From Bradyrhizobium sp. WBOS07 (GTDB lineage: Bacteria > Pseudomonadota > Alphaproteobacteria > Rhizobiales > Xanthobacteraceae): DNA of 64,000 bases. The notes below the pieces were generated by a model, which saw only the letters and a program-made list of their open reading frames with translations, was not told the origin of the DNA and ran no database searches. Every line of letters begins with the position of its first letter. The stretch's first letter is position 1. Where the stretch lies: contig NZ_CP029008.1 in the NCBI RefSeq assembly GCF_024585165.1, positions 1,426,001 to 1,490,000 on the forward strand. The letters are read 5' to 3'. The position numbers and the translations under genes were made by a program. Positions 1 to 64,000 of the stretch are shown here, one piece after another.

Positions 1-187
1 GCACCAGCGCCACCTGGTCGGCCGATGCCGACATCTGTGTCATCGCCCAGGCTGCGCCGACGCCCTGAATCAGCAGGCCGAGATTGGATAGCAGGCTGGC
101 GAGCCAGATGCGCCGGAACACGGTGTAGCGCAGCGGCGCGGTGATGCCGTCGGCGGCCATCTTCTGACGGTTTGGCTGCTCGGTCAT
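1..187 (-). CDS. MFS transporter, N-terminal fragment (cut by window edge)
   Basis: Only the first 62 codons are present. The ATG is at 185-187 on the minus strand and the frame runs open to base 1. The translation has a short polar N-terminus with a YTVFRRIWLASLLSNLG stretch entering a first membrane helix, then AWAMTQMS. This resembles the start of EntS-like (MFS_3) exporters. Substrate cannot be inferred from the fragment. It is divergent from the hydrolase gene starting at 336, with about 150 bp between them that could hold both promoters. I saw no clear operator there. Confidence 0.6.
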   Translation of the reverse strand, partial: MTEQPNRQKMAADGITAPLRYTVFRRIWLASLLSNLGLLIQGVGAAWAMTQMSASADQVALV

Positions 188-335
188 ATCCCCTTCCAAA
201 TGGGCTGGCAGAAGCGGTCCTGGGCGATCTTTGGCCGATTCCGGCAAATTCTTTGATGCCTGCGAAAGTCGTTCGCTGTCCAGTGGTTAGGCCGCTATAA
301 GCGGTGCAAAGAGACGGTTTGCCGGGGAGGAACAG

Positions 336-1706
336 ATGAAGCTGTCGCGACGGATGATCTTGCTGGGGGCCGGCAGCTTGCCCTTCGCAAGTGCGAGCTT
401 GCGGACGGGCGCAATCGCCCAGACCATTGCTGCTGCGCCGGGCAACGAGGTGCCGCCGATCCTGTTCGTGCACGGCAATGGCGACTATGACGCGCTCTGG
501 ATGACGACCTTGTGGCGGATGGAATCCAACGGCGTTCCGCGCGAGCACATGGCCGCGATCAATTTCACCGATCCCAATGCGCGCACCGACGACAAGGTCG
601 AGCAGGCGAACCGCTTCTCGACCGAGGACCAGCGCCGTGAGCTCACGGCTGCCATCGCCGAGCTCAAGCGCCGGACCGGAGCGGCGCGTGTCGCGCTGGT
701 CGGCAGCTCGCGCGGCGGCTATGCCATTCGCAACGTGATCAAGAATGGCGGCGCCGGCGACGTCAGCCACGCCGTCTTGTGCGGCACGCCCAACCACGGC
801 GTGTTTGCAACCGACGACCAGCCCAACAACGAATTCAACGGCCGCGGTGCGTTCCTGCGTGCGCTCAACGAGGGCGAGAGCGAGGTGACGCCGGGCGTCG
901 CCTTCCTGACGCTGCGCAGCGACGGCATGGACAAATACGCCCAGGCCGACGGCCGTTTCATCGGCAAGCCCGGCACGCCGACCGGCGTCACCAACGAAGG
1001 GCCGGAGCTGAAGGGCGCCACCAACCTCGTGCTCGGTGCGCTCGACCACCGCGAGGTGGCCTTTCACCCCAGGGCATTCCGCGAGATCTACAAGTTCATC
1101 GCCGGCCGGGAACCCGCGCGCATCGCAATCGTGCCGGAGCCGGTGGTCAGGCTGAGCGGCCTCGTCACCGGCACGCCCGGCGGCGTGCCGACCAATCGGC
1201 CGGTGGCGGGCGCAACCGTCGATATCTTCCGCGTCGATCCTGATACCGGTGAGCGCAAGGGCGGCGCCTTGCACAGCGCGACCACGGGCGCCGACGGCCG
1301 CTGGGGGCCGGCGCAGGTCGAGCCGTCCTGGTCGCTCGAATTCGTTCTGACGTCGCCGGGCGCGCCGATCACGCACATCTATCGCTCGCCCTTCCCGCGC
1401 TCGTCGGACGTCGTCCATTTGCGCGCCGCACGGCCGCTCGGGCCGTCCGACAAGGACGCCGGCGCGGTCGTCATCATGTCGCGGCCGCGCGGCTATTTCG
1501 GCCGGCCGCGGGACGTGGTGCTGCTGGATGGCAAGGAGCCGGCCGACGTCAAGCCGGGCGTGCCGACCGATTCGGCGGCAACATTGCGGCTTGCAGCCGG
1601 CGAGGTTGGACGTAACATCGTGGCTCAATTCGGCGAAGAACGGATTGTGGCGCGGGCCTGGGCCGCCCAGGAGAACAGGATTGCGATTGCCGAGCTGACT
1701 TACTAG
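336..1706 (+). CDS. Exported alpha/beta hydrolase with C-terminal beta-sandwich-like extension
   Basis: This 456-residue protein starts with a twin-arginine-like leader (SRRMILLGAG, residues 4-13) ending near an AQT cleavage site at about residue 30, so it is probably exported folded. The hydrolase core has ILFVHGNGD (42-50, oxyanion region) and the nucleophile elbow GSSRG with Ser125. LGALDHREVAFHP at about residue 233 likely carries the catalytic His. The last 190 residues (VRLSGLVTGTP onward) look like a carboxypeptidase-regulatory-type beta domain, unusual for a lipase-like enzyme. An ATG with upstream GGGGAGG supports this start. Substrate is unknown; esterase or lipase is the likeliest. 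The P450 gene follows 34 bp downstream on the same strand. Confidence 0.75.
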   Translation: MKLSRRMILLGAGSLPFASASLRTGAIAQTIAAAPGNEVPPILFVHGNGDYDALWMTTLWRMESNGVPREHMAAINFTDPNARTDDKVEQANRFSTEDQRRELTAAIAELKRRTGAARVALVGSSRGGYAIRNVIKNGGAGDVSHAVLCGTPNHGVFATDDQPNNEFNGRGAFLRALNEGESEVTPGVAFLTLRSDGMDKYAQADGRFIGKPGTPTGVTNEGPELKGATNLVLGALDHREVAFHPRAFREIYKFIAGREPARIAIVPEPVVRLSGLVTGTPGGVPTNRPVAGATVDIFRVDPDTGERKGGALHSATTGADGRWGPAQVEPSWSLEFVLTSPGAPITHIYRSPFPRSSDVVHLRAARPLGPSDKDAGAVVIMSRPRGYFGRPRDVVLLDGKEPADVKPGVPTDSAATLRLAAGEVGRNIVAQFGEERIVARAWAAQENRIAIAELTY

Positions 1707-1740
1707 CTGTTTGCCTGCGTACACCCTGCGGGAGAGAGCC

Positions 1741-3111
1741 ATGAATATCGCCAGCGTGCGTCGGCCCATCATCCCTCCGGCTCCTCCGCGTGCGCCCGAC
1801 GACATGTCGTTCTTCGGCCGTCTCGCCGTGATCCGGCGCAACATGATCGCGACCTGGGGTCAGCGCGCCTATGAGGAAGGCGTCATCAAGGGCCGCTTCT
1901 TCCTCCGCAACAGCTTCATCCTGAACCAGCCGGACGCGATCCGGCACGTCCTGCTCACCAATTACGAGAACTACACGCGCACGTCGGCGGGCATCCGCAT
2001 GCTGCGGCCGGTGCTGGGTGACGGGCTCCTGATCGCGGAGGGGCATTCCTGGACGTTCCAGCGCCGCACCCTCGCGCCGGCCTTCACGCCGCGCGCCACC
2101 GCGAACCTCGTTCCGCATATGACGGCGGTGCTCGACGAGACCATTGCCAAGCTGGACGCGCGCGTGGGGGAAGACATCGACCTGCGCGAGATCATGCAGC
2201 GCATGACGCTGGAGATCGCCGGGCGCACGATGTTCTCGTTCGGCATGGATCGGCATGGCGCGACCCTGCGCAACTTCATCATGGAATATGCCGCTCGGCT
2301 GGGACGGCCGTATCTGCTCGACATGGTGCTGCCGGTGTCCTGGCCGAGCCCGATGGATTTCGCCCGCGCCCGTTTCCGCAAGCGCTGGACCGAGTTCGTC
2401 GCCATGCTGATTGCCGAGCGGCGCGCAGCCGGCAAGAAGGACGGCGCGCCACCGCGGGACCTGTTCGATCTCATGGACGCGGCGCGCGATCCTGAGACCG
2501 GCAGGGGTTTTTCCGACGAGCAGCTCGTCGACGAGGTTGCGACCATGATCCTCGCCGGTCACGAGACCACGGCGACGGCGCTGTTCTGGGCGCTCTATCT
2601 GCTCGCGCTCGATCCCGACACGCAGGAGGAGGTCGCCTCTGAAACGCGCGGCGAGCATCTCGACAGCATGGCCGACATCGACCGGCAGAAGCTCACCCGC
2701 GCGGTGATCGACGAGACCATGCGGCTCTATCCGCCGGCGTTTCTGGTCGCACGCGCCGCGCGCGACAAGGACAATGCGGCCGGAATCGAGATCGGCAAGG
2801 GCGACATCATCATGATCGCGCCCTGGCTGCTGCACCGGCACGAGAAGCTGTGGGATCAGCCGAACGCGTTCATTCCAAAACGCTTCCTGTCGAACGAGGC
2901 GCCCGACCGCTTCGCCTACCTGCCGTTCGGCGCGGGACCGCGCGTCTGCGTCGGCGCGCCGTTCGCGCAAGCCGAATCCGTGCTGGCGCTGGCCCGGCTG
3001 ATCGGTGCCTTCCGGGTCGAACTCGCCGATACCGCAAATCCCGTGGTCCCGCTCGGCGTCGTCACGACCCAGCCGGACCACTCACCCATGTTCCGCATCA
3101 CGCGTCGGTAA
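1741..3111 (+). CDS. Cytochrome P450
   Basis: This is a 456-residue soluble bacterial P450. The I-helix motif AGHETTA supplies the proton-relay acid and Thr, ETMRLYP is the ExxR motif, and FGAGPRVCVG carries the heme-thiolate Cys403. I chose the ATG at 1741 because GGGAGAG lies just upstream; an in-frame TTG at 1711 would add ten residues but has no ribosome site. It probably acts as a monooxygenase, but no ferredoxin or reductase gene is adjacent and substrate cannot be deduced. AGHETTA resembles fatty-acid or terpenoid hydroxylating clans more than the camphor type. It may be cotranscribed with the hydrolase upstream. Confidence 0.92.
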   Translation: MNIASVRRPIIPPAPPRAPDDMSFFGRLAVIRRNMIATWGQRAYEEGVIKGRFFLRNSFILNQPDAIRHVLLTNYENYTRTSAGIRMLRPVLGDGLLIAEGHSWTFQRRTLAPAFTPRATANLVPHMTAVLDETIAKLDARVGEDIDLREIMQRMTLEIAGRTMFSFGMDRHGATLRNFIMEYAARLGRPYLLDMVLPVSWPSPMDFARARFRKRWTEFVAMLIAERRAAGKKDGAPPRDLFDLMDAARDPETGRGFSDEQLVDEVATMILAGHETTATALFWALYLLALDPDTQEEVASETRGEHLDSMADIDRQKLTRAVIDETMRLYPPAFLVARAARDKDNAAGIEIGKGDIIMIAPWLLHRHEKLWDQPNAFIPKRFLSNEAPDRFAYLPFGAGPRVCVGAPFAQAESVLALARLIGAFRVELADTANPVVPLGVVTTQPDHSPMFRITRR

Positions 3112-3161
3112 CAGGCGACTGTTTGGCCGGCGGCGTGATCGATCCGAGATAGAGTCCCGCC

Positions 3162-4571
3162 ATGAGCGACATCCAGGCCCAGTTTTCCGTTCTGAAGCAG
3201 ACCGCCGATCCGAAGGTGGTCGATGCGATCGTGCGCCTCATCGAGAATGGTGAGGATCACGAGCTCAACCGCGTCAACGTCCTCGATTTCTCCACGCAGC
3301 ACGGCCTCGATGAGGAGCGCGCGATCTCCGCCTTCCTGCATTCGGCGCGGCTCGGGCTGTTCGATCTCGGCTGGAACGTGCTGTGCCCGGGATGCGGCGG
3401 CGTGCTCGGCGCGCATTCGACCCTGAAGGCGCTCAAGCCCGACGACTATCATTGCGCACTCTGCGCCTGCGGCTACAAGGCCTCCGTCGACGATCAGGTC
3501 GAGGTCTCCTTCACCGTCAACCCGCGTGTCCGGCGCATCGCGGCGCACGACCCCGATACGCTTCCGGTGTGGGACTACTTCAAGCAGGTGTTCTGGAGCT
3601 CCGGTGTCGACTTCAACAAGGAATCGTTCGCGACGCTTGCCAACGAGGTGACGCTCGACACGATGGAGCTGCCGGCAGGCGAGAAGGCGACCATGTCGCT
3701 GCAGCTGCCGAGCGACTTCGTCATCATCTTCGAGCCGGTGACGCACGCCGCCCATTTCATCGACGTTCAGGGCGAGCCGACCAAGGACCGGCAGCAGCTC
3801 GCCATCATGTACAACAAGGTGCAGGCCCCAACCGGGACCACGACCATGCGACCCGGCCCGCTGCGGCTGTCGCTGGAGAACCAAGCCGGCGTGCGCGTGT
3901 TGCCGTCGGTGTTCATCGCGGCCGAAGCGCTCCACCATCTCATCGGCAAGCGCAAGCCGTTCCTGACCGCCAAGCGGATGCTGTCGAACCAGACCTTCCG
4001 CGACGTGTTCAAGGCGGACAATCTCAGTCTCGATCAGCGGCTCCAGATCACCTCGCTCACCTTCCTGTTCACCGATCTGAAGGGTTCGACCGCGCTCTAT
4101 GAACGGGTCGGCGATCTCGCCGCCTTCGACCTCGTGCGCGCGCATTTCCATGCTCTGCTCGGGATCATCTCCTCCGAGAAGGGCGCGGTGGTGAAGACCA
4201 TCGGCGATGCCGTGATGGCGACCTTCGTCCGTCCCGAGCACGCCATCGTCGCTGGCCTGCGGATGCGCGCGGCCATGGACGAGCTCAACAAGCAGCGCGG
4301 CACCGACGATCTCATCGTCAAGATCGGCATCCATGAAGGCCCTTGCCTCGCGGTGATGCTCAATGAGCGGCAGGATTATTTCGGCCAGACCGTCAACATT
4401 GCCGCCCGCGTGCAGAGCCTGTCGACAGCGCAGGAAATCCACATCACCGGCCCGGTGCTCGACGCGCCCGCGGTCGCGGAAGTGCTGGAGCAGCGCGCGA
4501 TCAAGCCGATCCAGAAACAGGCGGCGCTGCGCGGCATCGCCGACAAGATAGTGGTGTACGAGATTCCGTGA
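3162..4571 (+). CDS. Class III adenylate/guanylate cyclase with N-terminal DUF5939 domain
   Basis: This 469-residue protein probably makes cAMP (or cGMP). Its C-terminal third (about 295-455) is a class III cyclase domain: LTFLFTDLKGST and TIGDAVMATF provide the two metal Asp residues, and YFGQTVNIAARVQS is the transition-state region. The N-terminal 280 residues match the DUF5939 sensor module and include a Cys4 zinc-ribbon-like site (LCPGCGG at 75-78 and HCALCAC at 98-103). There are no membrane segments, so the enzyme is cytosolic. It stands alone, 50 bp after the P450, and nothing nearby indicates what the sensor detects. The window's Crp-type regulator is a possible but unproven cAMP target. 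Confidence 0.88.
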   Translation: MSDIQAQFSVLKQTADPKVVDAIVRLIENGEDHELNRVNVLDFSTQHGLDEERAISAFLHSARLGLFDLGWNVLCPGCGGVLGAHSTLKALKPDDYHCALCACGYKASVDDQVEVSFTVNPRVRRIAAHDPDTLPVWDYFKQVFWSSGVDFNKESFATLANEVTLDTMELPAGEKATMSLQLPSDFVIIFEPVTHAAHFIDVQGEPTKDRQQLAIMYNKVQAPTGTTTMRPGPLRLSLENQAGVRVLPSVFIAAEALHHLIGKRKPFLTAKRMLSNQTFRDVFKADNLSLDQRLQITSLTFLFTDLKGSTALYERVGDLAAFDLVRAHFHALLGIISSEKGAVVKTIGDAVMATFVRPEHAIVAGLRMRAAMDELNKQRGTDDLIVKIGIHEGPCLAVMLNERQDYFGQTVNIAARVQSLSTAQEIHITGPVLDAPAVAEVLEQRAIKPIQKQAALRGIADKIVVYEIP

Positions 4572-4577
4572 GTTGCT

Positions 4578-4700
4578 GTCGTCCCTTGCGAACGCAGGGA
4601 CCTATATCGCGTGATTTCTGGAATGGGCAGGATGCTGAATGCGCAAGTCGCCGCCACACTTCGGTCTGTGGTTACGGGTCCCTGCGTTCGCAGGGGCGAC
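4578..4700. repeat. Imperfect palindromic intergenic repeat, about 123 bp
   Basis: The arms GTCGTCCCTTGCGAACGC (left) and its near-complement ending GCAGGGGCGAC (right) enclose about 70 bp. It belongs to the same broad family as the elements at 42203 and 54126, which share the GTCGTCCC...GGGACC and TTACGGGTCC pieces. It lies after the cyclase stop codon and could fold into a long RNA hairpin. Confidence 0.7.
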
Positions 4701-4771
4701 ATTTGAAGGCTAGTCGCACTACTCGCGCCCGATGCGCAGCGGTCATATTGCCGAAACGTAATGCAGTGCGG

Positions 4772-4796
4772 GGAACTGACGCACGTTGCGCCGGTT
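4772..4796 (+). promoter_or_regulatory. Candidate EcfG (general stress) promoter
   Basis: GGAAC at 4772-4776 and GGTT at 4793-4796 are separated by 16 bp. The alphaproteobacterial EcfG consensus is GGAAC-N16/17-CGTT, so the -10 has one mismatch. The element is about 70 bp before the TerB-fold gene start at 4868, a plausible distance. It could be chance. Confidence 0.3.
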
Positions 4797-4867
4797 GAGT
4801 TTCCTGCTCATATAATACCAGTAACAGCCCGCGCTCCTCGCGGCTGCATCGATTTCGAAGGACCACT

Positions 4868-5398
4868 ATGCTCGACGGCCTGCGCCAATTCATCGCCGAC
4901 ATTGTCGCCCCCCATGACCAGAGCCGCACCTTCGCTGACAGCGACTATCGGTTGGCGGCGACCGCGCTGCTGGTCCACGTGGTCTCACTGGACGGCCAGC
5001 CGACGGCCGCCGAGCGGCGCAAGCTGCACAGTCTGATCGAAAGCCATTTTGGGCTCGATCACGGCGCTGCGGATCGCCTGATCGCGGACGCCACCGAGGT
5101 CGAGGGCGAGGCGGTGGACCTCTATCACTTCACCAGCATCATCATGCGCTCGCTCGACGAGGAGGGTCGCAAGCGCATCGTTCGGATGATGTGGGAGCTG
5201 GTCTTTGCCGACGGCCAGGTCAGCGAGTTCGAAGACAACGTCGTCTGGCGCGCCTCCGATCTGCTCGGGATTTCCCAGCGGGACCGGATCGAGCTGAAGC
5301 ATATTGTGGCCGAGCGTGTCGGTGGCCAGGGGAAGGATGCGCCGTCGACGGCTGACCCTATCCCGCCTGGTGGATTGCTTCCCACGCGAGCCACATGA
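4868..5398 (+). CDS. TerB-like (tellurite-resistance fold) protein
   Basis: This is a 176-residue, all-alpha, soluble protein of the TerB/DjlA-like family. The core (about 20-150) contains AATALLVHVVSLDGQPTAAE and MWELVFADGQVSEFEDNVVW, the two acidic repeats (DG near the start of each half) typical of this metal-binding fold. In stand-alone proteins like this the function is not known, and there is no ter operon nearby to suggest tellurite resistance. The tail beyond about residue 155 is disordered. The ATG at 4868 follows CGAAGGA. A possible stress promoter lies upstream. Confidence 0.75.
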   Translation: MLDGLRQFIADIVAPHDQSRTFADSDYRLAATALLVHVVSLDGQPTAAERRKLHSLIESHFGLDHGAADRLIADATEVEGEAVDLYHFTSIIMRSLDEEGRKRIVRMMWELVFADGQVSEFEDNVVWRASDLLGISQRDRIELKHIVAERVGGQGKDAPSTADPIPPGGLLPTRAT

Positions 5399-5581
5399 CG
5401 AAACTTTAAGGTGGGCCGGGCGGCCCTGCTTGGCTGATTCGCCCGCGAATGCCTGTCCTTCCTGCTCCCCTGTCGCCCGCTCAAGCCGCCATTCCGCCGG
5501 CGCCGCTTGCCTGTCGCGCTCGGCTTATGCTCTCGTTCAGCCATTGCGGGGCCAAAGACTTCCATTCAAGAGACTTCGATC

Positions 5582-6361
5582 GTGACTGAGCGGGTAACGT
5601 TGATCACCGGGGCCTCTGCGGGCATAGGGACGGAGCTGGCGCGCGTATTCGCCACCAACGGACATCGCCTGGCATTGACGGCGCGGCGCGCGGATCGATT
5701 GGAGGCGCTCGCGCGCGAACTCGCGGCCAAGGGCGGCAAGAAGCCGATCGTGATCGCCTGCGATCTCGAGGACCCCGCCGCCGGCGAGACGATCGCGGCG
5801 GCGCTCGCCGCCGAGGGCGTCGAGCTCGACCACCTCGTCAACAATGCCGGCTTCGGCGTGTTCGGCGATGCCATCGAGCGCGACCGCGACGAGCAGATCG
5901 GGATCGTCGATGTCAACGTGCGGGCCCTGACGGATCTGTCGCTGCGCTTTGCCGATCAGCTCATCAGGAACAAGGGCGGTCTTCTCAACGTGGGCTCGGT
6001 CGCGGGCTTCCTGCCCGGTCCCGGCATGGCCGTCTATTATGCCTCCAAGGCCTACGTGATTTCCTTCACCGAAGCGCTCCGGGCCGAGCTCGCGCCGCGC
6101 GGCGTTCGCGTTACCGTGCTTTGCCCGGGCCCCGTGCCCACCGAATTCCAGGCGCGCGCCGGCGTCGGGTCCCAACACGATACCGCCCTTCTCAATGTTT
6201 CAGCCACCGATGTCGCGCAGGAGGCGTATCGTGGCCTGATGGCCAACAAACGGGCAGTGCTGCCCGGTCTCGGCATCAAGATTGTGCCGTTGGCGCTGCG
6301 CTTCTTCCCGCGCGGCTTCATCCTGGCCGCGACGAGCCGGTTCCAGAGGCGCAGGCATTAG
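5582..6361 (+). CDS. Short-chain dehydrogenase/reductase (SDR)
   Basis: This 259-residue classical SDR binds NAD(P): TGASAGIG at the N-terminus is the Rossmann glycine motif, CDLEDP the adenine-ring contact, NNAGFGVFG the structural motif, and YYASK holds the catalytic Tyr and Lys after the Ser of NVGSVAGF. The Arg residues in TARRADRLEAL suggest NADP preference. I placed the start at the GTG at 5582, since an in-frame extension to 5507 adds a non-family N-terminus. Substrate is unknown. It resembles DltE-type SDRs of the acyl/polyol kind, and the basic, hydrophobic C-terminus (GIKIVPLALRFFPRGFI) could touch membrane. Confidence 0.85.
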   Translation: MTERVTLITGASAGIGTELARVFATNGHRLALTARRADRLEALARELAAKGGKKPIVIACDLEDPAAGETIAAALAAEGVELDHLVNNAGFGVFGDAIERDRDEQIGIVDVNVRALTDLSLRFADQLIRNKGGLLNVGSVAGFLPGPGMAVYYASKAYVISFTEALRAELAPRGVRVTVLCPGPVPTEFQARAGVGSQHDTALLNVSATDVAQEAYRGLMANKRAVLPGLGIKIVPLALRFFPRGFILAATSRFQRRRH

Positions 6362-6485
6362 AGAATCCTGGAGCTCCCGTAATGGCCCGGAGCTTGCTTC
6401 ACCTTCGATCTGTGCGCGAACTCACACGATGTTAACCGTCGCTTAGCTATGCTGGCGGTCTGAACCGATAGCACTCGCAGAGGCC

Positions 6486-7280
6486 ATGTCGTTCCGGACG
6501 GACAGGTTTGGTGGCGCAGAATTGGTGCCCTTCCGAAAGAAGGCGCCGAGCGCTGCCGCACCCGAAAGCCGTTTGCCGGTCTTGATCGTCCTGCATCAGG
6601 AATGCTCGACCCCGGGCCGGGTCGGCAATGCGCTCCGCGCGCGTGGCCACGCCCTGGACATTCGCCGTCCCCGCTTCGGCGATCCGCTGCCGGAGACGCT
6701 CGACGAGCATGCCGGCGCCGTCTTCTTCGGCGGCCCGATGAGCGCCAACGATCCCGACGACTACATCCGGCGCGAGATCGACTGGCTCGAGATTCCGCTG
6801 CGCGAGCAGCGGCCGTTCCTCGGCATCTGCCTTGGCGCCCAGATGCTCGCGATGCAGCTCGGTGCCCGCGTCGCGCCGCATGCCGATGCGCTGACCCAGA
6901 TCGGTTACTACCCGATCCGCCCGACCGCCGCGGGCCGCGCGCTCTGCCCGGCCTGGCCGGCTCAGGTCTATCACTGGCACCGCGAGGGATTCGAGCTGGC
7001 GGCCGGCGCCGAGCTGCTCGCGGAGGGCGACGATTTTCCGGTGCAGGCGTTCCGCGCTCGCAATGCCTTCGGGGTGCAGTTTCATCCTGACGTGACCTAC
7101 GCGATGATGCATCGCTGGACCACGCGTGGCTACGACGGCTTCAGCGCGCCCGGAGCGCGGCAGCGGCATCATCATTTCGCGGATCGTGCGGTCTACGATG
7201 CCGCAGAGCGCGCCTGGCTCGATCACTTTATCGACCGCTGGCTGGCGCGGCGGCCGGTGCTGGCCCAAGCCGCCGAGTAA
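6486..7280 (+). CDS. Class I glutamine amidotransferase-like protein
   Basis: The 264-residue protein is a free-standing GATase1 domain like those annotated as GMP-synthase-type glutamine amidotransferases. GICLGAQML contains the nucleophile Cys115, and VQFHPDVTY holds the catalytic His. The preceding FFGGPMSANDPD is the usual oxyanion-strand motif. No synthetase partner is encoded beside it. Relatives hydrolyse gamma-glutamyl compounds or are of unknown specificity. The start at 6486 gives a basic N-terminal extension before LPVLIVLHQE. The ORF is isolated by about 110-bp gaps on both sides. Confidence 0.82.
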   Translation: MSFRTDRFGGAELVPFRKKAPSAAAPESRLPVLIVLHQECSTPGRVGNALRARGHALDIRRPRFGDPLPETLDEHAGAVFFGGPMSANDPDDYIRREIDWLEIPLREQRPFLGICLGAQMLAMQLGARVAPHADALTQIGYYPIRPTAAGRALCPAWPAQVYHWHREGFELAAGAELLAEGDDFPVQAFRARNAFGVQFHPDVTYAMMHRWTTRGYDGFSAPGARQRHHHFADRAVYDAAERAWLDHFIDRWLARRPVLAQAAE

Positions 7281-7393
7281 CCTGCGCCCTTCACGCAGGC
7301 TCTTGGCGCAAGTCCTCGCGCCGCTCCCTGATATGCTAGGCTCTCCGCCAACGAGCGCGCACCAATGCGTACCGGCAAACAAGGGAGAGCGTC

Positions 7394-8206
7394 ATGGCCT
7401 ACGAGCACATTCTCTATGAGGTGAGCGACAAGATCGCGACCATCACGCTCAATCGCCCTGATCGCATGAATGCGTGGACGCCGACCATGGAGCGCGACGT
7501 GCGTCATGCGATGGAAGCCTCAAGCGCCGACGACAATGTCCGCGTCATCGTGCTCACCGGCGCGGGCCGCGCGTTCTGCGCCGGCGCCGACATGGATGCG
7601 TTGAAGGGGCTCGACCCTGACGACGTCAGGCGCGCCTCGAACCTGCCGCCCTTCGACATGAACCGCCGTCCGGACTGGCAGACGCGCTACGGCTATTATC
7701 CCTCGATCAAGAAGCCGGTCATCGCCATGCTCAATGGCGCCACCGCGGGCATCGGCCTCGTCCACGCGCTCTACTGCGATCTGCGCTTTGCCGCCGACAA
7801 TACGGTGTTCACCACAGCCTTCGCGCGGCGCGGACTGATCGCCGAGCACGGCATCAGCTGGATGCTGCCGCGCATCGTCGGTCATGCCAATGCGATGGAT
7901 CTCCTGCTTTCGGCGCGGCGCGTGTCGAGCGAGGAAGCCCTTCGGATCGGGCTGGTGAACCGGCTCTGCTCGCCTGAAAGGCTGCGCGAGGAGACCTACG
8001 CCTATGCCCGCGATCTCGCCGATGTCGTCTCGCCGAGTGCGATGGCCGTGATCAAGCGCCAGCTCTACGAGGTGCCGTTCCAGACCCTGGCCGAGGCGAC
8101 GATCGAAGCCAACCGGGAGATGATGGTAGCGCTGGCCGGCAGCGATTTCCGGGAGGGGGTGGCGAGCTTCATGGAAAAGCGGCCGCCGAGATTTACGGGG
8201 AGGTAG
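7394..8206 (+). CDS. Enoyl-CoA hydratase/isomerase family protein
   Basis: This 270-residue crotonase-fold enzyme has the CoA-binding ITLNRPDRMNAW, the oxyanion-hole pair AGRAFCAGADM and NGATAGIG, and a C-terminal EGVASFMEKRPPRF helix typical of the family. It probably acts in fatty-acid or aromatic acyl-CoA degradation. The position of the usual first catalytic Glu (after the GATAGIG helix) reads HALYCDLRFA, so hydratase activity is not certain and an isomerase or hydrolase role is possible. GGGAGAG precedes the ATG by a good distance. The stop is close to the tandem repeat at 8226. Confidence 0.88.
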   Translation: MAYEHILYEVSDKIATITLNRPDRMNAWTPTMERDVRHAMEASSADDNVRVIVLTGAGRAFCAGADMDALKGLDPDDVRRASNLPPFDMNRRPDWQTRYGYYPSIKKPVIAMLNGATAGIGLVHALYCDLRFAADNTVFTTAFARRGLIAEHGISWMLPRIVGHANAMDLLLSARRVSSEEALRIGLVNRLCSPERLREETYAYARDLADVVSPSAMAVIKRQLYEVPFQTLAEATIEANREMMVALAGSDFREGVASFMEKRPPRFTGR

Positions 8207-8225
8207 GGGGAGGTTTTGGTAAACA

Positions 8226-8554
8226 GTCCGTCTTCGCCCTGCGGGCTACGCCGGACACCACGCTTCGCCCTTCAGGCTCCGTCGTGGCTGCGCCACGCGT
8301 AGCCCGGAATGGTTCGGCTGGACATGTTGGATTTGCTGAGCCGGTCCGTCTTCGCCCTGCGGGCTTCGCCGGACACCACGCTTCGCCCTGCGGGCTCCGA
8401 CGTGGCTGCGCCACGCGTAGCGCGGAATGGTTTGGCTGGACATGTTGGATTTGCTGAGCCGGTCCGTCTTCGCCCTGCGGGCTACGCCGGACACCACGCT
8501 TCGCCCTTCAGGCTCTCTCGTGGCTGCGCCACGCGTAGCCCGCAGGGCGAAGCG

Positions 8555-8557
<3 letters not shown>
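8226..8557. repeat. 118-bp tandem repeat, 2.7 copies, abutting tRNA-Ala
   Basis: The word GTCCGTCTTCGCCCTGCGGG recurs at 8226, 8344 and 8462, exactly 118 bp apart. Copies 1 and 2 are complete and copy 3 matches to about 8542. Each copy contains an internal palindrome (GTGGCTGCGCCAC) and a second occurrence of CGCTTCGCCCT. From 8541 the sequence turns into the complement of the unit (CGCAGGGCGAAGCGTGG), which runs into the CCA end of the tRNA gene. The array is downstream of the tRNA in the direction of tRNA transcription. Confidence 0.9.
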
Positions 8558-8630
<73 letters not shown>

Positions 8631-8831
8631 TTTTGCTGGCCGCTCTGGTCAATGCGGCCGACAACCGGGCGCCATTTAAGTCCCCGCCAAGGTCAAGTCA
8701 AGGACGGGTGTCACCCGGTTTTAGCCATTCGGGGCGCGACTCCCTTGTTTGGGCGGGGGGGAACCGATATCTAGCAAAAGGCGTCATCCGACCGCCGCCC
8801 GAATTATCAAAAGCCAGAGTCTTCAAACGCC

Positions 8832-9122
8832 ATGCGTGCCGTTCTCGACATCGTCATCATCGTGCTCGACCTCTACGTCTGGCTGCTGATCGCCTCCGCG
8901 ATCCTGTCCTGGCTGATCGCCTTCAACGTCGTGAACACGCGCAACCAGTTCGTGTCGGCGGTGGCGGAGTTCCTGTACCGGATCACCGAGCCGGTGCTGG
9001 CACCGATTCGCAATTTCCTGCCCAGCCTCGGCGGCCTCGACATCTCGCCGATCATCCTGATCCTGATCATCATGTTCATCGAGCGAGTGATCCTGTACTA
9101 CATCTACCCCAACGTGGTCTGA
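8832..9122 (+). CDS. YggT family membrane protein
   Basis: This 96-residue inner-membrane protein has two hydrophobic segments (about 3-30 and 68-92) with the family motif YRITEPVLAPIRNFLP between them, followed by GGLDISPIILILII. YggT proteins are conserved near cell-division, ion-stress and translation genes, but their biochemical function is not established. It is first in a conserved run with the DUF167 gene (15 bp later) and folD, likely one transcript. Confidence 0.93.
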   Translation: MRAVLDIVIIVLDLYVWLLIASAILSWLIAFNVVNTRNQFVSAVAEFLYRITEPVLAPIRNFLPSLGGLDISPIILILIIMFIERVILYYIYPNVV

Positions 9123-9137
9123 GCGGGCTGGAGCGCC

Positions 9138-9482
9138 TTGGTTGCCCGAGAAGCCGGCAAGGAGCCTTGGCGCTACGCGGCCGCAGGAATCAGCATCGCA
9201 TTGCGGGTGACGCCGCGCGGCGGCCGCGACGACATCGACGGGATCGAGCAGCTGGCCGATGGCCGCAGCGTGCTCAAGGTGCGGGTGCGCGCCATCGCCG
9301 ATGGCGGCGAGGCCAACAAGGCCGTGCTGGTCCTGCTGGCGAAATCGCTCGGCGTTCCCAAGGCCAGCGTGAGACTGCTGTCCGGTGCCACCTCGCGGCT
9401 GAAGCAGATCGCGGTCGACGGCGATCCGGCACGGCTCGGCGAAGCCCTACACCAGCTCGTCGCGGCCAAATCGAAAGACTGA
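9138..9482 (+). CDS. DUF167 (YggU) family protein
   Basis: This 114-residue protein carries the DUF167 pattern [14 protein letters not shown], then [41 protein letters not shown] split across strands and helix (about 25-100). It is small, soluble, and of unknown function, nearly always beside yggT as here. The best frame start is a TTG at 9138, preceded by GGAG-like sequence at 9130-9133. No ATG lies upstream in frame before the domain. It ends 10 bp before folD. Confidence 0.88.
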
Positions 9483-9492
9483 GGGAACTGAC

Positions 9493-10377
9493 ATGACCGC
9501 CAAGATTATCGATGGAAAAATCATCGCCGCCGAGCTGCGCGCCCGCGTCGCCGACGAGGTCGCCCGGGTCAGGCGCGAGCACAATCTGGTGCCGGGCCTT
9601 GCGGTGGTTCTGGTCGGCAACGACCCCGCCAGCGAGGTCTATGTCCGCTCCAAGCACACCCAGACCCAAGCCGCCGGCATGGCCTCATTCGAGCACAAGC
9701 TGCCGGCCGACGTTTCGCAGGCAGACCTCCTGGCGCTGGTCGAAAAGCTCAACCGGGATCCCGCCGTGCACGGCATCCTGGTGCAGCTGCCGCTGCCGAA
9801 GGGTCTGAACACGGAAGCCGTCATCAACGCCATCGATCCCGCAAAGGACGTCGACGGCCTGCATCCGAACAATGCCGGCCGGCTCGCCGGCGGCTTCCAG
9901 GCGCTGTCGCCGTGCACGCCGCTCGGCTGCATCATCCTGACCAAGAGCGTGCACGCTTCGCTGGAAGGCATGAATGCCATCGTCATCGGCCGCTCCAATC
10001 TGGTCGGCCGTCCGCTGGTGCAATTGCTGTTGAACGAGAACGCCACGGTGACGATCGCGCATTCGCGCTCGCGCGACCTGCCCGGGCTCGTGAAGCAGGC
10101 CGATCTCGTCTATGCCGCGGTCGGCAGGCCCGAGATGGTGCGCGGCGACTGGCTGAAGCCGGGCGCGACCGTGATCGATGTCGGCATCAATCGCATCCCG
10201 AAGGAGGACGGCAAGACGCGCCTCGTCGGCGACGTCGCCTATCAGGAAGCCCTTGAGGTGGCCGGCGCCATCACGCCGGTGCCGGGCGGCGTCGGTCAGA
10301 TGACGGTAGCCTGCCTACTGGTGAATACGCTGCGCGCGGCCTGCGCAATCGCGGGGCTGCCGAAGCCTGCGGTGTGA
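9493..10377 (+). CDS. folD: Bifunctional methylenetetrahydrofolate dehydrogenase/cyclohydrolase FolD
   Basis: FolD interconverts 5,10-methylene-, methenyl- and 10-formyl-tetrahydrofolate, supplying C1 units for purines and fMet. The 294-residue sequence has [14 protein letters not shown] with the catalytic Tyr and the Lys of the active site, [11 protein letters not shown], the nucleotide-binding [11 protein letters not shown], and [14 protein letters not shown] near the end. GGGAACTGACATG gives the ribosome site. It is the third gene of the yggT-DUF167-folD run. Confidence 0.97.
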
Positions 10378-10383
10378 GTTTTC

Positions 10384-10548
10384 GTGCCCCGGACGCAGCG
10401 CAGCGCTTCCTTGGCGATGCGAAGCATCGTCCAGTAGCGGTGCGCCGCTGAGCCGGGGCCCAGTGGCGGCGTGGGTCCCGGCGCTGCGACGCGTCACGCT
10501 GGACAATGCTTCGCATCGCCGGGACGTGCCGCATCGCGTCCGGGACAC
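10384..10548. repeat. Intergenic palindromic repeat between folD and ppa
   Basis: The 165-bp segment contains nested complementary words: GTGCCCCGGACGC near the left end with GCGTCCGGGACAC at the right end, and GGCGATGCGAAGCATC with GATGCTTCGC-type partners inside. It sits between convergent genes (folD forward, ppa reverse) and may end both transcripts. No poly-T tract follows, so factor-independent termination is uncertain. Confidence 0.65.
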
Positions 10549-10555
10549 GGATGCC

Positions 10556-11092
10556 TCAGCCCTTCTTCTTCTTCTCGCGGTCCATGCCTTCGAGGATCAG
10601 CTTGTGCGCCTCCTCAGGGCCGCCCCAGCGCAGGATCTTCACCCATTTGCCCTTCTCGAGATCCTTGTAGTGCTCGAAGAAGTGCTGGATCTGCTGCAGC
10701 GTGATGTCGGGCAGGTCGGAGTAGGACTTCACCTTGTCGTAGCGCTGCGTGAGCTTCGACGACGGCACCGCCAGAATCTTCTCGTCGCCGCCGGCTTCAT
10801 CCTCCATGAACAGCACGCCGACCGGGCGCACGCTCATGACGGCGCCGGGAATGATGGCGCGGGTGTTGACGATCAGGACGTCGCAGGGGTCGCCGTCATC
10901 CGACAGGGTGTGCGGGATGAAACCGTAATTGCCGGGGTAACGCATCGGCGTGTAAAGGAAGCGGTCGACCACCAGCGTGCCGGCCTCCTTGTCCATCTCG
11001 TATTTGATCGGTTCGCCGCCCACGGGGACTTCGATGAGGACGTTGACTTCGTGCGGCACGTTTTTCCCGATCGAGATCGCATCGATACGCAT
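10556..11092 (-). CDS. ppa: Inorganic pyrophosphatase
   Basis: Family I soluble pyrophosphatase hydrolyses PPi released by biosynthesis. The 178-residue sequence has the usual layout: [19 protein letters not shown] (substrate Lys and Glu), [20 protein letters not shown] with the metal-binding Asp cluster, and the later [14 protein letters not shown] region. The length fits the bacterial hexameric type. It is convergent with folD across a repeat. The ATG at 11090-11092 is followed by a clear family N-terminus ([11 protein letters not shown]). Confidence 0.97.
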
Positions 11093-11285
11093 TCAAGGCT
11101 CCGTTGTTGCCGAGGTAAAATCGCGCCCGGCAGCCGATTTTGGCGCTGTCATACGCGGGCTTGGCCCGCTGATCCATCGCGTTTTTGTGAAATAATGAAT
11201 CCGGAAATCACCGGCGCAAAGGCAGCGGTATCGACGGACAGGAAACGCTGCCGTTTCTGCTTTCAGCAGCTCAATTGGTCCAAAT

Positions 11286-11795
11286 CTAGTTGGTCCAGGC
11301 GAAGGCAACCTTGTCGAGCGCCTTCGGCCCGAATCGCTCCGACGAGCGCGCCACCATACGGCCCCCGAGCGCCCGGTAGAACTCGGTCGCGGGGTCGTTG
11401 TCCGAGAGCGCCCACACCACCATGCTCTTCAGCCCGCTCTGCATCAGGTCGCGGCGAGCGGCGGCGAACAGGCGACGGCCGAAGCCGAGGCCCTGGAATT
11501 CCGGGCGCAGATAAAGCTCGTAGATCTCGCCGTCGAAATGCAGGCTGCGGGCGCGGTTGCGACCGTAATTGGCATAACCCGCGATCTTGTCGCCGAACAC
11601 CAGCACGCTGACGCGGCTGCCCTTGCGGATCGCACTGTCCCACCATTGCGGGCCGCGGCGGTTGATCAACTTTTCCAGCTCGGCACCGGGAATGATGCCC
11701 TGATAGGCGGAGCGCCAGGCTTCGTCATGCGTGGACGCCACCGCAGTTGCATCTGCAGCTTTGGCCGGCCGGACCTCGATCAGGGTTGTGCTCAT
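11286..11795 (-). CDS. GNAT family N-acetyltransferase
   Basis: The 169-residue protein has the GNAT core: IRKGSRVSVLVFGDKIAGYANYG, then IYELYLRPEFQGLGFGRRLFAAA with the acetyl-CoA pyrophosphate-binding Q/RxxGxG/A motif, and a final EFYRALGGRMVARSSERFG typical of motif B. Acceptor is unknown; small-molecule or RimI-like protein substrates are both possible. I use the ATG at 11793-11795; a TTG at 11831 would add 12 residues. No neighbour on the same strand suggests a pathway. Confidence 0.85.
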   Translation of the reverse strand: MSTTLIEVRPAKAADATAVASTHDEAWRSAYQGIIPGAELEKLINRRGPQWWDSAIRKGSRVSVLVFGDKIAGYANYGRNRARSLHFDGEIYELYLRPEFQGLGFGRRLFAAARRDLMQSGLKSMVVWALSDNDPATEFYRALGGRMVARSSERFGPKALDKVAFAWTN

Positions 11796-12061
11796 GGACA
11801 CAATCAAACCAAGTCGCCGCCTCGGCGGCAAGTCCTATCGTTAATTATCGGTTAACGTGTGGACTTTGTGCATCAGTGTCTTAACCATGTTGTGCCGAAA
11901 AAAGACAGGATGCCGACTCAAATCGCCTCGGCACGCCGTGCGTCGGTGCAAAACTCGTTCTGCGGGAATGAATGAACGACAATGGCAGGGCAAAAAGTCC
12001 GCCCAGAGTGATTCGTTCCAACTAGTGTGGCGGTCGCTTCTCGTGTCGCCCTCGGCCATTC

Positions 12062-12961
12062 ATGCGGCTCCTCAAGATCATCCCGCTCCTGCCTCTGCTG
12101 GCCTTGCTGGCTGCGTCGCCTCTGTGCGCCCAGGTCACGTCTGGCCCGTCCGGCGAAGAGGGCGAGCCGCTTCGCCGACAGAAATGGCTTGTCCCCTCGC
12201 CGGATACCGGCATCGCCGCCTATGCCGTGCTGTTTCGCCCCGCCGGCGCAGGTCCGTTCCGGCTTGCGGTCATCGCGCACGCCTCAACGCAGAATGGCTT
12301 GCGTCGGGCGCAGATGCCACAGCCGGAATACCGTCCGCTTGCCGCCTATCTCGTCGCGCGCGGCTATGCCGTGCTGGTGCCGGAGCGGCTCGGCCATGGC
12401 GCGACCGGCGGCCGCTATGTCGAGGATCAGGGCGGATGTGACGAGGCCGATTATGCGCGTTCGGGCCGTGCAACGGCCGGGCAGATCCGGCTCGCGCTGG
12501 ACCATTTGCGAAAGCAGGATTTCATTCGCAAGGAGGCCGCGATCGTGATCGGCCATTCCGCCGGCGGCTGGGGCGCGCTGGCGCTCGCCGATGCCGACCC
12601 GAAGACGATCTCCGCCATCGCGGTGTTCGCGCCGGGGCGCGGCGGCCATGCCAATGATGAGCCGAACCGGATCTGCGCACCAGCCAAGCTGCTTGCCGCT
12701 GCCGCGGAGTTCGGCAGAGGCGCGCGTATCCCCGTCACATGGCTCGTTGCGGGCAATGACAGCTACTTCGCGCCGGCATTTTCGAAGAGCCTGGCCGAGG
12801 CGTTTCGCGGGGGTGGCGGCAAGGTGGACTTCCGCACCTTGCCGGCGCTCGGCGGCGAGGGGCATTGGATGATCGAGAGCGAAGCCGGGGTCAAAGCCGC
12901 AAGCGGGGATCTCGCGCGTGCGCTGAACCCGGACCGGCCGAAGGCGACCAAGAAGCCATGA
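12062..12961 (+). CDS. Exported alpha/beta hydrolase (dienelactone hydrolase-like)
   Basis: The 299-residue protein starts with a Sec signal peptide (hydrophobic residues 4-21, cleavage near PLCAQ). It has an alpha/beta hydrolase fold, with VIGHSAGGWGAL as nucleophile elbow, DSYF in the acid region and GEGHWM as the catalytic His. It is probably a periplasmic esterase. Its stop overlaps the next gene's ATG (ATGA at 12958), so it leads a four-gene cluster through to 15163. The 266-bp gap before it contains a GGTTAA...TTAACC pair at 11850-11886 of unknown meaning. Confidence 0.82.
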   Translation: MRLLKIIPLLPLLALLAASPLCAQVTSGPSGEEGEPLRRQKWLVPSPDTGIAAYAVLFRPAGAGPFRLAVIAHASTQNGLRRAQMPQPEYRPLAAYLVARGYAVLVPERLGHGATGGRYVEDQGGCDEADYARSGRATAGQIRLALDHLRKQDFIRKEAAIVIGHSAGGWGALALADADPKTISAIAVFAPGRGGHANDEPNRICAPAKLLAAAAEFGRGARIPVTWLVAGNDSYFAPAFSKSLAEAFRGGGGKVDFRTLPALGGEGHWMIESEAGVKAASGDLARALNPDRPKATKKP

Positions 12962-13428
12962 CGCCGTATGTTCTGGTCAAGTTTCTGCATGTGCTCGGCG
13001 CCATCGTCGTCCTCGGCACAGGCACCGGCATCGCCTTCTTCATGCTGATGGCGCATCGTACCAACGATGTGGCGTTCATCGCACGCACGGCATCGGTCGT
13101 GGTGATTGCGGATGCGATCTTCACGTTCTCCGCCGTGCTGCTCCAGCCGGTGACGGGCGGCCTATTGATGATGCTCTCGGCGATACCGATCACGGAGCAC
13201 TGGCTGCTCGCCTCGCTGGCACTTTACGCCGTCGCCGGCCTGTTCTGGATTCCCGTCGTATTCATGCAGATCGAGATGCGGGATCTTGCGCGCCAGGCTG
13301 CCGCCGATCAGCGCAGTGCGCTGCCGCCGCGCTATTTCGTGCTGTTCCGCCGGTGGTTCGCATTCGGCTTTCCCGGTTTCGGCGCGACGATGCTGATCCT
13401 CTGGCTGATGATCGCAAAACCGTTTTGA
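12958..13428 (+). CDS. DUF2269 family integral membrane protein
   Basis: This is 156 residues with four predicted membrane segments (about 5-28, 45-72, 80-105 and 130-153). The FLHVLGAIVVLGTGTGIAFF N-terminus with a conserved His, and the WIPVVFMQIEMRDLA region, fit DUF2269. Function is not known; related proteins occur with redox and heme-linked genes. Its ATG overlaps the hydrolase stop and the next gene begins 9 bp after its own stop, indicating translational coupling. Confidence 0.82.
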   Translation: MTPYVLVKFLHVLGAIVVLGTGTGIAFFMLMAHRTNDVAFIARTASVVVIADAIFTFSAVLLQPVTGGLLMMLSAIPITEHWLLASLALYAVAGLFWIPVVFMQIEMRDLARQAAADQRSALPPRYFVLFRRWFAFGFPGFGATMLILWLMIAKPF

Positions 13429-13436
13429 GAAGCAAG

Positions 13437-14756
13437 ATGAGTGAGCGAACCATTCTGGTGCTCGGCGCCTCCGGCCTGATCGGCCGCTTCGTCACCGACG
13501 ATCTCCGCGCGCGGGGATTCCGCGTCGTCGGCGTGGCGCGCAGCCTGTCGCCGTCGCAAAGAATGAGCGCGTTGGACATCGAGCTGCCGATCCTTTCGCT
13601 GGATGCAGCTGCGCTGGCGCGGCTCCTGCGCGAGCACGCCGTCGACGTTGTCGTAAATTGCCTCGGCGTGCTTCAGGACGGACCAGGCAGCGATACGGGC
13701 GCCGTGCATCGCGATTTCGTCGCGCGGCTCCTTGCCGCGATCGGTAACAGCGGCCGCGCGATCCGGCTGGTGCACACCTCAATTCCGGGAGCGGCGGAGG
13801 CCGACCGCACTGCGTTTGCGACGACCAAGCGCGAGGCCGAGCGCCTGATCGCGGCGTCCGGCATTGCCCACGCCATCCTGCGGCCCGGCTTCGTCATCGC
13901 GCCCGCGGCCTACGGCGGCAGCGCCTTGCTCCGCGCGCTCGCGGCCTTCCCGTTCGATCTTCCAGGCAAGGAGATGGCAACACCGTTCCAGCCGGTCGCG
14001 GTGGAGGAAATCTCGGCCACCATCGCCTGGCTCGCCGCGCGGGACATCGACGACGCGTCCGTGAACGCGGTGAGCTGGGATCTGATGCAGGCAGAGCCGG
14101 TCACGATGGCTGGCGTCATCGAGCAATTTCGTCGCGCGTTCGGCACATCCGGCTGGCCGCGCATCGCGATGCCGACGATCCTGCTCGATCTCGGCGCCAG
14201 GATCGGCGATCTCGCCAGCTATCTCGGCTGGATGCCGACGATGCGCACGACGTCGATTGCCGAGTTGCGCCGGGGCGTGCGCGGCGATCCCTCGGCCTGG
14301 ATCGCCGCCACCGGCATCAGGCCGAAGGCGCTTGCCGAGACGATCGGCCGTCATGCCGCCACCATCCAGGACAAATGGTTCGCCCGCCTGTTCCTGATCA
14401 AGGCGCTGATCTTCGCGAGCCTGGTCGCGTTCTGGCTCGTCTCCGGCTTCATCGCGCTGTTCGTATCTTATCGGGCCGCCGCCGGCATCCTGACCGCGCA
14501 CGATTTTCCGCCGGCGCTGGTCGATCCCATCACTGTCGGCACCAGCCTGATGGACATGAGCATCGGCGTGCTGATCGCCTTCCGCCGCACCGCGGCCACG
14601 GGCCTCGTTGCGGGCATCGTCGCTTCGCTCGGTTATATGGTCGGCGCGGCGATCCTGACGCCCGACCTCTGGATCGAGCCGCTCGGCGCGCTGGTCAAGA
14701 CCGGTCCAGCGATCGTGCTGATGCTGGTCGGCCTCCTGATGCTGGATAATCGCTGA
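13437..14756 (+). CDS. NAD(P)-binding SDR-like protein fused to a DoxX-like membrane domain
   Basis: This is 439 residues. The N-terminal 290 form an atypical SDR/epimerase domain: VLGASGLIGRFV is the nucleotide site, followed by a NmrA-like pattern (VNCLGVLQDG, ATTKREAERLI). After about residue 315 come four membrane helices (LIKALIFASLVAFWLVSGF through VLMLVGLLMLDNR) matching the DoxX-like module. Such fusions are known in alphaproteobacteria but their substrate is not. The stop overlaps the DCC gene's ATG (TGATG at 14754-14758), so the two are coupled. Confidence 0.85.
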   Translation: MSERTILVLGASGLIGRFVTDDLRARGFRVVGVARSLSPSQRMSALDIELPILSLDAAALARLLREHAVDVVVNCLGVLQDGPGSDTGAVHRDFVARLLAAIGNSGRAIRLVHTSIPGAAEADRTAFATTKREAERLIAASGIAHAILRPGFVIAPAAYGGSALLRALAAFPFDLPGKEMATPFQPVAVEEISATIAWLAARDIDDASVNAVSWDLMQAEPVTMAGVIEQFRRAFGTSGWPRIAMPTILLDLGARIGDLASYLGWMPTMRTTSIAELRRGVRGDPSAWIAATGIRPKALAETIGRHAATIQDKWFARLFLIKALIFASLVAFWLVSGFIALFVSYRAAAGILTAHDFPPALVDPITVGTSLMDMSIGVLIAFRRTAATGLVAGIVASLGYMVGAAILTPDLWIEPLGALVKTGPAIVLMLVGLLMLDNR

Positions 14757-15163
14757 TGCCCCAATGGCGCGACGACGACGTCATCCTGTTCGACGGCGTC
14801 TGCATCTTCTGCTCGCGCTGGGTCCGCTTCGTGGCCAAGCGCGACACCCGGAAGCGGTTTCGTTTCACGCCGATCCAGTCGGACTATGGCGCACGTTTGG
14901 CGCGCACATTCGGCATCGACCCCGCTGATCCCGACACCAACGCGGTCGTCCACGGCGGCGAAGTATTCACGAAGTCCGACGCCGCACTGACCGTGCTCTC
15001 GCAGCTTCCCGGCTGGCGCTGGGTGCGGGCGCTTTTCGCGGTGCCGAAGCCGCTGCGCGACGTCATCTACAGCCTCGTCGCGCGCAACCGCTATCGCATT
15101 TTCGGGAAGTACGAGGCCTGCTTCGTGCCTGATGGTGATTTGCGGGGCCGAGTGATCGAGTGA
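14756..15163 (+). CDS. DCC family thiol-disulfide oxidoreductase (DUF393)
   Basis: The 135-residue protein starts with LFDGVCIFCSRWVRFV, the defining DxxCxxC of the DCC family (Cys16, Cys19), then a thioredoxin-like pattern RFTPIQSD. Family members are proposed to act in thiol or peroxidase-type redox reactions. Its pairing with the SDR-DoxX gene, overlapping by one base, suggests a shared redox step at the membrane. There is no signal peptide, so the protein should be cytosolic unless recruited. It ends convergent with the amine oxidase. Confidence 0.9.
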   Translation: MPQWRDDDVILFDGVCIFCSRWVRFVAKRDTRKRFRFTPIQSDYGARLARTFGIDPADPDTNAVVHGGEVFTKSDAALTVLSQLPGWRWVRALFAVPKPLRDVIYSLVARNRYRIFGKYEACFVPDGDLRGRVIE

Positions 15164-15191
15164 CGCGACCGGGACGACATTGGTAGGGAGG

Positions 15192-16439
15192 CTAGCGCTT
15201 CCCGATTGCAGCCAGCACTTCCGCAGCCGCGCGTTCCCCGCTGTCCCGTGCGCCATGCGCCGTCGTGAAGAACGTCGGCGACGTCGCCTCGCCGGCAAAG
15301 AACAGCCGCCCGTCCACCGGCGCGGCCAGCACGGCACGATCGCCTGCGTGGCCGGGCAGGGCGTGCGAATACGATCCCTGCGCGAACGGATCGCGCGCCC
15401 AGCGTGACGCGTAGAGCGGCTTCAGCTTGCGCCGGATATCGTTGCCGAGGAAGCCCGCGATCTCGCTGATGGCTTGCGCGGCGATGGCACCTTCGCCGGA
15501 ATCCTCCAGCGCGCGGGCAAAGCTGCCGCCGAAAAAGCCTTCGATGCAGGGCTGGCCGAACGGACGGATGTGGTAGGTGCCCATCTCGGTGCGCATGGTG
15601 GCGCCGCGCAGATTGGCTTCCTTCGGAAAGGCTTCGGGGTCCTCGAGCGCCAGCGTCACCTTGTCGTCTACGCCGAGCGGCAGGCCGGCTGCTGCCTCGA
15701 CCTTGGACGGCAATCGCGGCGAAAAGCGCAACGTCTCATCGGCGATAAGGTTGGTCGGTACGGTGACGATCGCCTTGTCCGCGGTCAGCGCGCCCTGCGA
15801 TGTCTCGATGCGGATGCGCTTGCCGGAATGATCGATCAGCGTGACGTTGCAGTTCAGGGCCACCGGGCAGGGTGCGCCATAGGCCGAAACAAGCGCGCCA
15901 TAGCCGCGGCGGACGCGCCAGTTCAGGTCGGTGTCCTCATAGGCGTCCCAGTCGAGCGTGGACATGTCCTTCAGCTCGCAGCCGTTGATGTAGGTCGAGA
16001 TCGCGTCGATCATGGGATTCCAGCGATTGCCCACTTCGAGGCTCAGGCTCGCGGGCTCGTCCTGGCCCTTTTGCGCGGCTTGCCAGAGGCGCTCATAGAA
16101 CGCGTCCATCGCGCGCATGAAATCGTCGCGCTCGGCTGGCGGAAACGCGTTGCCATAGGCGCGCTCGCGCCAGGGCGGCAGGTCCTTATTGAGCTCGAAG
16201 CCAAGCTGCCGTGCGATCGCGACGAAGGAATTCTTGTCGGCAGAGTGCAGCCAGCCGCAGCCAACGTCGAAGGTGACCTCGGGCGAGGCCTGCACCGTCC
16301 AGGCCCGGCCGCCGAGCCTGTCACGCGCCTCCAGCACGATCGCCGAGAGGCCGGAGTCCGCCAGCGCATGCGCCGCGCCGAGGCCGGCGGCACCGGCGCC
16401 GATGATCGCGACGTCGACGGAGGAGGGGAGGGAGCTCAT
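15192..16439 (-). CDS. Flavin-containing monoamine oxidase family protein
   Basis: The 415-residue protein has the FAD dinucleotide site VAIIGAGAAGLGAAHAL, the GG-doublet motif ARDRLGGRAWT, and the C-terminal FAGEATSPTFFTTAHGARDSG flavin-covering motif (given here in part), as in MAO and polyamine oxidases. It likely oxidises an amine with release of H2O2. No signal peptide is evident. The gene runs opposite to the DCC cluster, ending 28 bp from it, and starts about 50 bp from a palindromic repeat. Substrate cannot be read from the sequence. Confidence 0.87.
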   Translation of the reverse strand: MSSLPSSVDVAIIGAGAAGLGAAHALADSGLSAIVLEARDRLGGRAWTVQASPEVTFDVGCGWLHSADKNSFVAIARQLGFELNKDLPPWRERAYGNAFPPAERDDFMRAMDAFYERLWQAAQKGQDEPASLSLEVGNRWNPMIDAISTYINGCELKDMSTLDWDAYEDTDLNWRVRRGYGALVSAYGAPCPVALNCNVTLIDHSGKRIRIETSQGALTADKAIVTVPTNLIADETLRFSPRLPSKVEAAAGLPLGVDDKVTLALEDPEAFPKEANLRGATMRTEMGTYHIRPFGQPCIEGFFGGSFARALEDSGEGAIAAQAISEIAGFLGNDIRRKLKPLYASRWARDPFAQGSYSHALPGHAGDRAVLAAPVDGRLFFAGEATSPTFFTTAHGARDSGERAAAEVLAAIGKR

Positions 16440-16490
16440 GGGCGGGCTCTAGCACGTTCGGGATACGCGCTAAAGGCATCACACACCAGG

Positions 16491-16594
16491 TGTCATCACC
16501 CGCGAAAGCGGGTGAACCAGTATTCCAGAGGCAGTCGTTATAGGGCCGAGAGAGCGCGGCGTACTGGATGCCCCGGTCAAGCCGGGGCATGACA
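16491..16594. repeat. Palindromic repeat (TGTCAT...ATGACA family)
   Basis: Ends TGTCATCACCCGCGAAAGC and GTCAAGCCGGGGCATGACA enclose about 60 bp with CCAGTATTCCAG and a matching GTACTGGATGCC. The same family is at 24097, 26621, 29651, 51533 and 58182. It lies between the amine oxidase start and the typA stop, both on the minus strand. Confidence 0.75.
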
Positions 16595-16613
16595 GTGAAT
16601 GAGAGCGGCAGCC

Positions 16614-18440
<1,827 letters not shown>

Positions 18441-18550
18441 GAGTGAGCTTCTTTGCGGTCGAACAATGGGTTAAGCGCGATCTCGCCGGTCAGACCGGGA
18501 CCTCTTCTCGAAACAACGCTGGAAGACTGGAAACGGGGCGCTTTCCGCCC

Positions 18551-18580
18551 AAAAAGGAAGCCCGGCCATCTTGACCGGGC
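18551..18580 (-). terminator. Probable rho-independent terminator of the Lgt-like/radical SAM operon
   Basis: On the minus strand GCCCGG (18580-18575) pairs with CCGGGC (18565-18560), extended by partial pairing in the loop arms, then runs into CTTCCTTTTT. It lies about 100 bp past the stop at 18679 and before typA, so it should separate the two units. Confidence 0.55.
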
Positions 18581-18678
18581 GCCCTGCGCGTTGCGGCGCA
18601 ATATATGCAAAAACCGCCAAAAAACAATGCGTTCTTTGGGCCTTGGTTGACTGAATTTTGCCCGGGAATCTCCGGGGC

Positions 18679-18969
18679 TTAGCGATCGTTGCGGGCCGGC
18701 GGGGCCTTTCGCCCCATGATGGCCGCCCAGATCAGGACGACGCCTCCGATGCCGATGACCAGCCCCAAGAACACCAGCGACGCCATGTCGGAGGGGATCC
18801 GGCCACCGTCGACCACCGCCATTCCGCCGAACAGGAGCGCGCACAGCCCCGGCAACAGCATGAAGATCCCGGCGATCGCCATCAACGCGGTCAGGCAGCC
18901 GCTGCGCTTTTCCTTCGGGGCAGGAGGCGGCCCCGAAGGAGCCGGCGGCGGTGGGTCGCTGATGCTCAT
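18679..18969 (-). CDS. Small two-TM membrane protein, last gene of the Lgt-like/radical SAM operon
   Basis: This is a 96-residue protein with a Pro-rich cytosolic N-terminus (residues 5-20), SGCLTALMAIAGIFMLLPGL beginning the first membrane segment (25-50), and a second segment at 63-86, ending in a basic tail. I recognise the general CLTALM...LLPGLC pattern from other small uncharacterised proteobacterial proteins but know no function. Its ATG (18967-18969) overlaps the stop of the radical SAM gene as ATGA, so it is probably coupled to it. It may scaffold or anchor the enzymes, which is inference. Confidence 0.75.
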   Translation of the reverse strand: MSISDPPPPAPSGPPPAPKEKRSGCLTALMAIAGIFMLLPGLCALLFGGMAVVDGGRIPSDMASLVFLGLVIGIGGVVLIWAAIMGRKAPPARNDR

Positions 18970-20396
18970 GCCTGCATGACTCCTTCGCTTGCCTGCGCGG
19001 CCAGCGCCGCGCGGATGCCGTCGATCTTTCCGTTGCGGTAGAACAGATTGTAGGTGTCGAACGGAATGATCGCGCCCTGCTCCGTCACGAAATGGATGCA
19101 GCTGCGCTTGACGTTGCCGACGCAGAAATTGAAGCGGTCGAGAAACTGCACGATGGTGACGCGGAAGACGTTCTCGTAGGACAGCCCGTCCGGCACCTGA
19201 AAGCTCGGCAGGCAGCACAGGAGTTCGCAGACGCGCTCGCTCGTGTTCAAAGGCCCCGACGACAGCGAGAACAGATCGACGAATTTTTCCCGCAGCATCG
19301 GATATTTCTCCGGGCTGATGGTGTTGGGCATCACCGCGACCAGCTGTTCCTGCGGGATCAGCGAAGTCAGCGGCAGCACCTTCTCGCCGTTGCGCAGGCC
19401 ATAGCCGATCGAGATGCTCTCGGGATTGCAGGGCAGCGGAATCATGTCCTTGTCGCCGAACACGCCGGTCTCGATCACGCGCTTGCGGATCTCCGACAGC
19501 ATGATGCGGTCGGTCTTGCCGTCGAAATTGTCGTTGCGCCCGGCGTCCTGTACCGGCTGCAGCGTGACGCCGCGCACGCATTTCCAGGTGAGTGCGTGGC
19601 GGACGATGTCGCCGATCTCGGCATCGTTGACGCCGCGCTTGATGGTCGCGACCAGCGTGGTCGACACGCCGTAATGCTCGAGATTTTCCAGCGCCTGCTG
19701 GCGGATCCTGCGCAAATCCGCGCCGCGCAGATCGACCAGCGCGTCGCGCTGCAGCGAATCGAACTGGAGATAGACCTCCAGCCCGCGCTTGTTCTCGGCC
19801 AGCCGCGCCACGAAATCCTTGTCGCGCGCGACGCGCAGGCCGTTGGTGTTGATCATGACGTGGCGGATCGGACGTGCGCGCACCGCGTCCAGGATCGCGA
19901 AGAAATCCGGATGCAGCGTCGGCTCGCCGCCGGAGATCTGCACGAGATCGGGCTCGCCCTCGCTTGCGACCAGCGCGTTCAGCATCTTCTCGATCGTTGC
20001 GAGCGGGGTGAATTTGGTTCGTGCCGGCGAGGATTCCGCAAAGCAGACCGGGCAGGTCAGGTTGCAGTGCTCGGTGATCTCGATCAACGCCAGGCACGAA
20101 TGCTGCTCGTGGTCGGCGCAGAGCCCGCAATCATAGGGACAGCCGAATTCGGTGCGCTGCTGGAATTGCAGCGGCCGATCGCCGGGCTTGATGAAATCCT
20201 TGCACAAGCGCCAATAGGCGGCATCGGTCGACACCAGCGTGGACTGGACGCCGTGCTCCCTGCAGCGCTTTTCGTACCAGACCTCGTTGTCCTGGATCTG
20301 GATCTTGGCCGGCACCAGCTGCAGGCAGGTTTCGCAGAGAGATTGGGTCTGGCCCCAGAAAATATAGGGACGCGACTTACGCAACGGCGCGTTCAT
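18966..20396 (-). CDS. Class D-type radical SAM enzyme of the MJ0619/Tes family
   Basis: At 476 residues it matches the architecture of MJ0619 and tetraether-lipid synthase (Tes). An N-terminal Cys-rich region has SLCETC (20-24), KRCREHG (Cys45) and GCPYDCGLC (86-93) followed by His96 and Cys101. Next is the radical SAM CxxxCxxC in HCNLTCPVCFA (Cys111, 115, 118), then ISGGEPTLHPD for SAM binding, INTNG, and VYLQFDS. A C-terminal Cys-containing region (VKRSCIHFVTEQGAIIPFD) follows. The family removes H from, or joins, unactivated carbons of lipids or cofactors. It lies between, and overlaps, an Lgt-like gene upstream and a small membrane gene downstream. A MoaA-like or peptide-maturase role is the less likely alternative. 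Confidence 0.85.
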   Translation of the reverse strand: MNAPLRKSRPYIFWGQTQSLCETCLQLVPAKIQIQDNEVWYEKRCREHGVQSTLVSTDAAYWRLCKDFIKPGDRPLQFQQRTEFGCPYDCGLCADHEQHSCLALIEITEHCNLTCPVCFAESSPARTKFTPLATIEKMLNALVASEGEPDLVQISGGEPTLHPDFFAILDAVRARPIRHVMINTNGLRVARDKDFVARLAENKRGLEVYLQFDSLQRDALVDLRGADLRRIRQQALENLEHYGVSTTLVATIKRGVNDAEIGDIVRHALTWKCVRGVTLQPVQDAGRNDNFDGKTDRIMLSEIRKRVIETGVFGDKDMIPLPCNPESISIGYGLRNGEKVLPLTSLIPQEQLVAVMPNTISPEKYPMLREKFVDLFSLSSGPLNTSERVCELLCCLPSFQVPDGLSYENVFRVTIVQFLDRFNFCVGNVKRSCIHFVTEQGAIIPFDTYNLFYRNGKIDGIRAALAAQASEGVMQA

Positions 20397-21109
20397 GCAA
20401 GTAACTCACTTTGCAAGCGTCTCGCTTTGGACGCCGTCGCCAGCATGACGCCGGCGTAGAGCAGGATGGACAACGACAGCAGGTGAAACAGGGTGAAGGG
20501 GCCGATCAGCGTGCCGTAGGGCTTGAGGAATTCCCATAGGAAGCGTTGCGCTCCATAATAGGCGAGCGCCAGGTAGAAACCATTGGTGATCGTGAACGCG
20601 TTCCGGTTCAAGACCGCCAGCACATAGACGAGCGCGAACAGGGCCATGGCCGCGCTCTCGTAGAGCTGGACGGGATGGCGCAGAACGCCGTCGCCGAAAT
20701 CATGGCCGAAAGGCAGCGTGGTCGGCGTGCCATAGGTGAAGTCGTCGAGGCCTGCGAAATAGCAGCCGAGCCGGCCGATCGCGATGCCGACGGCCAGCGG
20801 CAGCGCAAACCGCGCGCCGGTGCGCAAGGTGATGCCGGCGGTCCATTTGTAGAGCTCGATCGCCACGATGCCGCCGGCCAGCGCGCCCTCGACCGAGCGC
20901 GCAATGCCGCTCTGACCCGACAGCCACAGATTGGCGGAGCCGAACAGATAGGCGCCGAGGCCCGCGCCGAACACCAGAGCGGCGATGTAGGGCAGCGCCG
21001 AGGATTGCGCCGGAAACCGCAAACCCCGTCGCGCCAGCCCGTAGGCGGCCGCGGCCGCCCCCAGCCACGCCAAGACGTCGAAGATGGTGTGAAGCAAAGC
21101 CCCGCTCAT
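20393..21109 (-). CDS. Prolipoprotein diacylglyceryl transferase (Lgt)-like membrane protein, diverged active site
   Basis: This 238-residue, multi-spanning inner-membrane protein is shorter than usual Lgt (about 280-290). The family signatures remain in altered form: GRLGCYFAG (112-120) replaces GRxGNFxNGE, RHPVQLYE (144-151) is conserved, and RFLWEFLKP (189-197) is the conserved C-terminal Arg/Glu helix. The loop normally carrying the essential His (SFHGGLLG) reads SVEGALAG, with Glu74. It therefore probably binds phospholipid but may not modify prolipoproteins. Start chosen at ATG 21107-21109; a TTG six codons earlier is possible. Its stop overlaps the radical SAM ATG as ATGA. Confidence 0.82.
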   Translation of the reverse strand: MSGALLHTIFDVLAWLGAAAAAYGLARRGLRFPAQSSALPYIAALVFGAGLGAYLFGSANLWLSGQSGIARSVEGALAGGIVAIELYKWTAGITLRTGARFALPLAVGIAIGRLGCYFAGLDDFTYGTPTTLPFGHDFGDGVLRHPVQLYESAAMALFALVYVLAVLNRNAFTITNGFYLALAYYGAQRFLWEFLKPYGTLIGPFTLFHLLSLSILLYAGVMLATASKARRLQSELLA

Positions 21110-21181
21110 GCCGGGGATACTAGCCAAGTTCCGGCCGCGCGGGATAGTGCGCCCGCGCGTCTTGTGCCGGGGAAGAACTCG

Positions 21182-21946
21182 CTACCCCGCCTCCCGCTCC
21201 TCGGTCGGGTAGACGCCGCGCAGCACCTCTTCGAAGTGCATCTTCACCGCGTCGTTGCAGAGGCAGGCGCGAAGCTTCAGGCCGTCGCGGTTGCGAACCA
21301 GGATCGATCCGCGCCGCGTGTCGAGAATCCGTTCGGCCTTGAATGATTGAAGCACGCGGCTGGCATAGGAGCGGCCGACGCCGAGCAGCGTCGCGAGCTG
21401 CTCGTGGGTCAGCGGCACGCTGCTCTCGTCGCCGGTCCGCTCCATCGCCGCCAGAATCCATTTGGCGGTCCGCTGCTCGATCGAATGGATCGCGTTGCAG
21501 GCGGTCGACTGGAAGATCTGCGCCAGCATGCAATCGGCATAGCGGGCAAAGATGTTGCGCAGCGAGGCCGAGCGCAGCTTGGCCGCTTCCAGCTTGGCGA
21601 CATGAACGCGCGCGAACGGCCCGCCGAATTTCACGCAGATCCGGGTATAGGCCGGCAGGTAGCCCTCGCTGACGATACCGCCCACCGCGCCTTCGCGGCC
21701 GACCAGGATGGTTTCGACGTCGCGGCCGTCCTCGTTCGGAACGAGAAAGGTCGCGAGCGACGGTCCGCAGGGGAAGTGGACGACCTGGACGTCATCGCCG
21801 GGATTGTAGAGCAGCTCGCTTGCCGCGCAGTCCTCGACGGAGACGTGAGGTGCGAGCAGAGCGTAGTCGGCTTGGCTCAAACGCCGCAGCAGATTGTTGG
21901 CCGGCCGGCTCTCGACCTCGATCGTCTTGTTGATGCGCGCGTCCAT
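21182..21946 (-). CDS. Crp/Fnr family transcriptional regulator
   Basis: This is a 254-residue regulator: an N-terminal cyclic-nucleotide-binding-fold beta barrel (about 25-145), a long dimer helix, and a C-terminal winged helix containing LTHEQLATLLGVGRSYASRV (given in part) as the recognition HTH. No Fnr-type N-terminal Cys cluster is visible, so it is not an obvious oxygen sensor. The ligand pocket also lacks a clear cAMP PRARTS motif. It is 72 bp upstream of, and on the same strand as, the Lgt-like/radical SAM operon and may be its regulator or first gene. Confidence 0.88.
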   Translation of the reverse strand: MDARINKTIEVESRPANNLLRRLSQADYALLAPHVSVEDCAASELLYNPGDDVQVVHFPCGPSLATFLVPNEDGRDVETILVGREGAVGGIVSEGYLPAYTRICVKFGGPFARVHVAKLEAAKLRSASLRNIFARYADCMLAQIFQSTACNAIHSIEQRTAKWILAAMERTGDESSVPLTHEQLATLLGVGRSYASRVLQSFKAERILDTRRGSILVRNRDGLKLRACLCNDAVKMHFEEVLRGVYPTEEREAG

Positions 21947-22125
21947 CGTGAACCCCCTTCTCCTCCGGATCTTAGCGAGTTCCGTCGCGTTCCTGCGTGC
22001 ACAAGTGAACAGACTGGAGAACGGCGATGTGGTGGGTTTCGTTCCGGGAACCCCCCGATGCGCTACAGGCAGGCATCGTGTCGCGGCAGTCCTGATCCAA
22101 AACCCCCCACCTCCAAGATCTGATC

Positions 22126-22509
22126 ATGGCACCCCTAGTTCCCGATGGCACAGGCCGGCCGGCCGACGTCCTGATTGTCGAAGACGACCCCATCATCGCG
22201 ATCGATTTCGAGGATCGCCTGCTTGGATTTGGCGTCGCCGTTGTGCGGACCGTCGGGTCGGTGGCTCAGGCGCTGGGCGCCATTGTCGAGCGTGCGCCCG
22301 ACTTCGCGCTGCTCGATGTCGAGCTGATCCGCGAGACCAGCTTTGCGGTCGCCGAACGGCTTCTCGCCCTGAAGATCCCGTTCGTGTTCGTCACCGGCTA
22401 TGGCGCCGAGGCGCGCATTCCGCCCGAATTCTCCGGTCAGCCACGGTTGCAGAAACCGTGTTCGAGCGATGCGCTGGAGGCGGCGTTGCGCACGCGCGAC
22501 GCCGATTAG
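22126..22509 (+). CDS. Single-domain response regulator (CheY-like)
   Basis: The 127-residue receiver has the acidic pair in VLIVEDDPIIAIDFED, the phosphoacceptor Asp in FALLDVEL, a Thr switch in VFVTGYG and the conserved Lys in LQKPC. There is no output domain, so it must act by protein-protein contact, as in stress-response or two-component signalling by PhyR-like or FixJ-like partners. It is divergent from the Crp gene and convergent with phoD. No cognate kinase is adjacent; the window's orphan hybrid kinase is 22 kb away. Confidence 0.87.
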   Translation: MAPLVPDGTGRPADVLIVEDDPIIAIDFEDRLLGFGVAVVRTVGSVAQALGAIVERAPDFALLDVELIRETSFAVAERLLALKIPFVFVTGYGAEARIPPEFSGQPRLQKPCSSDALEAALRTRDAD

Positions 22510-22532
22510 ACCCGTTTTGAGGGCTCTAGCCG

Positions 22533-24074
22533 TCAGCTCTGCTTCGGATCGAGCGTCGTCGACCACAGCGCGACATCGGCGCGGTCGCGCAACGTCACAA
22601 TCATCTGGCCAGAGGTCCCGTCGATCTTGACGTGACCGAAGAACTGCATGCCCGCCGAGGGCGGCAGGTTCTGGCTGTCCTTGCCCGGCGCCTTGACGAA
22701 GCGCACCTCGGGTCCAAAGGTGTTGTCGAGCGCGTTCGGACCGAATGTGCCGGCATGCAGCGGCCCCGACACGAATTCCCAGAATGGCTCGAAATCCTGG
22801 AACTGCGCCTTGTTCGGATGGTAATAATGCGCGGCGGCGTAGTGCACGTCGGCGGTCAGCCACACCGTGTTGCTGATCGGCGCCATCTTGATGAAGCGCA
22901 GGATGTCGGCGATCTCGAGCTCGCGGCCACGCACCGGACCGTCGCCTTGCGCGACGGCTTCCGAGCCGCCCTTCGAGGTGTCCGATACGATCAGGCCCAG
23001 CGGCATGTCGGAGGCGATCACCTTCCAGGTCGCGCGCGAATTGAGCAGGCCGCGCTTGAGCCAGGCGATCTGGTCCGGGCCAAGGAAATAGCTGGCGGGG
23101 CCGTAAGCGGTTTCGAGATTGGGGCCGTTCGCGCCGCGATAGCTGCGCTCGTCGAGCATGAACACGTCGAGATGCGGGCCATAGGAAATCTGGCGATAGA
23201 CCCGGCCGGGCTCATGGATGCTTTCGCGCAGCGGATACATCTCGTGGAAGGCGCGCGCCCCGCGCGCGGCGAGCAGCGCGATGTCGCGCTCCTTGTAGGC
23301 CGCCGGCAGCTCTTTCGAGGGCGACCAATTGTTGGTCACTTCGTGATCGTCCCACTGCACGAAGATCGGCACCTCGGCATTGAAGGCGCGCAGATTGTCG
23401 TCGGTGAGATTGTATTTGTGCGCGGCGCGGTACTCGTCGAGCGTCTCGGCGACCTTGGCCTTCTCGGGGATGGTGACGTTCTTCCAGATCTTGCCGTCGG
23501 CGAGCTTCACCTCGGATGCAATCGGGCCGTCGGCGTAGATTGTGTCGCCGGAATGCAGGAAGAAGTCCGGCCGGTGCTTGCGCATCGTCGCGAAGGTAAC
23601 CATGCCACCGTCGTCGGGATTGATGCCCCAGCCCTGGCCGGCGACGTCTCCGCCCCAGACGAAGCTGACGTCGCGGCGGTCGGCCGGCGCGGTGCGGAAA
23701 CGGCCGACGACCGCCTCGCCCTCGACCGCGCTGTGCGCGAGATCGCGGAAGCGGACGCGGTAAAAGATGTCCTGGCCGCCCGGCAGGTTCTCGATCAGCA
23801 TCTTTGCGGTGAAGTCGCTCTCGGGGAGCGCCGCGATCGGCGGCAGCGCGCGGGCATCCCTGAACGTGTCAGTCGTCGCCACCTCGACCAGCATCTGCGC
23901 CGGCCGGTCGGTGCGCGCCCACACCACGCCGCCATCGACCGTGACGTCGCCTGACTGTACGCCGTGAGTGACCCTTGGCCGATCGGCCGCGCGCGACAGG
24001 TAAGGCATCGCGATGGTGCCGAGCGCACCCGCGCCGGTGGCGAGGAAGCGGCGACGGGAGAATTTGATGTTCAT
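22533..24074 (-). CDS. phoD: PhoD-type alkaline phosphatase/phosphodiesterase (Tat-exported)
   Basis: The 513-residue protein begins with FSRRRFLATGAGALG, a clear Tat signal, then a fibronectin-like N-domain (about 35-135) and the PhoD catalytic domain. Metal-ligand motifs are FVWGGDVAGQGWG, FFLHSGDTIYADGP, VQWDDHEVTNNW and TADVHYAAAHYY. PhoD enzymes use Fe/Ca to hydrolyse phosphomonoesters and diesters in the periplasm, supplying phosphate. It is downstream of the TAXI gene across a repeat at 24097. Confidence 0.9.
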   Translation of the reverse strand: MNIKFSRRRFLATGAGALGTIAMPYLSRAADRPRVTHGVQSGDVTVDGGVVWARTDRPAQMLVEVATTDTFRDARALPPIAALPESDFTAKMLIENLPGGQDIFYRVRFRDLAHSAVEGEAVVGRFRTAPADRRDVSFVWGGDVAGQGWGINPDDGGMVTFATMRKHRPDFFLHSGDTIYADGPIASEVKLADGKIWKNVTIPEKAKVAETLDEYRAAHKYNLTDDNLRAFNAEVPIFVQWDDHEVTNNWSPSKELPAAYKERDIALLAARGARAFHEMYPLRESIHEPGRVYRQISYGPHLDVFMLDERSYRGANGPNLETAYGPASYFLGPDQIAWLKRGLLNSRATWKVIASDMPLGLIVSDTSKGGSEAVAQGDGPVRGRELEIADILRFIKMAPISNTVWLTADVHYAAAHYYHPNKAQFQDFEPFWEFVSGPLHAGTFGPNALDNTFGPEVRFVKAPGKDSQNLPPSAGMQFFGHVKIDGTSGQMIVTLRDRADVALWSTTLDPKQS

Positions 24075-24096
24075 GGCTGGCTCGCGGATCTCTCGC

Positions 24097-24175
24097 TGTC
24101 ATTCCGGAGCGCGCGAAGCGGGAATCCGGAATCTCGAGATTCCGGGTCTGGTGCTTCGGACCATCCCGGAATGAC
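24097..24175. repeat. Palindromic repeat, TGTCATTCCGG...CCGGAATGAC
   Basis: The arms CTGTCATTCCGGAGCGCG and CCATCCCGGAATGACGG are complementary at their ends. Inside, GGAATCCGGAATCTCGAGATTCC forms a second, near-perfect palindrome. It separates two minus-strand genes (the TAXI receptor and phoD) and overlaps neither. Confidence 0.75.
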
Positions 24176-24225
24176 GGCAAACCAATATCGAGGCAATGTG
24201 ACGCCGCGACTACGCGCGCCGGAGC

Positions 24226-25671
24226 TCAGGCGTTGCCGGCGGCCCGGAACTGCGTGCCCGCGCGCTGCAGGTTCGGCGGCAGGCTGAACAGCACCGCCTT
24301 GCGGTCGGCAACGGCGGAGTGGAACTGATCCAGCGCGATGTTGAAGGCGGTGAGCGCGCCTTCCTCGATCGCGCCGTGATCGTAGCAGCGCAGCGTGTCG
24401 CGCAGGATGTCGTCGGCTTCGGCCTGCATCTGGTCGAGCTCTTCGGTCGTCTCGCACTTGCGCGCGGCCGCGATCATGTCGAGCAGGCGCTCGCGCTGAT
24501 GATTGTTGCTGTCGCGCTCATCCTTTTTCAGGTAGCCCGCGAACCAGGCGCCGACCGAGCCCATGGCCGACAGCGCCATCAGGCTCCACCAGATGTAGTC
24601 GCTGTATTTGTCGAGGAAGGTCTTTTCCTCGCCGTCGACGAAGGCGGCCGCACCCGGATGCACCGGGATCACCGCATCCTTGTCGGTATCGGGCGTTTCG
24701 ATCTTCGCCGCGAGCGGGAATTCGGTCACCAATTGCTGACGCACGGCGAACAGCTGGCGCGTGAACGCCGCGATGGTGGTTTCGGACACGCCTTTGCGCG
24801 CCACGACGTGGTGCGAGAAGCCGATGGTCTTGATCTCGTCCTCCGGGCGGGCGGGCGAGCCGCCATAGGTGCCGGCGGGAATCTCGGACGCCTCGTAGAT
24901 CGGGTGGTTCTGCGCGATGGCATCCGCCGAATCGATGGCGATGAAGCTGGGCGCGCCGAAATCCTTGCTGGAGGCGGCGATCGCATCCGCCGTGATCTTG
25001 CTGTTGACGGGGCCCGCGGCGAGATAGACATCGGCCTTCTGGCCCTTGATCGCCTCGGCAACTTCGTTGGCCGGAAATTGCACGATCTCGACCTTGGCTG
25101 GATCGACGCCGTATTGCTGCAGGATCACCTTGAGCAGATTGACGTTGGCCTGGGTGCGGCCGACCACGCCGACGCGATGGCCGGCGAGCTGCGAGATCCT
25201 GGTGATCTTCGCGCCGCGCTTCTTGCCTTTGCCCGGGACGGACCACAGCACCACGACGTTCTTGCGCAGGGTCGCGACCGCCTGCGCGTTCTTGGGCACA
25301 TCGACGTCGCCGCGCACGATGGCGAGATCGACCTTGCCTTCCGCGAGCGCATTGGCGCTGGCCGTGGCGCCGTCGGTCTGAATCGGCCGCAGTCGCACCT
25401 GGCCCTTGCTCTGGCTGAAGGCCTGCGTCAGCGCCTGCACGACCTTGACGTCGTCGCTGTTGGCGGGGCCGACCGCGATCTTCAGCGTCACCGGACGCAT
25501 CGCGAAGTAATAGCCGCCGGCGAGCGTGCCGACGATCGCAAGCACGAATGCGAGAGACACCAGGGCCGTCTTCCGCGCCGCAGATCGCGGCGAAGGCGGA
25601 GGGGGCGCTTCGGCCAGGTCCAATCCCCCGGTCATCGATCTCCCAAACAGGCGCTTGAGGCTCAGTTTCAT
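24226..25671 (-). CDS. TAXI-family TRAP solute receptor with two membrane anchors
   Basis: The 481-residue protein has an uncleaved-looking N-terminal membrane helix (about 36-57), a periplasmic TAXI receptor domain (62-350; VTLKIAVGPANSDDVKVVQA is its start and the SQLAGHRVGVVG strand is typical), then a second helix (359-380) and a 100-residue, acidic, coiled cytosolic tail. Standard TAXI receptors are about 320 residues, soluble, and sit beside a fused TRAP permease. None is here. It may signal substrate presence instead of feeding transport. Ligand unknown. Confidence 0.8.
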   Translation of the reverse strand: MKLSLKRLFGRSMTGGLDLAEAPPPPSPRSAARKTALVSLAFVLAIVGTLAGGYYFAMRPVTLKIAVGPANSDDVKVVQALTQAFSQSKGQVRLRPIQTDGATASANALAEGKVDLAIVRGDVDVPKNAQAVATLRKNVVVLWSVPGKGKKRGAKITRISQLAGHRVGVVGRTQANVNLLKVILQQYGVDPAKVEIVQFPANEVAEAIKGQKADVYLAAGPVNSKITADAIAASSKDFGAPSFIAIDSADAIAQNHPIYEASEIPAGTYGGSPARPEDEIKTIGFSHHVVARKGVSETTIAAFTRQLFAVRQQLVTEFPLAAKIETPDTDKDAVIPVHPGAAAFVDGEEKTFLDKYSDYIWWSLMALSAMGSVGAWFAGYLKKDERDSNNHQRERLLDMIAAARKCETTEELDQMQAEADDILRDTLRCYDHGAIEEGALTAFNIALDQFHSAVADRKAVLFSLPPNLQRAGTQFRAAGNA

Positions 25672-25818
25672 CTTGGCCGGCGATTTACGCCCGCAATTGT
25701 AGCAAATTTCTTGTCCGGCGGGGTTACATCTCCGTCATGGTTAGCGGATGGCCGAAATCCCCGTATGAACCCGGGCCGTACGCAAGGTGTTAGGGTAAAG
25801 TTCCCCTGAAGGACGGAG

Positions 25819-26115
25819 ATGACCATGGCAGAACGGCTCTCGGCGGAGGCGCGCAAGCAGGCGCTCGGCGGACTTCCGGGCTGGACCGAGGTTCAGGGCC
25901 GGGATGCCATCGGGAAGACCTTTATCTTCAAGGATTTCAACGAGGCGTTCGGCTTCATGACCCGCGCCGCGCTGGTCGCCGAGAAGATGGATCACCACCC
26001 CGAATGGCGCAACGTCTACAAGACGGTGGAGGTGGTGCTGGCGACCCACGACGCCGGCGGCGTCACGGCGCTCGACGTCGCGTTGGCCAAGGCGATGAAC
26101 GCGATCGCGGGCTGA
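25819..26115 (+). CDS. phhB: Pterin-4a-carbinolamine dehydratase
   Basis: The 98-residue protein has the [18 protein letters not shown] signature (His-His-Pro active site) of PCD/DCoH. It dehydrates 4a-hydroxytetrahydrobiopterin for phenylalanine hydroxylase recycling, though phhA is not in view. CTGAAGGACGGAG precedes the start; ATG codons at 25819 and 25825 are both possible. The gene is divergent from the TAXI receptor gene. Confidence 0.93.
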
Positions 26116-26216
26116 GACCTTGCCGACGTCTTGCAGGGACAGCCGACATCCCCATCTTGTGATCAGCCAGGATGCGGCGGTCCGCCGCCTTGGGCTGAAC
26201 GGGGAGTTTGTCGAAC

Positions 26217-26600
26217 ATGGCTGCCGAACACAGCGTCGGTTTCGAGCCGGCCGATCGGCTCGCGGAAGATCGCGAAGGCGTGCGCCGCCGCTTCTGGCGC
26301 AAGCTGAAGCGTGTCGCCGCGCATCTGCCCTTCGCCGAAGACCTGCTTGCGGCTTATTACTGCGCGTTCGACCGGCAGACGCCGCGCCACGTCCAGGCCT
26401 CGCTGCTTGGTGCGATCGCCTATTTCGTCCTGCCGTTCGACTTCGTCGCCGACGTGATGCCGATGCTCGGCTTCGCCGATGACGCCGCCGTGCTCGCCAC
26501 CGCCATCCGCATGGTCGCCGGCCACATCACGAGCGAGCATCGCGAAGCCGCCCGTGCCGCGCTGAAGCGTGGGGTGGATGAGGCGGGGGAAGTCGCGTAA
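26217..26600 (+). CDS. DUF1232 (YkvA) family membrane protein
   Basis: This is a 127-residue protein with one conserved hydrophobic hairpin around YFVLPFDFVADVMPMLGFAD, the DUF1232 signature (Pro-Asp... and a terminal DD). Function is unknown. The ATG at 26217 was chosen over an in-frame TTG at 26208 because GGGGAG ends 10 bp before it. A palindromic repeat follows 20 bp after the stop. Confidence 0.85.
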   Translation: MAAEHSVGFEPADRLAEDREGVRRRFWRKLKRVAAHLPFAEDLLAAYYCAFDRQTPRHVQASLLGAIAYFVLPFDFVADVMPMLGFADDAAVLATAIRMVAGHITSEHREAARAALKRGVDEAGEVA

Positions 26601-26620
26601 TAGCTTGCGCTACAAGCACA

Positions 26621-26727
26621 CTGTCATGCCCCGGCTTGACCGGGGCATCCAGTACGCTGTGGCCTGTCAATTCAATCGCAACTGTCTGTGGAATACTGGG
26701 TCGCCCGGTCAAGCCGGGCGACGACAG
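26621..26727. repeat. Palindromic repeat between convergent genes
   Basis: CTGTCATGCCCCGGCTTGAC at the left pairs with GTCAAGCCGGGCGACGACAG at the right. GGCATCCAGTACG and AATACTGGGTC inside also pair. The element lies between the convergent DUF1232 and quinone oxidoreductase genes, where it could act as a bidirectional terminator, though no T-run follows. Confidence 0.75.
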
Positions 26728-26758
26728 TGAGCGTATGGCGAGTGCGTTCCTCGCATCC

Positions 26759-27733
26759 TCACGGATGCAAGATCACCTTGCCCATGGCCTGGCGTCCCGC
26801 CAGCACCTTCAGCGCGTCTGCGGTCTGGGCCAGCGGGAAGGTGCGATCGACATGCGATGAGATCTTGCCTTCCGCCGTCCACTTCACGAGCTTCTCGAGG
26901 TTGGCGCGGTTCTTTTCCGGATTCTGCCGCGTCCATGCGCCCCAGAACACGCCGCGGATATCGCAGCCCTTCAAGAGCGCGAGATTCAGCGGCATCTTCG
27001 GGATGTCGCCGGCGGCAAAGCCGATGACGAGGAAGCGGCCCTCCCAGGCAATCGAGCGCAGCGCCTGCTCGGCGTAAGCGCCACCAACCGGATCGAAGAT
27101 GATGTCGACGCCCTTGCCGCCGGTGAGCTTGCGCAGGCCTTCCTTCAGATCCTCCTTGGCGTAGTTCAGCGTCAGCTCGGCGCCATGCGCCTTGGCGAAT
27201 TCGAGCTTCTCGTCCGACGAGGCGCAGGCGATCACCTTCAATCCCATCAGCTTGCCGAGCTCGCAGGCGGCAAGGCCGGTGCCGCCGGCCGCACCCAGCA
27301 CGGCGAGCGTCTCGCCCGGCTTCGGGCTGGCGCGATCCTCCAGCGCATGCAGCGCGGTGCCGTAGATGATGATGATGCCGGCCGCGCGGTCGTAGTCGAG
27401 ATTGTCCGGGATCTTCACGATGGAGGCCGCCGGCAGCGCGATCTTCTCGCGCGCGCCGTTGTGGCCGCAGGAGGCGACGACGCGATCGCCGACTTTCAGA
27501 TCGGTGACGCCAGGACCAATGCTCTCGATCACGCCCGCGACCTCCGCGGCCGGCGAGAACGGGAACGGCGGCTTGATCTGATACTTGCCCTGAATCATCA
27601 GGATGTCGAAGAAGTTCAGCGCCGCGGCCTTGACCGCGATCACCGCTTCGCCGGGGCCCGCCACCGGATCCGGCACCTCGGCGAGCACGAGATCGTCGGG
27701 CTGGCAATATTGCGAGCAGAGGATGGCTTTCAT
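26759..27733 (-). CDS. NADPH:quinone oxidoreductase family (zinc-free MDR)
   Basis: The 324-residue MDR-superfamily protein starts MKAILCSQYCQPDDL. It has the catalytic-domain motif GEAVIAVKAAALNFFD, the nucleotide-binding AVLGAAGGTGLAACELGK, and a Ser-Asp contact in VIACASSDEKLEFAK. The QOR branch lacks zinc ligands, as here. It probably reduces quinones or enones. I chose ATG 27733; a longer in-frame ORF upstream (to 27919) is inside a repeat and is not family sequence. Confidence 0.88.
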   Translation of the reverse strand: MKAILCSQYCQPDDLVLAEVPDPVAGPGEAVIAVKAAALNFFDILMIQGKYQIKPPFPFSPAAEVAGVIESIGPGVTDLKVGDRVVASCGHNGAREKIALPAASIVKIPDNLDYDRAAGIIIIYGTALHALEDRASPKPGETLAVLGAAGGTGLAACELGKLMGLKVIACASSDEKLEFAKAHGAELTLNYAKEDLKEGLRKLTGGKGVDIIFDPVGGAYAEQALRSIAWEGRFLVIGFAAGDIPKMPLNLALLKGCDIRGVFWGAWTRQNPEKNRANLEKLVKWTAEGKISSHVDRTFPLAQTADALKVLAGRQAMGKVILHP

Positions 27734-27845
27734 GGCGGCACCTGGGGGCGTTTCGAGTGGAATTATAGTTGGGCCGTTTCTGCCGGATTTAGACACGGGC
27801 GACAATCCGGATTCTTTGTCTGAGGCCACGCCTCGGCCTATCCTC

Positions 27846-27924
27846 ATGATTGCGAGCAAAGCGAAGCAATCCAGGCAATTTCCGCGGCACGGACTCTGGA
27901 TTGCTCGCTGCGTTCGCAATGACG
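27846..27924. repeat. Palindromic repeat, GATTGCGAGC...CGCAATGACG
   Basis: GCGAGCAAAGCGAAGCAATCCAG-type left arm pairs with the right arm CTGGATTGCTCGCTGCGTTC (each named in part). The same element is at 30992. It lies between divergent genes, 30 bp before the SDR start at 27955. Confidence 0.8.
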
Positions 27925-27954
27925 GCGTATGTGGACACAGCGAGGATTCAAACG

Positions 27955-28794
27955 ATGTTTGAAACAGGCCTGCTCAGGGACAAGCGCATCCTCGTCACCG
28001 GCGGCGGCTCGGGTCTTGGCGCCGCGATGGGACACCGATTTCTGACGCTCGGCGCCGAGCTCGTCATTTGCGGCCGCAAGCTCGACCGGCTGGAAGCGAC
28101 GGCCGCGGAGATGCGCGCGCAGAGCGGTGGCAAGGTAACGACGATCGCCTGCGATATCCGCGACGGTGTCGCGGTCGACGCCATGATGGACCGGATCTGG
28201 CGCGAGGCGCCGCTCGATATCCTCGTCAACAACGCTGCCGCCACGTTCATCGCACAGAGCGAGCATCTCTCGTTCCGGGCAGCCGATGCGATCCTGGCGC
28301 CGACGCTGCATGGCGCGATGTACTGCACGCTCGCGGCCGGCAGGCGCTGGATCGAGGGCAGGCATCGCGGCGTCGTGCTCTCGATTCTCTCGACCTCGAC
28401 CATCACCGGCCGCGCCTTCACCGTGCCGTCGGCGATGGCGAAGTCGGCGCTGCTGGCGATGACCAGGAGCCTTGCGGTGGAATGGGGGCCGAAAGGCATC
28501 CGCACCGTCGCCATTGCGCCGGGTCCGTTCCCGACCGCGGGTGCCTCGGGGCAGCTTCGCCCCGAAGGCCGAGACGAAGGCTGGACCGCGCGCAATCCGC
28601 TGGGCCGGACCGGAGAGCATGGCGAGCTTTCCGATCTCGCCAGTTTCCTGGTCTCGGATCGTGCCGCCTACATCAACGGCGAGATGGTCGTCATCGACGG
28701 TGGCGCGCATTTGCGCAGTTCCGGCGCCGAGGATTTGCTTCTCTGGACCGAGGCGCAATGGGCCGCCCAGCGCGCCGCGCGATCCAAAAGCTGA
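27955..28794 (+). CDS. SDR resembling 2,4-dienoyl-CoA reductase
   Basis: The 279-residue SDR has TGGGSGLG for cofactor binding, CGRKLDRLEAT (an Arg suggesting NADPH), NNAAATFIA and a C-terminal INGEMVVIDGGAHL. The active-site YxxxK is replaced by SAMAK (after TVPSAM), with the Lys retained. This is the pattern in mitochondrial-type 2,4-dienoyl-CoA reductases, where the usual Tyr is elsewhere. So it may reduce dienoyl-CoA in unsaturated-fatty-acid oxidation. Alternatives are other non-canonical SDRs. Confidence 0.82.
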   Translation: MFETGLLRDKRILVTGGGSGLGAAMGHRFLTLGAELVICGRKLDRLEATAAEMRAQSGGKVTTIACDIRDGVAVDAMMDRIWREAPLDILVNNAAATFIAQSEHLSFRAADAILAPTLHGAMYCTLAAGRRWIEGRHRGVVLSILSTSTITGRAFTVPSAMAKSALLAMTRSLAVEWGPKGIRTVAIAPGPFPTAGASGQLRPEGRDEGWTARNPLGRTGEHGELSDLASFLVSDRAAYINGEMVVIDGGAHLRSSGAEDLLLWTEAQWAAQRAARSKS

Positions 28795-28901
28795 TACTGC
28801 TAACTGCCTTCCCAAACTGGGCTTTCCCGGCTATCCCTGCCACAGGGACAAAGCGCGGCCGGGCCATCTTCCAGTCACAATATTGAGGGAACCACTCCAG
28901 C

Positions 28902-29567
28902 ATGTGGCGGGTGCTGATTTTAGCTTTGATGACTGGCGTGGCGGCCGGGGGAATCGCTGTCTCTGCGCGGGCGCAGACGGCGCAACCGACGCCGAAATCC
29001 GCGCCAAACCCAAGAGAAGCACCGAAACCGGCGGCGCCGGCAGCCCCGACGAATGGGAAGTCGACGGCAAAGCCGGAGAGCAAACCGGCGGCCCCGCCCG
29101 CTTCGGTTGCAGGGGGCGCGGAGCCGACCCTGATCGGTCAGTTCGGCACCTGGGGGGCCTATTCGGCGACGCCCAACGGCAAGAAGGTGTGCTTCGCGCT
29201 GGCCAAGCCGTCGTCGTCGAAGACCAATCCGCCCAATCGGCCGCGCGATCCCGCCTATGCCTTCGTCTCGACCCGGCCGGCCGAGAAGGTGAACAACGAG
29301 GTCTCGGTGATGATCGGCTACGCGCTGAAGCCGGGCTCGGAATCGACGGTGGAGGTCGGCGGCGCTGCTTACGCGATGTACACGCAGGGCGACGGCCTCT
29401 GGATCAAGAATGCGGCCGAGGAGGAGCGGATGGTCGAGGCCATGCGCAAATCCGCCGAGCTCGTGGTCAAGGGTGTCTCGGCCAAGGGCACCGAGACGAC
29501 CGACACGTTTTCGCTGAAGGGGCTCGCCCAGGCACTCGACAAGATCGCGCAGGATTGCAAGCGGTAA
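28902..29567 (+). CDS. Invasion-associated locus B (IalB) family protein
   Basis: This is a 221-residue exported protein. The signal peptide spans about 1-25 (ending SARAQTAQ), followed by an Ala/Pro/Lys-rich linker to residue 75 and an IalB-like beta-rich domain (FGTWGAYSATPNGKKVCFAL through SLKGLAQALDKI). IalB was named in Bartonella, but in free-living or rhizobial strains its role is unknown and no virulence inference is warranted. It is probably monocistronic, before a repeat at 29651. Confidence 0.85.
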   Translation: MWRVLILALMTGVAAGGIAVSARAQTAQPTPKSAPNPREAPKPAAPAAPTNGKSTAKPESKPAAPPASVAGGAEPTLIGQFGTWGAYSATPNGKKVCFALAKPSSSKTNPPNRPRDPAYAFVSTRPAEKVNNEVSVMIGYALKPGSESTVEVGGAAYAMYTQGDGLWIKNAAEEERMVEAMRKSAELVVKGVSAKGTETTDTFSLKGLAQALDKIAQDCKR

Positions 29568-29650
29568 GAGCGCAGGCGTTAAGGCTGCGGGCGAGAAGGT
29601 CGCAATCGGACGGTCCGGTTGCTATATAGAGCCGGTTCCACAATTTCAGT

Positions 29651-29735
29651 CGTCATGGCCGGGCTTGTCCCGGGCATCCACGTGCTAACTCAGGCGACAA
29701 GAACGTGGATGCCCGGGACAAGCCCGGGCATGACG
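29651..29735. repeat. Near-perfect palindrome upstream of rlmN
   Basis: CGTCATGGCCGGGCTTGTCC pairs with its mirror GGACAAGCCCGGGCATGACG, and GGCATCCACGT with ACGTGGATGCC, leaving a loop of about 20 nt. The element ends 25 bp before the rlmN ATG, close enough to affect its leader. Confidence 0.8.
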
Positions 29736-29760
29736 AGACAGCAACTACTTTGGGCAACCG

Positions 29761-30963
29761 ATGCAACCGACGACCGAGCCGCGCAACGCAATCCCAGTGG
29801 AGAAGACGCCACTCGAAACCTATGTGCCGCCGGCAAAGCCGTCGCTGATCGGCCTGTCGCGCACCGAGCTTGCCGATCGGCTCGGCGAGATCGGGGTCGC
29901 GCCGGCGCAGCGCAAGATGCGGGTGCAGCAGCTGTGGCACTGGCTCTATTTCCGCGGCGCCCAGAGCTTCGACGACATGACCTCGATCTCGAAGGGCATC
30001 CGCGCCGAGCTCGCCCAGCATTTCACGGTCGACCGTCCCGAGGTCGTGGCCGAGCAGATCTCCAACGACGGCACCCGCAAATGGCTGCTGCGGTTGCCGA
30101 GCGGCGACAACATCCAGAAGGCGCATGAAGTCGAGTGCGTCTACATCCCCGAAACCGATCGCGGCACGCTTTGCATCTCCTCGCAGGTCGGCTGCACGTT
30201 GAATTGCTCGTTCTGCCACACCGGCACGCAGCGCCTGGTGCGAAATCTCACCGCCGGCGAGATCGTCGGACAGGTCATGGTCGCGCGCGACCGCCTCAAC
30301 GATTGGGCCGATCGCGAGGACGGCACGCGCCGCGTCACCAACATCGTGATGATGGGCATGGGCGAGCCGCTCTACAATTTCGACGCGGTGCGCGATGCGC
30401 TTCTGATCGTCGGCGACAATGAAGGCATCGGCATCTCGCGCCGCCGCATCACGCTGTCGACCTCGGGCGTGGTGCCCAACATCGTGCGCGCCGGCGAGGA
30501 GATCGGCGTCATGCTCGCGATCTCGCTGCATGCGGTGCGCGACGAGCTGCGCAACGAGCTGGTGCCGCTCAACCGCAAATACCCGATCAAGGAGCTCTTG
30601 CAGGCCTGCCGCGACTATCCCGGTGCCTCCAACGCCCGCCGCATCACCTTCGAATATGTGATGCTCAAGGGCGTCAACGATTCGCTCGACGACGCGAAAT
30701 TGCTGGTGAAGCTGCTCAAGGGCATTCCCGCCAAGATCAACCTGATCCCGTTCAACCCATGGCCCGGTACCGCCTATGAATGCTCGGACTGGGACCAGAT
30801 CGAAAAGTTCTCCGAATACATCTTCAACGCCGGCTATTCCTCGCCGGTACGCACCCCGCGCGGCCGCGACATCCTTGCCGCCTGCGGCCAGCTCAAGTCG
30901 GAGACCGAAAAGCTCAGCGCACGCGAACGCCAGGCGCTCCGCGCCATGGCGATGACGGACTAG
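29761..30963 (+). CDS. rlmN: Dual-specificity 23S rRNA/tRNA adenine-C2 methyltransferase RlmN
   Basis: RlmN methylates A2503 of 23S rRNA and A37 of some tRNAs, using radical SAM chemistry. The 400-residue sequence has [16 protein letters not shown] with the CxxxCxxC cluster, [19 protein letters not shown] and the second catalytic Cys in DILAACGQL. The length and motifs are those of the true family, so function is assigned with confidence. There is no obvious ribosome site, but the ATG at 29761 gives the expected N-terminus. Confidence 0.97.
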
Positions 30964-30991
30964 CGGATGCGTGCCCGCGCTCTCGCATCCC

Positions 30992-31077
30992 CGTCATTGC
31001 GAGCGAAGCGAAGCAATCCAGAGCTTTTCCGCCGCGGCAGTCTGGATTGCTTCGTCGCTACGCTCCTCGCAATGACG
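30992..31077. repeat. Palindromic repeat, CGTCATTGCGAGC...GCAATGACG
   Basis: CGTCATTGCGAGCGAAGCG and its right-hand partner CGCTCCTCGCAATGACG end the element, and AGCAATCCAGA pairs with TCTGGATTGCT. It is a second copy of the 27846 element, between rlmN and the small membrane gene. Confidence 0.85.
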
Positions 31078-31091
31078 GTGAGGGTGGCGCA

Positions 31092-31586
31092 ATGTCCCTG
31101 ATCGGCCGCCTCATCGTCATCTTCATCGGCTTTCTCGCCGCCTGCTTCGTCGGCGGCATGATCGTCGTCGTCGCGCTGCTGTTTCCGGAATTCGCCGATC
31201 TCGGCGCCGGTCCCGTCGACCAGGGCACGATCGACATCCTGCTCGGCTTCGGCTTCGTCTTCGTCTCGGGCTTTGCGCTGGTGCCGGCGGCGGTGATCGT
31301 CGCCATCACCGAGGCGCTCTACATCCGCAGCGCGCTTGCCTACGCCGTCGGCGGGGGCCTCGTCGGGCTCGCCTGCTATCTCGGCCTCGTCCCGTTCCAC
31401 CCCGACACGTTCCAATTCGAGGGCATCGTGCGGCGGCACCTGGAGATCATGACCGGTGCGGGCATCGTCGCCGGCATGGTCTACTGGCTGATCGCCGGCC
31501 GCAACGCCGGTGCCTGGCGCGAGCCGCCGCCCACCCGCATGCCGCCACCACCGCTACCATCGCAATCGCGGCCGGATGCGCGGTGA
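31092..31586 (+). CDS. Four-TM membrane protein, function unknown
   Basis: The 164-residue protein has four membrane segments (about 3-32, 47-77, 84-100 and 117-135) and a Pro-rich, disordered tail (PPPTRMPPPPLPSQS). No motif allowed me to assign a family. The ATG at 31092 begins a hydrophobic helix. Genes on both sides are separated from it by repeats, so it is likely a single transcription unit. Confidence 0.7.
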   Translation: MSLIGRLIVIFIGFLAACFVGGMIVVVALLFPEFADLGAGPVDQGTIDILLGFGFVFVSGFALVPAAVIVAITEALYIRSALAYAVGGGLVGLACYLGLVPFHPDTFQFEGIVRRHLEIMTGAGIVAGMVYWLIAGRNAGAWREPPPTRMPPPPLPSQSRPDAR

Positions 31587-31591
31587 GTTCT

Positions 31592-31748
31592 TACCCTCCC
31601 CTGGAGGGGGAGGGTCGATTGCGCATAGCGCGAGCGGGGTGGGGTGACAGACTATCCGCGATAGCGGTGCGCGTGGCTTCACCCCACCTCGGCTCGCATT
31701 GCGCTCCGCTACATGCGAACCGATCCTCCCCCTCCAGGGGAGGATGGG
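31592..31748. repeat. Long palindrome, CCCTCCCCTGGAGGGG...CCCCTCCAGGGGAGG
   Basis: A self-complementary CCCCTGGAGGGGGAGG core lies at the left, repeated in complement at the right, with GGTGGGGTG...CACCCCACC and GCGATAGCG nested inside. The 157-bp segment fills the gap between the four-TM gene and the PAP2 gene. It could fold as RNA or DNA cruciform. No gene is seen in it. Confidence 0.75.
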
Positions 31749-31798
31749 CACTTTCTCCGGGGTTTTCATCTCCTCCCCACTCCGCTAAACCGCGCGCC

Positions 31799-32575
31799 AT
31801 GAACCGTACCGGACTCTTCATCGGCCTCGCGCTGTGGCTCGTGATCGGCGTCGTTTTCGGGCTCTATCCCGAGCTCGATCTCAAGCTCGCGTCGCTGTTC
31901 TTCGATCCCGCGACCAAGACGTTTCCGCTCAAGCTGAACGGCTGGGCCAGCTTCGCGCGTGACGCTGCGATGTGGGTCGCGTGGGCCTTCGTGCTGCCGT
32001 CCATCGTGGCGCTCGTGGTCAAGATGATCCGGCCGGACCGGCCGCTGATGGTGCGGGGGCGCACGATCATCTTCCTGCTGGTGACGATGACGATGTCCGC
32101 CGGCATTCTCACCAACCTCACCTTCAAGACATATTGGGGCCGGCCGCGCCCGGTGGTGGTGACGGAGTTCGCCGGCGACCAGCAATTCGTGCCGTGGTGG
32201 GATCCGCGCGGCGGCTGCGCCCGCAATTGCTCGTTCTTCTCGGGCGAAGGCGCGACCGCGTTCTGGACGCTGGCGCCGGCCGCGCTGGCGCCGCCGGCGT
32301 GGCGGCCGCTCGCCTATGCCGCCGCCGTAACGTTCGGCGCCTTGACGAGCGGGCTGCGCATGGCCTTCGGTGGCCACTTCTTCACCGACGTGGCCATCGC
32401 CGGCCTCGTCACCTTCGTCGTGATCTGGTTCGCCTACGCGCTGATTTACCGCTGGCCGCGGACGCGGTTTTCCGACGAAGCGGTCGATGCCGCCCTGACC
32501 CGGCTCAACATGCCGGCCTACCGGCTCCGCCAGCGCCTGTTCGGCCGCAAGACCGGCCCCGAGCCGTCGGCTTGA
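31799..32575 (+). CDS. PAP2-family phosphatase (lipid phosphatase-like)
   Basis: The 258-residue integral membrane protein has six helices. PAP2 motifs are recognisable: KTYWGRPRP (KxxxxxxRP), NCSFFSGEGA in place of the common PSGH, and SGLRMAFGGHFFTD with the nucleophilic His and Asp. The SGEGA form is seen in bacterial LpxE/LpxF-like lipid A phosphatases. So lipid A, undecaprenyl-PP or phosphatidyl substrates are all plausible. Start at ATG 31799. Confidence 0.82.
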   Translation: MNRTGLFIGLALWLVIGVVFGLYPELDLKLASLFFDPATKTFPLKLNGWASFARDAAMWVAWAFVLPSIVALVVKMIRPDRPLMVRGRTIIFLLVTMTMSAGILTNLTFKTYWGRPRPVVVTEFAGDQQFVPWWDPRGGCARNCSFFSGEGATAFWTLAPAALAPPAWRPLAYAAAVTFGALTSGLRMAFGGHFFTDVAIAGLVTFVVIWFAYALIYRWPRTRFSDEAVDAALTRLNMPAYRLRQRLFGRKTGPEPSA

Positions 32576-32651
32576 GCCATTAAATGCGTGCCGATCCCTG
32601 CGAAATTTGATATTCGCGCGGTCAAGTTCGAACCCTCCATCAGCCCCTTGA

Positions 32652-34007
<1,356 letters not shown>

Positions 34008-34035
34008 GGTTCTCACTGTCGTAGGTAGGCAAAGT

Positions 34036-34126
34036 CGTAGGGTGGGCAAAGGCGCCCCAGCGCCGTGCCCACCATCTCTCTCGGTCGCAAAAATACGTGG
34101 GCACGCTCCGCTTTGCTCACCCTACG
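34036..34126. repeat. GTAGGGTGGGCAAAG palindromic repeat, copy 1
   Basis: CGTAGGGTGGGCAAAG at the left and CTTTGCTCACCCTACG at the right pair, and GTGCCCACC pairs with CGTGGGCAC. Closely related copies are at 54281, 59444 and 62096, with a GGATTA variant at 56763. This is the strongest repeat family in the window. Confidence 0.85.
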
Positions 34127-34221
34127 ATTGCTCGTAGCTCGGATGGAGCCAACGAGCTTAATGAGGGTGTCATTCTCGATCGTTACGCTTCCTATCGAAT
34201 CGGGATTGCGGAGCATTGCGC

Positions 34222-35979
34222 ATGGTCAGGATATCGGTACTCGCTTCTCTCATTGTGCTCTGTTGGACATCGTCACTGTCGGCACAGACGGTCTATCCGA
34301 TCGATCGCGCCGAGGTTCTGGCCGGAGCGCGATTCGACTTCAAGGTCGAATTCCCCGGACTGGTTGATCCGGCCAAGTTGAAGATCACTGTGAACGGCAC
34401 GGACTATGCGACCGCGTTCGGCCGCGCCGGGACCTTCATCGACCGCGAGAATGGCAAGGATCAGTCGGCCCTGGTCCTGCGCGATGTCACGCTGCCCAAG
34501 CCGGGCAGCGTGACCGTTGAGGTGAACGACGGCACGCGCCAGCGCAGCATCACATGGACGGTCTACGATACCGGTCTGCGCAAGGCCAAGAACGTCATCC
34601 TGTTCATCGGCGATGGCATGTCGCCGGCGCATCGTGTTGCCGCGCGAATCCTGTCCAAGGGAATTTCGGAGGGCAAGAGCCGCGGCAAGCTCGCCATCGA
34701 CGACATGCCCCATATGGCGCTGGTGGCGACCGCAGGCTCGGATTCGATCATCACCGATTCCGCGAACTCGGCCAGCGCCTATGCGACCGGGCACAAGAGC
34801 GCCGTCAACGCCATGGGCGTCTATGCGGATCGCAGCGCAAGCCCGTTCGACGATCCCCGGGTCGAAACCATCACCAGCCTCGCCAAACGGCGGCTCGGCA
34901 TGGCGATCGGCGTCGTCACCAACACCGAGGTCGAAGACGCGACGCCGGCGGCAATGGTCGCGCATACACGCCGGCGCGCCGCCTATGACGAGATCGTGGA
35001 GCAGTTTTTCGCGGCGAAACCGGATGTGCTGATGGGCGGGGGTAGTGCGAACTTCATGCCGAAGTCGGCCGCAGGCTCGAAACGCAAGGACGAGACCGAC
35101 TACATCGCCAAGTTCCGCGATGCAGATTATCAGGTGGCGACCACCGCGGGTGAGCTCGGTGCTCTCTCGGCAAAACCGGAGACCGGCAAGCTGCTCGGCC
35201 TGTTCGCCACGGGAAACATGGACGGTGCGCTGGACCGCAAATTCCTGAAGGGCGGCGGCGTCAAGAAATTCCCCGAGCAGCCCGACCTGACCGAGCAGGT
35301 GCAGGCCGCGCTCAAGCTGCTATCGCGCAACGAGGCCGGTTTCTTCCTGATGGTCGAATCCGGCATGATCGACAAATACGCGCATCTGCTCGACATGGAG
35401 CGGGCCGTCTACGACACGATCATGCTCGACAACGCGGTACGCCAGACGCGCGAATGGGCGCAGGCGCGCGGCGACGACACTCTTATCCTGGTGCTCGCTG
35501 ACCACAATCACCCCAACAGTCTCGTCGGCACGGTGAATGACGACATGGGCACGACGCCCAACGTAGCGCTGCGCGAGCGCGTCGGCGTCTACGATCAAGC
35601 CGGATTTCCCAACTATCCGGCTCCTGATGCGGAAGGTTATCCGGCGCGCGTCGACGTGAGCCGGCGGCTCGCCATCTTCTCGGCCAGCCTGCCGGATCAC
35701 TACGAGACGTTCCGCCCGAAGCTCGACGATCCCAATGAGCCGACCGTCAAGGCCGGCGGTGACGGGACCTTCAAGGCCAACGACAAATATAGGGACGTCC
35801 CAGGCGCCGTGCTCCGGCCCGGCAATCTGTCGGCGATGATCGGCGCCAGCGTGCACTCGGGCGAGGACGTTATCCTGACAGCGACCGGTCCAGGCAGTGA
35901 GCGCGTGCACGGCTCGATGGACAACACCGAGGTCTTTCGTGTCATGGTCGACGCGCTGGGCTTGGCTGCGGGGCAATGA
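34222..35979 (+). CDS. PhoA-type alkaline phosphatase family protein
   Basis: This is a 585-residue secreted protein with a signal peptide at 1-21 (cleavage SLSAQ). An Ig-like N-domain of about 100 residues precedes the catalytic domain, with VILFIGDGMSPAH (metal Asp131) and ITDSANSASAYATGHKS (nucleophile Ser180). VLADHNHPNS supplies further metal ligands. Family members are Zn/Mg phosphomonoesterases. Start at ATG 34222; a TTG two codons earlier is unnecessary. It runs convergent with tetR, ending 9 bp from it. Confidence 0.88.
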   Translation: MVRISVLASLIVLCWTSSLSAQTVYPIDRAEVLAGARFDFKVEFPGLVDPAKLKITVNGTDYATAFGRAGTFIDRENGKDQSALVLRDVTLPKPGSVTVEVNDGTRQRSITWTVYDTGLRKAKNVILFIGDGMSPAHRVAARILSKGISEGKSRGKLAIDDMPHMALVATAGSDSIITDSANSASAYATGHKSAVNAMGVYADRSASPFDDPRVETITSLAKRRLGMAIGVVTNTEVEDATPAAMVAHTRRRAAYDEIVEQFFAAKPDVLMGGGSANFMPKSAAGSKRKDETDYIAKFRDADYQVATTAGELGALSAKPETGKLLGLFATGNMDGALDRKFLKGGGVKKFPEQPDLTEQVQAALKLLSRNEAGFFLMVESGMIDKYAHLLDMERAVYDTIMLDNAVRQTREWAQARGDDTLILVLADHNHPNSLVGTVNDDMGTTPNVALRERVGVYDQAGFPNYPAPDAEGYPARVDVSRRLAIFSASLPDHYETFRPKLDDPNEPTVKAGGDGTFKANDKYRDVPGAVLRPGNLSAMIGASVHSGEDVILTATGPGSERVHGSMDNTEVFRVMVDALGLAAGQ

Positions 35980-35988
35980 TGCATCGGT

Positions 35989-36609
35989 TCACGGAGCAGG
36001 CGGCGGCGTGAAGATCAGCTTCACAAAGCTGCGGAACAGCAGAATCTGCCGCTCCAGCCGCTTCGGGTCGTTGAGAGTCTTCGACATGATGATCGCACCA
36101 TCCACCACGCACGAGATCATCTCCGCGAGATCGTCGAGATCGACCGGCTCGCGGGGCGGATAAGCGGCGGCGATGCCGTCGAGGATCGCGCGGAAGTGCG
36201 CATTCCAGCCCCGGACCGATTGCGCGGTCAGGTCGCGGACCTCGCGGTCGAACAAGCGCTCCTGATAGCAGATGCTGGCGATCAGGCAGCCGGGATGGCC
36301 GTTCGGCAGGTCGGCCATCACTTCGGCAAGCAGTTTCAGCGAAATCAGGAACGATTGCAGCGGGTCGTCCGAGAGCTCGCGCCCGCGCCTGAAGATCTCG
36401 TCGAACAAGCGATCGTTCGTCTCCACGTAGCGGCGCAGCATCTCCCGTGCGAGGGCGTTCTTGTCTCTGAAATGATAGAAGAAGCCGCTCTTGGTCAGTC
36501 CAGCCTCGGCGATGACCTCGTCGATCGAAGTCGCGCCGAAGCCCTTTGCGAGCACTGCCGCTTCCGCGATCTCGAGAATGCGCTCGCGCGTCGCTTCTCC
36601 TTTTCCCAT
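35989..36609 (-). CDS. TetR/AcrR family regulator
   Basis: The 206-residue repressor has the N-terminal TetR HTH (TRERILEIAEAAVLAKG...SIDEVIAEAGLTKSGFFYHF in two parts) and an all-helical ligand domain with CLIASICYQERLFDREV. The closest general type is the TetR group containing AcuR/NemR-like proteins, ligand unknown. GGAGAG precedes the ATG at 36609. It is divergent from the homocysteine methyltransferase gene by 231 bp, so it may regulate that gene. Confidence 0.88.
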   Translation of the reverse strand: MGKGEATRERILEIAEAAVLAKGFGATSIDEVIAEAGLTKSGFFYHFRDKNALAREMLRRYVETNDRLFDEIFRRGRELSDDPLQSFLISLKLLAEVMADLPNGHPGCLIASICYQERLFDREVRDLTAQSVRGWNAHFRAILDGIAAAYPPREPVDLDDLAEMISCVVDGAIIMSKTLNDPKRLERQILLFRSFVKLIFTPPPAP

Positions 36610-36840
36610 CGATCTCTCCAAAACCGTACCGGCGGTGCAGAATTTGCCGCCGACGGCCGACGGCCACTCCGAATGGACTAGGCAAGTCTTTGATTTGTCT
36701 CTGCTTGCGGGTGGCGGTTCAGCCGCACCACGGGGCTTCTAGAGCGACGCGACATTATGCGGCACCAAATGCCTAGACCAAAGACGGGCATGGCGCGACC
36801 GAATGAAGAGAGCGGGCCGGTCCAAATGATGGAGCGATCA

Positions 36841-37797
36841 ATGACCAGATATAGACATGGTCTGCCGCAACATGGCGGCGGCATTTTCCTGACCGACGGC
36901 GGCATGGAAACCTCCCTGATCTTTCACGAGGGGCTGGAACTGCCCCATTTCGCGGCCTTCGTGCTGCTCGACAGCGCGGATGGCCGCGGGCATTTGAAGC
37001 GCTACTACGAATCTTATCTGCGCATCGCCCGGCAGCATGGGCTCGGCTTCGTGCTCGACACTCCGACCTGGCGCGCCAACCCGGATTGGGGTGCCAAGCT
37101 CGGTTATGATGCGGCCGCGCTCGATGCCATCAACAAGCGCGCCATCCGCTTCCTCGACGAATTGCGCGGCGCCTGGGAATCCCCCGGCACGCCCTGCGTC
37201 ATCAACGGTGCAATCGGTCCGCGCGGCGACGGCTACAAGGCCGGCAACATGGACGCGGCGGAGGCGGAAGCCTACCACTCAGGCCAGATCGCGGCCTTCG
37301 CCGAGGCAGGCGCCTACATGGTGACCGCGTTCACGCTGAACAGCATCAACGAAACGATTGGCGTGGTGCGCGCAGCCAAGACGCAGGAGATTCCGGTCGC
37401 GATCTCCTTCACGGTCGAGACCGATGGCCGCCTCGTCAGGGGAGAGTCATTGCGCGAGGCGATCGAAGCGGTCGACGAGGCAACCGAACGTGCCTGCGAA
37501 TACTTCCTGATCAATTGTGCGCACCCGAGCCATTTCGAGAGTGCGCTCGCGAGCGGCGAAGCGTGGGTCCAGCGCATCCACGGCATCAGGGCCAATGCGT
37601 CGGCCAAGAGCCATGCCGAGCTCGACGAGTCGGAGACGCTCGACAGCGGCGACCCCGTCGATCTCGGCCGCCGCTACCTCTCGCTCAGGCGCGCGTTTCC
37701 CGGCATGCGCATTCTCGGCGGCTGTTGCGGCACTGACCACCGGCATGTTGCCGCCGTCTGCGAGGCCTGCCTGCCGTCAGAAGCGATGACGGCGTGA
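36841..37797 (+). CDS. Homocysteine S-methyltransferase family protein
   Basis: This is a 318-residue BHMT/Pcv-r-type barrel. It has LTDGGMETSLIF at the N-terminus, GPRGDGYK, a zinc Cys in YFLINCAHPSHF, and the Cys pair in ILGGCCGTDHRHV that completes the Zn site. It probably transfers methyl from betaine, S-methylmethionine or dimethylsulfoniopropionate to homocysteine. ATG 36841 follows GGAGCG; longer starts to 36757 are unsupported. Divergent tetR suggests control by a small ligand. Confidence 0.88.
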   Translation: MTRYRHGLPQHGGGIFLTDGGMETSLIFHEGLELPHFAAFVLLDSADGRGHLKRYYESYLRIARQHGLGFVLDTPTWRANPDWGAKLGYDAAALDAINKRAIRFLDELRGAWESPGTPCVINGAIGPRGDGYKAGNMDAAEAEAYHSGQIAAFAEAGAYMVTAFTLNSINETIGVVRAAKTQEIPVAISFTVETDGRLVRGESLREAIEAVDEATERACEYFLINCAHPSHFESALASGEAWVQRIHGIRANASAKSHAELDESETLDSGDPVDLGRRYLSLRRAFPGMRILGGCCGTDHRHVAAVCEACLPSEAMTA

Positions 37798-37837
37798 TGT
37801 GCAAGACGTAATATGAAAGACGTGATGTGAGAGAAAC

Positions 37838-37862
37838 GGCCGGGATCGCTCCCGGCCATTTT
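37838..37862 (+). terminator. Rho-independent terminator
   Basis: GGCCGGGA pairs with TCCCGGCC around a TCGC loop, followed by ATTTTGCATTTTT. It stands 40 bp after the methyltransferase stop. It also lies downstream of the OmpA-family gene on the other strand, where the tract is less T-rich. Confidence 0.85.
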
Positions 37863-37878
37863 GCATTTTTGTGTACCG

Positions 37879-39690
37879 TTACCGCGGCGGCGCGGTGCCG
37901 GGCGGGGGCGGCGGCAGCGAGGCTTGGCCGCCGTTGAGCAGCGGCGTGATGTTGCGGATCGTGACGCGACGGTTGATCGCGCTCGGCCCCTGCGTCTGCT
38001 CCTTCAGGTACTGCTCGCCGTAGCCCTGCGACGTCAGGTTCTCGGCGGGCACACCGAACTGCTGCGTCAGCAGTTCGGCCGCGGCTTGCGCACGACGGTC
38101 AGACAGCGACAGATTGTCGACCTCGTTGCCGACCGCGTCGGTGTGTCCCTCGATCAGGAAGACCTCGCGCGGATTGCGCTGGATCGCCTGGTTGAGGCCG
38201 TCGGCGATCACCTGCAGCCGGGCCGCCTGGTCCGGCGGGATGGTCCACGATCCCGTCTCGAAGATGATCGTGTTGACGTCGATGCTCGGCATCTGCATGC
38301 GAACATTCGGACTGTAGCGGATCTCGTCGAGCGAATAACGCCGATCGATCCGCTGCACCGGCGGCGCCACCATGGTCTGGTAGATGACATCAGGTGACGC
38401 TTCCTGGGCGTCGACGATGTAGCGATCGTAGGGGATGTTCACGACCGGCGGAGGCACGTCGACATAGAAGCCGCCGACCGCCCGCGGATCGCGGTAGGTG
38501 TTGTCGATGATGATGAGCTCGCGCCCGCGGGGATCCCTGCGGATGCGCCGCATCAGCCGGCCGTCGGCACCGACGATGGTGATGATCTCGCTGCCGTCAG
38601 GACGAATCACGACCGTGCGGGTTTCCCCGCCGACCGTGTCGGTGCGGATGTCGCGAGCGCCATAGCGGAAGCGATAGAGATCGTTGCCGCGGACATAGGC
38701 CTGGCCGCCCGGATCGCGGATGATGATGCGGTCCGGCTCGGTGTAGACGGTGCGGCCGCCTTCGATGGTCTCGCGTCGCTGGTTGTGGAGGTCGGCGATG
38801 GTGGCGCCGATGACGGCGCCGGCCACCACGCCTGCACCGATCGCGAGCGGCGTCAGGTCACGCTGCGGCGGACGCGGCGGCGGCGGCAAGGGCGCGGCGA
38901 CCGTCGGCGCGGCTCGGAAAGCCGGCGCAACCGTCGGCGGTCTGTACTGCGCCCTGTCGGGCGGCGGGGCAGCGGCCGGCGTGCCGGGGACGACCGTCGG
39001 TGCCGCGGCGCCGGCGGGAGGTGCAGGCGGTCGCGGCAGGGTGCCAGCTTGCGGTGCTGCGGGCGGAGTTCCGGCAGCCGGCGCACCAGCAGGAGGCGTT
39101 GCGCCTTGTTGGCCGGGGGTCGGCGTCGCAGTCGGTGCCGGGGTCGCGCCGGGCGCGGGTGTCGGTGCTGCACCCGGGCGCCCGGGCGGGGGCGTCGGCG
39201 TAGCACCTGGAGAAGGCGTCGCTGTCGGCGCGGGCGTGGCACCGGGAGCCGGTGATCCTGCCGGAGGAGGCGCGCCGGGACGACCGGGCGGCGGCGTGCC
39301 GGGGCGGCCGGCCGGTGCCGCACCAGGCGTGCTGCCCGGAGCCGGCGTCGCGGTCGGCGCCGGTGTTGTGGTCGGCGCGGGTGTTGTCGTCGGAGCAGGA
39401 GTGGCAGCCGGCGCCGGCGCTCCCGGTCGTGCGCCCGGCGCTGCCGGCGCAGGAGAAGGTGTCGCCGTCGGTGCCGGCGCAGGACGGCTCTGAGGAGCTG
39501 CTGCGGGAGGCGGAGCCGGGGGAGTCGGAGCGGGGCGCGCGCCGGACGGTGCCGGAGGCGGCGGCGTGGGTGCTGCAGCCGCCGCCACAGTCTGATGCGC
39601 GTTAGCTCCCCGCAAAGCCTTCGATTGAAGGCGAACGGCAGGCGAAGCGGGAAGCGGCATGTTCAGGAATTGGCGGATCGGCTCGGTCAA
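37879..39690 (-). CDS. OmpA-family protein body (frameshifted from its signal peptide)
   Basis: The 603-residue reading frame has a long Pro/Ala/Thr region (about 40-270) with degenerate PAPTATP-type repeats, a glycine-zipper-like membrane segment (IGAGVVAGAVIGATIAD), a beta-rich middle, and a C-terminal OmpA peptidoglycan-binding domain (EGHTDAVGNEVDNLSLSDRR, then INRRVTI). The frame has no signal peptide at its TTG start, yet one exists in the next frame (39687-39869), overlapping by 4 bp. One extra GC in GCGCGC at 39693-39698 would cause this. I read it as a broken or phase-shifted gene. Confidence 0.8.
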   Translation of the reverse strand: MTEPIRQFLNMPLPASPAVRLQSKALRGANAHQTVAAAAAPTPPPPAPSGARPAPTPPAPPPAAAPQSRPAPAPTATPSPAPAAPGARPGAPAPAATPAPTTTPAPTTTPAPTATPAPGSTPGAAPAGRPGTPPPGRPGAPPPAGSPAPGATPAPTATPSPGATPTPPPGRPGAAPTPAPGATPAPTATPTPGQQGATPPAGAPAAGTPPAAPQAGTLPRPPAPPAGAAAPTVVPGTPAAAPPPDRAQYRPPTVAPAFRAAPTVAAPLPPPPRPPQRDLTPLAIGAGVVAGAVIGATIADLHNQRRETIEGGRTVYTEPDRIIIRDPGGQAYVRGNDLYRFRYGARDIRTDTVGGETRTVVIRPDGSEIITIVGADGRLMRRIRRDPRGRELIIIDNTYRDPRAVGGFYVDVPPPVVNIPYDRYIVDAQEASPDVIYQTMVAPPVQRIDRRYSLDEIRYSPNVRMQMPSIDVNTIIFETGSWTIPPDQAARLQVIADGLNQAIQRNPREVFLIEGHTDAVGNEVDNLSLSDRRAQAAAELLTQQFGVPAENLTSQGYGEQYLKEQTQGPSAINRRVTIRNITPLLNGGQASLPPPPPGTAPPR

Positions 39691-39869
39691 CGGCGCGCTG
39701 CTGGCGGTCCCTTCGGCGGCTGCTTCGGTTTTCCGTCAGGGCCCGTGTCTTGCGGCTGGGCCTGCGCGAGCACGAGCGGCGGCGCACTTTGCGCCTGCGA
39801 TGCAGAGCTTGCGAATTGCATCGCGGTCAGAGCCGTCGTCGCAAGCAGCACGAAACGAAGATTGGTCAT
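39687..39869 (-). pseudogene. Signal-peptide fragment of the OmpA-family gene, out of frame
   Basis: The 60-codon frame encodes a Sec signal (MTNLRFVLLATTALTAMQFA, cleavage near SQAQS) followed by QPQDTGPDGKPKQPPKGPP and then a stop. That hydrophilic Pro/Lys linker is the typical beginning of this family's Pro-rich stretch. The stop TGA overlaps the TTG start of the body frame. If joined by removal of one GC dinucleotide, it would read GPPAAPLTEP and continue. It could also be an independent small secreted protein, but that is less likely. Confidence 0.7.
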
Positions 39870-40054
39870 GGTGGCGAACTTCCCCGGAAGGTTCTTTGAC
39901 GAAGTGTGTTCGATGAACGGCTACGCGTTAGGCCGGATTGTGGCGGGCGAAGCGGTCGCGGCCCGATTTATTTCTGCACGAAAATCGACTCATTATGATG
40001 ACGTTCATTGCGCATTCAGACGCAGGTTGCAATCGCCACACATGCGATGCCGCC

Positions 40055-40297
40055 TCATGCGCGATCCTGCGGCGAACTTGCATCCGTCGCAGGATTGGGC
40101 GTGAGCGGGCCGTTCGGCCCGCGCGATGGAATCTCTTCAGGCATGCGGCCGGGCAATTCGTCGGGCCGCGGGGATTCGCCGGGCTCGCGCACCGGCGGCG
40201 CGATTTCGGGCTCCGGATTGCCGGGCGGAATTCCCGGCGGCGGCTCGGTTGGCGTGCCCGGTGTCGAGGGTGGAATCTCGGGCGGCTCGATCGGCAT
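40055..40297 (-). CDS. 80-residue Pro/Glu-rich hypothetical protein
   Basis: The protein has no signal, no membrane helix and no Cys. Pro accounts for about a third of residues, in a pattern of PPEIPP, PPGIPPG and PEPEIAPP, ending in NGPLTPNPATDASS. It is likely disordered. Its ATG overlaps the stop of the upstream oxidase-fold gene (TGATG at 40295-40299), making it part of the same stress-driven transcript. No function is known to me. Confidence 0.6.
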   Translation of the reverse strand: MPIEPPEIPPSTPGTPTEPPPGIPPGNPEPEIAPPVREPGESPRPDELPGRMPEEIPSRGPNGPLTPNPATDASSPQDRA

Positions 40298-40782
40298 CAC
40301 ATCGTGACCTTGCGGTTCTCTCCGATGTCGGGCCGCGTGTTCGTCACCGCCGCCGCAGCCATCTTCACGTAAGAGATCACAGTGCCTGGCGAATCCCAGA
40401 ACTCGGCGTCGTCGGGCGTCACCTTGAGCACGCGGATGTTGGGGTCCTCGGCACTGTCCCACCATGCTTTCGCCGGCGTCGAGAACAGCTCCTTGATCTT
40501 CGCACGATCGTTGGAGACGACGGCCGTACCGGTCAGCGAGACATATTTCTGACTGCCGGCATCCGCGAACGACAGGTTGATCGAGGGATTGCGTGCGATC
40601 TCCTCGTCCTTGTGGCGACGTGCGTCGGTGAGGAAGAAAATCGTGTTCGCCTCGCGGTCGAGATGAGCGCTCATCGGTCGCGCGCGCAGCTTGTCGCCGT
40701 CGCGCGTCACCAGCATCGCAAACCCGATCTTCTTCATCAGATCCCAGGCGCGATCGATGTCGCGGTCATTGTCGTTGGCCAT
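40297..40782 (-). CDS. Pyridoxamine 5'-phosphate oxidase-fold protein (general stress protein 26-like)
   Basis: The 161-residue protein has the split-barrel flavin-binding fold: IGFAMLVTRDGDKLRARPMSA with the phosphate-contacting Arg, the IFFLTDARRHKDEEI strand, SINLSFADAGSQKYVSLTG and WWDSAEDPNIRVLKV. The general-stress-protein-26 subgroup binds FMN or F420 rather than making PLP. AAGGAG at 40789-40794 and a perfect EcfG-type promoter lie directly upstream, matching a stress function. It is followed by the 80-residue gene with an overlap. Confidence 0.9.
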   Translation of the reverse strand: MANDNDRDIDRAWDLMKKIGFAMLVTRDGDKLRARPMSAHLDREANTIFFLTDARRHKDEEIARNPSINLSFADAGSQKYVSLTGTAVVSNDRAKIKELFSTPAKAWWDSAEDPNIRVLKVTPDDAEFWDSPGTVISYVKMAAAAVTNTRPDIGENRKVTM

Positions 40783-40809
40783 GTCGTGCTCCTTGTTGCA
40801 AGCAACGAT

Positions 40810-40834
40810 AACGGCCCGCGAGATACGAGGTTCC
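40810..40834 (-). promoter_or_regulatory. EcfG-type general stress promoter
   Basis: On the minus strand GGAAC (40834-40830) and CGTT (40813-40810) are exactly 16 bp apart, matching the alphaproteobacterial EcfG consensus in all nine defined bases. A start site a few bases downstream would leave a roughly 20-nt leader with AAGGAG ahead of the ATG at 40782. The downstream gene type (stress protein 26) fits. Confidence 0.75.
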
Positions 40835-40847
40835 GGCAGGAACCTGG

Positions 40848-41234
40848 CTATTCCGGCGCGTGGCAGACCGCCTCGATATTGTGGCCGTCAGGGTCGAGCA
40901 CGAAGGCGCCATAATAGCTCGGGTGGTAATGCGGGCGGATGCCGGGTGGGCCATTGTCGCGTCCGCCGGCCGCGATCGCCGCCTTGTAGAACGCGTCGAC
41001 CGTGGCGCGGTCGTCAGCACGAATGGCGATATGCACGGGCTTGTTCATGGCGCCTTCCGCGCCGAACCAGAAGTCGGGCTTGCCGTCGGCGCCGAAGCCC
41101 GCGGCCGCAGCGTGCCCGGTCTGCTCGGCCGTCACTTCCATGATCAGGCCGTAGCCGAGCGGCGCCAGCGCCTTGGTGTAGAACGCCTTCGCGCGTTCGT
41201 AATCGGAGACGGAAAAACCCAAATGGTCGATCAT
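40848..41234 (-). CDS. VOC family (glyoxalase/bleomycin resistance-like) protein
   Basis: The 128-residue protein has the VOC pattern: MIDHLGFSVSDYERAKAFYT with the first metal His, HIAIRADDRATVDAF in the middle, and a C-terminal AFVLDPDGHNIEAV with His and Glu ligands. Members include dioxygenases, glyoxalases and binding proteins; which applies here is not deducible. The ATG at 41234 begins the fold directly. It lies before the FkbM gene on the same strand. Confidence 0.88.
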   Translation of the reverse strand: MIDHLGFSVSDYERAKAFYTKALAPLGYGLIMEVTAEQTGHAAAAGFGADGKPDFWFGAEGAMNKPVHIAIRADDRATVDAFYKAAIAAGGRDNGPPGIRPHYHPSYYGAFVLDPDGHNIEAVCHAPE

Positions 41235-41259
41235 CGCTAGCTCCGTTGTTCGTTTCTCG

Positions 41260-42117
41260 TCAGCGTGACAGGAACGTATTGCTTCGTGTCTTGCGCACGA
41301 TCGCAAAGCCGCGCGCGACCATGTCGGCGATACAATCCTGCTGCCATTCGTCTTGCGACAGGTGCTCGATCACCACCGCTCGCGGCCACAGCGACGGCGG
41401 CGCGTCGCGGAAGAAGCCGATCAGCACGCGGTCTTCAAAGCCCTCGACGTCGATCTTGAGCGAATCGATCTGGGTGACGCCGGCCTCGTCGAGGATGCGC
41501 GTCAGCCGCAGCGACGGCACCTTGATCGCGTCGGCGCCGGCGGTGCCGGTGACGACATGGGTGGCGCCGAGATTGCCGCCGCCGCTCTCGATCATCAACT
41601 CGCCGTCGCTGTCGCCGGCCGCGGCCTGCACCAGGCGCACCTGCGCAGCCTTCGATGCGGCTTGGTTGAAGGAGAGCCGTCCAAACGTCAGCGGATGCGG
41701 CTCGATCGCGATCACCTTGCCCGTGCTGCCGACCTGTCGCGCCATCACCAGGGCAAATGTGCCGACATTGGCGCCGACGTCGACGAAGGTGCCGCCCGAA
41801 GGGGTGTGCTGGCGCAGGAAATCGAGCTCGTCGAGATTGTAATCGGGATTGAACAATGCGCCGCGCTCGGTCGCGCTGCCCTGATGATAGAGCCGGAACG
41901 AGGCGCCCTGATATTGCACATCGACGGGGCCGCTGCGCAGCAGGTTGACCAGCCGCGACATCCACGGGCGGAATGCGCCGCGCTTCAGCCCCGATTGCGT
42001 CGCGAGGCGGATAATCGCGGCCTGCGCCGCGTTCGGCGCAAACGCGCCGAACGGCGCGGACGAAGGAATGTTGTCGGTCGTCAAGCAGCAGATCCTCATT
42101 GCAGGCGGCGCATGCAT
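41260..42117 (-). CDS. FkbM family methyltransferase
   Basis: The 285-residue protein has the class I SAM motif TFVDVGANVGTFALVMARQ, the acidic ribose contact in VIAIEPHP, and the FkbM pattern SLKIDVEGFEDRVLIGFF. The family methylates sugars or lipid-linked glycans, often in rhizobial surface polysaccharide loci, but no glycosyltransferase is nearby. Starts at 42117 and 42099 are both ATG, neither with a good ribosome site; I list the longer. It is separated from the VOC gene by 25 bp. Confidence 0.85.
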   Translation of the reverse strand: MHAPPAMRICCLTTDNIPSSAPFGAFAPNAAQAAIIRLATQSGLKRGAFRPWMSRLVNLLRSGPVDVQYQGASFRLYHQGSATERGALFNPDYNLDELDFLRQHTPSGGTFVDVGANVGTFALVMARQVGSTGKVIAIEPHPLTFGRLSFNQAASKAAQVRLVQAAAGDSDGELMIESGGGNLGATHVVTGTAGADAIKVPSLRLTRILDEAGVTQIDSLKIDVEGFEDRVLIGFFRDAPPSLWPRAVVIEHLSQDEWQQDCIADMVARGFAIVRKTRSNTFLSR

Positions 42118-42202
42118 AGCCGGTTTTGAGGAGGACTCCAACGCTCGATGCAAGCCACAACCGCGGTGCCGTCCCGAGGCGCACAGCGCGCTACAAACTC
42201 GG

Positions 42203-42341
42203 TGTCGTCCCCGCGAAGGCGGGGACCCATAACCACAGGGCGGAGTTTGACGCGAGATGCCACTCCGAGTCTTCGCCAGATTTCTCGCTATGGGTATGGC
42301 TCCCGGATCCGCGTGCTTATAGCGCGCTTGTCCCGGATGAC
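42203..42341. repeat. Palindromic repeat, GGTGTCGTCCCCGC...TGTCCCGGATGAC
   Basis: A 139-bp element with GTCGTCCCCGCGAAGGCGGGG at the left and GTCCCGGATGAC at the right shares a CACTCCGAGTCTTCGCCAGA core with the copy at 54126 (CACTCCGGGTCTTCGCCAAA). It lies upstream of the FkbM gene and downstream of the ABC exporter stop (42354). Confidence 0.75.
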
Positions 42342-42353
42342 GGAGAAATTGTG

Positions 42354-44306
42354 CTACGCCGCCTTCTTCGGCGCTTTCCGCTGCCGCAGGAATCGGCCGA
42401 GCAGCCGGCGCTTGCCCTTGCGCGGGATCAGGGCAATGTCGCTGACGAGCTTGGCGCCGCCCTTGCGCCGCTCCAGCACGATCTTGCGGCTGTGGAAGGC
42501 TTCCAGCTCGGCGCGATGCGCGACGCTGACGATGGTCGCCTTCGGCAGCTCGTCGGTGACCATCTTCATCATCTTGTCCTGGCTCTTTTCGTCGAGCGCC
42601 GAGGTCGCCTCGTCGAGCACGACGATGTCGGGGTTGTGCAGCAGGAGCCGCGCGAAGGCGAGGCGCTGCTTCTCGCCGCCCGACAGCGTTTGGTCCCAAG
42701 GACCTTCCTCCTCGATCTTCTCCTTGAGATGATCGAGCCCGACCTTGTGCAGGGCGTCGCCGATCTCGTCCACGGTCCAGTGGTCGGCGGCGCCGGGATA
42801 GGCGACCGCGCGGCGCAGCGATCCCGAGGGCACGTAAGGCCGCTGCGGCAGCATGAACAGCCGCCGGTCGGGATGAAAATTCACGCTGCCGCCGCCCCAG
42901 GGCCAGAGGCCGGCGATGGCACGCACCAGCGTGCTCTTGCCGGTGCCGGATTCGCCGGCCACCAGCAGCCGCTCGCCGGGCTCGATCACCACTTCGGTCT
43001 CGCCAACCACCGCAGTGCCGTCATCGAGCGTGACCGAGAGATCCTTCATCTCGAGCATGGCGTCGTTGCGCGTCTCGCCGCGCTTGATGCGGCCGAGACC
43101 ATCGCCCTGCTCGGCGCGCTCGAGGCCGTCGAGCGACATCATAAGCGAGGCGATGCGGCGCGCGCAGGCGTTCCAGTCGGCGAGGCGCGGATAATTGTCG
43201 ACCAGCCAGCCGAACGCGCTCTGCACGATGGTGAAGGCGGAGGCCGCCTGCATCACCTGCCCCAGTGTCATGCTGCCGTCGAGGAATTTCGGCGCGCAGA
43301 GCAGGAGAGGGACCACGGGCGCAACGAGGCTCGAGCCCTGCGACACCAGCGTGGTGCGCATATGCTGGCCCGCGAGCCGCGCCCATTGCCGGATCACGCT
43401 GGTGAAGTTGCGGTCGATGCCGTCGCGCTCCTCCTCCTCGCCGCCGAGCAGCGCGATGCTCTCCCCATTCTCGCGCACGCGCGTTAGCGTGTAGCGGAAA
43501 TCGGCTTCGGCCTGGTTCTTGTCCTCGGACACCTGCACGAAGCGGCGGCCGATCACCAGGATGGAGCTCGAGGCGATTGCGGCATAGAGCATCGCGGCGA
43601 TCACGAGGAAGCCCGGAATGGTGATGCTCGTGCCGCCGAGCGTGACGGTGAGCGCGCCGCCGATGGTCCAGAGCACGACGATGAAGGTCGCCGCCGACAG
43701 CAGCGCCGAGGTGACGCCGGCGAGGAAATCGACCGGGGAGTCGGTGGCGATGCGCAGATCTTCCGCGATCCGGTATTCGGGGTTTTGGTGATCGCCGCTG
43801 ACCAGGTTGAGCTGGTAATAGCGTCCGTTGGCGAGCCACCGCGTCAGCACACTCGCCGTCAGCCAGGCCCGCCAGCGCCGCTGGATGCCCATCCGCGCGA
43901 ACACCTGCGCGACGCCGAGCACGATGCTGCCGATCGCGAGCGGAAAGAACACCGCGGTGAGATGGAAGACGGATCCCGCATCGCGCTTCTCGATCGCATC
44001 GAAGATCGCGCGGTTCCAGACATTGATGCCGTACTGGAAGCCGACGGTGAGAACGATCAAGAGGCCGAGGCCGATCGAGAACGGCCAAGCGAGGCGATCG
44101 CCGCTGCGTCCCCAGAAGCCGCGCGCACTGATCCAGAACCGCGTCAGCAGATAATCCTTGCGGGCCTGCTCGGCCTCCTCGGGGGAGAGCTCCGGATCGG
44201 GCTCAAGCAGCTCCGGCGGCGGCGGTTCGACCTCGTCGCCGTTCTCGCCCTTGATCCCGACGATCGGCGGCTTGTGCTGTTCGCGCTTGGCGGCCGGCTT
44301 GTTCAT
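42354..44306 (-). CDS. ABC exporter, SbmA/BacA-like (YddA) type with fused ATPase
   Basis: This is a 650-residue membrane-plus-ATPase protein. Six helices of the ABC_membrane_2 (SbmA/BacA) type span about 65-380, and the nucleotide-binding domain has GESGTGKSTLVRAIAGLWPW (Walker A), TLSGGEKQRLAFARLL (signature) and DIVVLDEATSALD (Walker B). BacA proteins import antimicrobial peptides and affect very-long-chain lipid A; this fused form is related but distinct. It has no ribosome site, and an EcfG promoter ends about 9 bp before the ATG, implying a nearly leaderless mRNA. Confidence 0.9.
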   Translation of the reverse strand: MNKPAAKREQHKPPIVGIKGENGDEVEPPPPELLEPDPELSPEEAEQARKDYLLTRFWISARGFWGRSGDRLAWPFSIGLGLLIVLTVGFQYGINVWNRAIFDAIEKRDAGSVFHLTAVFFPLAIGSIVLGVAQVFARMGIQRRWRAWLTASVLTRWLANGRYYQLNLVSGDHQNPEYRIAEDLRIATDSPVDFLAGVTSALLSAATFIVVLWTIGGALTVTLGGTSITIPGFLVIAAMLYAAIASSSILVIGRRFVQVSEDKNQAEADFRYTLTRVRENGESIALLGGEEEERDGIDRNFTSVIRQWARLAGQHMRTTLVSQGSSLVAPVVPLLLCAPKFLDGSMTLGQVMQAASAFTIVQSAFGWLVDNYPRLADWNACARRIASLMMSLDGLERAEQGDGLGRIKRGETRNDAMLEMKDLSVTLDDGTAVVGETEVVIEPGERLLVAGESGTGKSTLVRAIAGLWPWGGGSVNFHPDRRLFMLPQRPYVPSGSLRRAVAYPGAADHWTVDEIGDALHKVGLDHLKEKIEEEGPWDQTLSGGEKQRLAFARLLLHNPDIVVLDEATSALDEKSQDKMMKMVTDELPKATIVSVAHRAELEAFHSRKIVLERRKGGAKLVSDIALIPRKGKRRLLGRFLRQRKAPKKAA

Positions 44307-44314
44307 GCGCGGAC

Positions 44315-44339
44315 AACGCGAGACAAATCAATCGGTTCC
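44315..44339 (-). promoter_or_regulatory. EcfG-type promoter close to the ABC exporter start
   Basis: On the minus strand GGAAC (44339-44335) and CGTT (44318-44315) are 16 bp apart, a full match to the consensus. The ATG of the ABC gene is at 44304-44306, so transcription would begin within a few bases of it. The match is exact, but the short distance makes function less certain than for the 40810 element. Confidence 0.55.
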
Positions 44340-44360
44340 CTCGGGTTCCCCAGGGGCGAT

Positions 44361-46517
44361 CTATTCGGCGGCGCCGTCCCGCACGCGCCGGATTCGGGCC
44401 GCGCGATGCAGAACGCGCGACAATTCCTCGATCGAATAGGGCTTTTGCACCAGATCGAAGCCGGCCGCGCCCTCTTGCGACAGAGCCTGGCTGTAGCCCG
44501 TGGTCAGCACGACCGGCACGTCGATGCCGCGGTCGCAGATGGCCTGCGCCAGATCGAGCCCGGTCATCCCCGGCATCACCACGTCCGAGAACACGACGTC
44601 GAAGCGGTCCGCATCAAGGACGAGCTCCGCGAGCGCATCGGTTGCATTGTCGACCAGCGTGATGCTGTAGCCGAGCTCGGTGAGGCCATCGGCGGCGAAA
44701 TTGGCCAGCTCGATATTGTCCTCGACCACCAGCACCGACATGCCGCTGCCAGCCACCGCCGGCGCCGTGTTGGGCGCCTGCCGCTGCGGCAGCAGCTCGG
44801 GTGGCACGCGCGGCAGATAGAGCGAGAAGGTGCTGCCGTGTCCCACCTCGCTCGTGACCGTCACCTCGCCGCCGGATTGCCGGGCGAAGCCGAACACCTG
44901 GGACAGGCCAAGGCCGGTGCCGTGACCGACCTGCTTGGTGGTGAAGAACGGCTCGAAGATGCGCCCCAATCGGGCGGCGGGAATGCCGATGCCGGTGTCG
45001 CTGACGGTCACGCTGACGAAGCCATGGTTGGCCGAGCTCTGGCCGCCCAAGTTCTGGCCGGTCAGCGTGTCCGGAATGGCGGTCGTGGGCTCGACCTTGA
45101 AGGTGATCCTGCCCTTGCCCTGCATGGCGTCGCGCGCGTTGGTTGCCATGTTGATCAGCGCCGTCTCGAACTGGCCGGCATCGGCACGGACGAGGCAGGG
45201 CTCGGTGGGCAGGCGCATGGCGACCTCGATGGCCGGTCCCAGCAGGGGCGCCAGCATGTCGCGCAGCGACTGCATCCGTTCGCCGACGTCGAACACCTCC
45301 GGCTTCAGGGTCTGACGCCGCGCAAAGGCGAGCAGCTGCGAGGTCAGCTTGGCCGCGCGGGCCACCGCATCCGCAATGGCCGTGATGTAGCGCTGGCGGC
45401 GCTCCTCCGTCAGCTGCGGCCGGTTCAGCAAGTCGACGGAGGCGCGGATCACCGTCAGCAGATTGTTGAAATCGTGCGCGACGCCGCCGGTGAGCTGTCC
45501 AAGCGCCTCCAGGCGCTGGCTGTGCTTGAGCGCCTCCTCGGCCTCGCGCCGCTTGGCGGCTTCGGCCTGAATCTGCTGGGTGCGCCGCAACGCCAGCGCC
45601 AGCAGCAGAAACAGCAGCGCGGTAGCGGGAAGGCCGAACACCAGATGCTGGCCGATCGTGGCCAGCCAGCGCGCGCGGATCGCCGAGGTCTCGAGCCCGG
45701 CGCTGACATAGATCGGGTATTCCGCGACGCGCCGGTAGCCGATCCGACGCTCGATCCCGTCGGACGGCCAGGCGATGGTGATGAGGCCGTGCTCGGGGCG
45801 CGCCGCGATCTCCCGGCCGACCGGTCCGCTCGGATCGAGCCTGAGGTCGCGGTCGAGCCGCGGGACATGCGTGAGCATCGCGCCATCGGTGCGGCCCATC
45901 GCGAAGAAGCTGCCGGGATCCGATCCGATGCGGGCGTAGAAGCTCTCGAAATATTCGGGGAGGACCGAGGCCTGGATCACCCCGATGAAACGGCCGTCGT
46001 CGGAATCGCGCCGGCGGCTCACCCCGAAGAAGCGCGCGCCTTGATAGGGCGGACGCGGCGTCAGCGCCGCGCCGATGAACGTGCCGATGGCCTGGTCGAC
46101 ATGGGCGTAGAAATAGTCGCGGTCGGCGAAGCTCAGCTCCGGCGGCGGCGAGACGAGGCTGTTGACCAGCGCCTTTCCGTCCGCGTCGAAGATCCAGGCC
46201 GATTTCAGCTGCGGCAGCGCGTCGGTCAGCCGCTTCAGGCGGCGGTGCAGCGCCGGCTCGCGCGCGCGGATGGTGTCGTCGGACAGGCCGCGGACCACCT
46301 CGTTGAGCTCGGCCAGGCTGCGGTCGATGGTCTCGAACACCTTGAGCGCGTGCTCGTGCGCGACGTCGAGCGTGCGCTCGATCTCCCGGTCGGCGATGGC
46401 CCTGGTCGAGCTGTAGGAGATGCTGGCCGCGATCACGAACAGCGCAACCGGCAGCGCCAGGGATGCCGCCATCATCCACTGCAACAGCCTCAGCGAGTTG
46501 CGTTGCGCCCTCTGCAC
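44361..46517 (-). CDS. Hybrid histidine kinase with periplasmic sensor and C-terminal receiver
   Basis: This is a 718-residue membrane kinase: helix 1 at about 15-36, a dCache-like extracytoplasmic sensor (37-285), helix 2 at about 290-310, a coiled linker, a HisKA domain with His348 in GGVAHDFNNLL, an ATPase domain (DTGIGIP and GHGTGLGLSQV motifs), and a receiver at about 595-710 with Asp in VVFSDVVMPGM and Lys in LVQKPYS. No response regulator gene is adjacent. It is transcribed in the same direction as the ABC exporter 55 bp downstream and could control it. Stimulus unknown. Confidence 0.92.
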   Translation of the reverse strand: MQRAQRNSLRLLQWMMAASLALPVALFVIAASISYSSTRAIADREIERTLDVAHEHALKVFETIDRSLAELNEVVRGLSDDTIRAREPALHRRLKRLTDALPQLKSAWIFDADGKALVNSLVSPPPELSFADRDYFYAHVDQAIGTFIGAALTPRPPYQGARFFGVSRRRDSDDGRFIGVIQASVLPEYFESFYARIGSDPGSFFAMGRTDGAMLTHVPRLDRDLRLDPSGPVGREIAARPEHGLITIAWPSDGIERRIGYRRVAEYPIYVSAGLETSAIRARWLATIGQHLVFGLPATALLFLLLALALRRTQQIQAEAAKRREAEEALKHSQRLEALGQLTGGVAHDFNNLLTVIRASVDLLNRPQLTEERRQRYITAIADAVARAAKLTSQLLAFARRQTLKPEVFDVGERMQSLRDMLAPLLGPAIEVAMRLPTEPCLVRADAGQFETALINMATNARDAMQGKGRITFKVEPTTAIPDTLTGQNLGGQSSANHGFVSVTVSDTGIGIPAARLGRIFEPFFTTKQVGHGTGLGLSQVFGFARQSGGEVTVTSEVGHGSTFSLYLPRVPPELLPQRQAPNTAPAVAGSGMSVLVVEDNIELANFAADGLTELGYSITLVDNATDALAELVLDADRFDVVFSDVVMPGMTGLDLAQAICDRGIDVPVVLTTGYSQALSQEGAAGFDLVQKPYSIEELSRVLHRAARIRRVRDGAAE

Positions 46518-46705
46518 AGTCGCTCCGTCCCTGACGGAAGCTTAACTGAATCTCGCGCGAGGAAGGAAGCAGCTAATGCGGGAACCGGTGGTTGTGGTCC
46601 CAAATATTTGCGCGCGCGGCGGATGGAGAAGATTCTCCTCGAATTGACCGCGATCTCGGAACGTCCCGGCCGGTCCGGCCGGAACGCGAAGCATGAACGT
46701 CGTCT

Positions 46706-47488
46706 TCAGACCTGGCGCTCGACCATCTTGAGCTTGAGCTCGGCGATGGCTTCGGCAGGGTTGAGGCCTTTCGGACAGGCCTTGGCGCAGTTCATGATGG
46801 TGTGGCAGCGATAGAGCCGGAACGGATCCTCGAGATTGTCGAGCCGCTCGCCGGTCGCCTCGTCCCGCGAATCGGACACCCAGCGGTTGGCCTGGAGCAG
46901 CGCGGCGGGGCCGAGATAGCGTTCGCTGTTCCACCAATAGCTCGGGCACGAGGTCGAGCAGCAGGCGCAGAGGATGCATTCGTAGAGGCCGTCGAGCTTC
47001 TCGCGGTCCTCGTGGCTCTGGCGCCATTCCTTCTGCGGCGTCGGCGAGGACGTCTTCAGCCACGGCTCGACCGAGGCGTATTGCGCGTAGAAATTGGTGA
47101 GGTCGGGGACGAGGTCCTTCACCACCGGCTGGTGCGGCAGCGGATTGACCTTCACCGCGCCGTCCTTGACGTCGTGCATCGAGCGGGTGCAGGCCAGCGT
47201 GTTCTGGCCGTCGATGTTCATGGCGCAGGAGCCGCAGACGCCTTCGCGGCAGGAGCGGCGGAAGGTCAGCGACGGGTCGATGTGGTTCTTGATCCAGATC
47301 AGGCCGTCCAGCACCATCGGACCGCAATCGTTGGTGTCGACGTAATAGGTGTCGACGCTCGGATTCTTGCCGTCGTCCGGATTCCAGCGATAGACGCGAA
47401 ACTCGCGAAGCTCGGTCGCGCCCGGGGGCTTCGGCCAGGTCTTGCCGCCGGTGATCTTGGAGTTCTTCGGAAGTGCGAATTCAACCAT
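46706..47488 (-). CDS. sdhB: Succinate dehydrogenase iron-sulfur subunit SdhB
   Basis: SdhB passes electrons from FAD to quinone in complex II. The 260-residue protein holds all three cluster motifs: [13 protein letters not shown] with the later AC ([2Fe-2S]), [12 protein letters not shown] ([4Fe-4S]) and [17 protein letters not shown] ([3Fe-4S]). It is the last gene of the sdhCDAB order on the minus strand, 24 bp after sdhA. The C-terminal VERQV end is normal. Confidence 0.98.
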
Positions 47489-47512
47489 TTCGATAAGGCC
47501 TTCGCTGTTCGC

Positions 47513-49348
47513 TCAGTACACACGCGCCTTCGGCGGGATGTACTGCACGTCGTTGGTCATGGTGTAGTCGTGGACCGGGCGGTAGTCGATCTGGACCTTG
47601 CCGGCATCGTCGAGCCAGGCCAGCGTGTGCTTCATCCAGTTCTTGTCGTCGCGCTCGGAGAAGTCCTCGCGGGCATGGGCGCCGCGGCTCTCGGTGCGGT
47701 TGGCGGCCGAGTTCATCGTCACCACCGCCTGCGCGATCAGGTTGTCGAACTCCAGCGTCTCGACGAGGTCGGAATTCCACACCAGCGAGCGATCGGACAC
47801 CGCGATGTCGGTGATGCCGCTGTGGACCTTCGCGATCAGGTTCTGGCCTTCGCTCAGCACTTCGCCGGTGCGGAACACCGCGCAATTGTTCTGCATCACG
47901 TGCTGCATGCCTTCGCGCAGCTTCGCGGTCGGGGTGCCGCCGGAGGCGTAGCGGTAATGATCGAGACGGCTGAGCGCCTTCTCCGCCGAGTTCGCCGGCA
48001 GTTCCGGCTGCTCGGCGTTGGGCGTCAGCTTCGCAGCGCAGCGCAGCGCCGCGGCGCGGCCGAACACGACGAGGTCGATCAGCGAGTTGGAGCCGAGCCG
48101 GTTGGCGCCGTGCACGGAGACGCAGGCGGCTTCGCCCAGCGCCATCAGGCCGGGAACCACGGCATTGTCGTCGCCGTCCCGCTTGGTCAGCACTTCGCCG
48201 TGGTAGTTGGTGGGAATGCCGCCCATGTTGTAGTGCGTGGTCGGCACGATCGGGATCGGCTCGCGCGTCACGTCGACATTTGCGAAGATCTTTGCGGACT
48301 CGGAGATGCCGGGCAGCCGCTCGGCCAGCACAGCGGGATCGAGATGGTCGAGATGCAGGAAGATGTGGTCCTTCTTCTTGCCGACGCCGCGTCCCTCGCG
48401 GATCTCGATGGTCATCGCGCGCGAGACGACGTCGCGCGAGGCGAGGTCCTTGGCCGACGGCGCGTAGCGCTCCATGAAGCGCTCGCCCTCGGAATTGACG
48501 AGGTAGCCGCCTTCGCCGCGCGCGCCTTCGGTGACGAGGCAGCCGGCGCCGTAGATGCCGGTCGGGTGGAACTGGACGAACTCCATGTCCTGGAGCGGCA
48601 GGCCGGCACGCAGCACCATGCCGCCACCGTCGCCGGTGCAGGTATGGGCCGAGGTGCAGGAGGCGTAGACGCGGCCATAGCCGCCGGTGGCCAGGATCGT
48701 GGTTTGGGCGCGGAAGCGATGCAGCGTGCCGTCGTCGAGCTTGAGCGCGATCACGCCGCGGCAGGCGCCCTGGTCGTCCATGATCAGGTCGATGGCGAAG
48801 AACTCGATGAAGAACTCGGCCGCGTGGCGCAGCGACTGGCCGTACATCGTGTGCAGCATGGCGTGGCCGGTACGGTCGGCAGCGGCGCAGGTGCGCTGCG
48901 CCTGGCCCTTGCCGAAGTCCATGGTCATGCCGCCGAACGGACGCTGATAGATCTTGCCGTCCTCGGTGCGCGAAAACGGCACGCCCCAATGCTCGAGCTC
49001 GTAGACCGCCGCGGGCGCGTTGCGCACCATGTATTCGATCGCGTCCTGGTCCCCCAGCCAGTCCGACCCCTTCACGGTGTCGTACATGTGCCAGCGCCAG
49101 TCGTCCTTGTGCATGTTGCCGAGCGAGGCGGAGATGCCGCCCTGCGCCGCGACGGTGTGCGAGCGGGTCGGAAACACCTTGGTGATGCAGGCCGTGCGCA
49201 GGCCGGCCTCGCTGCAGCCGACGACGGCGCGCAGGCCCGCGCCGCCGGCGCCGACCACGACGACGTCGTAGGTGTGGTCTTCGATCGGATAGGCTTTGCC
49301 GTTGGTGGCGGGAGCGCCGTTGCCCGAGCCATTCGTTGTATTGGCCAT
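47513..49348 (-). CDS. sdhA: Succinate dehydrogenase flavoprotein subunit SdhA
   Basis: SdhA oxidises succinate to fumarate with covalently bound FAD. The 611-residue sequence has [17 protein letters not shown] for [13 protein letters not shown] with the flavinylated His, and the [20 protein letters not shown] and [12 protein letters not shown] regions of the active site and substrate channel. It follows sdhD by 4 bp, consistent with an operon. Length and motifs are normal. Confidence 0.98.
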
Positions 49349-49352
49349 GGGT

Positions 49353-49769
49353 TTACACTCCGGAGGAAAGTTTCAGGATCGCGTAGGTCGAGGCGAGCGC
49401 CACGGCGACCGAGAAGAAGTTGTTGAGCATGATCGAGATGAGCTTCAGCTTCTCGTTATGAACGTAGTCCTCGATCACCACCTGCATGCCGATCTTCATG
49501 TGCCAGGTGCTGGCGAAGATGAACAGCAGCAGGATCACCGCGACGGGAATCGAGCTGAGGATCTGCGCCGCGCCGACCTGGTTGCGGCCGAGCAGCATCA
49601 TGATGATCACCAGCACCGGGATCATCAGCAGCGTCATGGCGACGCCGGTGATGCGCTGGCGCCAGAAATCGGAGGTGCCGGAATGCGCTGCGCCGAGATT
49701 GCGGACGCGGCCGAGCGGGGTCCGCATCGAGGGACGCTTCGGAGAGCCGTGGGATTCGTCGAAGCTCAT
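49353..49769 (-). CDS. sdhD: Succinate dehydrogenase membrane anchor SdhD
   Basis: The 138-residue anchor has three helices (about 40-60, 64-86 and 108-135). [20 protein letters not shown] carries the conserved His/Asp-Tyr quinone and heme region between helices 2 and 3. The basic N-terminus precedes [10 protein letters not shown]. Its ATG overlaps the stop of sdhC (ATGA), typical of translational coupling. Confidence 0.95.
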
Positions 49770-50164
49770 CGTCCGCCTCCGATCGCATAGGCGATGATCC
49801 AGACCAGCACGGTCAGCGCGATGCCGCCGATCAGCGCGCCCCAGGTCAGCGCCTCCCGCTCATTGGCCTTGAAGCCGTAGCCGAGGTCCCAGACGAAATG
49901 CCTGATACCGCTGAGCATGTGGTGCATCAGCGCCCAAGTGTAGCCGAACACGATCAGCCGGCCGATGATGCTGCCGGCGAAGGCCTGGACATGGGCATAG
50001 GCGGCCGGGCCGGAAGCCGCCGCGACCAGCCACCAGACCAGCAGCAGCGTTCCGACGTAAAGGGCGATGCCGGTGGCGCGATGGACGATGGACAGCGCCA
50101 TCGTCAGCGTCCAGCGGTAGACTTGCATGTGTGGCGAAAGCGGTCGTTCGATCCGTGCGGTCAT
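49766..50164 (-). CDS. sdhC: Succinate dehydrogenase cytochrome b556 subunit SdhC
   Basis: The 132-residue anchor begins MTARIERPLSPHMQVYRWTL, with SPHMQVYRW the signature, then SIVHRATGIAL with the quinone-site residues and HHMLSGIRHFVWD with the heme His. It has three membrane helices. I use ATG 50164; a 9-codon longer frame upstream lacks family sequence. It is first in the operon, so the sdh promoter should be within 50165-50641. Confidence 0.95.
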   Translation of the reverse strand: MTARIERPLSPHMQVYRWTLTMALSIVHRATGIALYVGTLLLVWWLVAAASGPAAYAHVQAFAGSIIGRLIVFGYTWALMHHMLSGIRHFVWDLGYGFKANEREALTWGALIGGIALTVLVWIIAYAIGGGR

Positions 50165-50641
50165 GGGCTTTGATGTTGTGTTGCGGCCCAACAGGGGGCG
50201 CGCGGGGATCGGAAAGGTCGGCTCTATTTACGGAGTCGATCTGGCCCGCGCAATCACCAAATCGCCATAAATCGAACCTTCGTTCAGCTCTAGAGCCTTG
50301 ATGATGCAAGGCCAATCAGGGCCTTGGTATACCAGCACATGCGTCCGCCAGCGAAGCAATGAATAAAAATCCACTTTTTGTGGGCGAAGCGAGGTTCGTT
50401 GAAATTACTATTGGAACGCATCTAAGCGGGACATGCCGTTCAAACTTGGACGGCCCGGGTGCCGCCCGCAGCCGCATGCCATTCTGCGTCCTCCGCGCGA
50501 TCGGTTCTGGATATGCGCCCCCTGCATTCCACCCCAGCCGGCAAGCCCGGCGTGTCGACCGCGGGAATCAGATCGCCTAATGCTCCCGGATGCAGCCTCT
50601 GAGCCGAGCCGCTGCGACCAGGTCGCCGGGGCAGGTCAGGG
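50165..50641. other. 477-bp intergenic region between sdhC and the TauE gene (divergent)
   Basis: The region is divergently flanked, so it must carry the sdh promoter and the TauE promoter. The half near sdh is AT-richer (AATAAAAATCCACTTTTTG at about 50358-50390). I see no long open frame, hairpin or recognisable RNA motif. A GGAAC...CGTT pair at 50413-50440 has a 19-bp spacer and is not a match. No repeats of the window's families occur here. Confidence 0.6.
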
Positions 50642-51502
50642 GTGATTGCAGGACTCGATATCAAGGAGCTTGTCGAGCTCGCGGTGTTGCTGATCGCAAC
50701 CGGCGCGCTTTCGGGATTCCTGGCCGGCGTGTTCGGCATCGGCGGCGGTGCGATCCTGGTGCCGGTGTTCTACGAATGCTTCCGCATCGCCGGCGTGCCG
50801 CTCGAGGTGCGCATGCCGCTCTGCGTCGGCACCTCGCTCGCGGTGATCATCCCGACCTCGATCCGTTCGTTCCAGGCGCATTACAGGCGCGGCGCCGTCG
50901 ACATGACGATCCTGCGCAGGTGGTGGCTGCCGATCGTGATCGGCGTCGCCGCCGGCGCCGTGATCGCGCGCTACGCGCCGGAGCGCCTGTTCAAGATCGT
51001 TTTCGTTGCCGTCGCCTATTCCGCGGCGGCGCGCCTGATCTTCGCGCGCGAAGGCTGGAGGTTCGGCGAGGATCTGCCGGAGGGGCCGTTGATGCGTGCC
51101 TATGGCTTCTGCGTCGGCATTCTCTCGACGCTGATGGGCATCGGCGGCGGGCTGTTCTCGAACCTGCTGATGACCTTTTACGGCCGCCCGATCCATCAGG
51201 CGGTTGCCACCTCATCGGCGCTCGCGGTGCTGATCTCGATTCCCGGCGCGATCGGCTACATCTATGCCGGCTGGCCGGCGGCCGCGGCCTATCCGGCCAT
51301 CGCAGCCCTGCAAGTTCCGTTCGCGCTCGGTTACGTCTCGCTGATCGGCGCCGTCTTGGTGATGCCGATGAGCCTCGTCACCGCGCCGCTGGGCGTGAGG
51401 GCGGCGCATGCGATGTCGAAGCGCAGGCTGGAAGTGGCGTTCGGGTGCTATCTGCTCATCGTCGGCAGCCGGTTCGTGCTGAGCTTGTTGGGCGGGCTGT
51501 GA
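50642..51502 (+). CDS. TauE/SafE family sulfite exporter-like permease
   Basis: The 286-residue protein has eight hydrophobic segments and the family's repeated glycine-rich halves: GFLAGVFGIGGGAILVPVFY and GILSTLMGIGGGLFSNLLM. TauE/SafE proteins move sulfite, sulfoacetate or related anions across the inner membrane. The start is a GTG at 50642, with CAGGGGT upstream being a modest site. No sulfur-metabolism gene adjoins it, so specificity is unassigned. Confidence 0.9.
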   Translation: MIAGLDIKELVELAVLLIATGALSGFLAGVFGIGGGAILVPVFYECFRIAGVPLEVRMPLCVGTSLAVIIPTSIRSFQAHYRRGAVDMTILRRWWLPIVIGVAAGAVIARYAPERLFKIVFVAVAYSAAARLIFAREGWRFGEDLPEGPLMRAYGFCVGILSTLMGIGGGLFSNLLMTFYGRPIHQAVATSSALAVLISIPGAIGYIYAGWPAAAAYPAIAALQVPFALGYVSLIGAVLVMPMSLVTAPLGVRAAHAMSKRRLEVAFGCYLLIVGSRFVLSLLGGL

Positions 51503-51532
51503 TAGTTCGGGGCGCTACGCCCTACGCACTCA

Positions 51533-51655
51533 GTGTCATTCCCCGCGAAGGCGGGGAATCCAGTATTCCAGAGATCACAGTGATTGAAACGAGAAGCCGC
51601 GGCGTACTGGATGCCCCGCCTTCGTGCGCAATTGCGCACTAGGCGGGGCATGACG
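51533..51655. repeat. Palindromic repeat, GTGTCATTCCCCGC...GCGGGGCATGAC
   Basis: GTGTCATTCCCCGCGAAGGC and GCACTAGGCGGGGCATGAC end the element, with CCAGTATTCCAG and GTACTGGATGCC inside, as in the 16491 copy. It contains a TGCGCAATTGCGCA palindrome in its right third. It lies between convergent tauE and matB. Confidence 0.8.
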
Positions 51656-51695
51656 GAGACGGTGTGGCGCAGTTTTGCCTGACGTCCGCGCCGCC

Positions 51696-53225
51696 TCACT
51701 TCTTCGCGTAAATATCCTTGTAGGTCTCGCGCAAGATGTTCTTCTGCACCTTGCCCATGGTGTTGCGCGGCAGCTCGTCGACGACGAAGACGCGCTTGGG
51801 CATCTTGAACTTGGCGAGGCGTCCGTCCAGGCCCTTCAGGACCGCGGCTTCGTCGATGCTGGCGCCGGGCTGGCGCACCAGGACCGCGGTGACGCCCTCG
51901 CCGAAATCGGCATGCGGCACGCCGATCACGGCGGACTCGATCACGCCGGGCATGGCGTCGATCTCGCTCTCGATCTCCTTGGGATAGACGTTGAAGCCGC
52001 CGGAGATGACGAGATCCTTGCCGCGACCGAGAATGTGGACGTAGCCCTTGGCGTCGATCTTGCCGAGATCGCCGGTGATGAAGAAGCCGTCGGGGCGGAA
52101 TTCGGCCTTGGTCTTGTCCGGCATGCGCCAGTAACCCTTGAAGACGTTCGGCCCCTTCACCTCGATCATGCCGATCTCTTCATGCGGCAATTCCTTCCCC
52201 GTTTCGGGGTCGGTGACGCGCACCGAGACGCCCGGCAAAGGAAAGCCGACCGCGCCGGGCACCCGCTCGCCGTCATAGGGGTTCGACGTGTTCATGTTGG
52301 TCTCGGTCATGCCGTAGCGCTCGAGCACCGCGTGCCCGGTGCGGGCCGACCATTCGCGATGGGTCTCGGCCAGCAGCGGCGCAGAGCCCGAGATGAACAG
52401 TCGCATGTGCTTGGTGGTCTCGTGCGACAGCGCCGCATTCTGCAGCAGCCGCGTGTAGAAGGTCGGTACACCCATCAGCACCGTGGCGCGTGCCATCAGC
52501 TTGATGATGAGGTCTGGATCGAGCTTCGGCAGGAAGATCATCGACGCCCGCGCGAACAGCGTCACGTTGGTCGCCACGAACAGCCCATGGGTGTGATAGA
52601 TCGGCAGCGCGTGGATCAAGACGTCCTTGTCGGTGAAGCGCCAATAGTCGACGAGCGAGAGCGAGTTCGAGGCGAGATTGTCGTGGCTCAGCATCGCGCC
52701 CTTGGAGCGGCCGGTCGTGCCCGAGGTGTAGAGGATCGCGGCGAGATCGTCGTTCGCCCGCGGCACCGTGGTGAAGTCGCTGCCGGCCTTGTCGGCAGCC
52801 TCGGTCAGCGAGCCCTTGCCGTCGGGCCCGAGCGTCTCGACCCCAGCGTTCACCTTGGCGGCGATCGGGGCGAGGCCTTCGGCCTTGGCGGGATCGCACA
52901 CCACCAGCGACGGTTCGGCGTCGCCGATGAAATAGTCGAGCTCGTTCAGCGTATAGGCGGTGTTGAGCGGCAGATAGACCGCGCCGGCCCGCACCGTGCC
53001 GAGATACAGCACGATGTTGGCGACGGATTTTTCGACCTGCACCGCGACGCGGTCCCCCGGCTTCACCCCGCGCGCGACCAGCACGTTCGCCATCTGCCCC
53101 GCCCGCGCGATCAGATCGCCATAGCTGATGCGGCCCCCGTCATGCGTCTCGATCGCGAGGCGCTTGGGATCGTCGAGGCCGTCGAACAGGCGGGAAAACA
53201 GGTTGGCGTTCGCTGCTGGGTTCAT
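51696..53225 (-). CDS. matB: Malonyl-CoA synthetase MatB
   Basis: The 509-residue acyl-CoA synthetase has ATP/AMP motifs ILYTSGTTGRSKGAM, GYVHILGRGKDLVISGG and a final Lys in RNTMGKVQKNIL. The RVAVQVEKSVANIVLYLG and AVYLPLNTAYTLNELDYFIG segments match rhizobial MatB, which activates malonate. No matA or matC lies nearby; in Rhizobium these form an operon. A methylmalonate or related substrate is possible. Start ATG 53225, divergent from the SDR at 53341. Confidence 0.9.
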   Translation of the reverse strand: MNPAANANLFSRLFDGLDDPKRLAIETHDGGRISYGDLIARAGQMANVLVARGVKPGDRVAVQVEKSVANIVLYLGTVRAGAVYLPLNTAYTLNELDYFIGDAEPSLVVCDPAKAEGLAPIAAKVNAGVETLGPDGKGSLTEAADKAGSDFTTVPRANDDLAAILYTSGTTGRSKGAMLSHDNLASNSLSLVDYWRFTDKDVLIHALPIYHTHGLFVATNVTLFARASMIFLPKLDPDLIIKLMARATVLMGVPTFYTRLLQNAALSHETTKHMRLFISGSAPLLAETHREWSARTGHAVLERYGMTETNMNTSNPYDGERVPGAVGFPLPGVSVRVTDPETGKELPHEEIGMIEVKGPNVFKGYWRMPDKTKAEFRPDGFFITGDLGKIDAKGYVHILGRGKDLVISGGFNVYPKEIESEIDAMPGVIESAVIGVPHADFGEGVTAVLVRQPGASIDEAAVLKGLDGRLAKFKMPKRVFVVDELPRNTMGKVQKNILRETYKDIYAKK

Positions 53226-53340
53226 GCAAGATTTCCTCGACCGCAGGGACTTGTACGACAAGGCTTGTTGGACAAGGCCGGTCAAAACCGAGGGCTGGAT
53301 TAGCAAAAACCGCCCCGCAGAAGCAACGGAGACAGTTTGC

Positions 53341-54102
53341 ATGACCAGAGTTGGGAAACGCGTGGCCTGGGTCACGGGCGGTGGCAGCGGGATCGGAGAG
53401 GCCGGCGCCGAGGCGCTAGCAGCCGACGGCTGGATAGTGGTGGTCTCGGGCCGCCGGCAGTCGGCCCTGGATGCCGTGGTGGCCAAGATCATCGAGGCGG
53501 GCGGAGCCGCGGAGGCCATTGCACTCGACGTCTCCGATGCGGCCGAAGCCCAGAAGGCGGCCGACCGGATCGTCGCCAGGCACGGCCGCATCGACCTGCT
53601 CGTCAACAATGCCGGCATCAATGTTCCCAAGCGAAGCTGGAAGGACATGGAGCTGGAGGGCTGGGACAAGCTGGTCCAGGTCAACCTCAACGGCGTGCTC
53701 TATTGCATGCGCGCCGTGCTGCCGACGATGCGCAAGCAGCAAGACGGCGCGATCATCAACGTCTCGTCCTGGGCCGGTCGCCACGTCTCGAAGATGCCGG
53801 GCCCGGCCTACACCACCACCAAGCATGCGGTGCTGGCGCTGACCCATTCCTTCAACATGGACGAATGCGTCAACGGCCTGCGCGCCTGCTGTTTGATGCC
53901 GGGCGAGGTCGCGACCCCGATCCTCGAGCTGCGCCCGGTGGTGCCGAGCAAGGAGGAGCAGGCGAAGATGCTGCAACCGGAAGACCTCGGCCGCACCATC
54001 GCGTTCATCGCGAGCATGCCGGCGCGCGTTTGCATCAACGAAGTGCTGATCAGCCCGACGCATAATCGCGGCTTCATCCAGACGCCGAACAACAGGGATT
54101 GA
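53341..54102 (+). CDS. SDR family oxidoreductase
   Basis: The 253-residue classical SDR has VTGGGSGIGEAGAEAL, LDVSDAAEAQKAAD, NNAGINVPKRSW, and VSSWAGRHVSK followed by YTTTKHAVL, so Ser, Tyr and Lys of the active site are all in place. SGRRQSALDAV suggests NADPH. It probably reduces a ketone or 3-oxoacyl compound. It is divergent from matB with 115 bp between, so co-regulation is conceivable. Confidence 0.88.
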   Translation: MTRVGKRVAWVTGGGSGIGEAGAEALAADGWIVVVSGRRQSALDAVVAKIIEAGGAAEAIALDVSDAAEAQKAADRIVARHGRIDLLVNNAGINVPKRSWKDMELEGWDKLVQVNLNGVLYCMRAVLPTMRKQQDGAIINVSSWAGRHVSKMPGPAYTTTKHAVLALTHSFNMDECVNGLRACCLMPGEVATPILELRPVVPSKEEQAKMLQPEDLGRTIAFIASMPARVCINEVLISPTHNRGFIQTPNNRD

Positions 54103-54125
54103 GGCGGGCGCGCGAGCCACATTCG

Positions 54126-54260
54126 GTGTCATCCCCGCGAACGCGGGGATCCATAATCACAGGCAGAAATTGTGGGCGCGACTGGTCACTCCGGGTCTTC
54201 GCCAAACATCTTCCTGTGGTTATGGGTCCCGGATCTGCGCTTCGCTTGTCCGGGACGACA
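54126..54260. repeat. Palindromic repeat, GGTGTCATCCCCGC...TGTCCGGGACGAC
   Basis: The second copy of the 42203 element, about 135 bp, with the same CACTCCGGGTCTTCGCCAAA core and the same end (CTTGTCCGGGACGAC). Its ends pair imperfectly. The strand orientation is the same as at 42203. It begins 23 bp after the SDR stop. Confidence 0.8.
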
Positions 54261-54280
54261 TTTGAGCGCGTCGCAGCTGC

Positions 54281-54371
54281 CGTAGGGTGGGCAAAGCGAA
54301 GCGTGCCCACCACTCGTAATTACGGAGAGAGATGGTGGGCACGGCGCTCTGCGCCTTTGCCCACCCTACGG
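54281..54371. repeat. GTAGGGTGGGCAAAG palindromic repeat, copy 2
   Basis: CGTAGGGTGGGCAAAGCGAAG and CTTTGCCCACCCTACGG close the element around GTGCCCACC...GGTGGGCAC arms, as in the 34036, 59444 and 62096 copies. It is only 20 bp from the preceding repeat, making a 240-bp repeat cluster. Confidence 0.85.
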
Positions 54372-54586
54372 CATCGTCTGCTTGCGGAATGTCGCGCCCC
54401 GCACGAACATTCCTGCCGATAGTTTCACGCATCACAAAGAATTTTTCCCCGAAACCGCAACCCAAACCCTCCCGTAGTTCGTGCAACGACGGCGCTGCTG
54501 CATCACCCCTCGATTGTCGCAGCTGCCGTTGTTGCCCCAACTCAACGCCGGCCATCGCCGGCAACAATTCAATCGGGAGACTCTCC
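54372..54586 (+). other. 215-bp leader region of the fasciclin gene
   Basis: No ORF is supported. A GAAACC-N16-CGTA arrangement at 54451-54476 resembles the AAC-type ECF promoters found before fasciclin and sulfite-oxidase-like genes in this group, but the consensus is short and the match is a weak guess. A CGCCGGCCATCGCCGGC hairpin (about 54546-54562) sits near the ribosome-binding region, where CGGGAGA precedes the ATG. Confidence 0.35.
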
Positions 54587-55141
54587 ATGTCGAAGCGCAT
54601 TGCCTATCTCGCTGCCGCCGCCTTCAGCACCTTGGCCATCACCGCGACAATCGTCGCGCCCGTGAGCGCCGAGGAGAAGACCGTCATGGTCGGCGGCGCC
54701 GCGATGTTCCCGTCGAAGAACATCGTGCAGAACGCGGTCAACTCGAAGGATCACACCACGCTGGTGGCGGCGGTGAAGGCCGCGGGCCTGGTGCCGACGC
54801 TGGAAGGCAAGGGCCCGTTCACGGTGTTCGCACCGACCAACGCCGCCTTCAGCAAGCTGCCGGCCGGCACTGTCGACAACCTCGTCAAGCCCGAGAACAA
54901 GGCGACGCTGACCAAGATCCTCACCTATCACGTCGTGCCGGGCAAGCTCGCGGCCGCCGACCTCTCTGACGGCAAGAAGCTTAAGACCGCAGAGGGCGAG
55001 GAGCTGACGGTCAAGAAGATGGACGGCAAGGTCTGGATCGTCGATGCCAAGGGCGGCACCTCGATGGTGACGATCTCCAACGTCAACCAGTCGAACGGCG
55101 TCATCCATGTGGTCGACACCGTGCTGATGCCGGCGACGTAA
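54587..55141 (+). CDS. Fasciclin (FAS1) domain secreted protein
   Basis: The 184-residue protein has a signal peptide (about 1-26, ending VSAEE) and one FAS1 domain: TLVAAVKAAGLVPTLEGKGP, VFAPTNAAFSKLPAGTVD, LTKILTYHVVPGKL and the final GVIHVVDTVLMP. FAS1 proteins act in periplasmic or surface adhesion. The adjacent oxidoreductase pair and a strong terminator after the gene suggest a separate but related stress unit. Start at ATG 54587 with GGGAGA upstream. Confidence 0.93.
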   Translation: MSKRIAYLAAAAFSTLAITATIVAPVSAEEKTVMVGGAAMFPSKNIVQNAVNSKDHTTLVAAVKAAGLVPTLEGKGPFTVFAPTNAAFSKLPAGTVDNLVKPENKATLTKILTYHVVPGKLAAADLSDGKKLKTAEGEELTVKKMDGKVWIVDAKGGTSMVTISNVNQSNGVIHVVDTVLMPAT

Positions 55142-55186
55142 CACCAGACGATCCTGTTTCATCCCCGAATAGGATGGTTTCAGACC

Positions 55187-55216
55187 GCGAGCCGGGGATA
55201 CCCGGCTCGCTTTTTT
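55187..55216 (+). terminator. Rho-independent terminator after the fasciclin gene
   Basis: GCGAGCCGGG and CCCGGCTCGC pair perfectly over 10 bp around GATA, and TTTTTT follows directly. It is the cleanest terminator in the window, 45 bp after the stop codon. Confidence 0.95.
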
Positions 55217-55324
55217 GTGACCACAATAGCCCGGCGGCATCGATTCGATGGCCGGCTGGGCGTAACGAAAAGCGAAATACCGGCGTATAATTGCTGTCGC
55301 ACGGACGTTCAGGACGGAACCATC

Positions 55325-55954
55325 ATGGCGAGCCTCACAGTCACCGACGAGCAGGTCGGAGCCACCCCGGCCAAAGTGATCCAGCCGGCCTGGGTCCGGG
55401 TCATGCATTGGATCAACGCCCTTGCCATGATCCTGATGATCCTGTCGGGCTGGCAGATCTATAACGCCTCGCCGCTGTTCGACTTCCGCTTCCCGCGCGA
55501 ATACACGCTCGGCGGCTGGCTCGGCGGCGGCCTGCTCTGGCATTTCGCGGCGATGTGGCTGCTGATGATCAACGGCCTCGCTTACCTCGTCACCGGCTTC
55601 GTTACCGGCCGCTTCCGCAAGAAACTGTTCCCGATCACGGCGTCGGGGGTGCTCCGCGACGTCAGGGCCGCCCTGACCTTCAAGCTCGGCCATGACGATC
55701 TCACCGTCTACAATTATGTGCAGCGGCTGCTCTATGCCGGCATCATCGTGGTCGGCGTGCTGATCGTGCTGTCGGGCCTTGCGATATGGAAGCCGGTGCA
55801 GCTCTATTATCTCGTGATGCTGTTCGGCGACTATCCTGCCGCGCGCTATGTCCACTTCTTCTGCATGGCCGCAATCTGCGCGTTCCTGGTCGTTCACGTC
55901 TTGCTCGCGCTGCTCGTGCCGAAGAGCCTGCGCGCGATGATCATCGGCCGCTGA
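55325..55954 (+). CDS. Cytochrome b561/b6-type membrane subunit
   Basis: The 209-residue protein has four helices and His ligands in VRVMHWINALAMILMILSGW, GGGLLWHFAAMWLL, YVHFFCMAAICAFLVVHVL. It fits the hydrogenase-b-type/YedZ-like cytochrome family, which passes electrons between quinones and a periplasmic enzyme. The molybdopterin gene begins 10 bp later, so they probably work as a pair. Start at ATG 55325 with GGACGGAAC upstream (weak). Confidence 0.88.
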   Translation: MASLTVTDEQVGATPAKVIQPAWVRVMHWINALAMILMILSGWQIYNASPLFDFRFPREYTLGGWLGGGLLWHFAAMWLLMINGLAYLVTGFVTGRFRKKLFPITASGVLRDVRAALTFKLGHDDLTVYNYVQRLLYAGIIVVGVLIVLSGLAIWKPVQLYYLVMLFGDYPAARYVHFFCMAAICAFLVVHVLLALLVPKSLRAMIIGR

Positions 55955-55964
55955 GGAGGAGACT

Positions 55965-56747
55965 ATGGCGAAGCGCCCGTTCCTGATTCCAGGCGTCGAC
56001 AGGCGGCTCCTCATCAAGGATTCCCTCAAGACCATGCCTGACGTCACCCGCCGCCGCTTCATCGCGGGCGGCGCCAGCCTGGGCGCGCTGACGCTGCTCA
56101 CCGGCTGCGACGTGATCGACTCGTCCTCGGCCGAGACCATGCTGGCGAAGGTCTCGAAGTTCAACGACGCCGTGCAGGCCTGGATGTTCAATCCCGACGC
56201 GCTGGCGCCGACCTTCCCCGAGAGCGCGATCACCAAGCCGTTCCCGTTCAACGCCTATTACGATCTCGACGACGCGCCCGATATCGATGCCGCCGACTGG
56301 AAGCTCGAGGTGCGCGGCCTCGTCGACAACAAGAAGTCATGGACGCTGGACGAGCTCCACAAGCTGCCGCAGGTCACGCAAATCACCCGTCACATCTGTG
56401 TCGAAGGCTGGAGCGCGATCGGCAGCTGGACCGGCACGCCCATGCGCGACTTCCTGAAATTGATCGGCGCCGACACGCGCGCGAAATACGTCTGGTTCCA
56501 GTGCGCCGACAAGGACGGCTACAATTCGCCGCTGGACATGCGCAGCGCCCTGCATCCGCAGACCCAGATGACGTTCAAATACGCGAACGAGATATTGCCG
56601 CGCGCCTACGGCTTTCCCATGAAGATCCGCGTGCCGACCAAGCTCGGCTTCAAGAACCCGAAATACGTGGTCTCGATGGAAGTCACCAACGATTACAAAG
56701 GCGGCTATTGGGAAGATCAGGGCTACAATTCGTTCAGCGGGAGCTAG
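55965..56747 (+). CDS. Molybdopterin-dependent oxidoreductase, Tat lipoprotein (sulfite-oxidase-like)
   Basis: The 260-residue protein has a Tat motif TRRRFIAGGASLG (28-40) running into a lipobox LTGC, so it should be a lipid-anchored periplasmic protein. The SUOX/MsrP-type Moco domain includes RHICVEGWSAIGSWTGTPM with the Mo-liganding Cys, and FGFPMKIRVPTKLG-like sequence near the end. Substrate could be sulfite, methionine sulfoxide or another S-oxide. GAGGAGGAG before ATG 55965 fixes the start, despite a later ATG closer to the Tat motif. Confidence 0.88.
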   Translation: MAKRPFLIPGVDRRLLIKDSLKTMPDVTRRRFIAGGASLGALTLLTGCDVIDSSSAETMLAKVSKFNDAVQAWMFNPDALAPTFPESAITKPFPFNAYYDLDDAPDIDAADWKLEVRGLVDNKKSWTLDELHKLPQVTQITRHICVEGWSAIGSWTGTPMRDFLKLIGADTRAKYVWFQCADKDGYNSPLDMRSALHPQTQMTFKYANEILPRAYGFPMKIRVPTKLGFKNPKYVVSMEVTNDYKGGYWEDQGYNSFSGS

Positions 56748-56762
56748 CCTCGAACTCCGTGG

Positions 56763-56880
56763 CCGTAGGGTGGATTAGCCGAGCGGCTGTGCGAAGCGCA
56801 GTCGCTTGGCGTAATCCACCATGCTTCAGCGTTCGCTGAACGAAGTTGGTGGATTACGCTTCGCTAATCCACCCTACGGC
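56763..56880. repeat. GTAGGGTGGATTA palindromic repeat (variant family)
   Basis: CCGTAGGGTGGATTAGCC at the left and its partner GCTAATCCACCCTACGG at the right close a 118-bp element, with GTAATCCACC paired internally. The right-hand end contains the TAG stop (minus strand, 56876-56874) of the MFS gene, so the repeat overlaps coding sequence. Confidence 0.88.
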
Positions 56881-58070
56881 ACCGGCTGTTTGGCCACCTT
56901 CCGCTGGCACAGCGCCGCGACGGCGCCCAGCGCCAGCAGCGCCGCCGATACATTGAGCGCGTAGCTCAGGCTTCCCAGCGCATCCGTGATCGCGCCGACA
57001 ACGATCGGGCCCAGCGTCTGGCCGACGCCGAACGAGATCGTCATCGCCGCTATAGCGGTCGGCCACACCTCTGGCGGATAGTTGAAGCGCACGAAGGCGG
57101 TGGTCGAGCCGACCACGGCGAAGAAGGCGACGCCGAATACGATCGCCGAGACCGCGAGCCATGCCGGCGAATGCCCGAGCATTGGCAGGGCGGCACCCAA
57201 TGCGTTGGTGCCGAGGATGATCGCGGTGGCAAGCCCGCCGCGATCGAGCGCCAGCACGCCGCGCCAGGCCCAGGGCGTGACGAAGGCGCTGAGGCCAATG
57301 AGGCCCCAGAATCCCGCCTGCGCCGCGGCCCCGCCGCCGCCGTCGCGCACATAGGCGATCATGAAGGTCATGTAGGCGATGTAGCCGGCGCCGAACAGGA
57401 AATAGCTGGCGAGGTAGATCAGCACGGGCAGGATCGCGAACGAGGCCTGACCGCCGTCCGAGAAGCGGACATCGCTCTCGATCCGGATCAGGAACAGCGG
57501 GATCGTCATCGCGACCGACAATATCGTCAGCGCCCACCACACGATCCACCACGAGCCCGGCCCGAAATATTGCAGCGTGAACGGGGCGATCAGCCCTGAG
57601 GACAGAATGCCGATGCCGGGTCCGGCATAGAACAGGCTGAGCAGAAAATTGGCCCGCGCGGGCTGCGTCTGGGCAATGGTGGCGGCGAGCGCGCCGCCGG
57701 CGACGAAGCCGGCCGCGGCGCCGAGGCCCAGCACGAGCCGCGCCAGGCTCAGCGCGAGGAAATTCTCCGTCAGCGCGCAGGTCGCGAGCGCGGCGACGCA
57801 GGCGAGGGTTCCGCCGCGGATGGCCGCCGCCCAACCGACGCGCTGGATCAGGCGGGACGCTGCAAGCGCGCCCACGAGATAGCCGACGGCGTTGATGGTG
57901 TTCATGAATCCGGCCGCCGAGTAGGACCAGCCGAGGTCCTCACGCATGTCGGGCAGCACCAGCGCATAGGCGAAGCGGCCGATGCCGAGCCCGACGGTGG
58001 CGGCCAGCGAAAGCGTCAGGATCAGCCGCGCGGGATGCGCGTAGGGCGGGGCGCGGTCGGGTGCGTGCAA
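56874..58070 (-). CDS. MFS transporter, YbfB/YjiJ family
   Basis: The 398-residue protein has 12 membrane helices and the family pattern GLGIGRFAYALVLPDMREDLG near the N-terminus. The next helix pair holds GFMNTINAVGYLVGALAASR. Substrates of this family are mostly unknown. The start is a TTG at 58068-58070 with GGAG about 8 bp upstream; there is no in-frame ATG before the first helix. The stop codon lies within a palindromic repeat. Confidence 0.88.
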   Translation of the reverse strand: MHAPDRAPPYAHPARLILTLSLAATVGLGIGRFAYALVLPDMREDLGWSYSAAGFMNTINAVGYLVGALAASRLIQRVGWAAAIRGGTLACVAALATCALTENFLALSLARLVLGLGAAAGFVAGGALAATIAQTQPARANFLLSLFYAGPGIGILSSGLIAPFTLQYFGPGSWWIVWWALTILSVAMTIPLFLIRIESDVRFSDGGQASFAILPVLIYLASYFLFGAGYIAYMTFMIAYVRDGGGGAAAQAGFWGLIGLSAFVTPWAWRGVLALDRGGLATAIILGTNALGAALPMLGHSPAWLAVSAIVFGVAFFAVVGSTTAFVRFNYPPEVWPTAIAAMTISFGVGQTLGPIVVGAITDALGSLSYALNVSAALLALGAVAALCQRKVAKQPVP

Positions 58071-58181
58071 GGGGGTACTCCGGCGTATCGCAGTGTGGCA
58101 GGCCCCGCCCGCCTTGCACAGCCGCACCCCGGCAATGGTGTCTTGCCAAGCGCGCAACGCCGCTCTAGCACTCCGGCCATC

Positions 58182-58287
58182 CGTCATTCCGGGGCGCGCG
58201 CAGCGCGAGCCCGGAATCCATTTCCCCGCCTGCGCTGTGGCCTGATGGATTCCGGGCTCGCTCGCTTTGCTCGCGCCCCGGAATGAC
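58182..58287. repeat. Palindromic repeat, CGTCATTCCGGGGCGCG...CGCCCCGGAATGACG
   Basis: CCGTCATTCCGGGGCGCGCG pairs with CGCGCCCCGGAATGACG, and CCCGGAATCCAT with ATGGATTCCGGG-type partners, so over 60% of the 106 bp is paired. It lies just before leuB; the leuB ATG is 27 bp from its right end. Confidence 0.85.
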
Positions 58288-58313
58288 GAGAGAGGATCGA
58301 AAAGGACACGACC

Positions 58314-59426
58314 ATGGCGACCCACAAATTGCTGCTGCTCCCCGGCGACGGTATCGGCCCCGAGGTGATGGGCGAGGTGAAGCGGCTGATCGACTGGCTC
58401 AATTCGGCCGGGATCGCCAGCTTCGAGACCGACACCGGCCTCGTCGGCGGCTCCGCCTATGATGCGCACAAGGTGTCGATCTCCGAGGGCGACATGGCCA
58501 AGGCCAAGGACGCCGACGCCGTGATCTTCGGCGCGGTCGGCGGTCCCAAGTGGGATGCCGTGCCGTACGAGGTGCGCCCCGAAGCCGGCCTGCTTCGCCT
58601 GCGCAAGGATCTGGCGCTGTTCGCCAACCTCCGTCCCGCGGTGTGCTATCCGGCGCTGGCCGATGCCTCCAGCCTGAAGCGCGAGGCGGTCGAGGGCCTC
58701 GACATCATGATCGTGCGCGAGCTCACCGGCGGCGTCTATTTCGGCGAGCCCAAGACCATCACCGATCTCGGCAACGGCCAGAAGCGCGCCATCGATACCC
58801 AGGTCTACGACACCTATGAGATCGAGCGCATCGGCCGCGTCGCCTTCGAGCTTGCCAGGAAGCGCAAGAACAAGGTGACGTCGATGGAGAAGCGCAACGT
58901 CATGAAGTCGGGCGTGCTCTGGAACGAGGTCATGACCGCCGTTCACAAGCGCGAATACCCCGACGTCACGCTCGAGCACCAGCTCGCCGATTCCGGCGGC
59001 ATGATGCTGGTGAAATGGCCGAAGCAGTTCGACGTCATCGTCACCGACAATCTGTTCGGCGACATGCTGTCCGACATCGCGGCGATGCTGACGGGCTCGC
59101 TCGGCATGCTGCCCTCGGCTTCGCTCGGCGAAGTGGATGTGAAGACCAGGAAGCGCAAGGCGCTGTACGAGCCCGTGCACGGCTCGGCGCCTGACATCGC
59201 AGGCCAAGGCCTCGCCAATCCCATTGCGATGATCTCGTCCTTCGGCATGGCGCTGCGCTATTCCTTCGACATGGGCGCGCTCGCCGACAAGGTCGATCAG
59301 GCAATCGCCGCCGTGCTGGCGAGCGGCCTGCGCACCGCCGACATCAAGTCGGAGGGCACCACGGCCGCGTCCACCACGCAGATGGGCGAAGCGATCCTGA
59401 AGGAATTGCAGAAGCTGCACGCGTAG
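58314..59426 (+). CDS. leuB: 3-Isopropylmalate dehydrogenase
   Basis: LeuB oxidatively decarboxylates 3-isopropylmalate in leucine synthesis. The 370-residue sequence has [34 protein letters not shown] with substrate Arg residues, the metal-binding [17 protein letters not shown], and [18 protein letters not shown] near the NAD site. A normal-length enzyme. GAAAAGGACACG precedes the ATG. leuC/D are not in the window. Confidence 0.97.
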
Positions 59427-59443
59427 CCACAAGCAGCGCCATT

Positions 59444-59534
59444 GTAGGGTGGGCAAAGCGAAGCGTGCCCACGTATCTTTTGCGACCGAGAGAGGTGGTG
59501 GGCACGGCGCAAGGGCGCCTTTGCCCACCCTACG
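59444..59534. repeat. GTAGGGTGGGCAAAG palindromic repeat, copy 3
   Basis: GTAGGGTGGGCAAAGCGAAG and GCGCCTTTGCCCACCCTAC close the element, with CGTGCCCACG and GTGGGCACGG inside. The left half is nearly identical to copies at 54281 and 62096. It follows the leuB stop by 18 bp. Confidence 0.88.
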
Positions 59535-59556
59535 CACCTAAGCACCTTCCCAAACA

Positions 59557-59586
59557 AAAATGGCCGGGCGTGAGCCCGGCCATTTT
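59557..59586 (-). terminator. Rho-independent terminator (bidirectional)
   Basis: AAAATGGCCGGGC pairs perfectly with GCCCGGCCATTTT around a 4-nt loop. On the minus strand TTTTTGTTT follows, so it chiefly ends the hypothetical gene at 59605; on the plus strand TTTTGCTT gives a weaker tract, possibly for leuB. Confidence 0.9.
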
Positions 59587-59604
59587 GCTTCGATACGTAT
59601 CCGC

Positions 59605-59994
59605 TCAGTACAGCGGGAAATTCTGCGGATAGCCGCCGACATCCTGCGGCGGCGAGAGCGGCTGGCGGTCGATCGGACGGTTGAGATTCTCGCGGGCGAA
59701 GGACGGATAGCCCACCGCCGGCGGGAAGGCGTAATCGCTGTACTTGCGGTCGCCCGGATTGACCTCGGTGCCGCCATCGAGCCAGGAGCGCTTGCTGACA
59801 TAGATGCGGGTGCGGCCCTGCTGGTAGACCGCGTTGGGACCGCTCGGGCCGTAATAGGGCCGGCCGCGCTCGTCATAGCGCTTGGTCTTGTTGTCGGCCG
59901 AGGCCGGCGTCGCCAGGAACAAGGCAGAGGACATGGCAATCACGGCGCCCGCAGCAAACAAGGTCGCCAATTTGGCAGAGAATTTCGAGCTCAT
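59605..59994 (-). CDS. Secreted hypothetical protein (129 aa)
   Basis: The signal peptide (about 1-32, ending TPASADN) is followed by a hydrophilic, Tyr/Arg-rich chain with no Cys and no recognisable domain: YYGPSGPNAVYQQGRTRIYV, then SPPQDVGGYPQNFPLY at the end. Probably periplasmic. The chosen ATG at 59994 is 13 codons into a longer frame and gives a standard signal. A terminator follows the stop. Function is not known to me. Confidence 0.75.
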   Translation of the reverse strand: MSSKFSAKLATLFAAGAVIAMSSALFLATPASADNKTKRYDERGRPYYGPSGPNAVYQQGRTRIYVSKRSWLDGGTEVNPGDRKYSDYAFPPAVGYPSFARENLNRPIDRQPLSPPQDVGGYPQNFPLY

Positions 59995-60150
59995 CACGTC
60001 CCCTTCAAGCGGCGCACCGCCAGTCGATTTCACCCCATACTAGCCCGGCCGGGGTCAGCGCAACTAGGTCTATTGGGTCACACCGGCGCGGAATAATCGT
60101 GGGCGTCGGTAAAAGTTGCATCAATACCAGCCACTTGGACTTGATGCCGC

Positions 60151-60936
60151 TCAAAGTGCCCCGCGCAATTGCGCATTCGCGGCGCCCAGCAGCCAGTCCG
60201 GCGAGCCCTGGAGGTCGCAAGCACGGCGCTTCAGCTCGGCCTGGGCGAACTGGCCCGCCAGCTTCGGCTCGTTGCCGGAGGTCAACAGCGTCAGCCGGTT
60301 CAGCGTGCAGGCGATGGCGGCGCGCTGGGCGGGCAGGGTGTCGCCCTGGCAGGAGAAGCCGGAGATCTGCAAGGCCGGCTCCTCACTGCGTTTGAGGTAG
60401 CCGAGGCATGATGGCGTCGTGCCGGTCGGCCGGAACAGCGCCACCGGGCCGAATTTCGTCTCGATCAGGCCGGCCTGCTCGAGCGGGGTCGCCGCGTTCA
60501 GGCCCATCTGGACGGCAAGGTCCATTGCGACGGGACGGGTCACGTCGAATTCACCGCCCTCCCGGTAAATCTCGAGCTCGGCCAGCACCTTGTCTGCCGC
60601 GCCGGTCCAGCGCATGACGTCGCGGCGGCCCCCTTCGGGATGTCGAAGGATGGTGTAAGAGGCTGTTTTCTCTGATGAATCAAGTCGGCTGAGGGCGAAG
60701 GCCGGCTGCGAGCGGTCGGCCACGCTCCAGCCGGGTTTCGGCGCCAGCTCGTCGTCGCGCAGATCGGGCAGCTGGCCGAGCGCCGCAAGGCCAAAGATGG
60801 CAAAGAGCGCGAGCGCCCCCACATAGGCGATCAGCCGCGCCAGCGTGCCGACCACCTCGTCGGCGAAGGCCGCCAGCGCCAGATGGAGGCTGGTCCGGGT
60901 CGAGATTGCGGCCATGCTGGCCTCGGGCGACTGCAT
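60151..60936 (-). CDS. Hypothetical single-TM protein (261 aa)
   Basis: One membrane helix lies at about 36-56 (ARLIAYVGALALFAIFGLAA). Before it is a short cytosolic stretch, and after it about 200 residues that are probably periplasmic. Cys residues (SCLGYLK, FSCQGDTL, AIACTLNRL and RACDLQG) could form disulfides. No family is obvious. It is divergent from asd by 116 bp. Confidence 0.7.
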   Translation of the reverse strand: MQSPEASMAAISTRTSLHLALAAFADEVVGTLARLIAYVGALALFAIFGLAALGQLPDLRDDELAPKPGWSVADRSQPAFALSRLDSSEKTASYTILRHPEGGRRDVMRWTGAADKVLAELEIYREGGEFDVTRPVAMDLAVQMGLNAATPLEQAGLIETKFGPVALFRPTGTTPSCLGYLKRSEEPALQISGFSCQGDTLPAQRAAIACTLNRLTLLTSGNEPKLAGQFAQAELKRRACDLQGSPDWLLGAANAQLRGAL

Positions 60937-61052
60937 CCACGTCCCTAAGGCATGGTCCCACGTTGTCTTGAGGCCGGTTCTCGCATAGAAGCGCTGCTCT
61001 TCCTGTTTAAGCGTCAGCTTCGGGAACGGGCTTTTTCACCGGAGAGTGAACG

Positions 61053-62087
61053 ATGGGTTACAAAGTCGCAATCGTCGGCGCGACCGGCAATGTCGGACGG
61101 GAAATGCTCAACATCCTGGATGAGCGCAAATTCCCCGCGGACGAGGTCGTGGCCCTGGCCTCACGCCGCAGCATGGGCGTCGAGGTCTCCTATGGCGACC
61201 GCACCCTGAAGGTCAAAGCGCTCGAGCATTACGACTTCTCCGACGTCGACATCTGCCTGATGTCGGCAGGCGGCGCGGTCTCGAAGGAATGGTCGCCGAA
61301 GATCGGCGCCGCCGGCGCTGTGGTGATCGACAATTCCTCGGCCTGGCGCATGGATCCGGACGTGCCGCTGATCGTGCCCGAGGTCAACGCGGCTGCGACC
61401 GAAGGCTTCAAGAAGAAGAACATCATCGCCAACCCGAACTGCTCGACCGCCCAGCTCGTGGTGGCGCTCAAGCCGCTGCACGACAAGGCGACCATCAAGC
61501 GCGTCGTGGTCTCGACCTATCAATCGGTCTCGGGCGCCGGCAAGGACGCGATGGACGAATTGTTCTCGCAGACCAAGGCCGTCTACACCAACGACGAGCT
61601 GGTCGCGAAGAAATTCCCCAAGCGCATCGCCTTCAACGTCATCCCGCACATCGACGTCTTCATGGAGGACGGCTACACCAAGGAAGAGTGGAAGATGATG
61701 GCGGAGACCAAGAAGATCCTTGATCCCAAGATCAAGCTCACCGCCACCTGCGTGCGCGTGCCGGTGTTCGTCGGCCATTCCGAGGCCGTCAACATCGAGT
61801 TCGAGAATCCGATCAGCGCCGACGAAGCCCGCGAGATCCTGCGCAAGGCGCCCGGCTGCCTCGTCATCGACAAGCAGGAGCCCGGCGGCTACGCCACGCC
61901 GTATGAGGCGGCCGGCGAGGACGCCACCTACATCAGCCGCATCCGCGAGGACGCCACGGTGGAGAACGGCCTCGTGCTGTGGTGCGTGTCCGACAATCTA
62001 CGCAAGGGCGCGGCCCTCAACGCGATCCAGATCGCGGAAGTGCTGATCAACCGCAAGCTGATCAGCGCGAAGAAGCAGGCGGCCTGA
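61053..62087 (+). CDS. asd: Aspartate-semialdehyde dehydrogenase
   Basis: Asd reduces aspartyl-4-phosphate to the semialdehyde, feeding lysine/DAP, threonine and methionine. The 344-residue sequence has VAIVGATGNVGREML for NADP, NPNCSTAQLV with the nucleophilic Cys130, the STYQSVSGAGKDAMDEL helix, and the catalytic His in ACVRVPVFVGHSEAVN-type sequence. CACCGGAGAGTGAACG gives the ribosome site. A repeat follows the stop by 8 bp. Confidence 0.97.
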   Translation: MGYKVAIVGATGNVGREMLNILDERKFPADEVVALASRRSMGVEVSYGDRTLKVKALEHYDFSDVDICLMSAGGAVSKEWSPKIGAAGAVVIDNSSAWRMDPDVPLIVPEVNAAATEGFKKKNIIANPNCSTAQLVVALKPLHDKATIKRVVVSTYQSVSGAGKDAMDELFSQTKAVYTNDELVAKKFPKRIAFNVIPHIDVFMEDGYTKEEWKMMAETKKILDPKIKLTATCVRVPVFVGHSEAVNIEFENPISADEAREILRKAPGCLVIDKQEPGGYATPYEAAGEDATYISRIREDATVENGLVLWCVSDNLRKGAALNAIQIAEVLINRKLISAKKQAA

Positions 62088-62095
62088 CGCTGCCG

Positions 62096-62191
62096 GTAGG
62101 GTGGGCAAAGGCGCGCTCTTCGCGCGCCGTGCCTACCATCTCTTGCTATGGGAAAGAATTGGTGGGCACGCTTCGCTTTGCCCACCCTACG
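62096..62191. repeat. GTAGGGTGGGCAAAG palindromic repeat, copy 4
   Basis: GTAGGGTGGGCAAAGGCGCG and CTTCGCTTTGCCCACCCTAC close a 96-bp element with CGTGCCTACC and GGTGGGCACG arms. It fills the space between convergent asd and carbonic anhydrase (the latter stops at 62195), as an intergenic hairpin common to both 3' ends. Confidence 0.88.
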
Positions 62192-62194
62192 GCG

Positions 62195-62836
62195 TCACTC
62201 GCCATTCGCGTTCTTGAATTCCTTCGCGACCTTGTCGAGCACGAACAGCGATCCCTCGGCGACGCCGAAATAGGCGCCATGGGTCTGCATCTGGCCTGAC
62301 TCCACGGCCTTGCGCACGAACGGGAAGGTCATCAGGTTTTCCAGGCTGCGGAACACTGCGGCCTTCTCGATCCGCTCGACGAATTGCGCCATGGTTTCGT
62401 GGTCGCGCTGCTCCACCACCTCGCCGGGCTTGATGAACATCTGCATCCATTTGCCGATGAAGTCGCCCGGCGTCAGCGGCTCGATCTTGTCGACGAAGGC
62501 GCGGATGCCGCCGCATTGCGCGTGGCCGAGGATGACGATGTGCTTCACCTTCAGCACCGTCACGGCATATTCCAGCGCCGCCGAGACGCCGTGCGCGGCG
62601 CCGTCGGGCTGATACACCGGCACCAGGTTGGCGATGTTGCGGACGACGAACAATTCGCCCGGGCCGACGTCGAAGATCACCTCGGGCGAGACGCGGCTGT
62701 CGCAGCAGCCGATCACCATCACTTCCGGAAACTGCCCCTTTACCGACAGCTCGCGATAGCGGCTCTGCTCGGTCGGCAGCCGCTGGGTGGCGAAGGCCTT
62801 GTAGCCTTCCAGCAAATGCTTCGGGAATGTCATCAT
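62195..62836 (-). CDS. Beta-class carbonic anhydrase
   Basis: The 213-residue zinc enzyme has VIGCCDSRVSPE with the first Cys ligand (Cys44) and Asp/Arg pair, and HIVILGHAQCGGIRAF with His and second Cys ligands. It interconverts CO2 and bicarbonate, used by carboxylases. Starts at 62836 and 62833 are both ATG. No transporter is nearby. The 111-bp gap before the CitE-like gene is divergent. Confidence 0.95.
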   Translation of the reverse strand: MMTFPKHLLEGYKAFATQRLPTEQSRYRELSVKGQFPEVMVIGCCDSRVSPEVIFDVGPGELFVVRNIANLVPVYQPDGAAHGVSAALEYAVTVLKVKHIVILGHAQCGGIRAFVDKIEPLTPGDFIGKWMQMFIKPGEVVEQRDHETMAQFVERIEKAAVFRSLENLMTFPFVRKAVESGQMQTHGAYFGVAEGSLFVLDKVAKEFKNANGE

Positions 62837-62947
62837 GGCCTATGCCTAATCATATACCGCTGGGGCGAACAAGCCTTTCGAATGAGCAGGCCAGATGCTA
62901 TCGGCTCCGGCCAGAATAAGTTCGAGGAAACCGGAAGGAACGCACGC

Positions 62948-63829
62948 ATGACCCGCCCGCGCCGCAGCCATCTGTTCATGCCCGGCTCCAATCCCCGTGC
63001 GCTGGAAAAGGCGCGCCACCTCGCCGCCGACGGCCTGATCCTGGACCTGGAAGATTCCGTTGCACCTGACGCCAAGGCGGTGGCGCGCGACGGCATCGCC
63101 GCCGCGATCGCAGCCAAGGGCTTTGGCAAGCGCGAGATCCTGATCCGGACCAACGGCCTCGATACGCCCTGGTGGGCCGACGACGTCGCCATGGCCGCCA
63201 AGGCCTCGCCCGACGGCATCCTGGTTCCAAAAGTTTCAAGCATCGAGGATCTCGACACCATCGGCCTCCGCCTCACCGAGCTTGGCGCCGCGCCGACGGT
63301 GAAGGTCTGGGCCATGATCGAAACCGCGCGCGCCGTGCTGCATGCGGAGGAGCTGGCCGAGGCCGGGCGCGATCCGTCGCGGCGTCTCTCCGGCTTCGTG
63401 TTCGGCCCCAACGACATCTCGCGCGAGACGCGGATCAGGATGCTGCCCGGCCGCGCTGCGATGCTTCCGATGATCACCCATTGCATCCTGGCGACGCGCG
63501 CTCACGGCCTCGAGATCCTCGACGGCCCCTACAGCGACATCGCCAACCCCGACGGCTTCGCCACCGAATGCGCGCAAGCCCGCGATCTCGGCTTCGACGG
63601 CAAGACCCTGATCCATCCTTCGCAGATCGACGCCTGCAACGCGATCTTCACCCCGCCCGAGGAGGAGGTTGCGCGCGCGCGAAAAATCATCGCGGCGTTC
63701 GAGCTGCCGGAGAATGCCTCGCGCGGCGCGATCCGACTCGATGGCGCGATGGTGGAGCGCCTGCACGCCGACATGGCCAGGCGCACGATCGCCATCGCGG
63801 ACGCGATCGCTGCGATGGGGAAGGGTTGA
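62948..63829 (+). CDS. CoA ester lyase, HpcH/HpaI/CitE-like family
   Basis: The 293-residue TIM-barrel lyase has RSHLFMPGSNPRALEKA, LILDLEDSVAPDAK (metal-binding Glu/Asp), ILIRTNGLDTPW, and VWAMIETARAV with the second metal Glu. FGPNDISRETR and GKTLIHPSQID complete the pattern. Family members split malyl-, citramalyl- or citryl-CoA. Without neighbouring genes the substrate stays open; malyl/beta-methylmalyl-CoA is plausible. GGAAGGAACGC precedes the ATG. Confidence 0.9.
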   Translation: MTRPRRSHLFMPGSNPRALEKARHLAADGLILDLEDSVAPDAKAVARDGIAAAIAAKGFGKREILIRTNGLDTPWWADDVAMAAKASPDGILVPKVSSIEDLDTIGLRLTELGAAPTVKVWAMIETARAVLHAEELAEAGRDPSRRLSGFVFGPNDISRETRIRMLPGRAAMLPMITHCILATRAHGLEILDGPYSDIANPDGFATECAQARDLGFDGKTLIHPSQIDACNAIFTPPEEEVARARKIIAAFELPENASRGAIRLDGAMVERLHADMARRTIAIADAIAAMGKG

Positions 63830-63867
63830 GGCGGCTTTGCTGCGAACTCAGCGGCAGCGTCGCCGCA

Positions 63868-64000
63868 TCACTGCCGTCTTCTCGCGTTCCTCAGAGTTTC
63901 GGATGGCAGCTCACCGACGGCTTGCCGATATTCCGAGGCGAAGCGGCCGAGATTCTGGAAACCGCATCTGAACGCCACGGCAACGACGCTGGTCTGCTCG
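63868..64000 (-). CDS. AraC family regulator, C-terminal fragment (cut by window edge)
   Basis: The frame runs from the window end to a TGA at 63868-63870, giving 43 residues: SVVAVAFRCGFQNLGRFASE followed by YRQAVGELPSETL. This is the second helix-turn-helix of AraC/XylS proteins (FxxxGFQNLGRFxxxYRxxFGExP). The rest, including any sensor domain, is outside. It is convergent with the CoA ester lyase gene, 38 bp apart. Confidence 0.85.
   Translation of the reverse strand, partial: EQTSVVAVAFRCGFQNLGRFASEYRQAVGELPSETLRNARRRQ

Follow-up and report, generated by a model that had tools for sequence, protein, structure and literature searches.

By the established view, bacterial membrane proteins receive their lipids mainly by one fixed route, Lgt-Lsp-Lnt, and bacterial lipoproteins carry a lipobox with the consensus [LVI][ASTVI][GAS]C. 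The apolipoprotein N-acyltransferase Lnt, whose fold is unrelated to that of Lgt, works through a phospholipid-fed acyl-enzyme thioester on its active-site cysteine. In the usual layout of modified peptides, small, repeated, and variable proteins stand beside one radical SAM enzyme. According to the available text of two studies on Escherichia coli Lgt (PMC4728403, PMC8689077), His103, Arg143, Asn146, Tyr235, Arg239, and Glu243 all matter, with Glu202 being the exception, as E202Q is active and E202A/L are partially active. For tetraether synthase (Tes), the available text of PMC9433317 describes Met439 and Tyr459 as completely conserved across 1000 archaeal homologues and the M439A variant as still active. 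Bacterial Tes homologues have been interpreted as potential producers of branched tetraethers in the accessible parts of PMC8941075 and PMC11868695. Our literature search found no description of a cassette composed of an Lgt-like protein, a radical SAM enzyme, and a small protein, and the available text of PMC8939145, PMC11186832, and PMC13188914 does not mention the Lgt-like/radical SAM pair.

Layout and co-inheritance of the cassette

The window, the whole 64,000-nucleotide stretch of DNA analyzed here, carries such a three-gene cassette of about 2.5 kb on the minus strand of a Bradyrhizobium-like chromosome (18683..21195, delimited by alignment to relatives without the cassette). As a sequence-only reading had described, three minus-strand open reading frames (ORFs) are linked by ATGA joins, and their positions and both overlaps are present in the sequence. 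The first gene (20393..21109) encodes an Lgt-like membrane protein of 238 aa, counted from the ATG at 21109, and is the genome's second LGT-family gene; its stop overlaps the start of the radical SAM gene at 20393..20396. The radical SAM enzyme of 476 aa (18966..20396) belongs to the Tes/TrsS superfamily, and its stop overlaps, at 18966..18969, the start of the gene for a small protein of 96 aa (18679..18969). A Crp-like regulator (21182..21946, Pfam HTH_Crp_2) lies upstream and typA/bipA (16614..18440) downstream, both on the minus strand and outside the cassette. Repeats within the cassette belong to short families only, which read as chance.

The pairing of the two enzyme types, which had been called notable from the sequence, is confirmed as very close and ancient, and the two enzymes belong to lipid-handling families. 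The gene pair is intact in 79 of the 80 named loci, the exception (L067) being a contig that starts 14 bases ahead of the radical SAM gene, and typA is found in 79 of the 80. Genomes were counted in Pseudomonadota only, in phylum, class, and genus samples that overlap (G000 and some other genomes are in common). In the Pseudomonadota sample, the radical SAM gene and the Lgt-like gene are each found in 12/398 genomes, these being the identical 12 with both genes on the same contig, and the Tes-type zinc ribbon scores above cut-off in these 12 as well, adjoining an Lgt-like gene in all of them. The radical SAM gene occurs in 4/240 genomes of the Alphaproteobacteria sample, where the Lgt-like gene is adjacent or at most one small-gene distance away in all four, one of them being only 30% identical; 12 further genomes have weak Lgt-like matches (E values of 1e-10 to 8e-7), which are probably canonical Lgt. 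Of the 98 Bradyrhizobium genomes, 40 have the radical SAM gene and these also have the Lgt-like gene, the small gene being verified in the fetched loci rather than across all 12 or 40 genomes. A laboratory Bradyrhizobium, BTAi1 (L068), is among the carriers of the cassette. These counts refute the possibility that the homologues are rarely found together.

All three cassette genes are absent upstream of typA in each of four related genomes without the pair, which retain typA and the two upstream genes, PhoD and TAXI. The break lies at the cassette edges in two of them, and in the other two the Crp-like regulator is also missing or fragmentary. One genome (L133) aligns to window positions 18011-18682, followed by 74 bases of its own and then by positions from 21196 onward. 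The alignments of L136 and L135 break at 18648 and resume at 21203, weakly in L135, while that of L134 ends at 18648 with no far-side match within the stretch given. In Bradyrhizobium, the three genes are present or absent as a block. The Crp-like regulator was rejected as a fourth member, being located beside typA in two of the four cassette-less genomes, fragmented in a third, and without a match in the fourth, and it was not found in 15 distant loci compared. Plain synteny was rejected as the cause of the pairing; the typA neighborhood covers the 80 named loci, yet the flanking genes are different in the distant Pseudomonadota, in Persicobacter, and in the actinobacterial loci. Since the pair is kept both in nearly all named loci and in distant genomes with differing flanks, the cassette goes beyond chance.

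Altered residues in the two enzymes

The first gene had been read as Lgt-like, which holds for the fold: the protein matches Pfam LGT with 61.9 bits (cut-off 24.9) and belongs to the Lgt fold. Its relatives keep the pocket residues Arg143 (24/25, with Lys in one), Tyr235 and Arg239 (25/25 each), as well as Glu202 and Glu243 (24/25 each). Compared to E. coli Lgt (PDB ID 5AZB), however, His103, Tyr26, and Glu151 are replaced in 25/25 and Asn149 in 24/25. The His103 position of the HGGL motif is instead taken by E, A, L, M, V, or I, whereas the canonical Lgt gene of the same genome, beside which the cassette gene is a second copy, has the histidine. The position of Asn146 is a cysteine in 25/25 aligned relatives (Cys116 in the window protein, codon at 20762..20764, minus strand, placed by alignment), and the motif GRxGC around it is found in 120/120 homologues among the matches listed, all of them close ones. 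The Lgt signature motif GRLGNFINGELWG, with its Asn146 and Glu151, is therefore absent. Judged by these residues, the protein is not expected to be a conventional Lgt.

The radical SAM protein contains the Pfam domains Radical_SAM and Zn_ribbon_HMPTM, and among solved structures the Methanocaldococcus jannaschii tetraether synthase is the nearest in sequence (E value 3.7e-59). In the Foldseek comparison Tes is also the closest structure by far among the matches listed, which gives the fold and not the function. With a mean pLDDT of 64.2, the AlphaFold model is of medium quality and was therefore not used to define a pocket. The N-terminal rubredoxin-type site (25/25 relatives), the N-terminal auxiliary cluster (22/25), and the radical SAM motif CxxxCxxC (25/25) are all present in the window protein. 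The second gene had been called Tes-type, which fits the superfamily and the structure match but not the finer assignment. With 262.7 bits the protein falls below the cut-off of 450 of the NCBIfam Tes model (NF045702), as do four cassette relatives (L106, 269; L121, 285; L098, 178; L125, 137). Met439 and Tyr459 of Tes, with numbers derived by offset from the cysteine numbers in the available text of PMC9433317, align with Val416 and Phe436. Tes proper is ruled out by the cut-off and these residues.

The top-scoring NCBIfam model is that of the radical SAM (seleno)protein TrsS (NF045646), with 301 bits, yet below its cut-off of 490. In comparison to Tes (GDGT-MAS, PDB ID 7TOL), the cassette enzyme has changed cysteines in the C-terminal domain and two extra ones, Cys101 (codon at 20094..20096; Ile in Tes) and Cys323 (codon at 19428..19430; Ser in Tes), both placed by alignment on the minus strand. 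The two are found in 25/25 relatives and are shared with 3/3 TrsS-like relatives, themselves below the TrsS cut-off (335, 352, and 339 bits), whose genes are followed by a methyltransferase gene (L122, L124, and L126). For this methyltransferase, DVU_1556 is the best NCBIfam match, with 136 (L122) and 130 bits (L124) being below the cut-off of 155. The cassette, in contrast, has no methyltransferase, its partners being the Lgt-like and small GxC proteins, and in the tree the radical SAM proteins with an Lgt-like partner group in a single clade (support 95), separate from those with a methyltransferase partner. This tree was built from 23 proteins, with a single partial Tes sequence serving as the outgroup (L004, L069, L072, L075, L077, and L079 being left out), and the exact place of G201 and the actinobacterial proteins is uncertain because they group together on long branches. 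Two Bradyrhizobium genomes (G653 and G701) have further radical SAM genes of 36-37% identity followed by a gene that looks methyltransferase-like by eye, and no Lgt-like gene was called near them.

The methyltransferase-partnered relatives bear on the idea that the GxC protein is a stable subunit, tethering the radical SAM enzyme at the membrane or holding a metal or disulfide together with Cys116 of the Lgt-like protein, while the product would be a small molecule, as maybe for TrsS/TrsM-like relatives. As judged from annotation or visual inspection, thiol-redox or metal genes occur in the vicinity of those relatives, and the Lgt-like and small proteins each have one invariant or near-invariant cysteine, which would suit such a role. 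The relatives are, however, located outside the clade with no Lgt-like gene seen nearby, and several divergent copies of a subunit gene per locus would be unusual, making this explanation improbable.

The small GxC protein family

The third gene had been described as coding for a two-TM protein, and two hydrophobic segments are indeed found in its sequence, preceded by a Pro-rich N-terminus. The first segment is closed by a GxC motif (Gly41-Leu42-Cys43, 18841..18849, minus strand). No Pfam family scores above cut-off, and a holin-like identity (Phage_holin_3_6) was rejected with 20.1 bits against a cut-off of 28.4. Distant loci contain one to five ORFs of the family, often in tandem; the scripted ORFs begin at the first ATG, GTG, or TTG and may be over-long, so these numbers are ORF counts. 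Among the five genes compared, the small gene has the lowest median identity (72%, n=70 with a match), the neighboring radical SAM and Lgt-like genes having 92% and 83%. By similarity to the window gene it was not found in 10 of the 80 named loci, nine of which have a GxC ORF in the TM scans. The TM scan found a GxC ORF in 87/105 loci; the remaining 18 include two skipped loci, some short or cut ones, and at least three (L083, L098, and L103) where genes exist that the filter missed.

The G-x-C motif, which follows a transmembrane helix, is found in 35 of the 36 family members set out. A tandem paralogue (L076, 6137-6811) lacks the cysteine at this place, and another ORF (L055, 9719-9958) reads GALC. 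The proteobacterial count of 71/71 cysteines arises by selection, since [GA]xC was itself a scan filter, whereas the cysteine found in 68/68 relatives of a mycobacterial member comes from an unanchored alignment, beside other invariant positions. Flank charges place the cysteine end outside in 26/36 members, with ties in 6 and the opposite orientation in 4. The cysteine is therefore usually predicted to be extracytoplasmic, where the acceptor cysteine of an Lgt would lie. The motif is not a lipobox, as the window protein reads L-P-G-L-C, and among the 35 GxC members the most common residue at -1 is Leu (17/35), with Pro or Ser at -3 in 22/35. Treated as a bystander in the sequence-only reading, the small protein instead shows a substrate-like pattern, and we propose it as a dedicated acceptor.

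The same features recall radical SAM peptide modification, where the enzyme would act directly on the small protein before or during insertion, for example by cross-linking the GxC cysteine through a thioether or C-C bond, and the Lgt-like protein would have no transferase activity and serve as a membrane receptor or flippase-like partner. The small, repeated, variable proteins beside one radical SAM enzyme, the invariant cysteine, and the missing His103 are consistent with it. However, the cysteine is predicted on the outer side in most members, the closest structure of the enzyme among the matches listed is by far a lipid enzyme, though by fold and not by function, and the conserved phospholipid pocket would be needless for a mere receptor, so we consider this modification quite unlikely.

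A membrane-lipid modification pathway had been seen as the simplest idea. The radical SAM enzyme would couple or alkylate lipid tails, the Lgt-like protein would transfer a (di)acylglyceryl unit onto a second lipid, and the role of an accessory subunit would fall to the small protein. Such a pathway agrees with the lipid-handling families, but it is no longer the simplest reading because of the mismatches to Tes (the cut-off, the lost Met439 and Tyr459 equivalents, and the TrsS-like Cys101 and Cys323), the altered Lgt-like protein, and the acceptor-like third gene. It leaves the repeated, fast-evolving small proteins with their kept cysteine unexplained, and we regard it as rather unlikely.

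A candidate lipid transfer and cassettes in other phyla

The reading we prefer, tentatively and with somewhat less than even confidence, is a private pathway that would load a phospholipid-derived group onto the small GxC membrane proteins; the cassette may thus serve to attach this group to a small protein and not to remodel the membrane as a whole. The analysis shows the cassette, its co-inheritance, the residue changes, and the GxC family with its likely topology, whereas we infer each chemical step and also the target molecule of the radical SAM enzyme. The cytoplasmic Tes/TrsS-like enzyme would activate a carbon that is otherwise unreactive, most probably one within a lipid tail. The Lgt-like protein would bind a phospholipid in the Lgt pocket (with kept equivalents of Arg143, Tyr235, Arg239, and Glu243) and hand a group of lipid origin to the cysteine of the Gly-x-Cys motif, which is predicted to lie at the outer end of a TM helix, the place of a lipobox cysteine. 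As the radical SAM enzyme should be cytoplasmic and the cysteine is predicted outside, the two enzymes could not easily act on the same atom. With the His103 base lost and Asn146 replaced by an invariant cysteine, the transfer is probably off the Lgt route. The most economical chemistry would be a two-step acyl transfer via an enzyme-bound thioester on Cys116, resembling Lnt as a chemical analogy only. Against this reading, GxC is not a lipobox motif, and the missing His103 would fit just as well with no lipidation of any cysteine.

The cassette ties an Lgt-fold protein that lacks the catalytic histidine, and has a new invariant cysteine instead, to a radical SAM enzyme and seemingly dedicated small proteins, and it opens a second lipidation chemistry to direct tests in a free-living bacterium. 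It is also relevant to geochemistry, where bacterial Tes homologues are being taken as possible sources of branched tetraethers. In the 398 Pseudomonadota genomes, 12/12 Tes-type zinc-ribbon proteins above cut-off adjoin an Lgt-like gene, and the five cassette proteins scanned fail the Tes model. Such matches should be counted as tetraether genes only after a context check.

The Lgt-like/radical SAM pair is also found in Bacteroidota and Actinomycetota. A wider proposal, which we hold to be doubtful, is a new kind of lipidation of membrane proteins in at least three phyla, where a Tes-derived radical SAM enzyme would make a special lipid tail and an Lgt-fold cysteine acyl- or alkyltransferase would install it on families of small GxC proteins. 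In that case, the Tes homologues of Pseudomonadota would be markers of this system and not of tetraether lipids. The loci of these other phyla were drawn from plasmid records, 10 of which have a radical SAM match and 4 of these an Lgt-like gene, the neighborhoods of 7/10 being fetched. The Persicobacter locus consists of an Lgt-like gene, a radical SAM gene, and a gene for a small protein of 59 aa ending in GTGICGSLLS, the start of which overlaps the radical SAM stop. The Mycobacterium and Nonomuraea records contain an Lgt-like gene, one or two small proteins, and a radical SAM gene, and their small proteins have the motif GxCTG[LI]NP close to the C-terminus.

Cassette genes and genomes that lack them

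The sequence-only reading described three minus-strand genes joined by ATGA overlaps, and these were borne out at the claimed coordinates: the radical SAM gene (18966-20396) overlaps in this way both the Lgt-like gene (20393-21109) and the gene for a two-TM protein of 96 aa (18679-18969). The genome holding the window is a single contig of 6.73 Mb with its best named matches, in databases and among the loci, in Bradyrhizobium; in it the radical SAM protein and the small protein have one match each and Pfam LGT has two, the second being the canonical lgt. Upstream lie genes for a PhoD-type phosphatase (Pfam; 22533-24074) and a 481-aa protein resembling TAXI by eye only (24226-25671).

For comparison, we used four Bradyrhizobium members of the phylum sample that lack the pair. 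None of the three cassette genes has a match in their fetched stretches, and all four retain typA, which lies downstream in the window, and the PhoD and TAXI genes. The Crp-like regulator directly adjoins typA in two of them, is present as fragments in the third and was not found in the fourth. Towards typA, homology to the window ends at 18682 in one genome and at 18648 in the other three; on the far side it restarts at 21196 in one and at 21203 in two (weakly in one of these), the fourth genome having no far-side match within the compared stretch. Because of these breaks and the kept flanks, the three genes are a unit that was gained or lost, exactly so in two of the four cases. On a Bradyrhizobium MAG contig (L067, 14-5100), a match to the regulator separates the small gene from typA instead of preceding the cassette.

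Co-occurrence of the radical SAM and Lgt-like genes

The radical SAM gene adjoins an Lgt-like gene in 79 of the 80 named loci (L004-L083), the remaining contig starting at the radical SAM gene; typA is found in 79, and a similarity search with the small gene of the window found a relative in 70. Synteny alone could explain the pair and typA in these loci, and wider genome samples were therefore examined. Among 240 Alphaproteobacteria, four carry the radical SAM gene, each with an Lgt-like gene beside it or, in G201, two small genes away. In the Pseudomonadota sample (n=398), both genes, whose joint occurrence the sequence-only reading proposed to check, are found in the same 12 genomes, on a shared contig and across seven genera; the Tes-type zinc ribbon exceeds its cut-off in the same 12, a 13th match falling below it. 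The Bradyrhizobium sample (n=98) contains 40 genomes with the Lgt-like gene and 41 with the radical SAM gene, the 41st (G653) having a relative at only 37% identity, followed by a methyltransferase-like gene. In one Bradyrhizobium assembly (G685:C52:41429-42834), the radical SAM gene is split over two frames by a genomic or assembly frameshift.

No description of the pair was found in the open-licence papers searched. Three papers note bacterial Tes homologues without a demonstrated function (PMC8941075, PMC9433317, PMC11868695). The cassette parts are variants of known families, and the whole system is undescribed within the literature searched.

Distant loci and methyltransferase-partnered relatives

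The cassette is old. The neighbours of the pair differ in distant Pseudomonadota loci, and in genome G201, whose radical SAM protein is only 30% identical, two small genes separate the radical SAM gene from the Lgt-like gene, which is followed by an ICMT-family protein. The pair also occurs on plasmid records of Persicobacter (Bacteroidota) and of Mycobacterium branderi, M. avium and Nonomuraea (Actinomycetota). Six of the ten plasmid records with the radical SAM gene have no Lgt-like match, and in the three of these inspected a methyltransferase gene follows. In a tree with Tes as outgroup, the Lgt-partnered radical SAM proteins form a single clade (ultrafast bootstrap 95), with long branches for G201 and the actinobacterial proteins.

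A second Tes/TrsS-like radical SAM protein, 36-37% identical, is encoded in Bradyrhizobium at L138 (6583-8954, G653) and L139 (6143-8505, G701), where its gene overlaps a methyltransferase-like gene; thiol-redox-like, MerR-like and MerT/MerP-like sequences were seen nearby by eye, and no Lgt-like gene was called near it. TrsS-like genes followed by a methyltransferase are likewise present on haloarchaeal and Mycolicibacterium vanbaalenii plasmids (L122, L124, L126), and the two haloarchaeal proteins are without the N-terminal auxiliary cluster motif.

Small GxC proteins and a proposed mechanism

The small protein is a previously overlooked part of the cassette. When two-TM ORFs next to the radical SAM gene were sought with no motif filter, each of the 14 distant loci scanned yielded between one and five GxC proteins; the hits further included Lgt-like genes, shadow frames and, at L076, one paralogue that lacks the Cys. 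A wider scan of 105 loci, mostly Bradyrhizobium, sorted ORFs of two-TM shape by distance and strand: [GA]xC stands at the end of TM1 in 134/163 same-strand near ORFs, 0/15 opposite-strand near ORFs and 2/21 far ORFs, and 87 loci have at least one such ORF. We set out 36 members, drawn from both scans and additionally from G201 and the plasmid loci; 35 have GxC and one GALC. By flank charge, the Cys end is predicted to be extracytoplasmic in 26 of 36 (six tied, four reversed), a set that excludes the member from L055 and includes that of Persicobacter, a 59-aa protein that begins within the stop of the radical SAM gene. None of the 68 database relatives of one M. branderi member has a functional name, and most of the named ones are mycobacterial; the Cys is invariant in all 68 (unanchored alignment), as are about 15 further positions, and the C-terminal stretch is strongly kept. 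Five small proteins were compared with NCBIfam, and no model scored above its cut-off.

Several features point to the small proteins as likely acceptors, to which a lipid-derived group would be passed: the predicted topology of the Cys and its conservation, the occurrence of several rapidly evolving copies, and the retention of the phospholipid pocket. Since the Lgt-like pocket lost its His and gained a Cys, a covalent Cys intermediate is suggested. The radical SAM enzyme should be cytoplasmic and would therefore most likely prepare the lipid in the inner leaflet. We infer all of these steps, acceptor, Cys intermediate and lipid preparation alike; the scheme is weakest on the question of membrane side, since the Cys is predicted to lie outside, which would be difficult to reconcile with a radical SAM enzyme acting on the protein itself.

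At L103, two genes upstream of the Lgt-like gene (11267-11896 and 13323-13949), about 1.4 kb apart, encode identical first 30 residues, MDDAKRKFLKQTAIAMTVAGGAVVTIPFIS. In G201, the start of the ICMT/PEMT-family membrane protein gene (L098, 4935-5912) overlaps the Lgt-like gene, and its product may be an additional component that acts on a cysteine or lipid.
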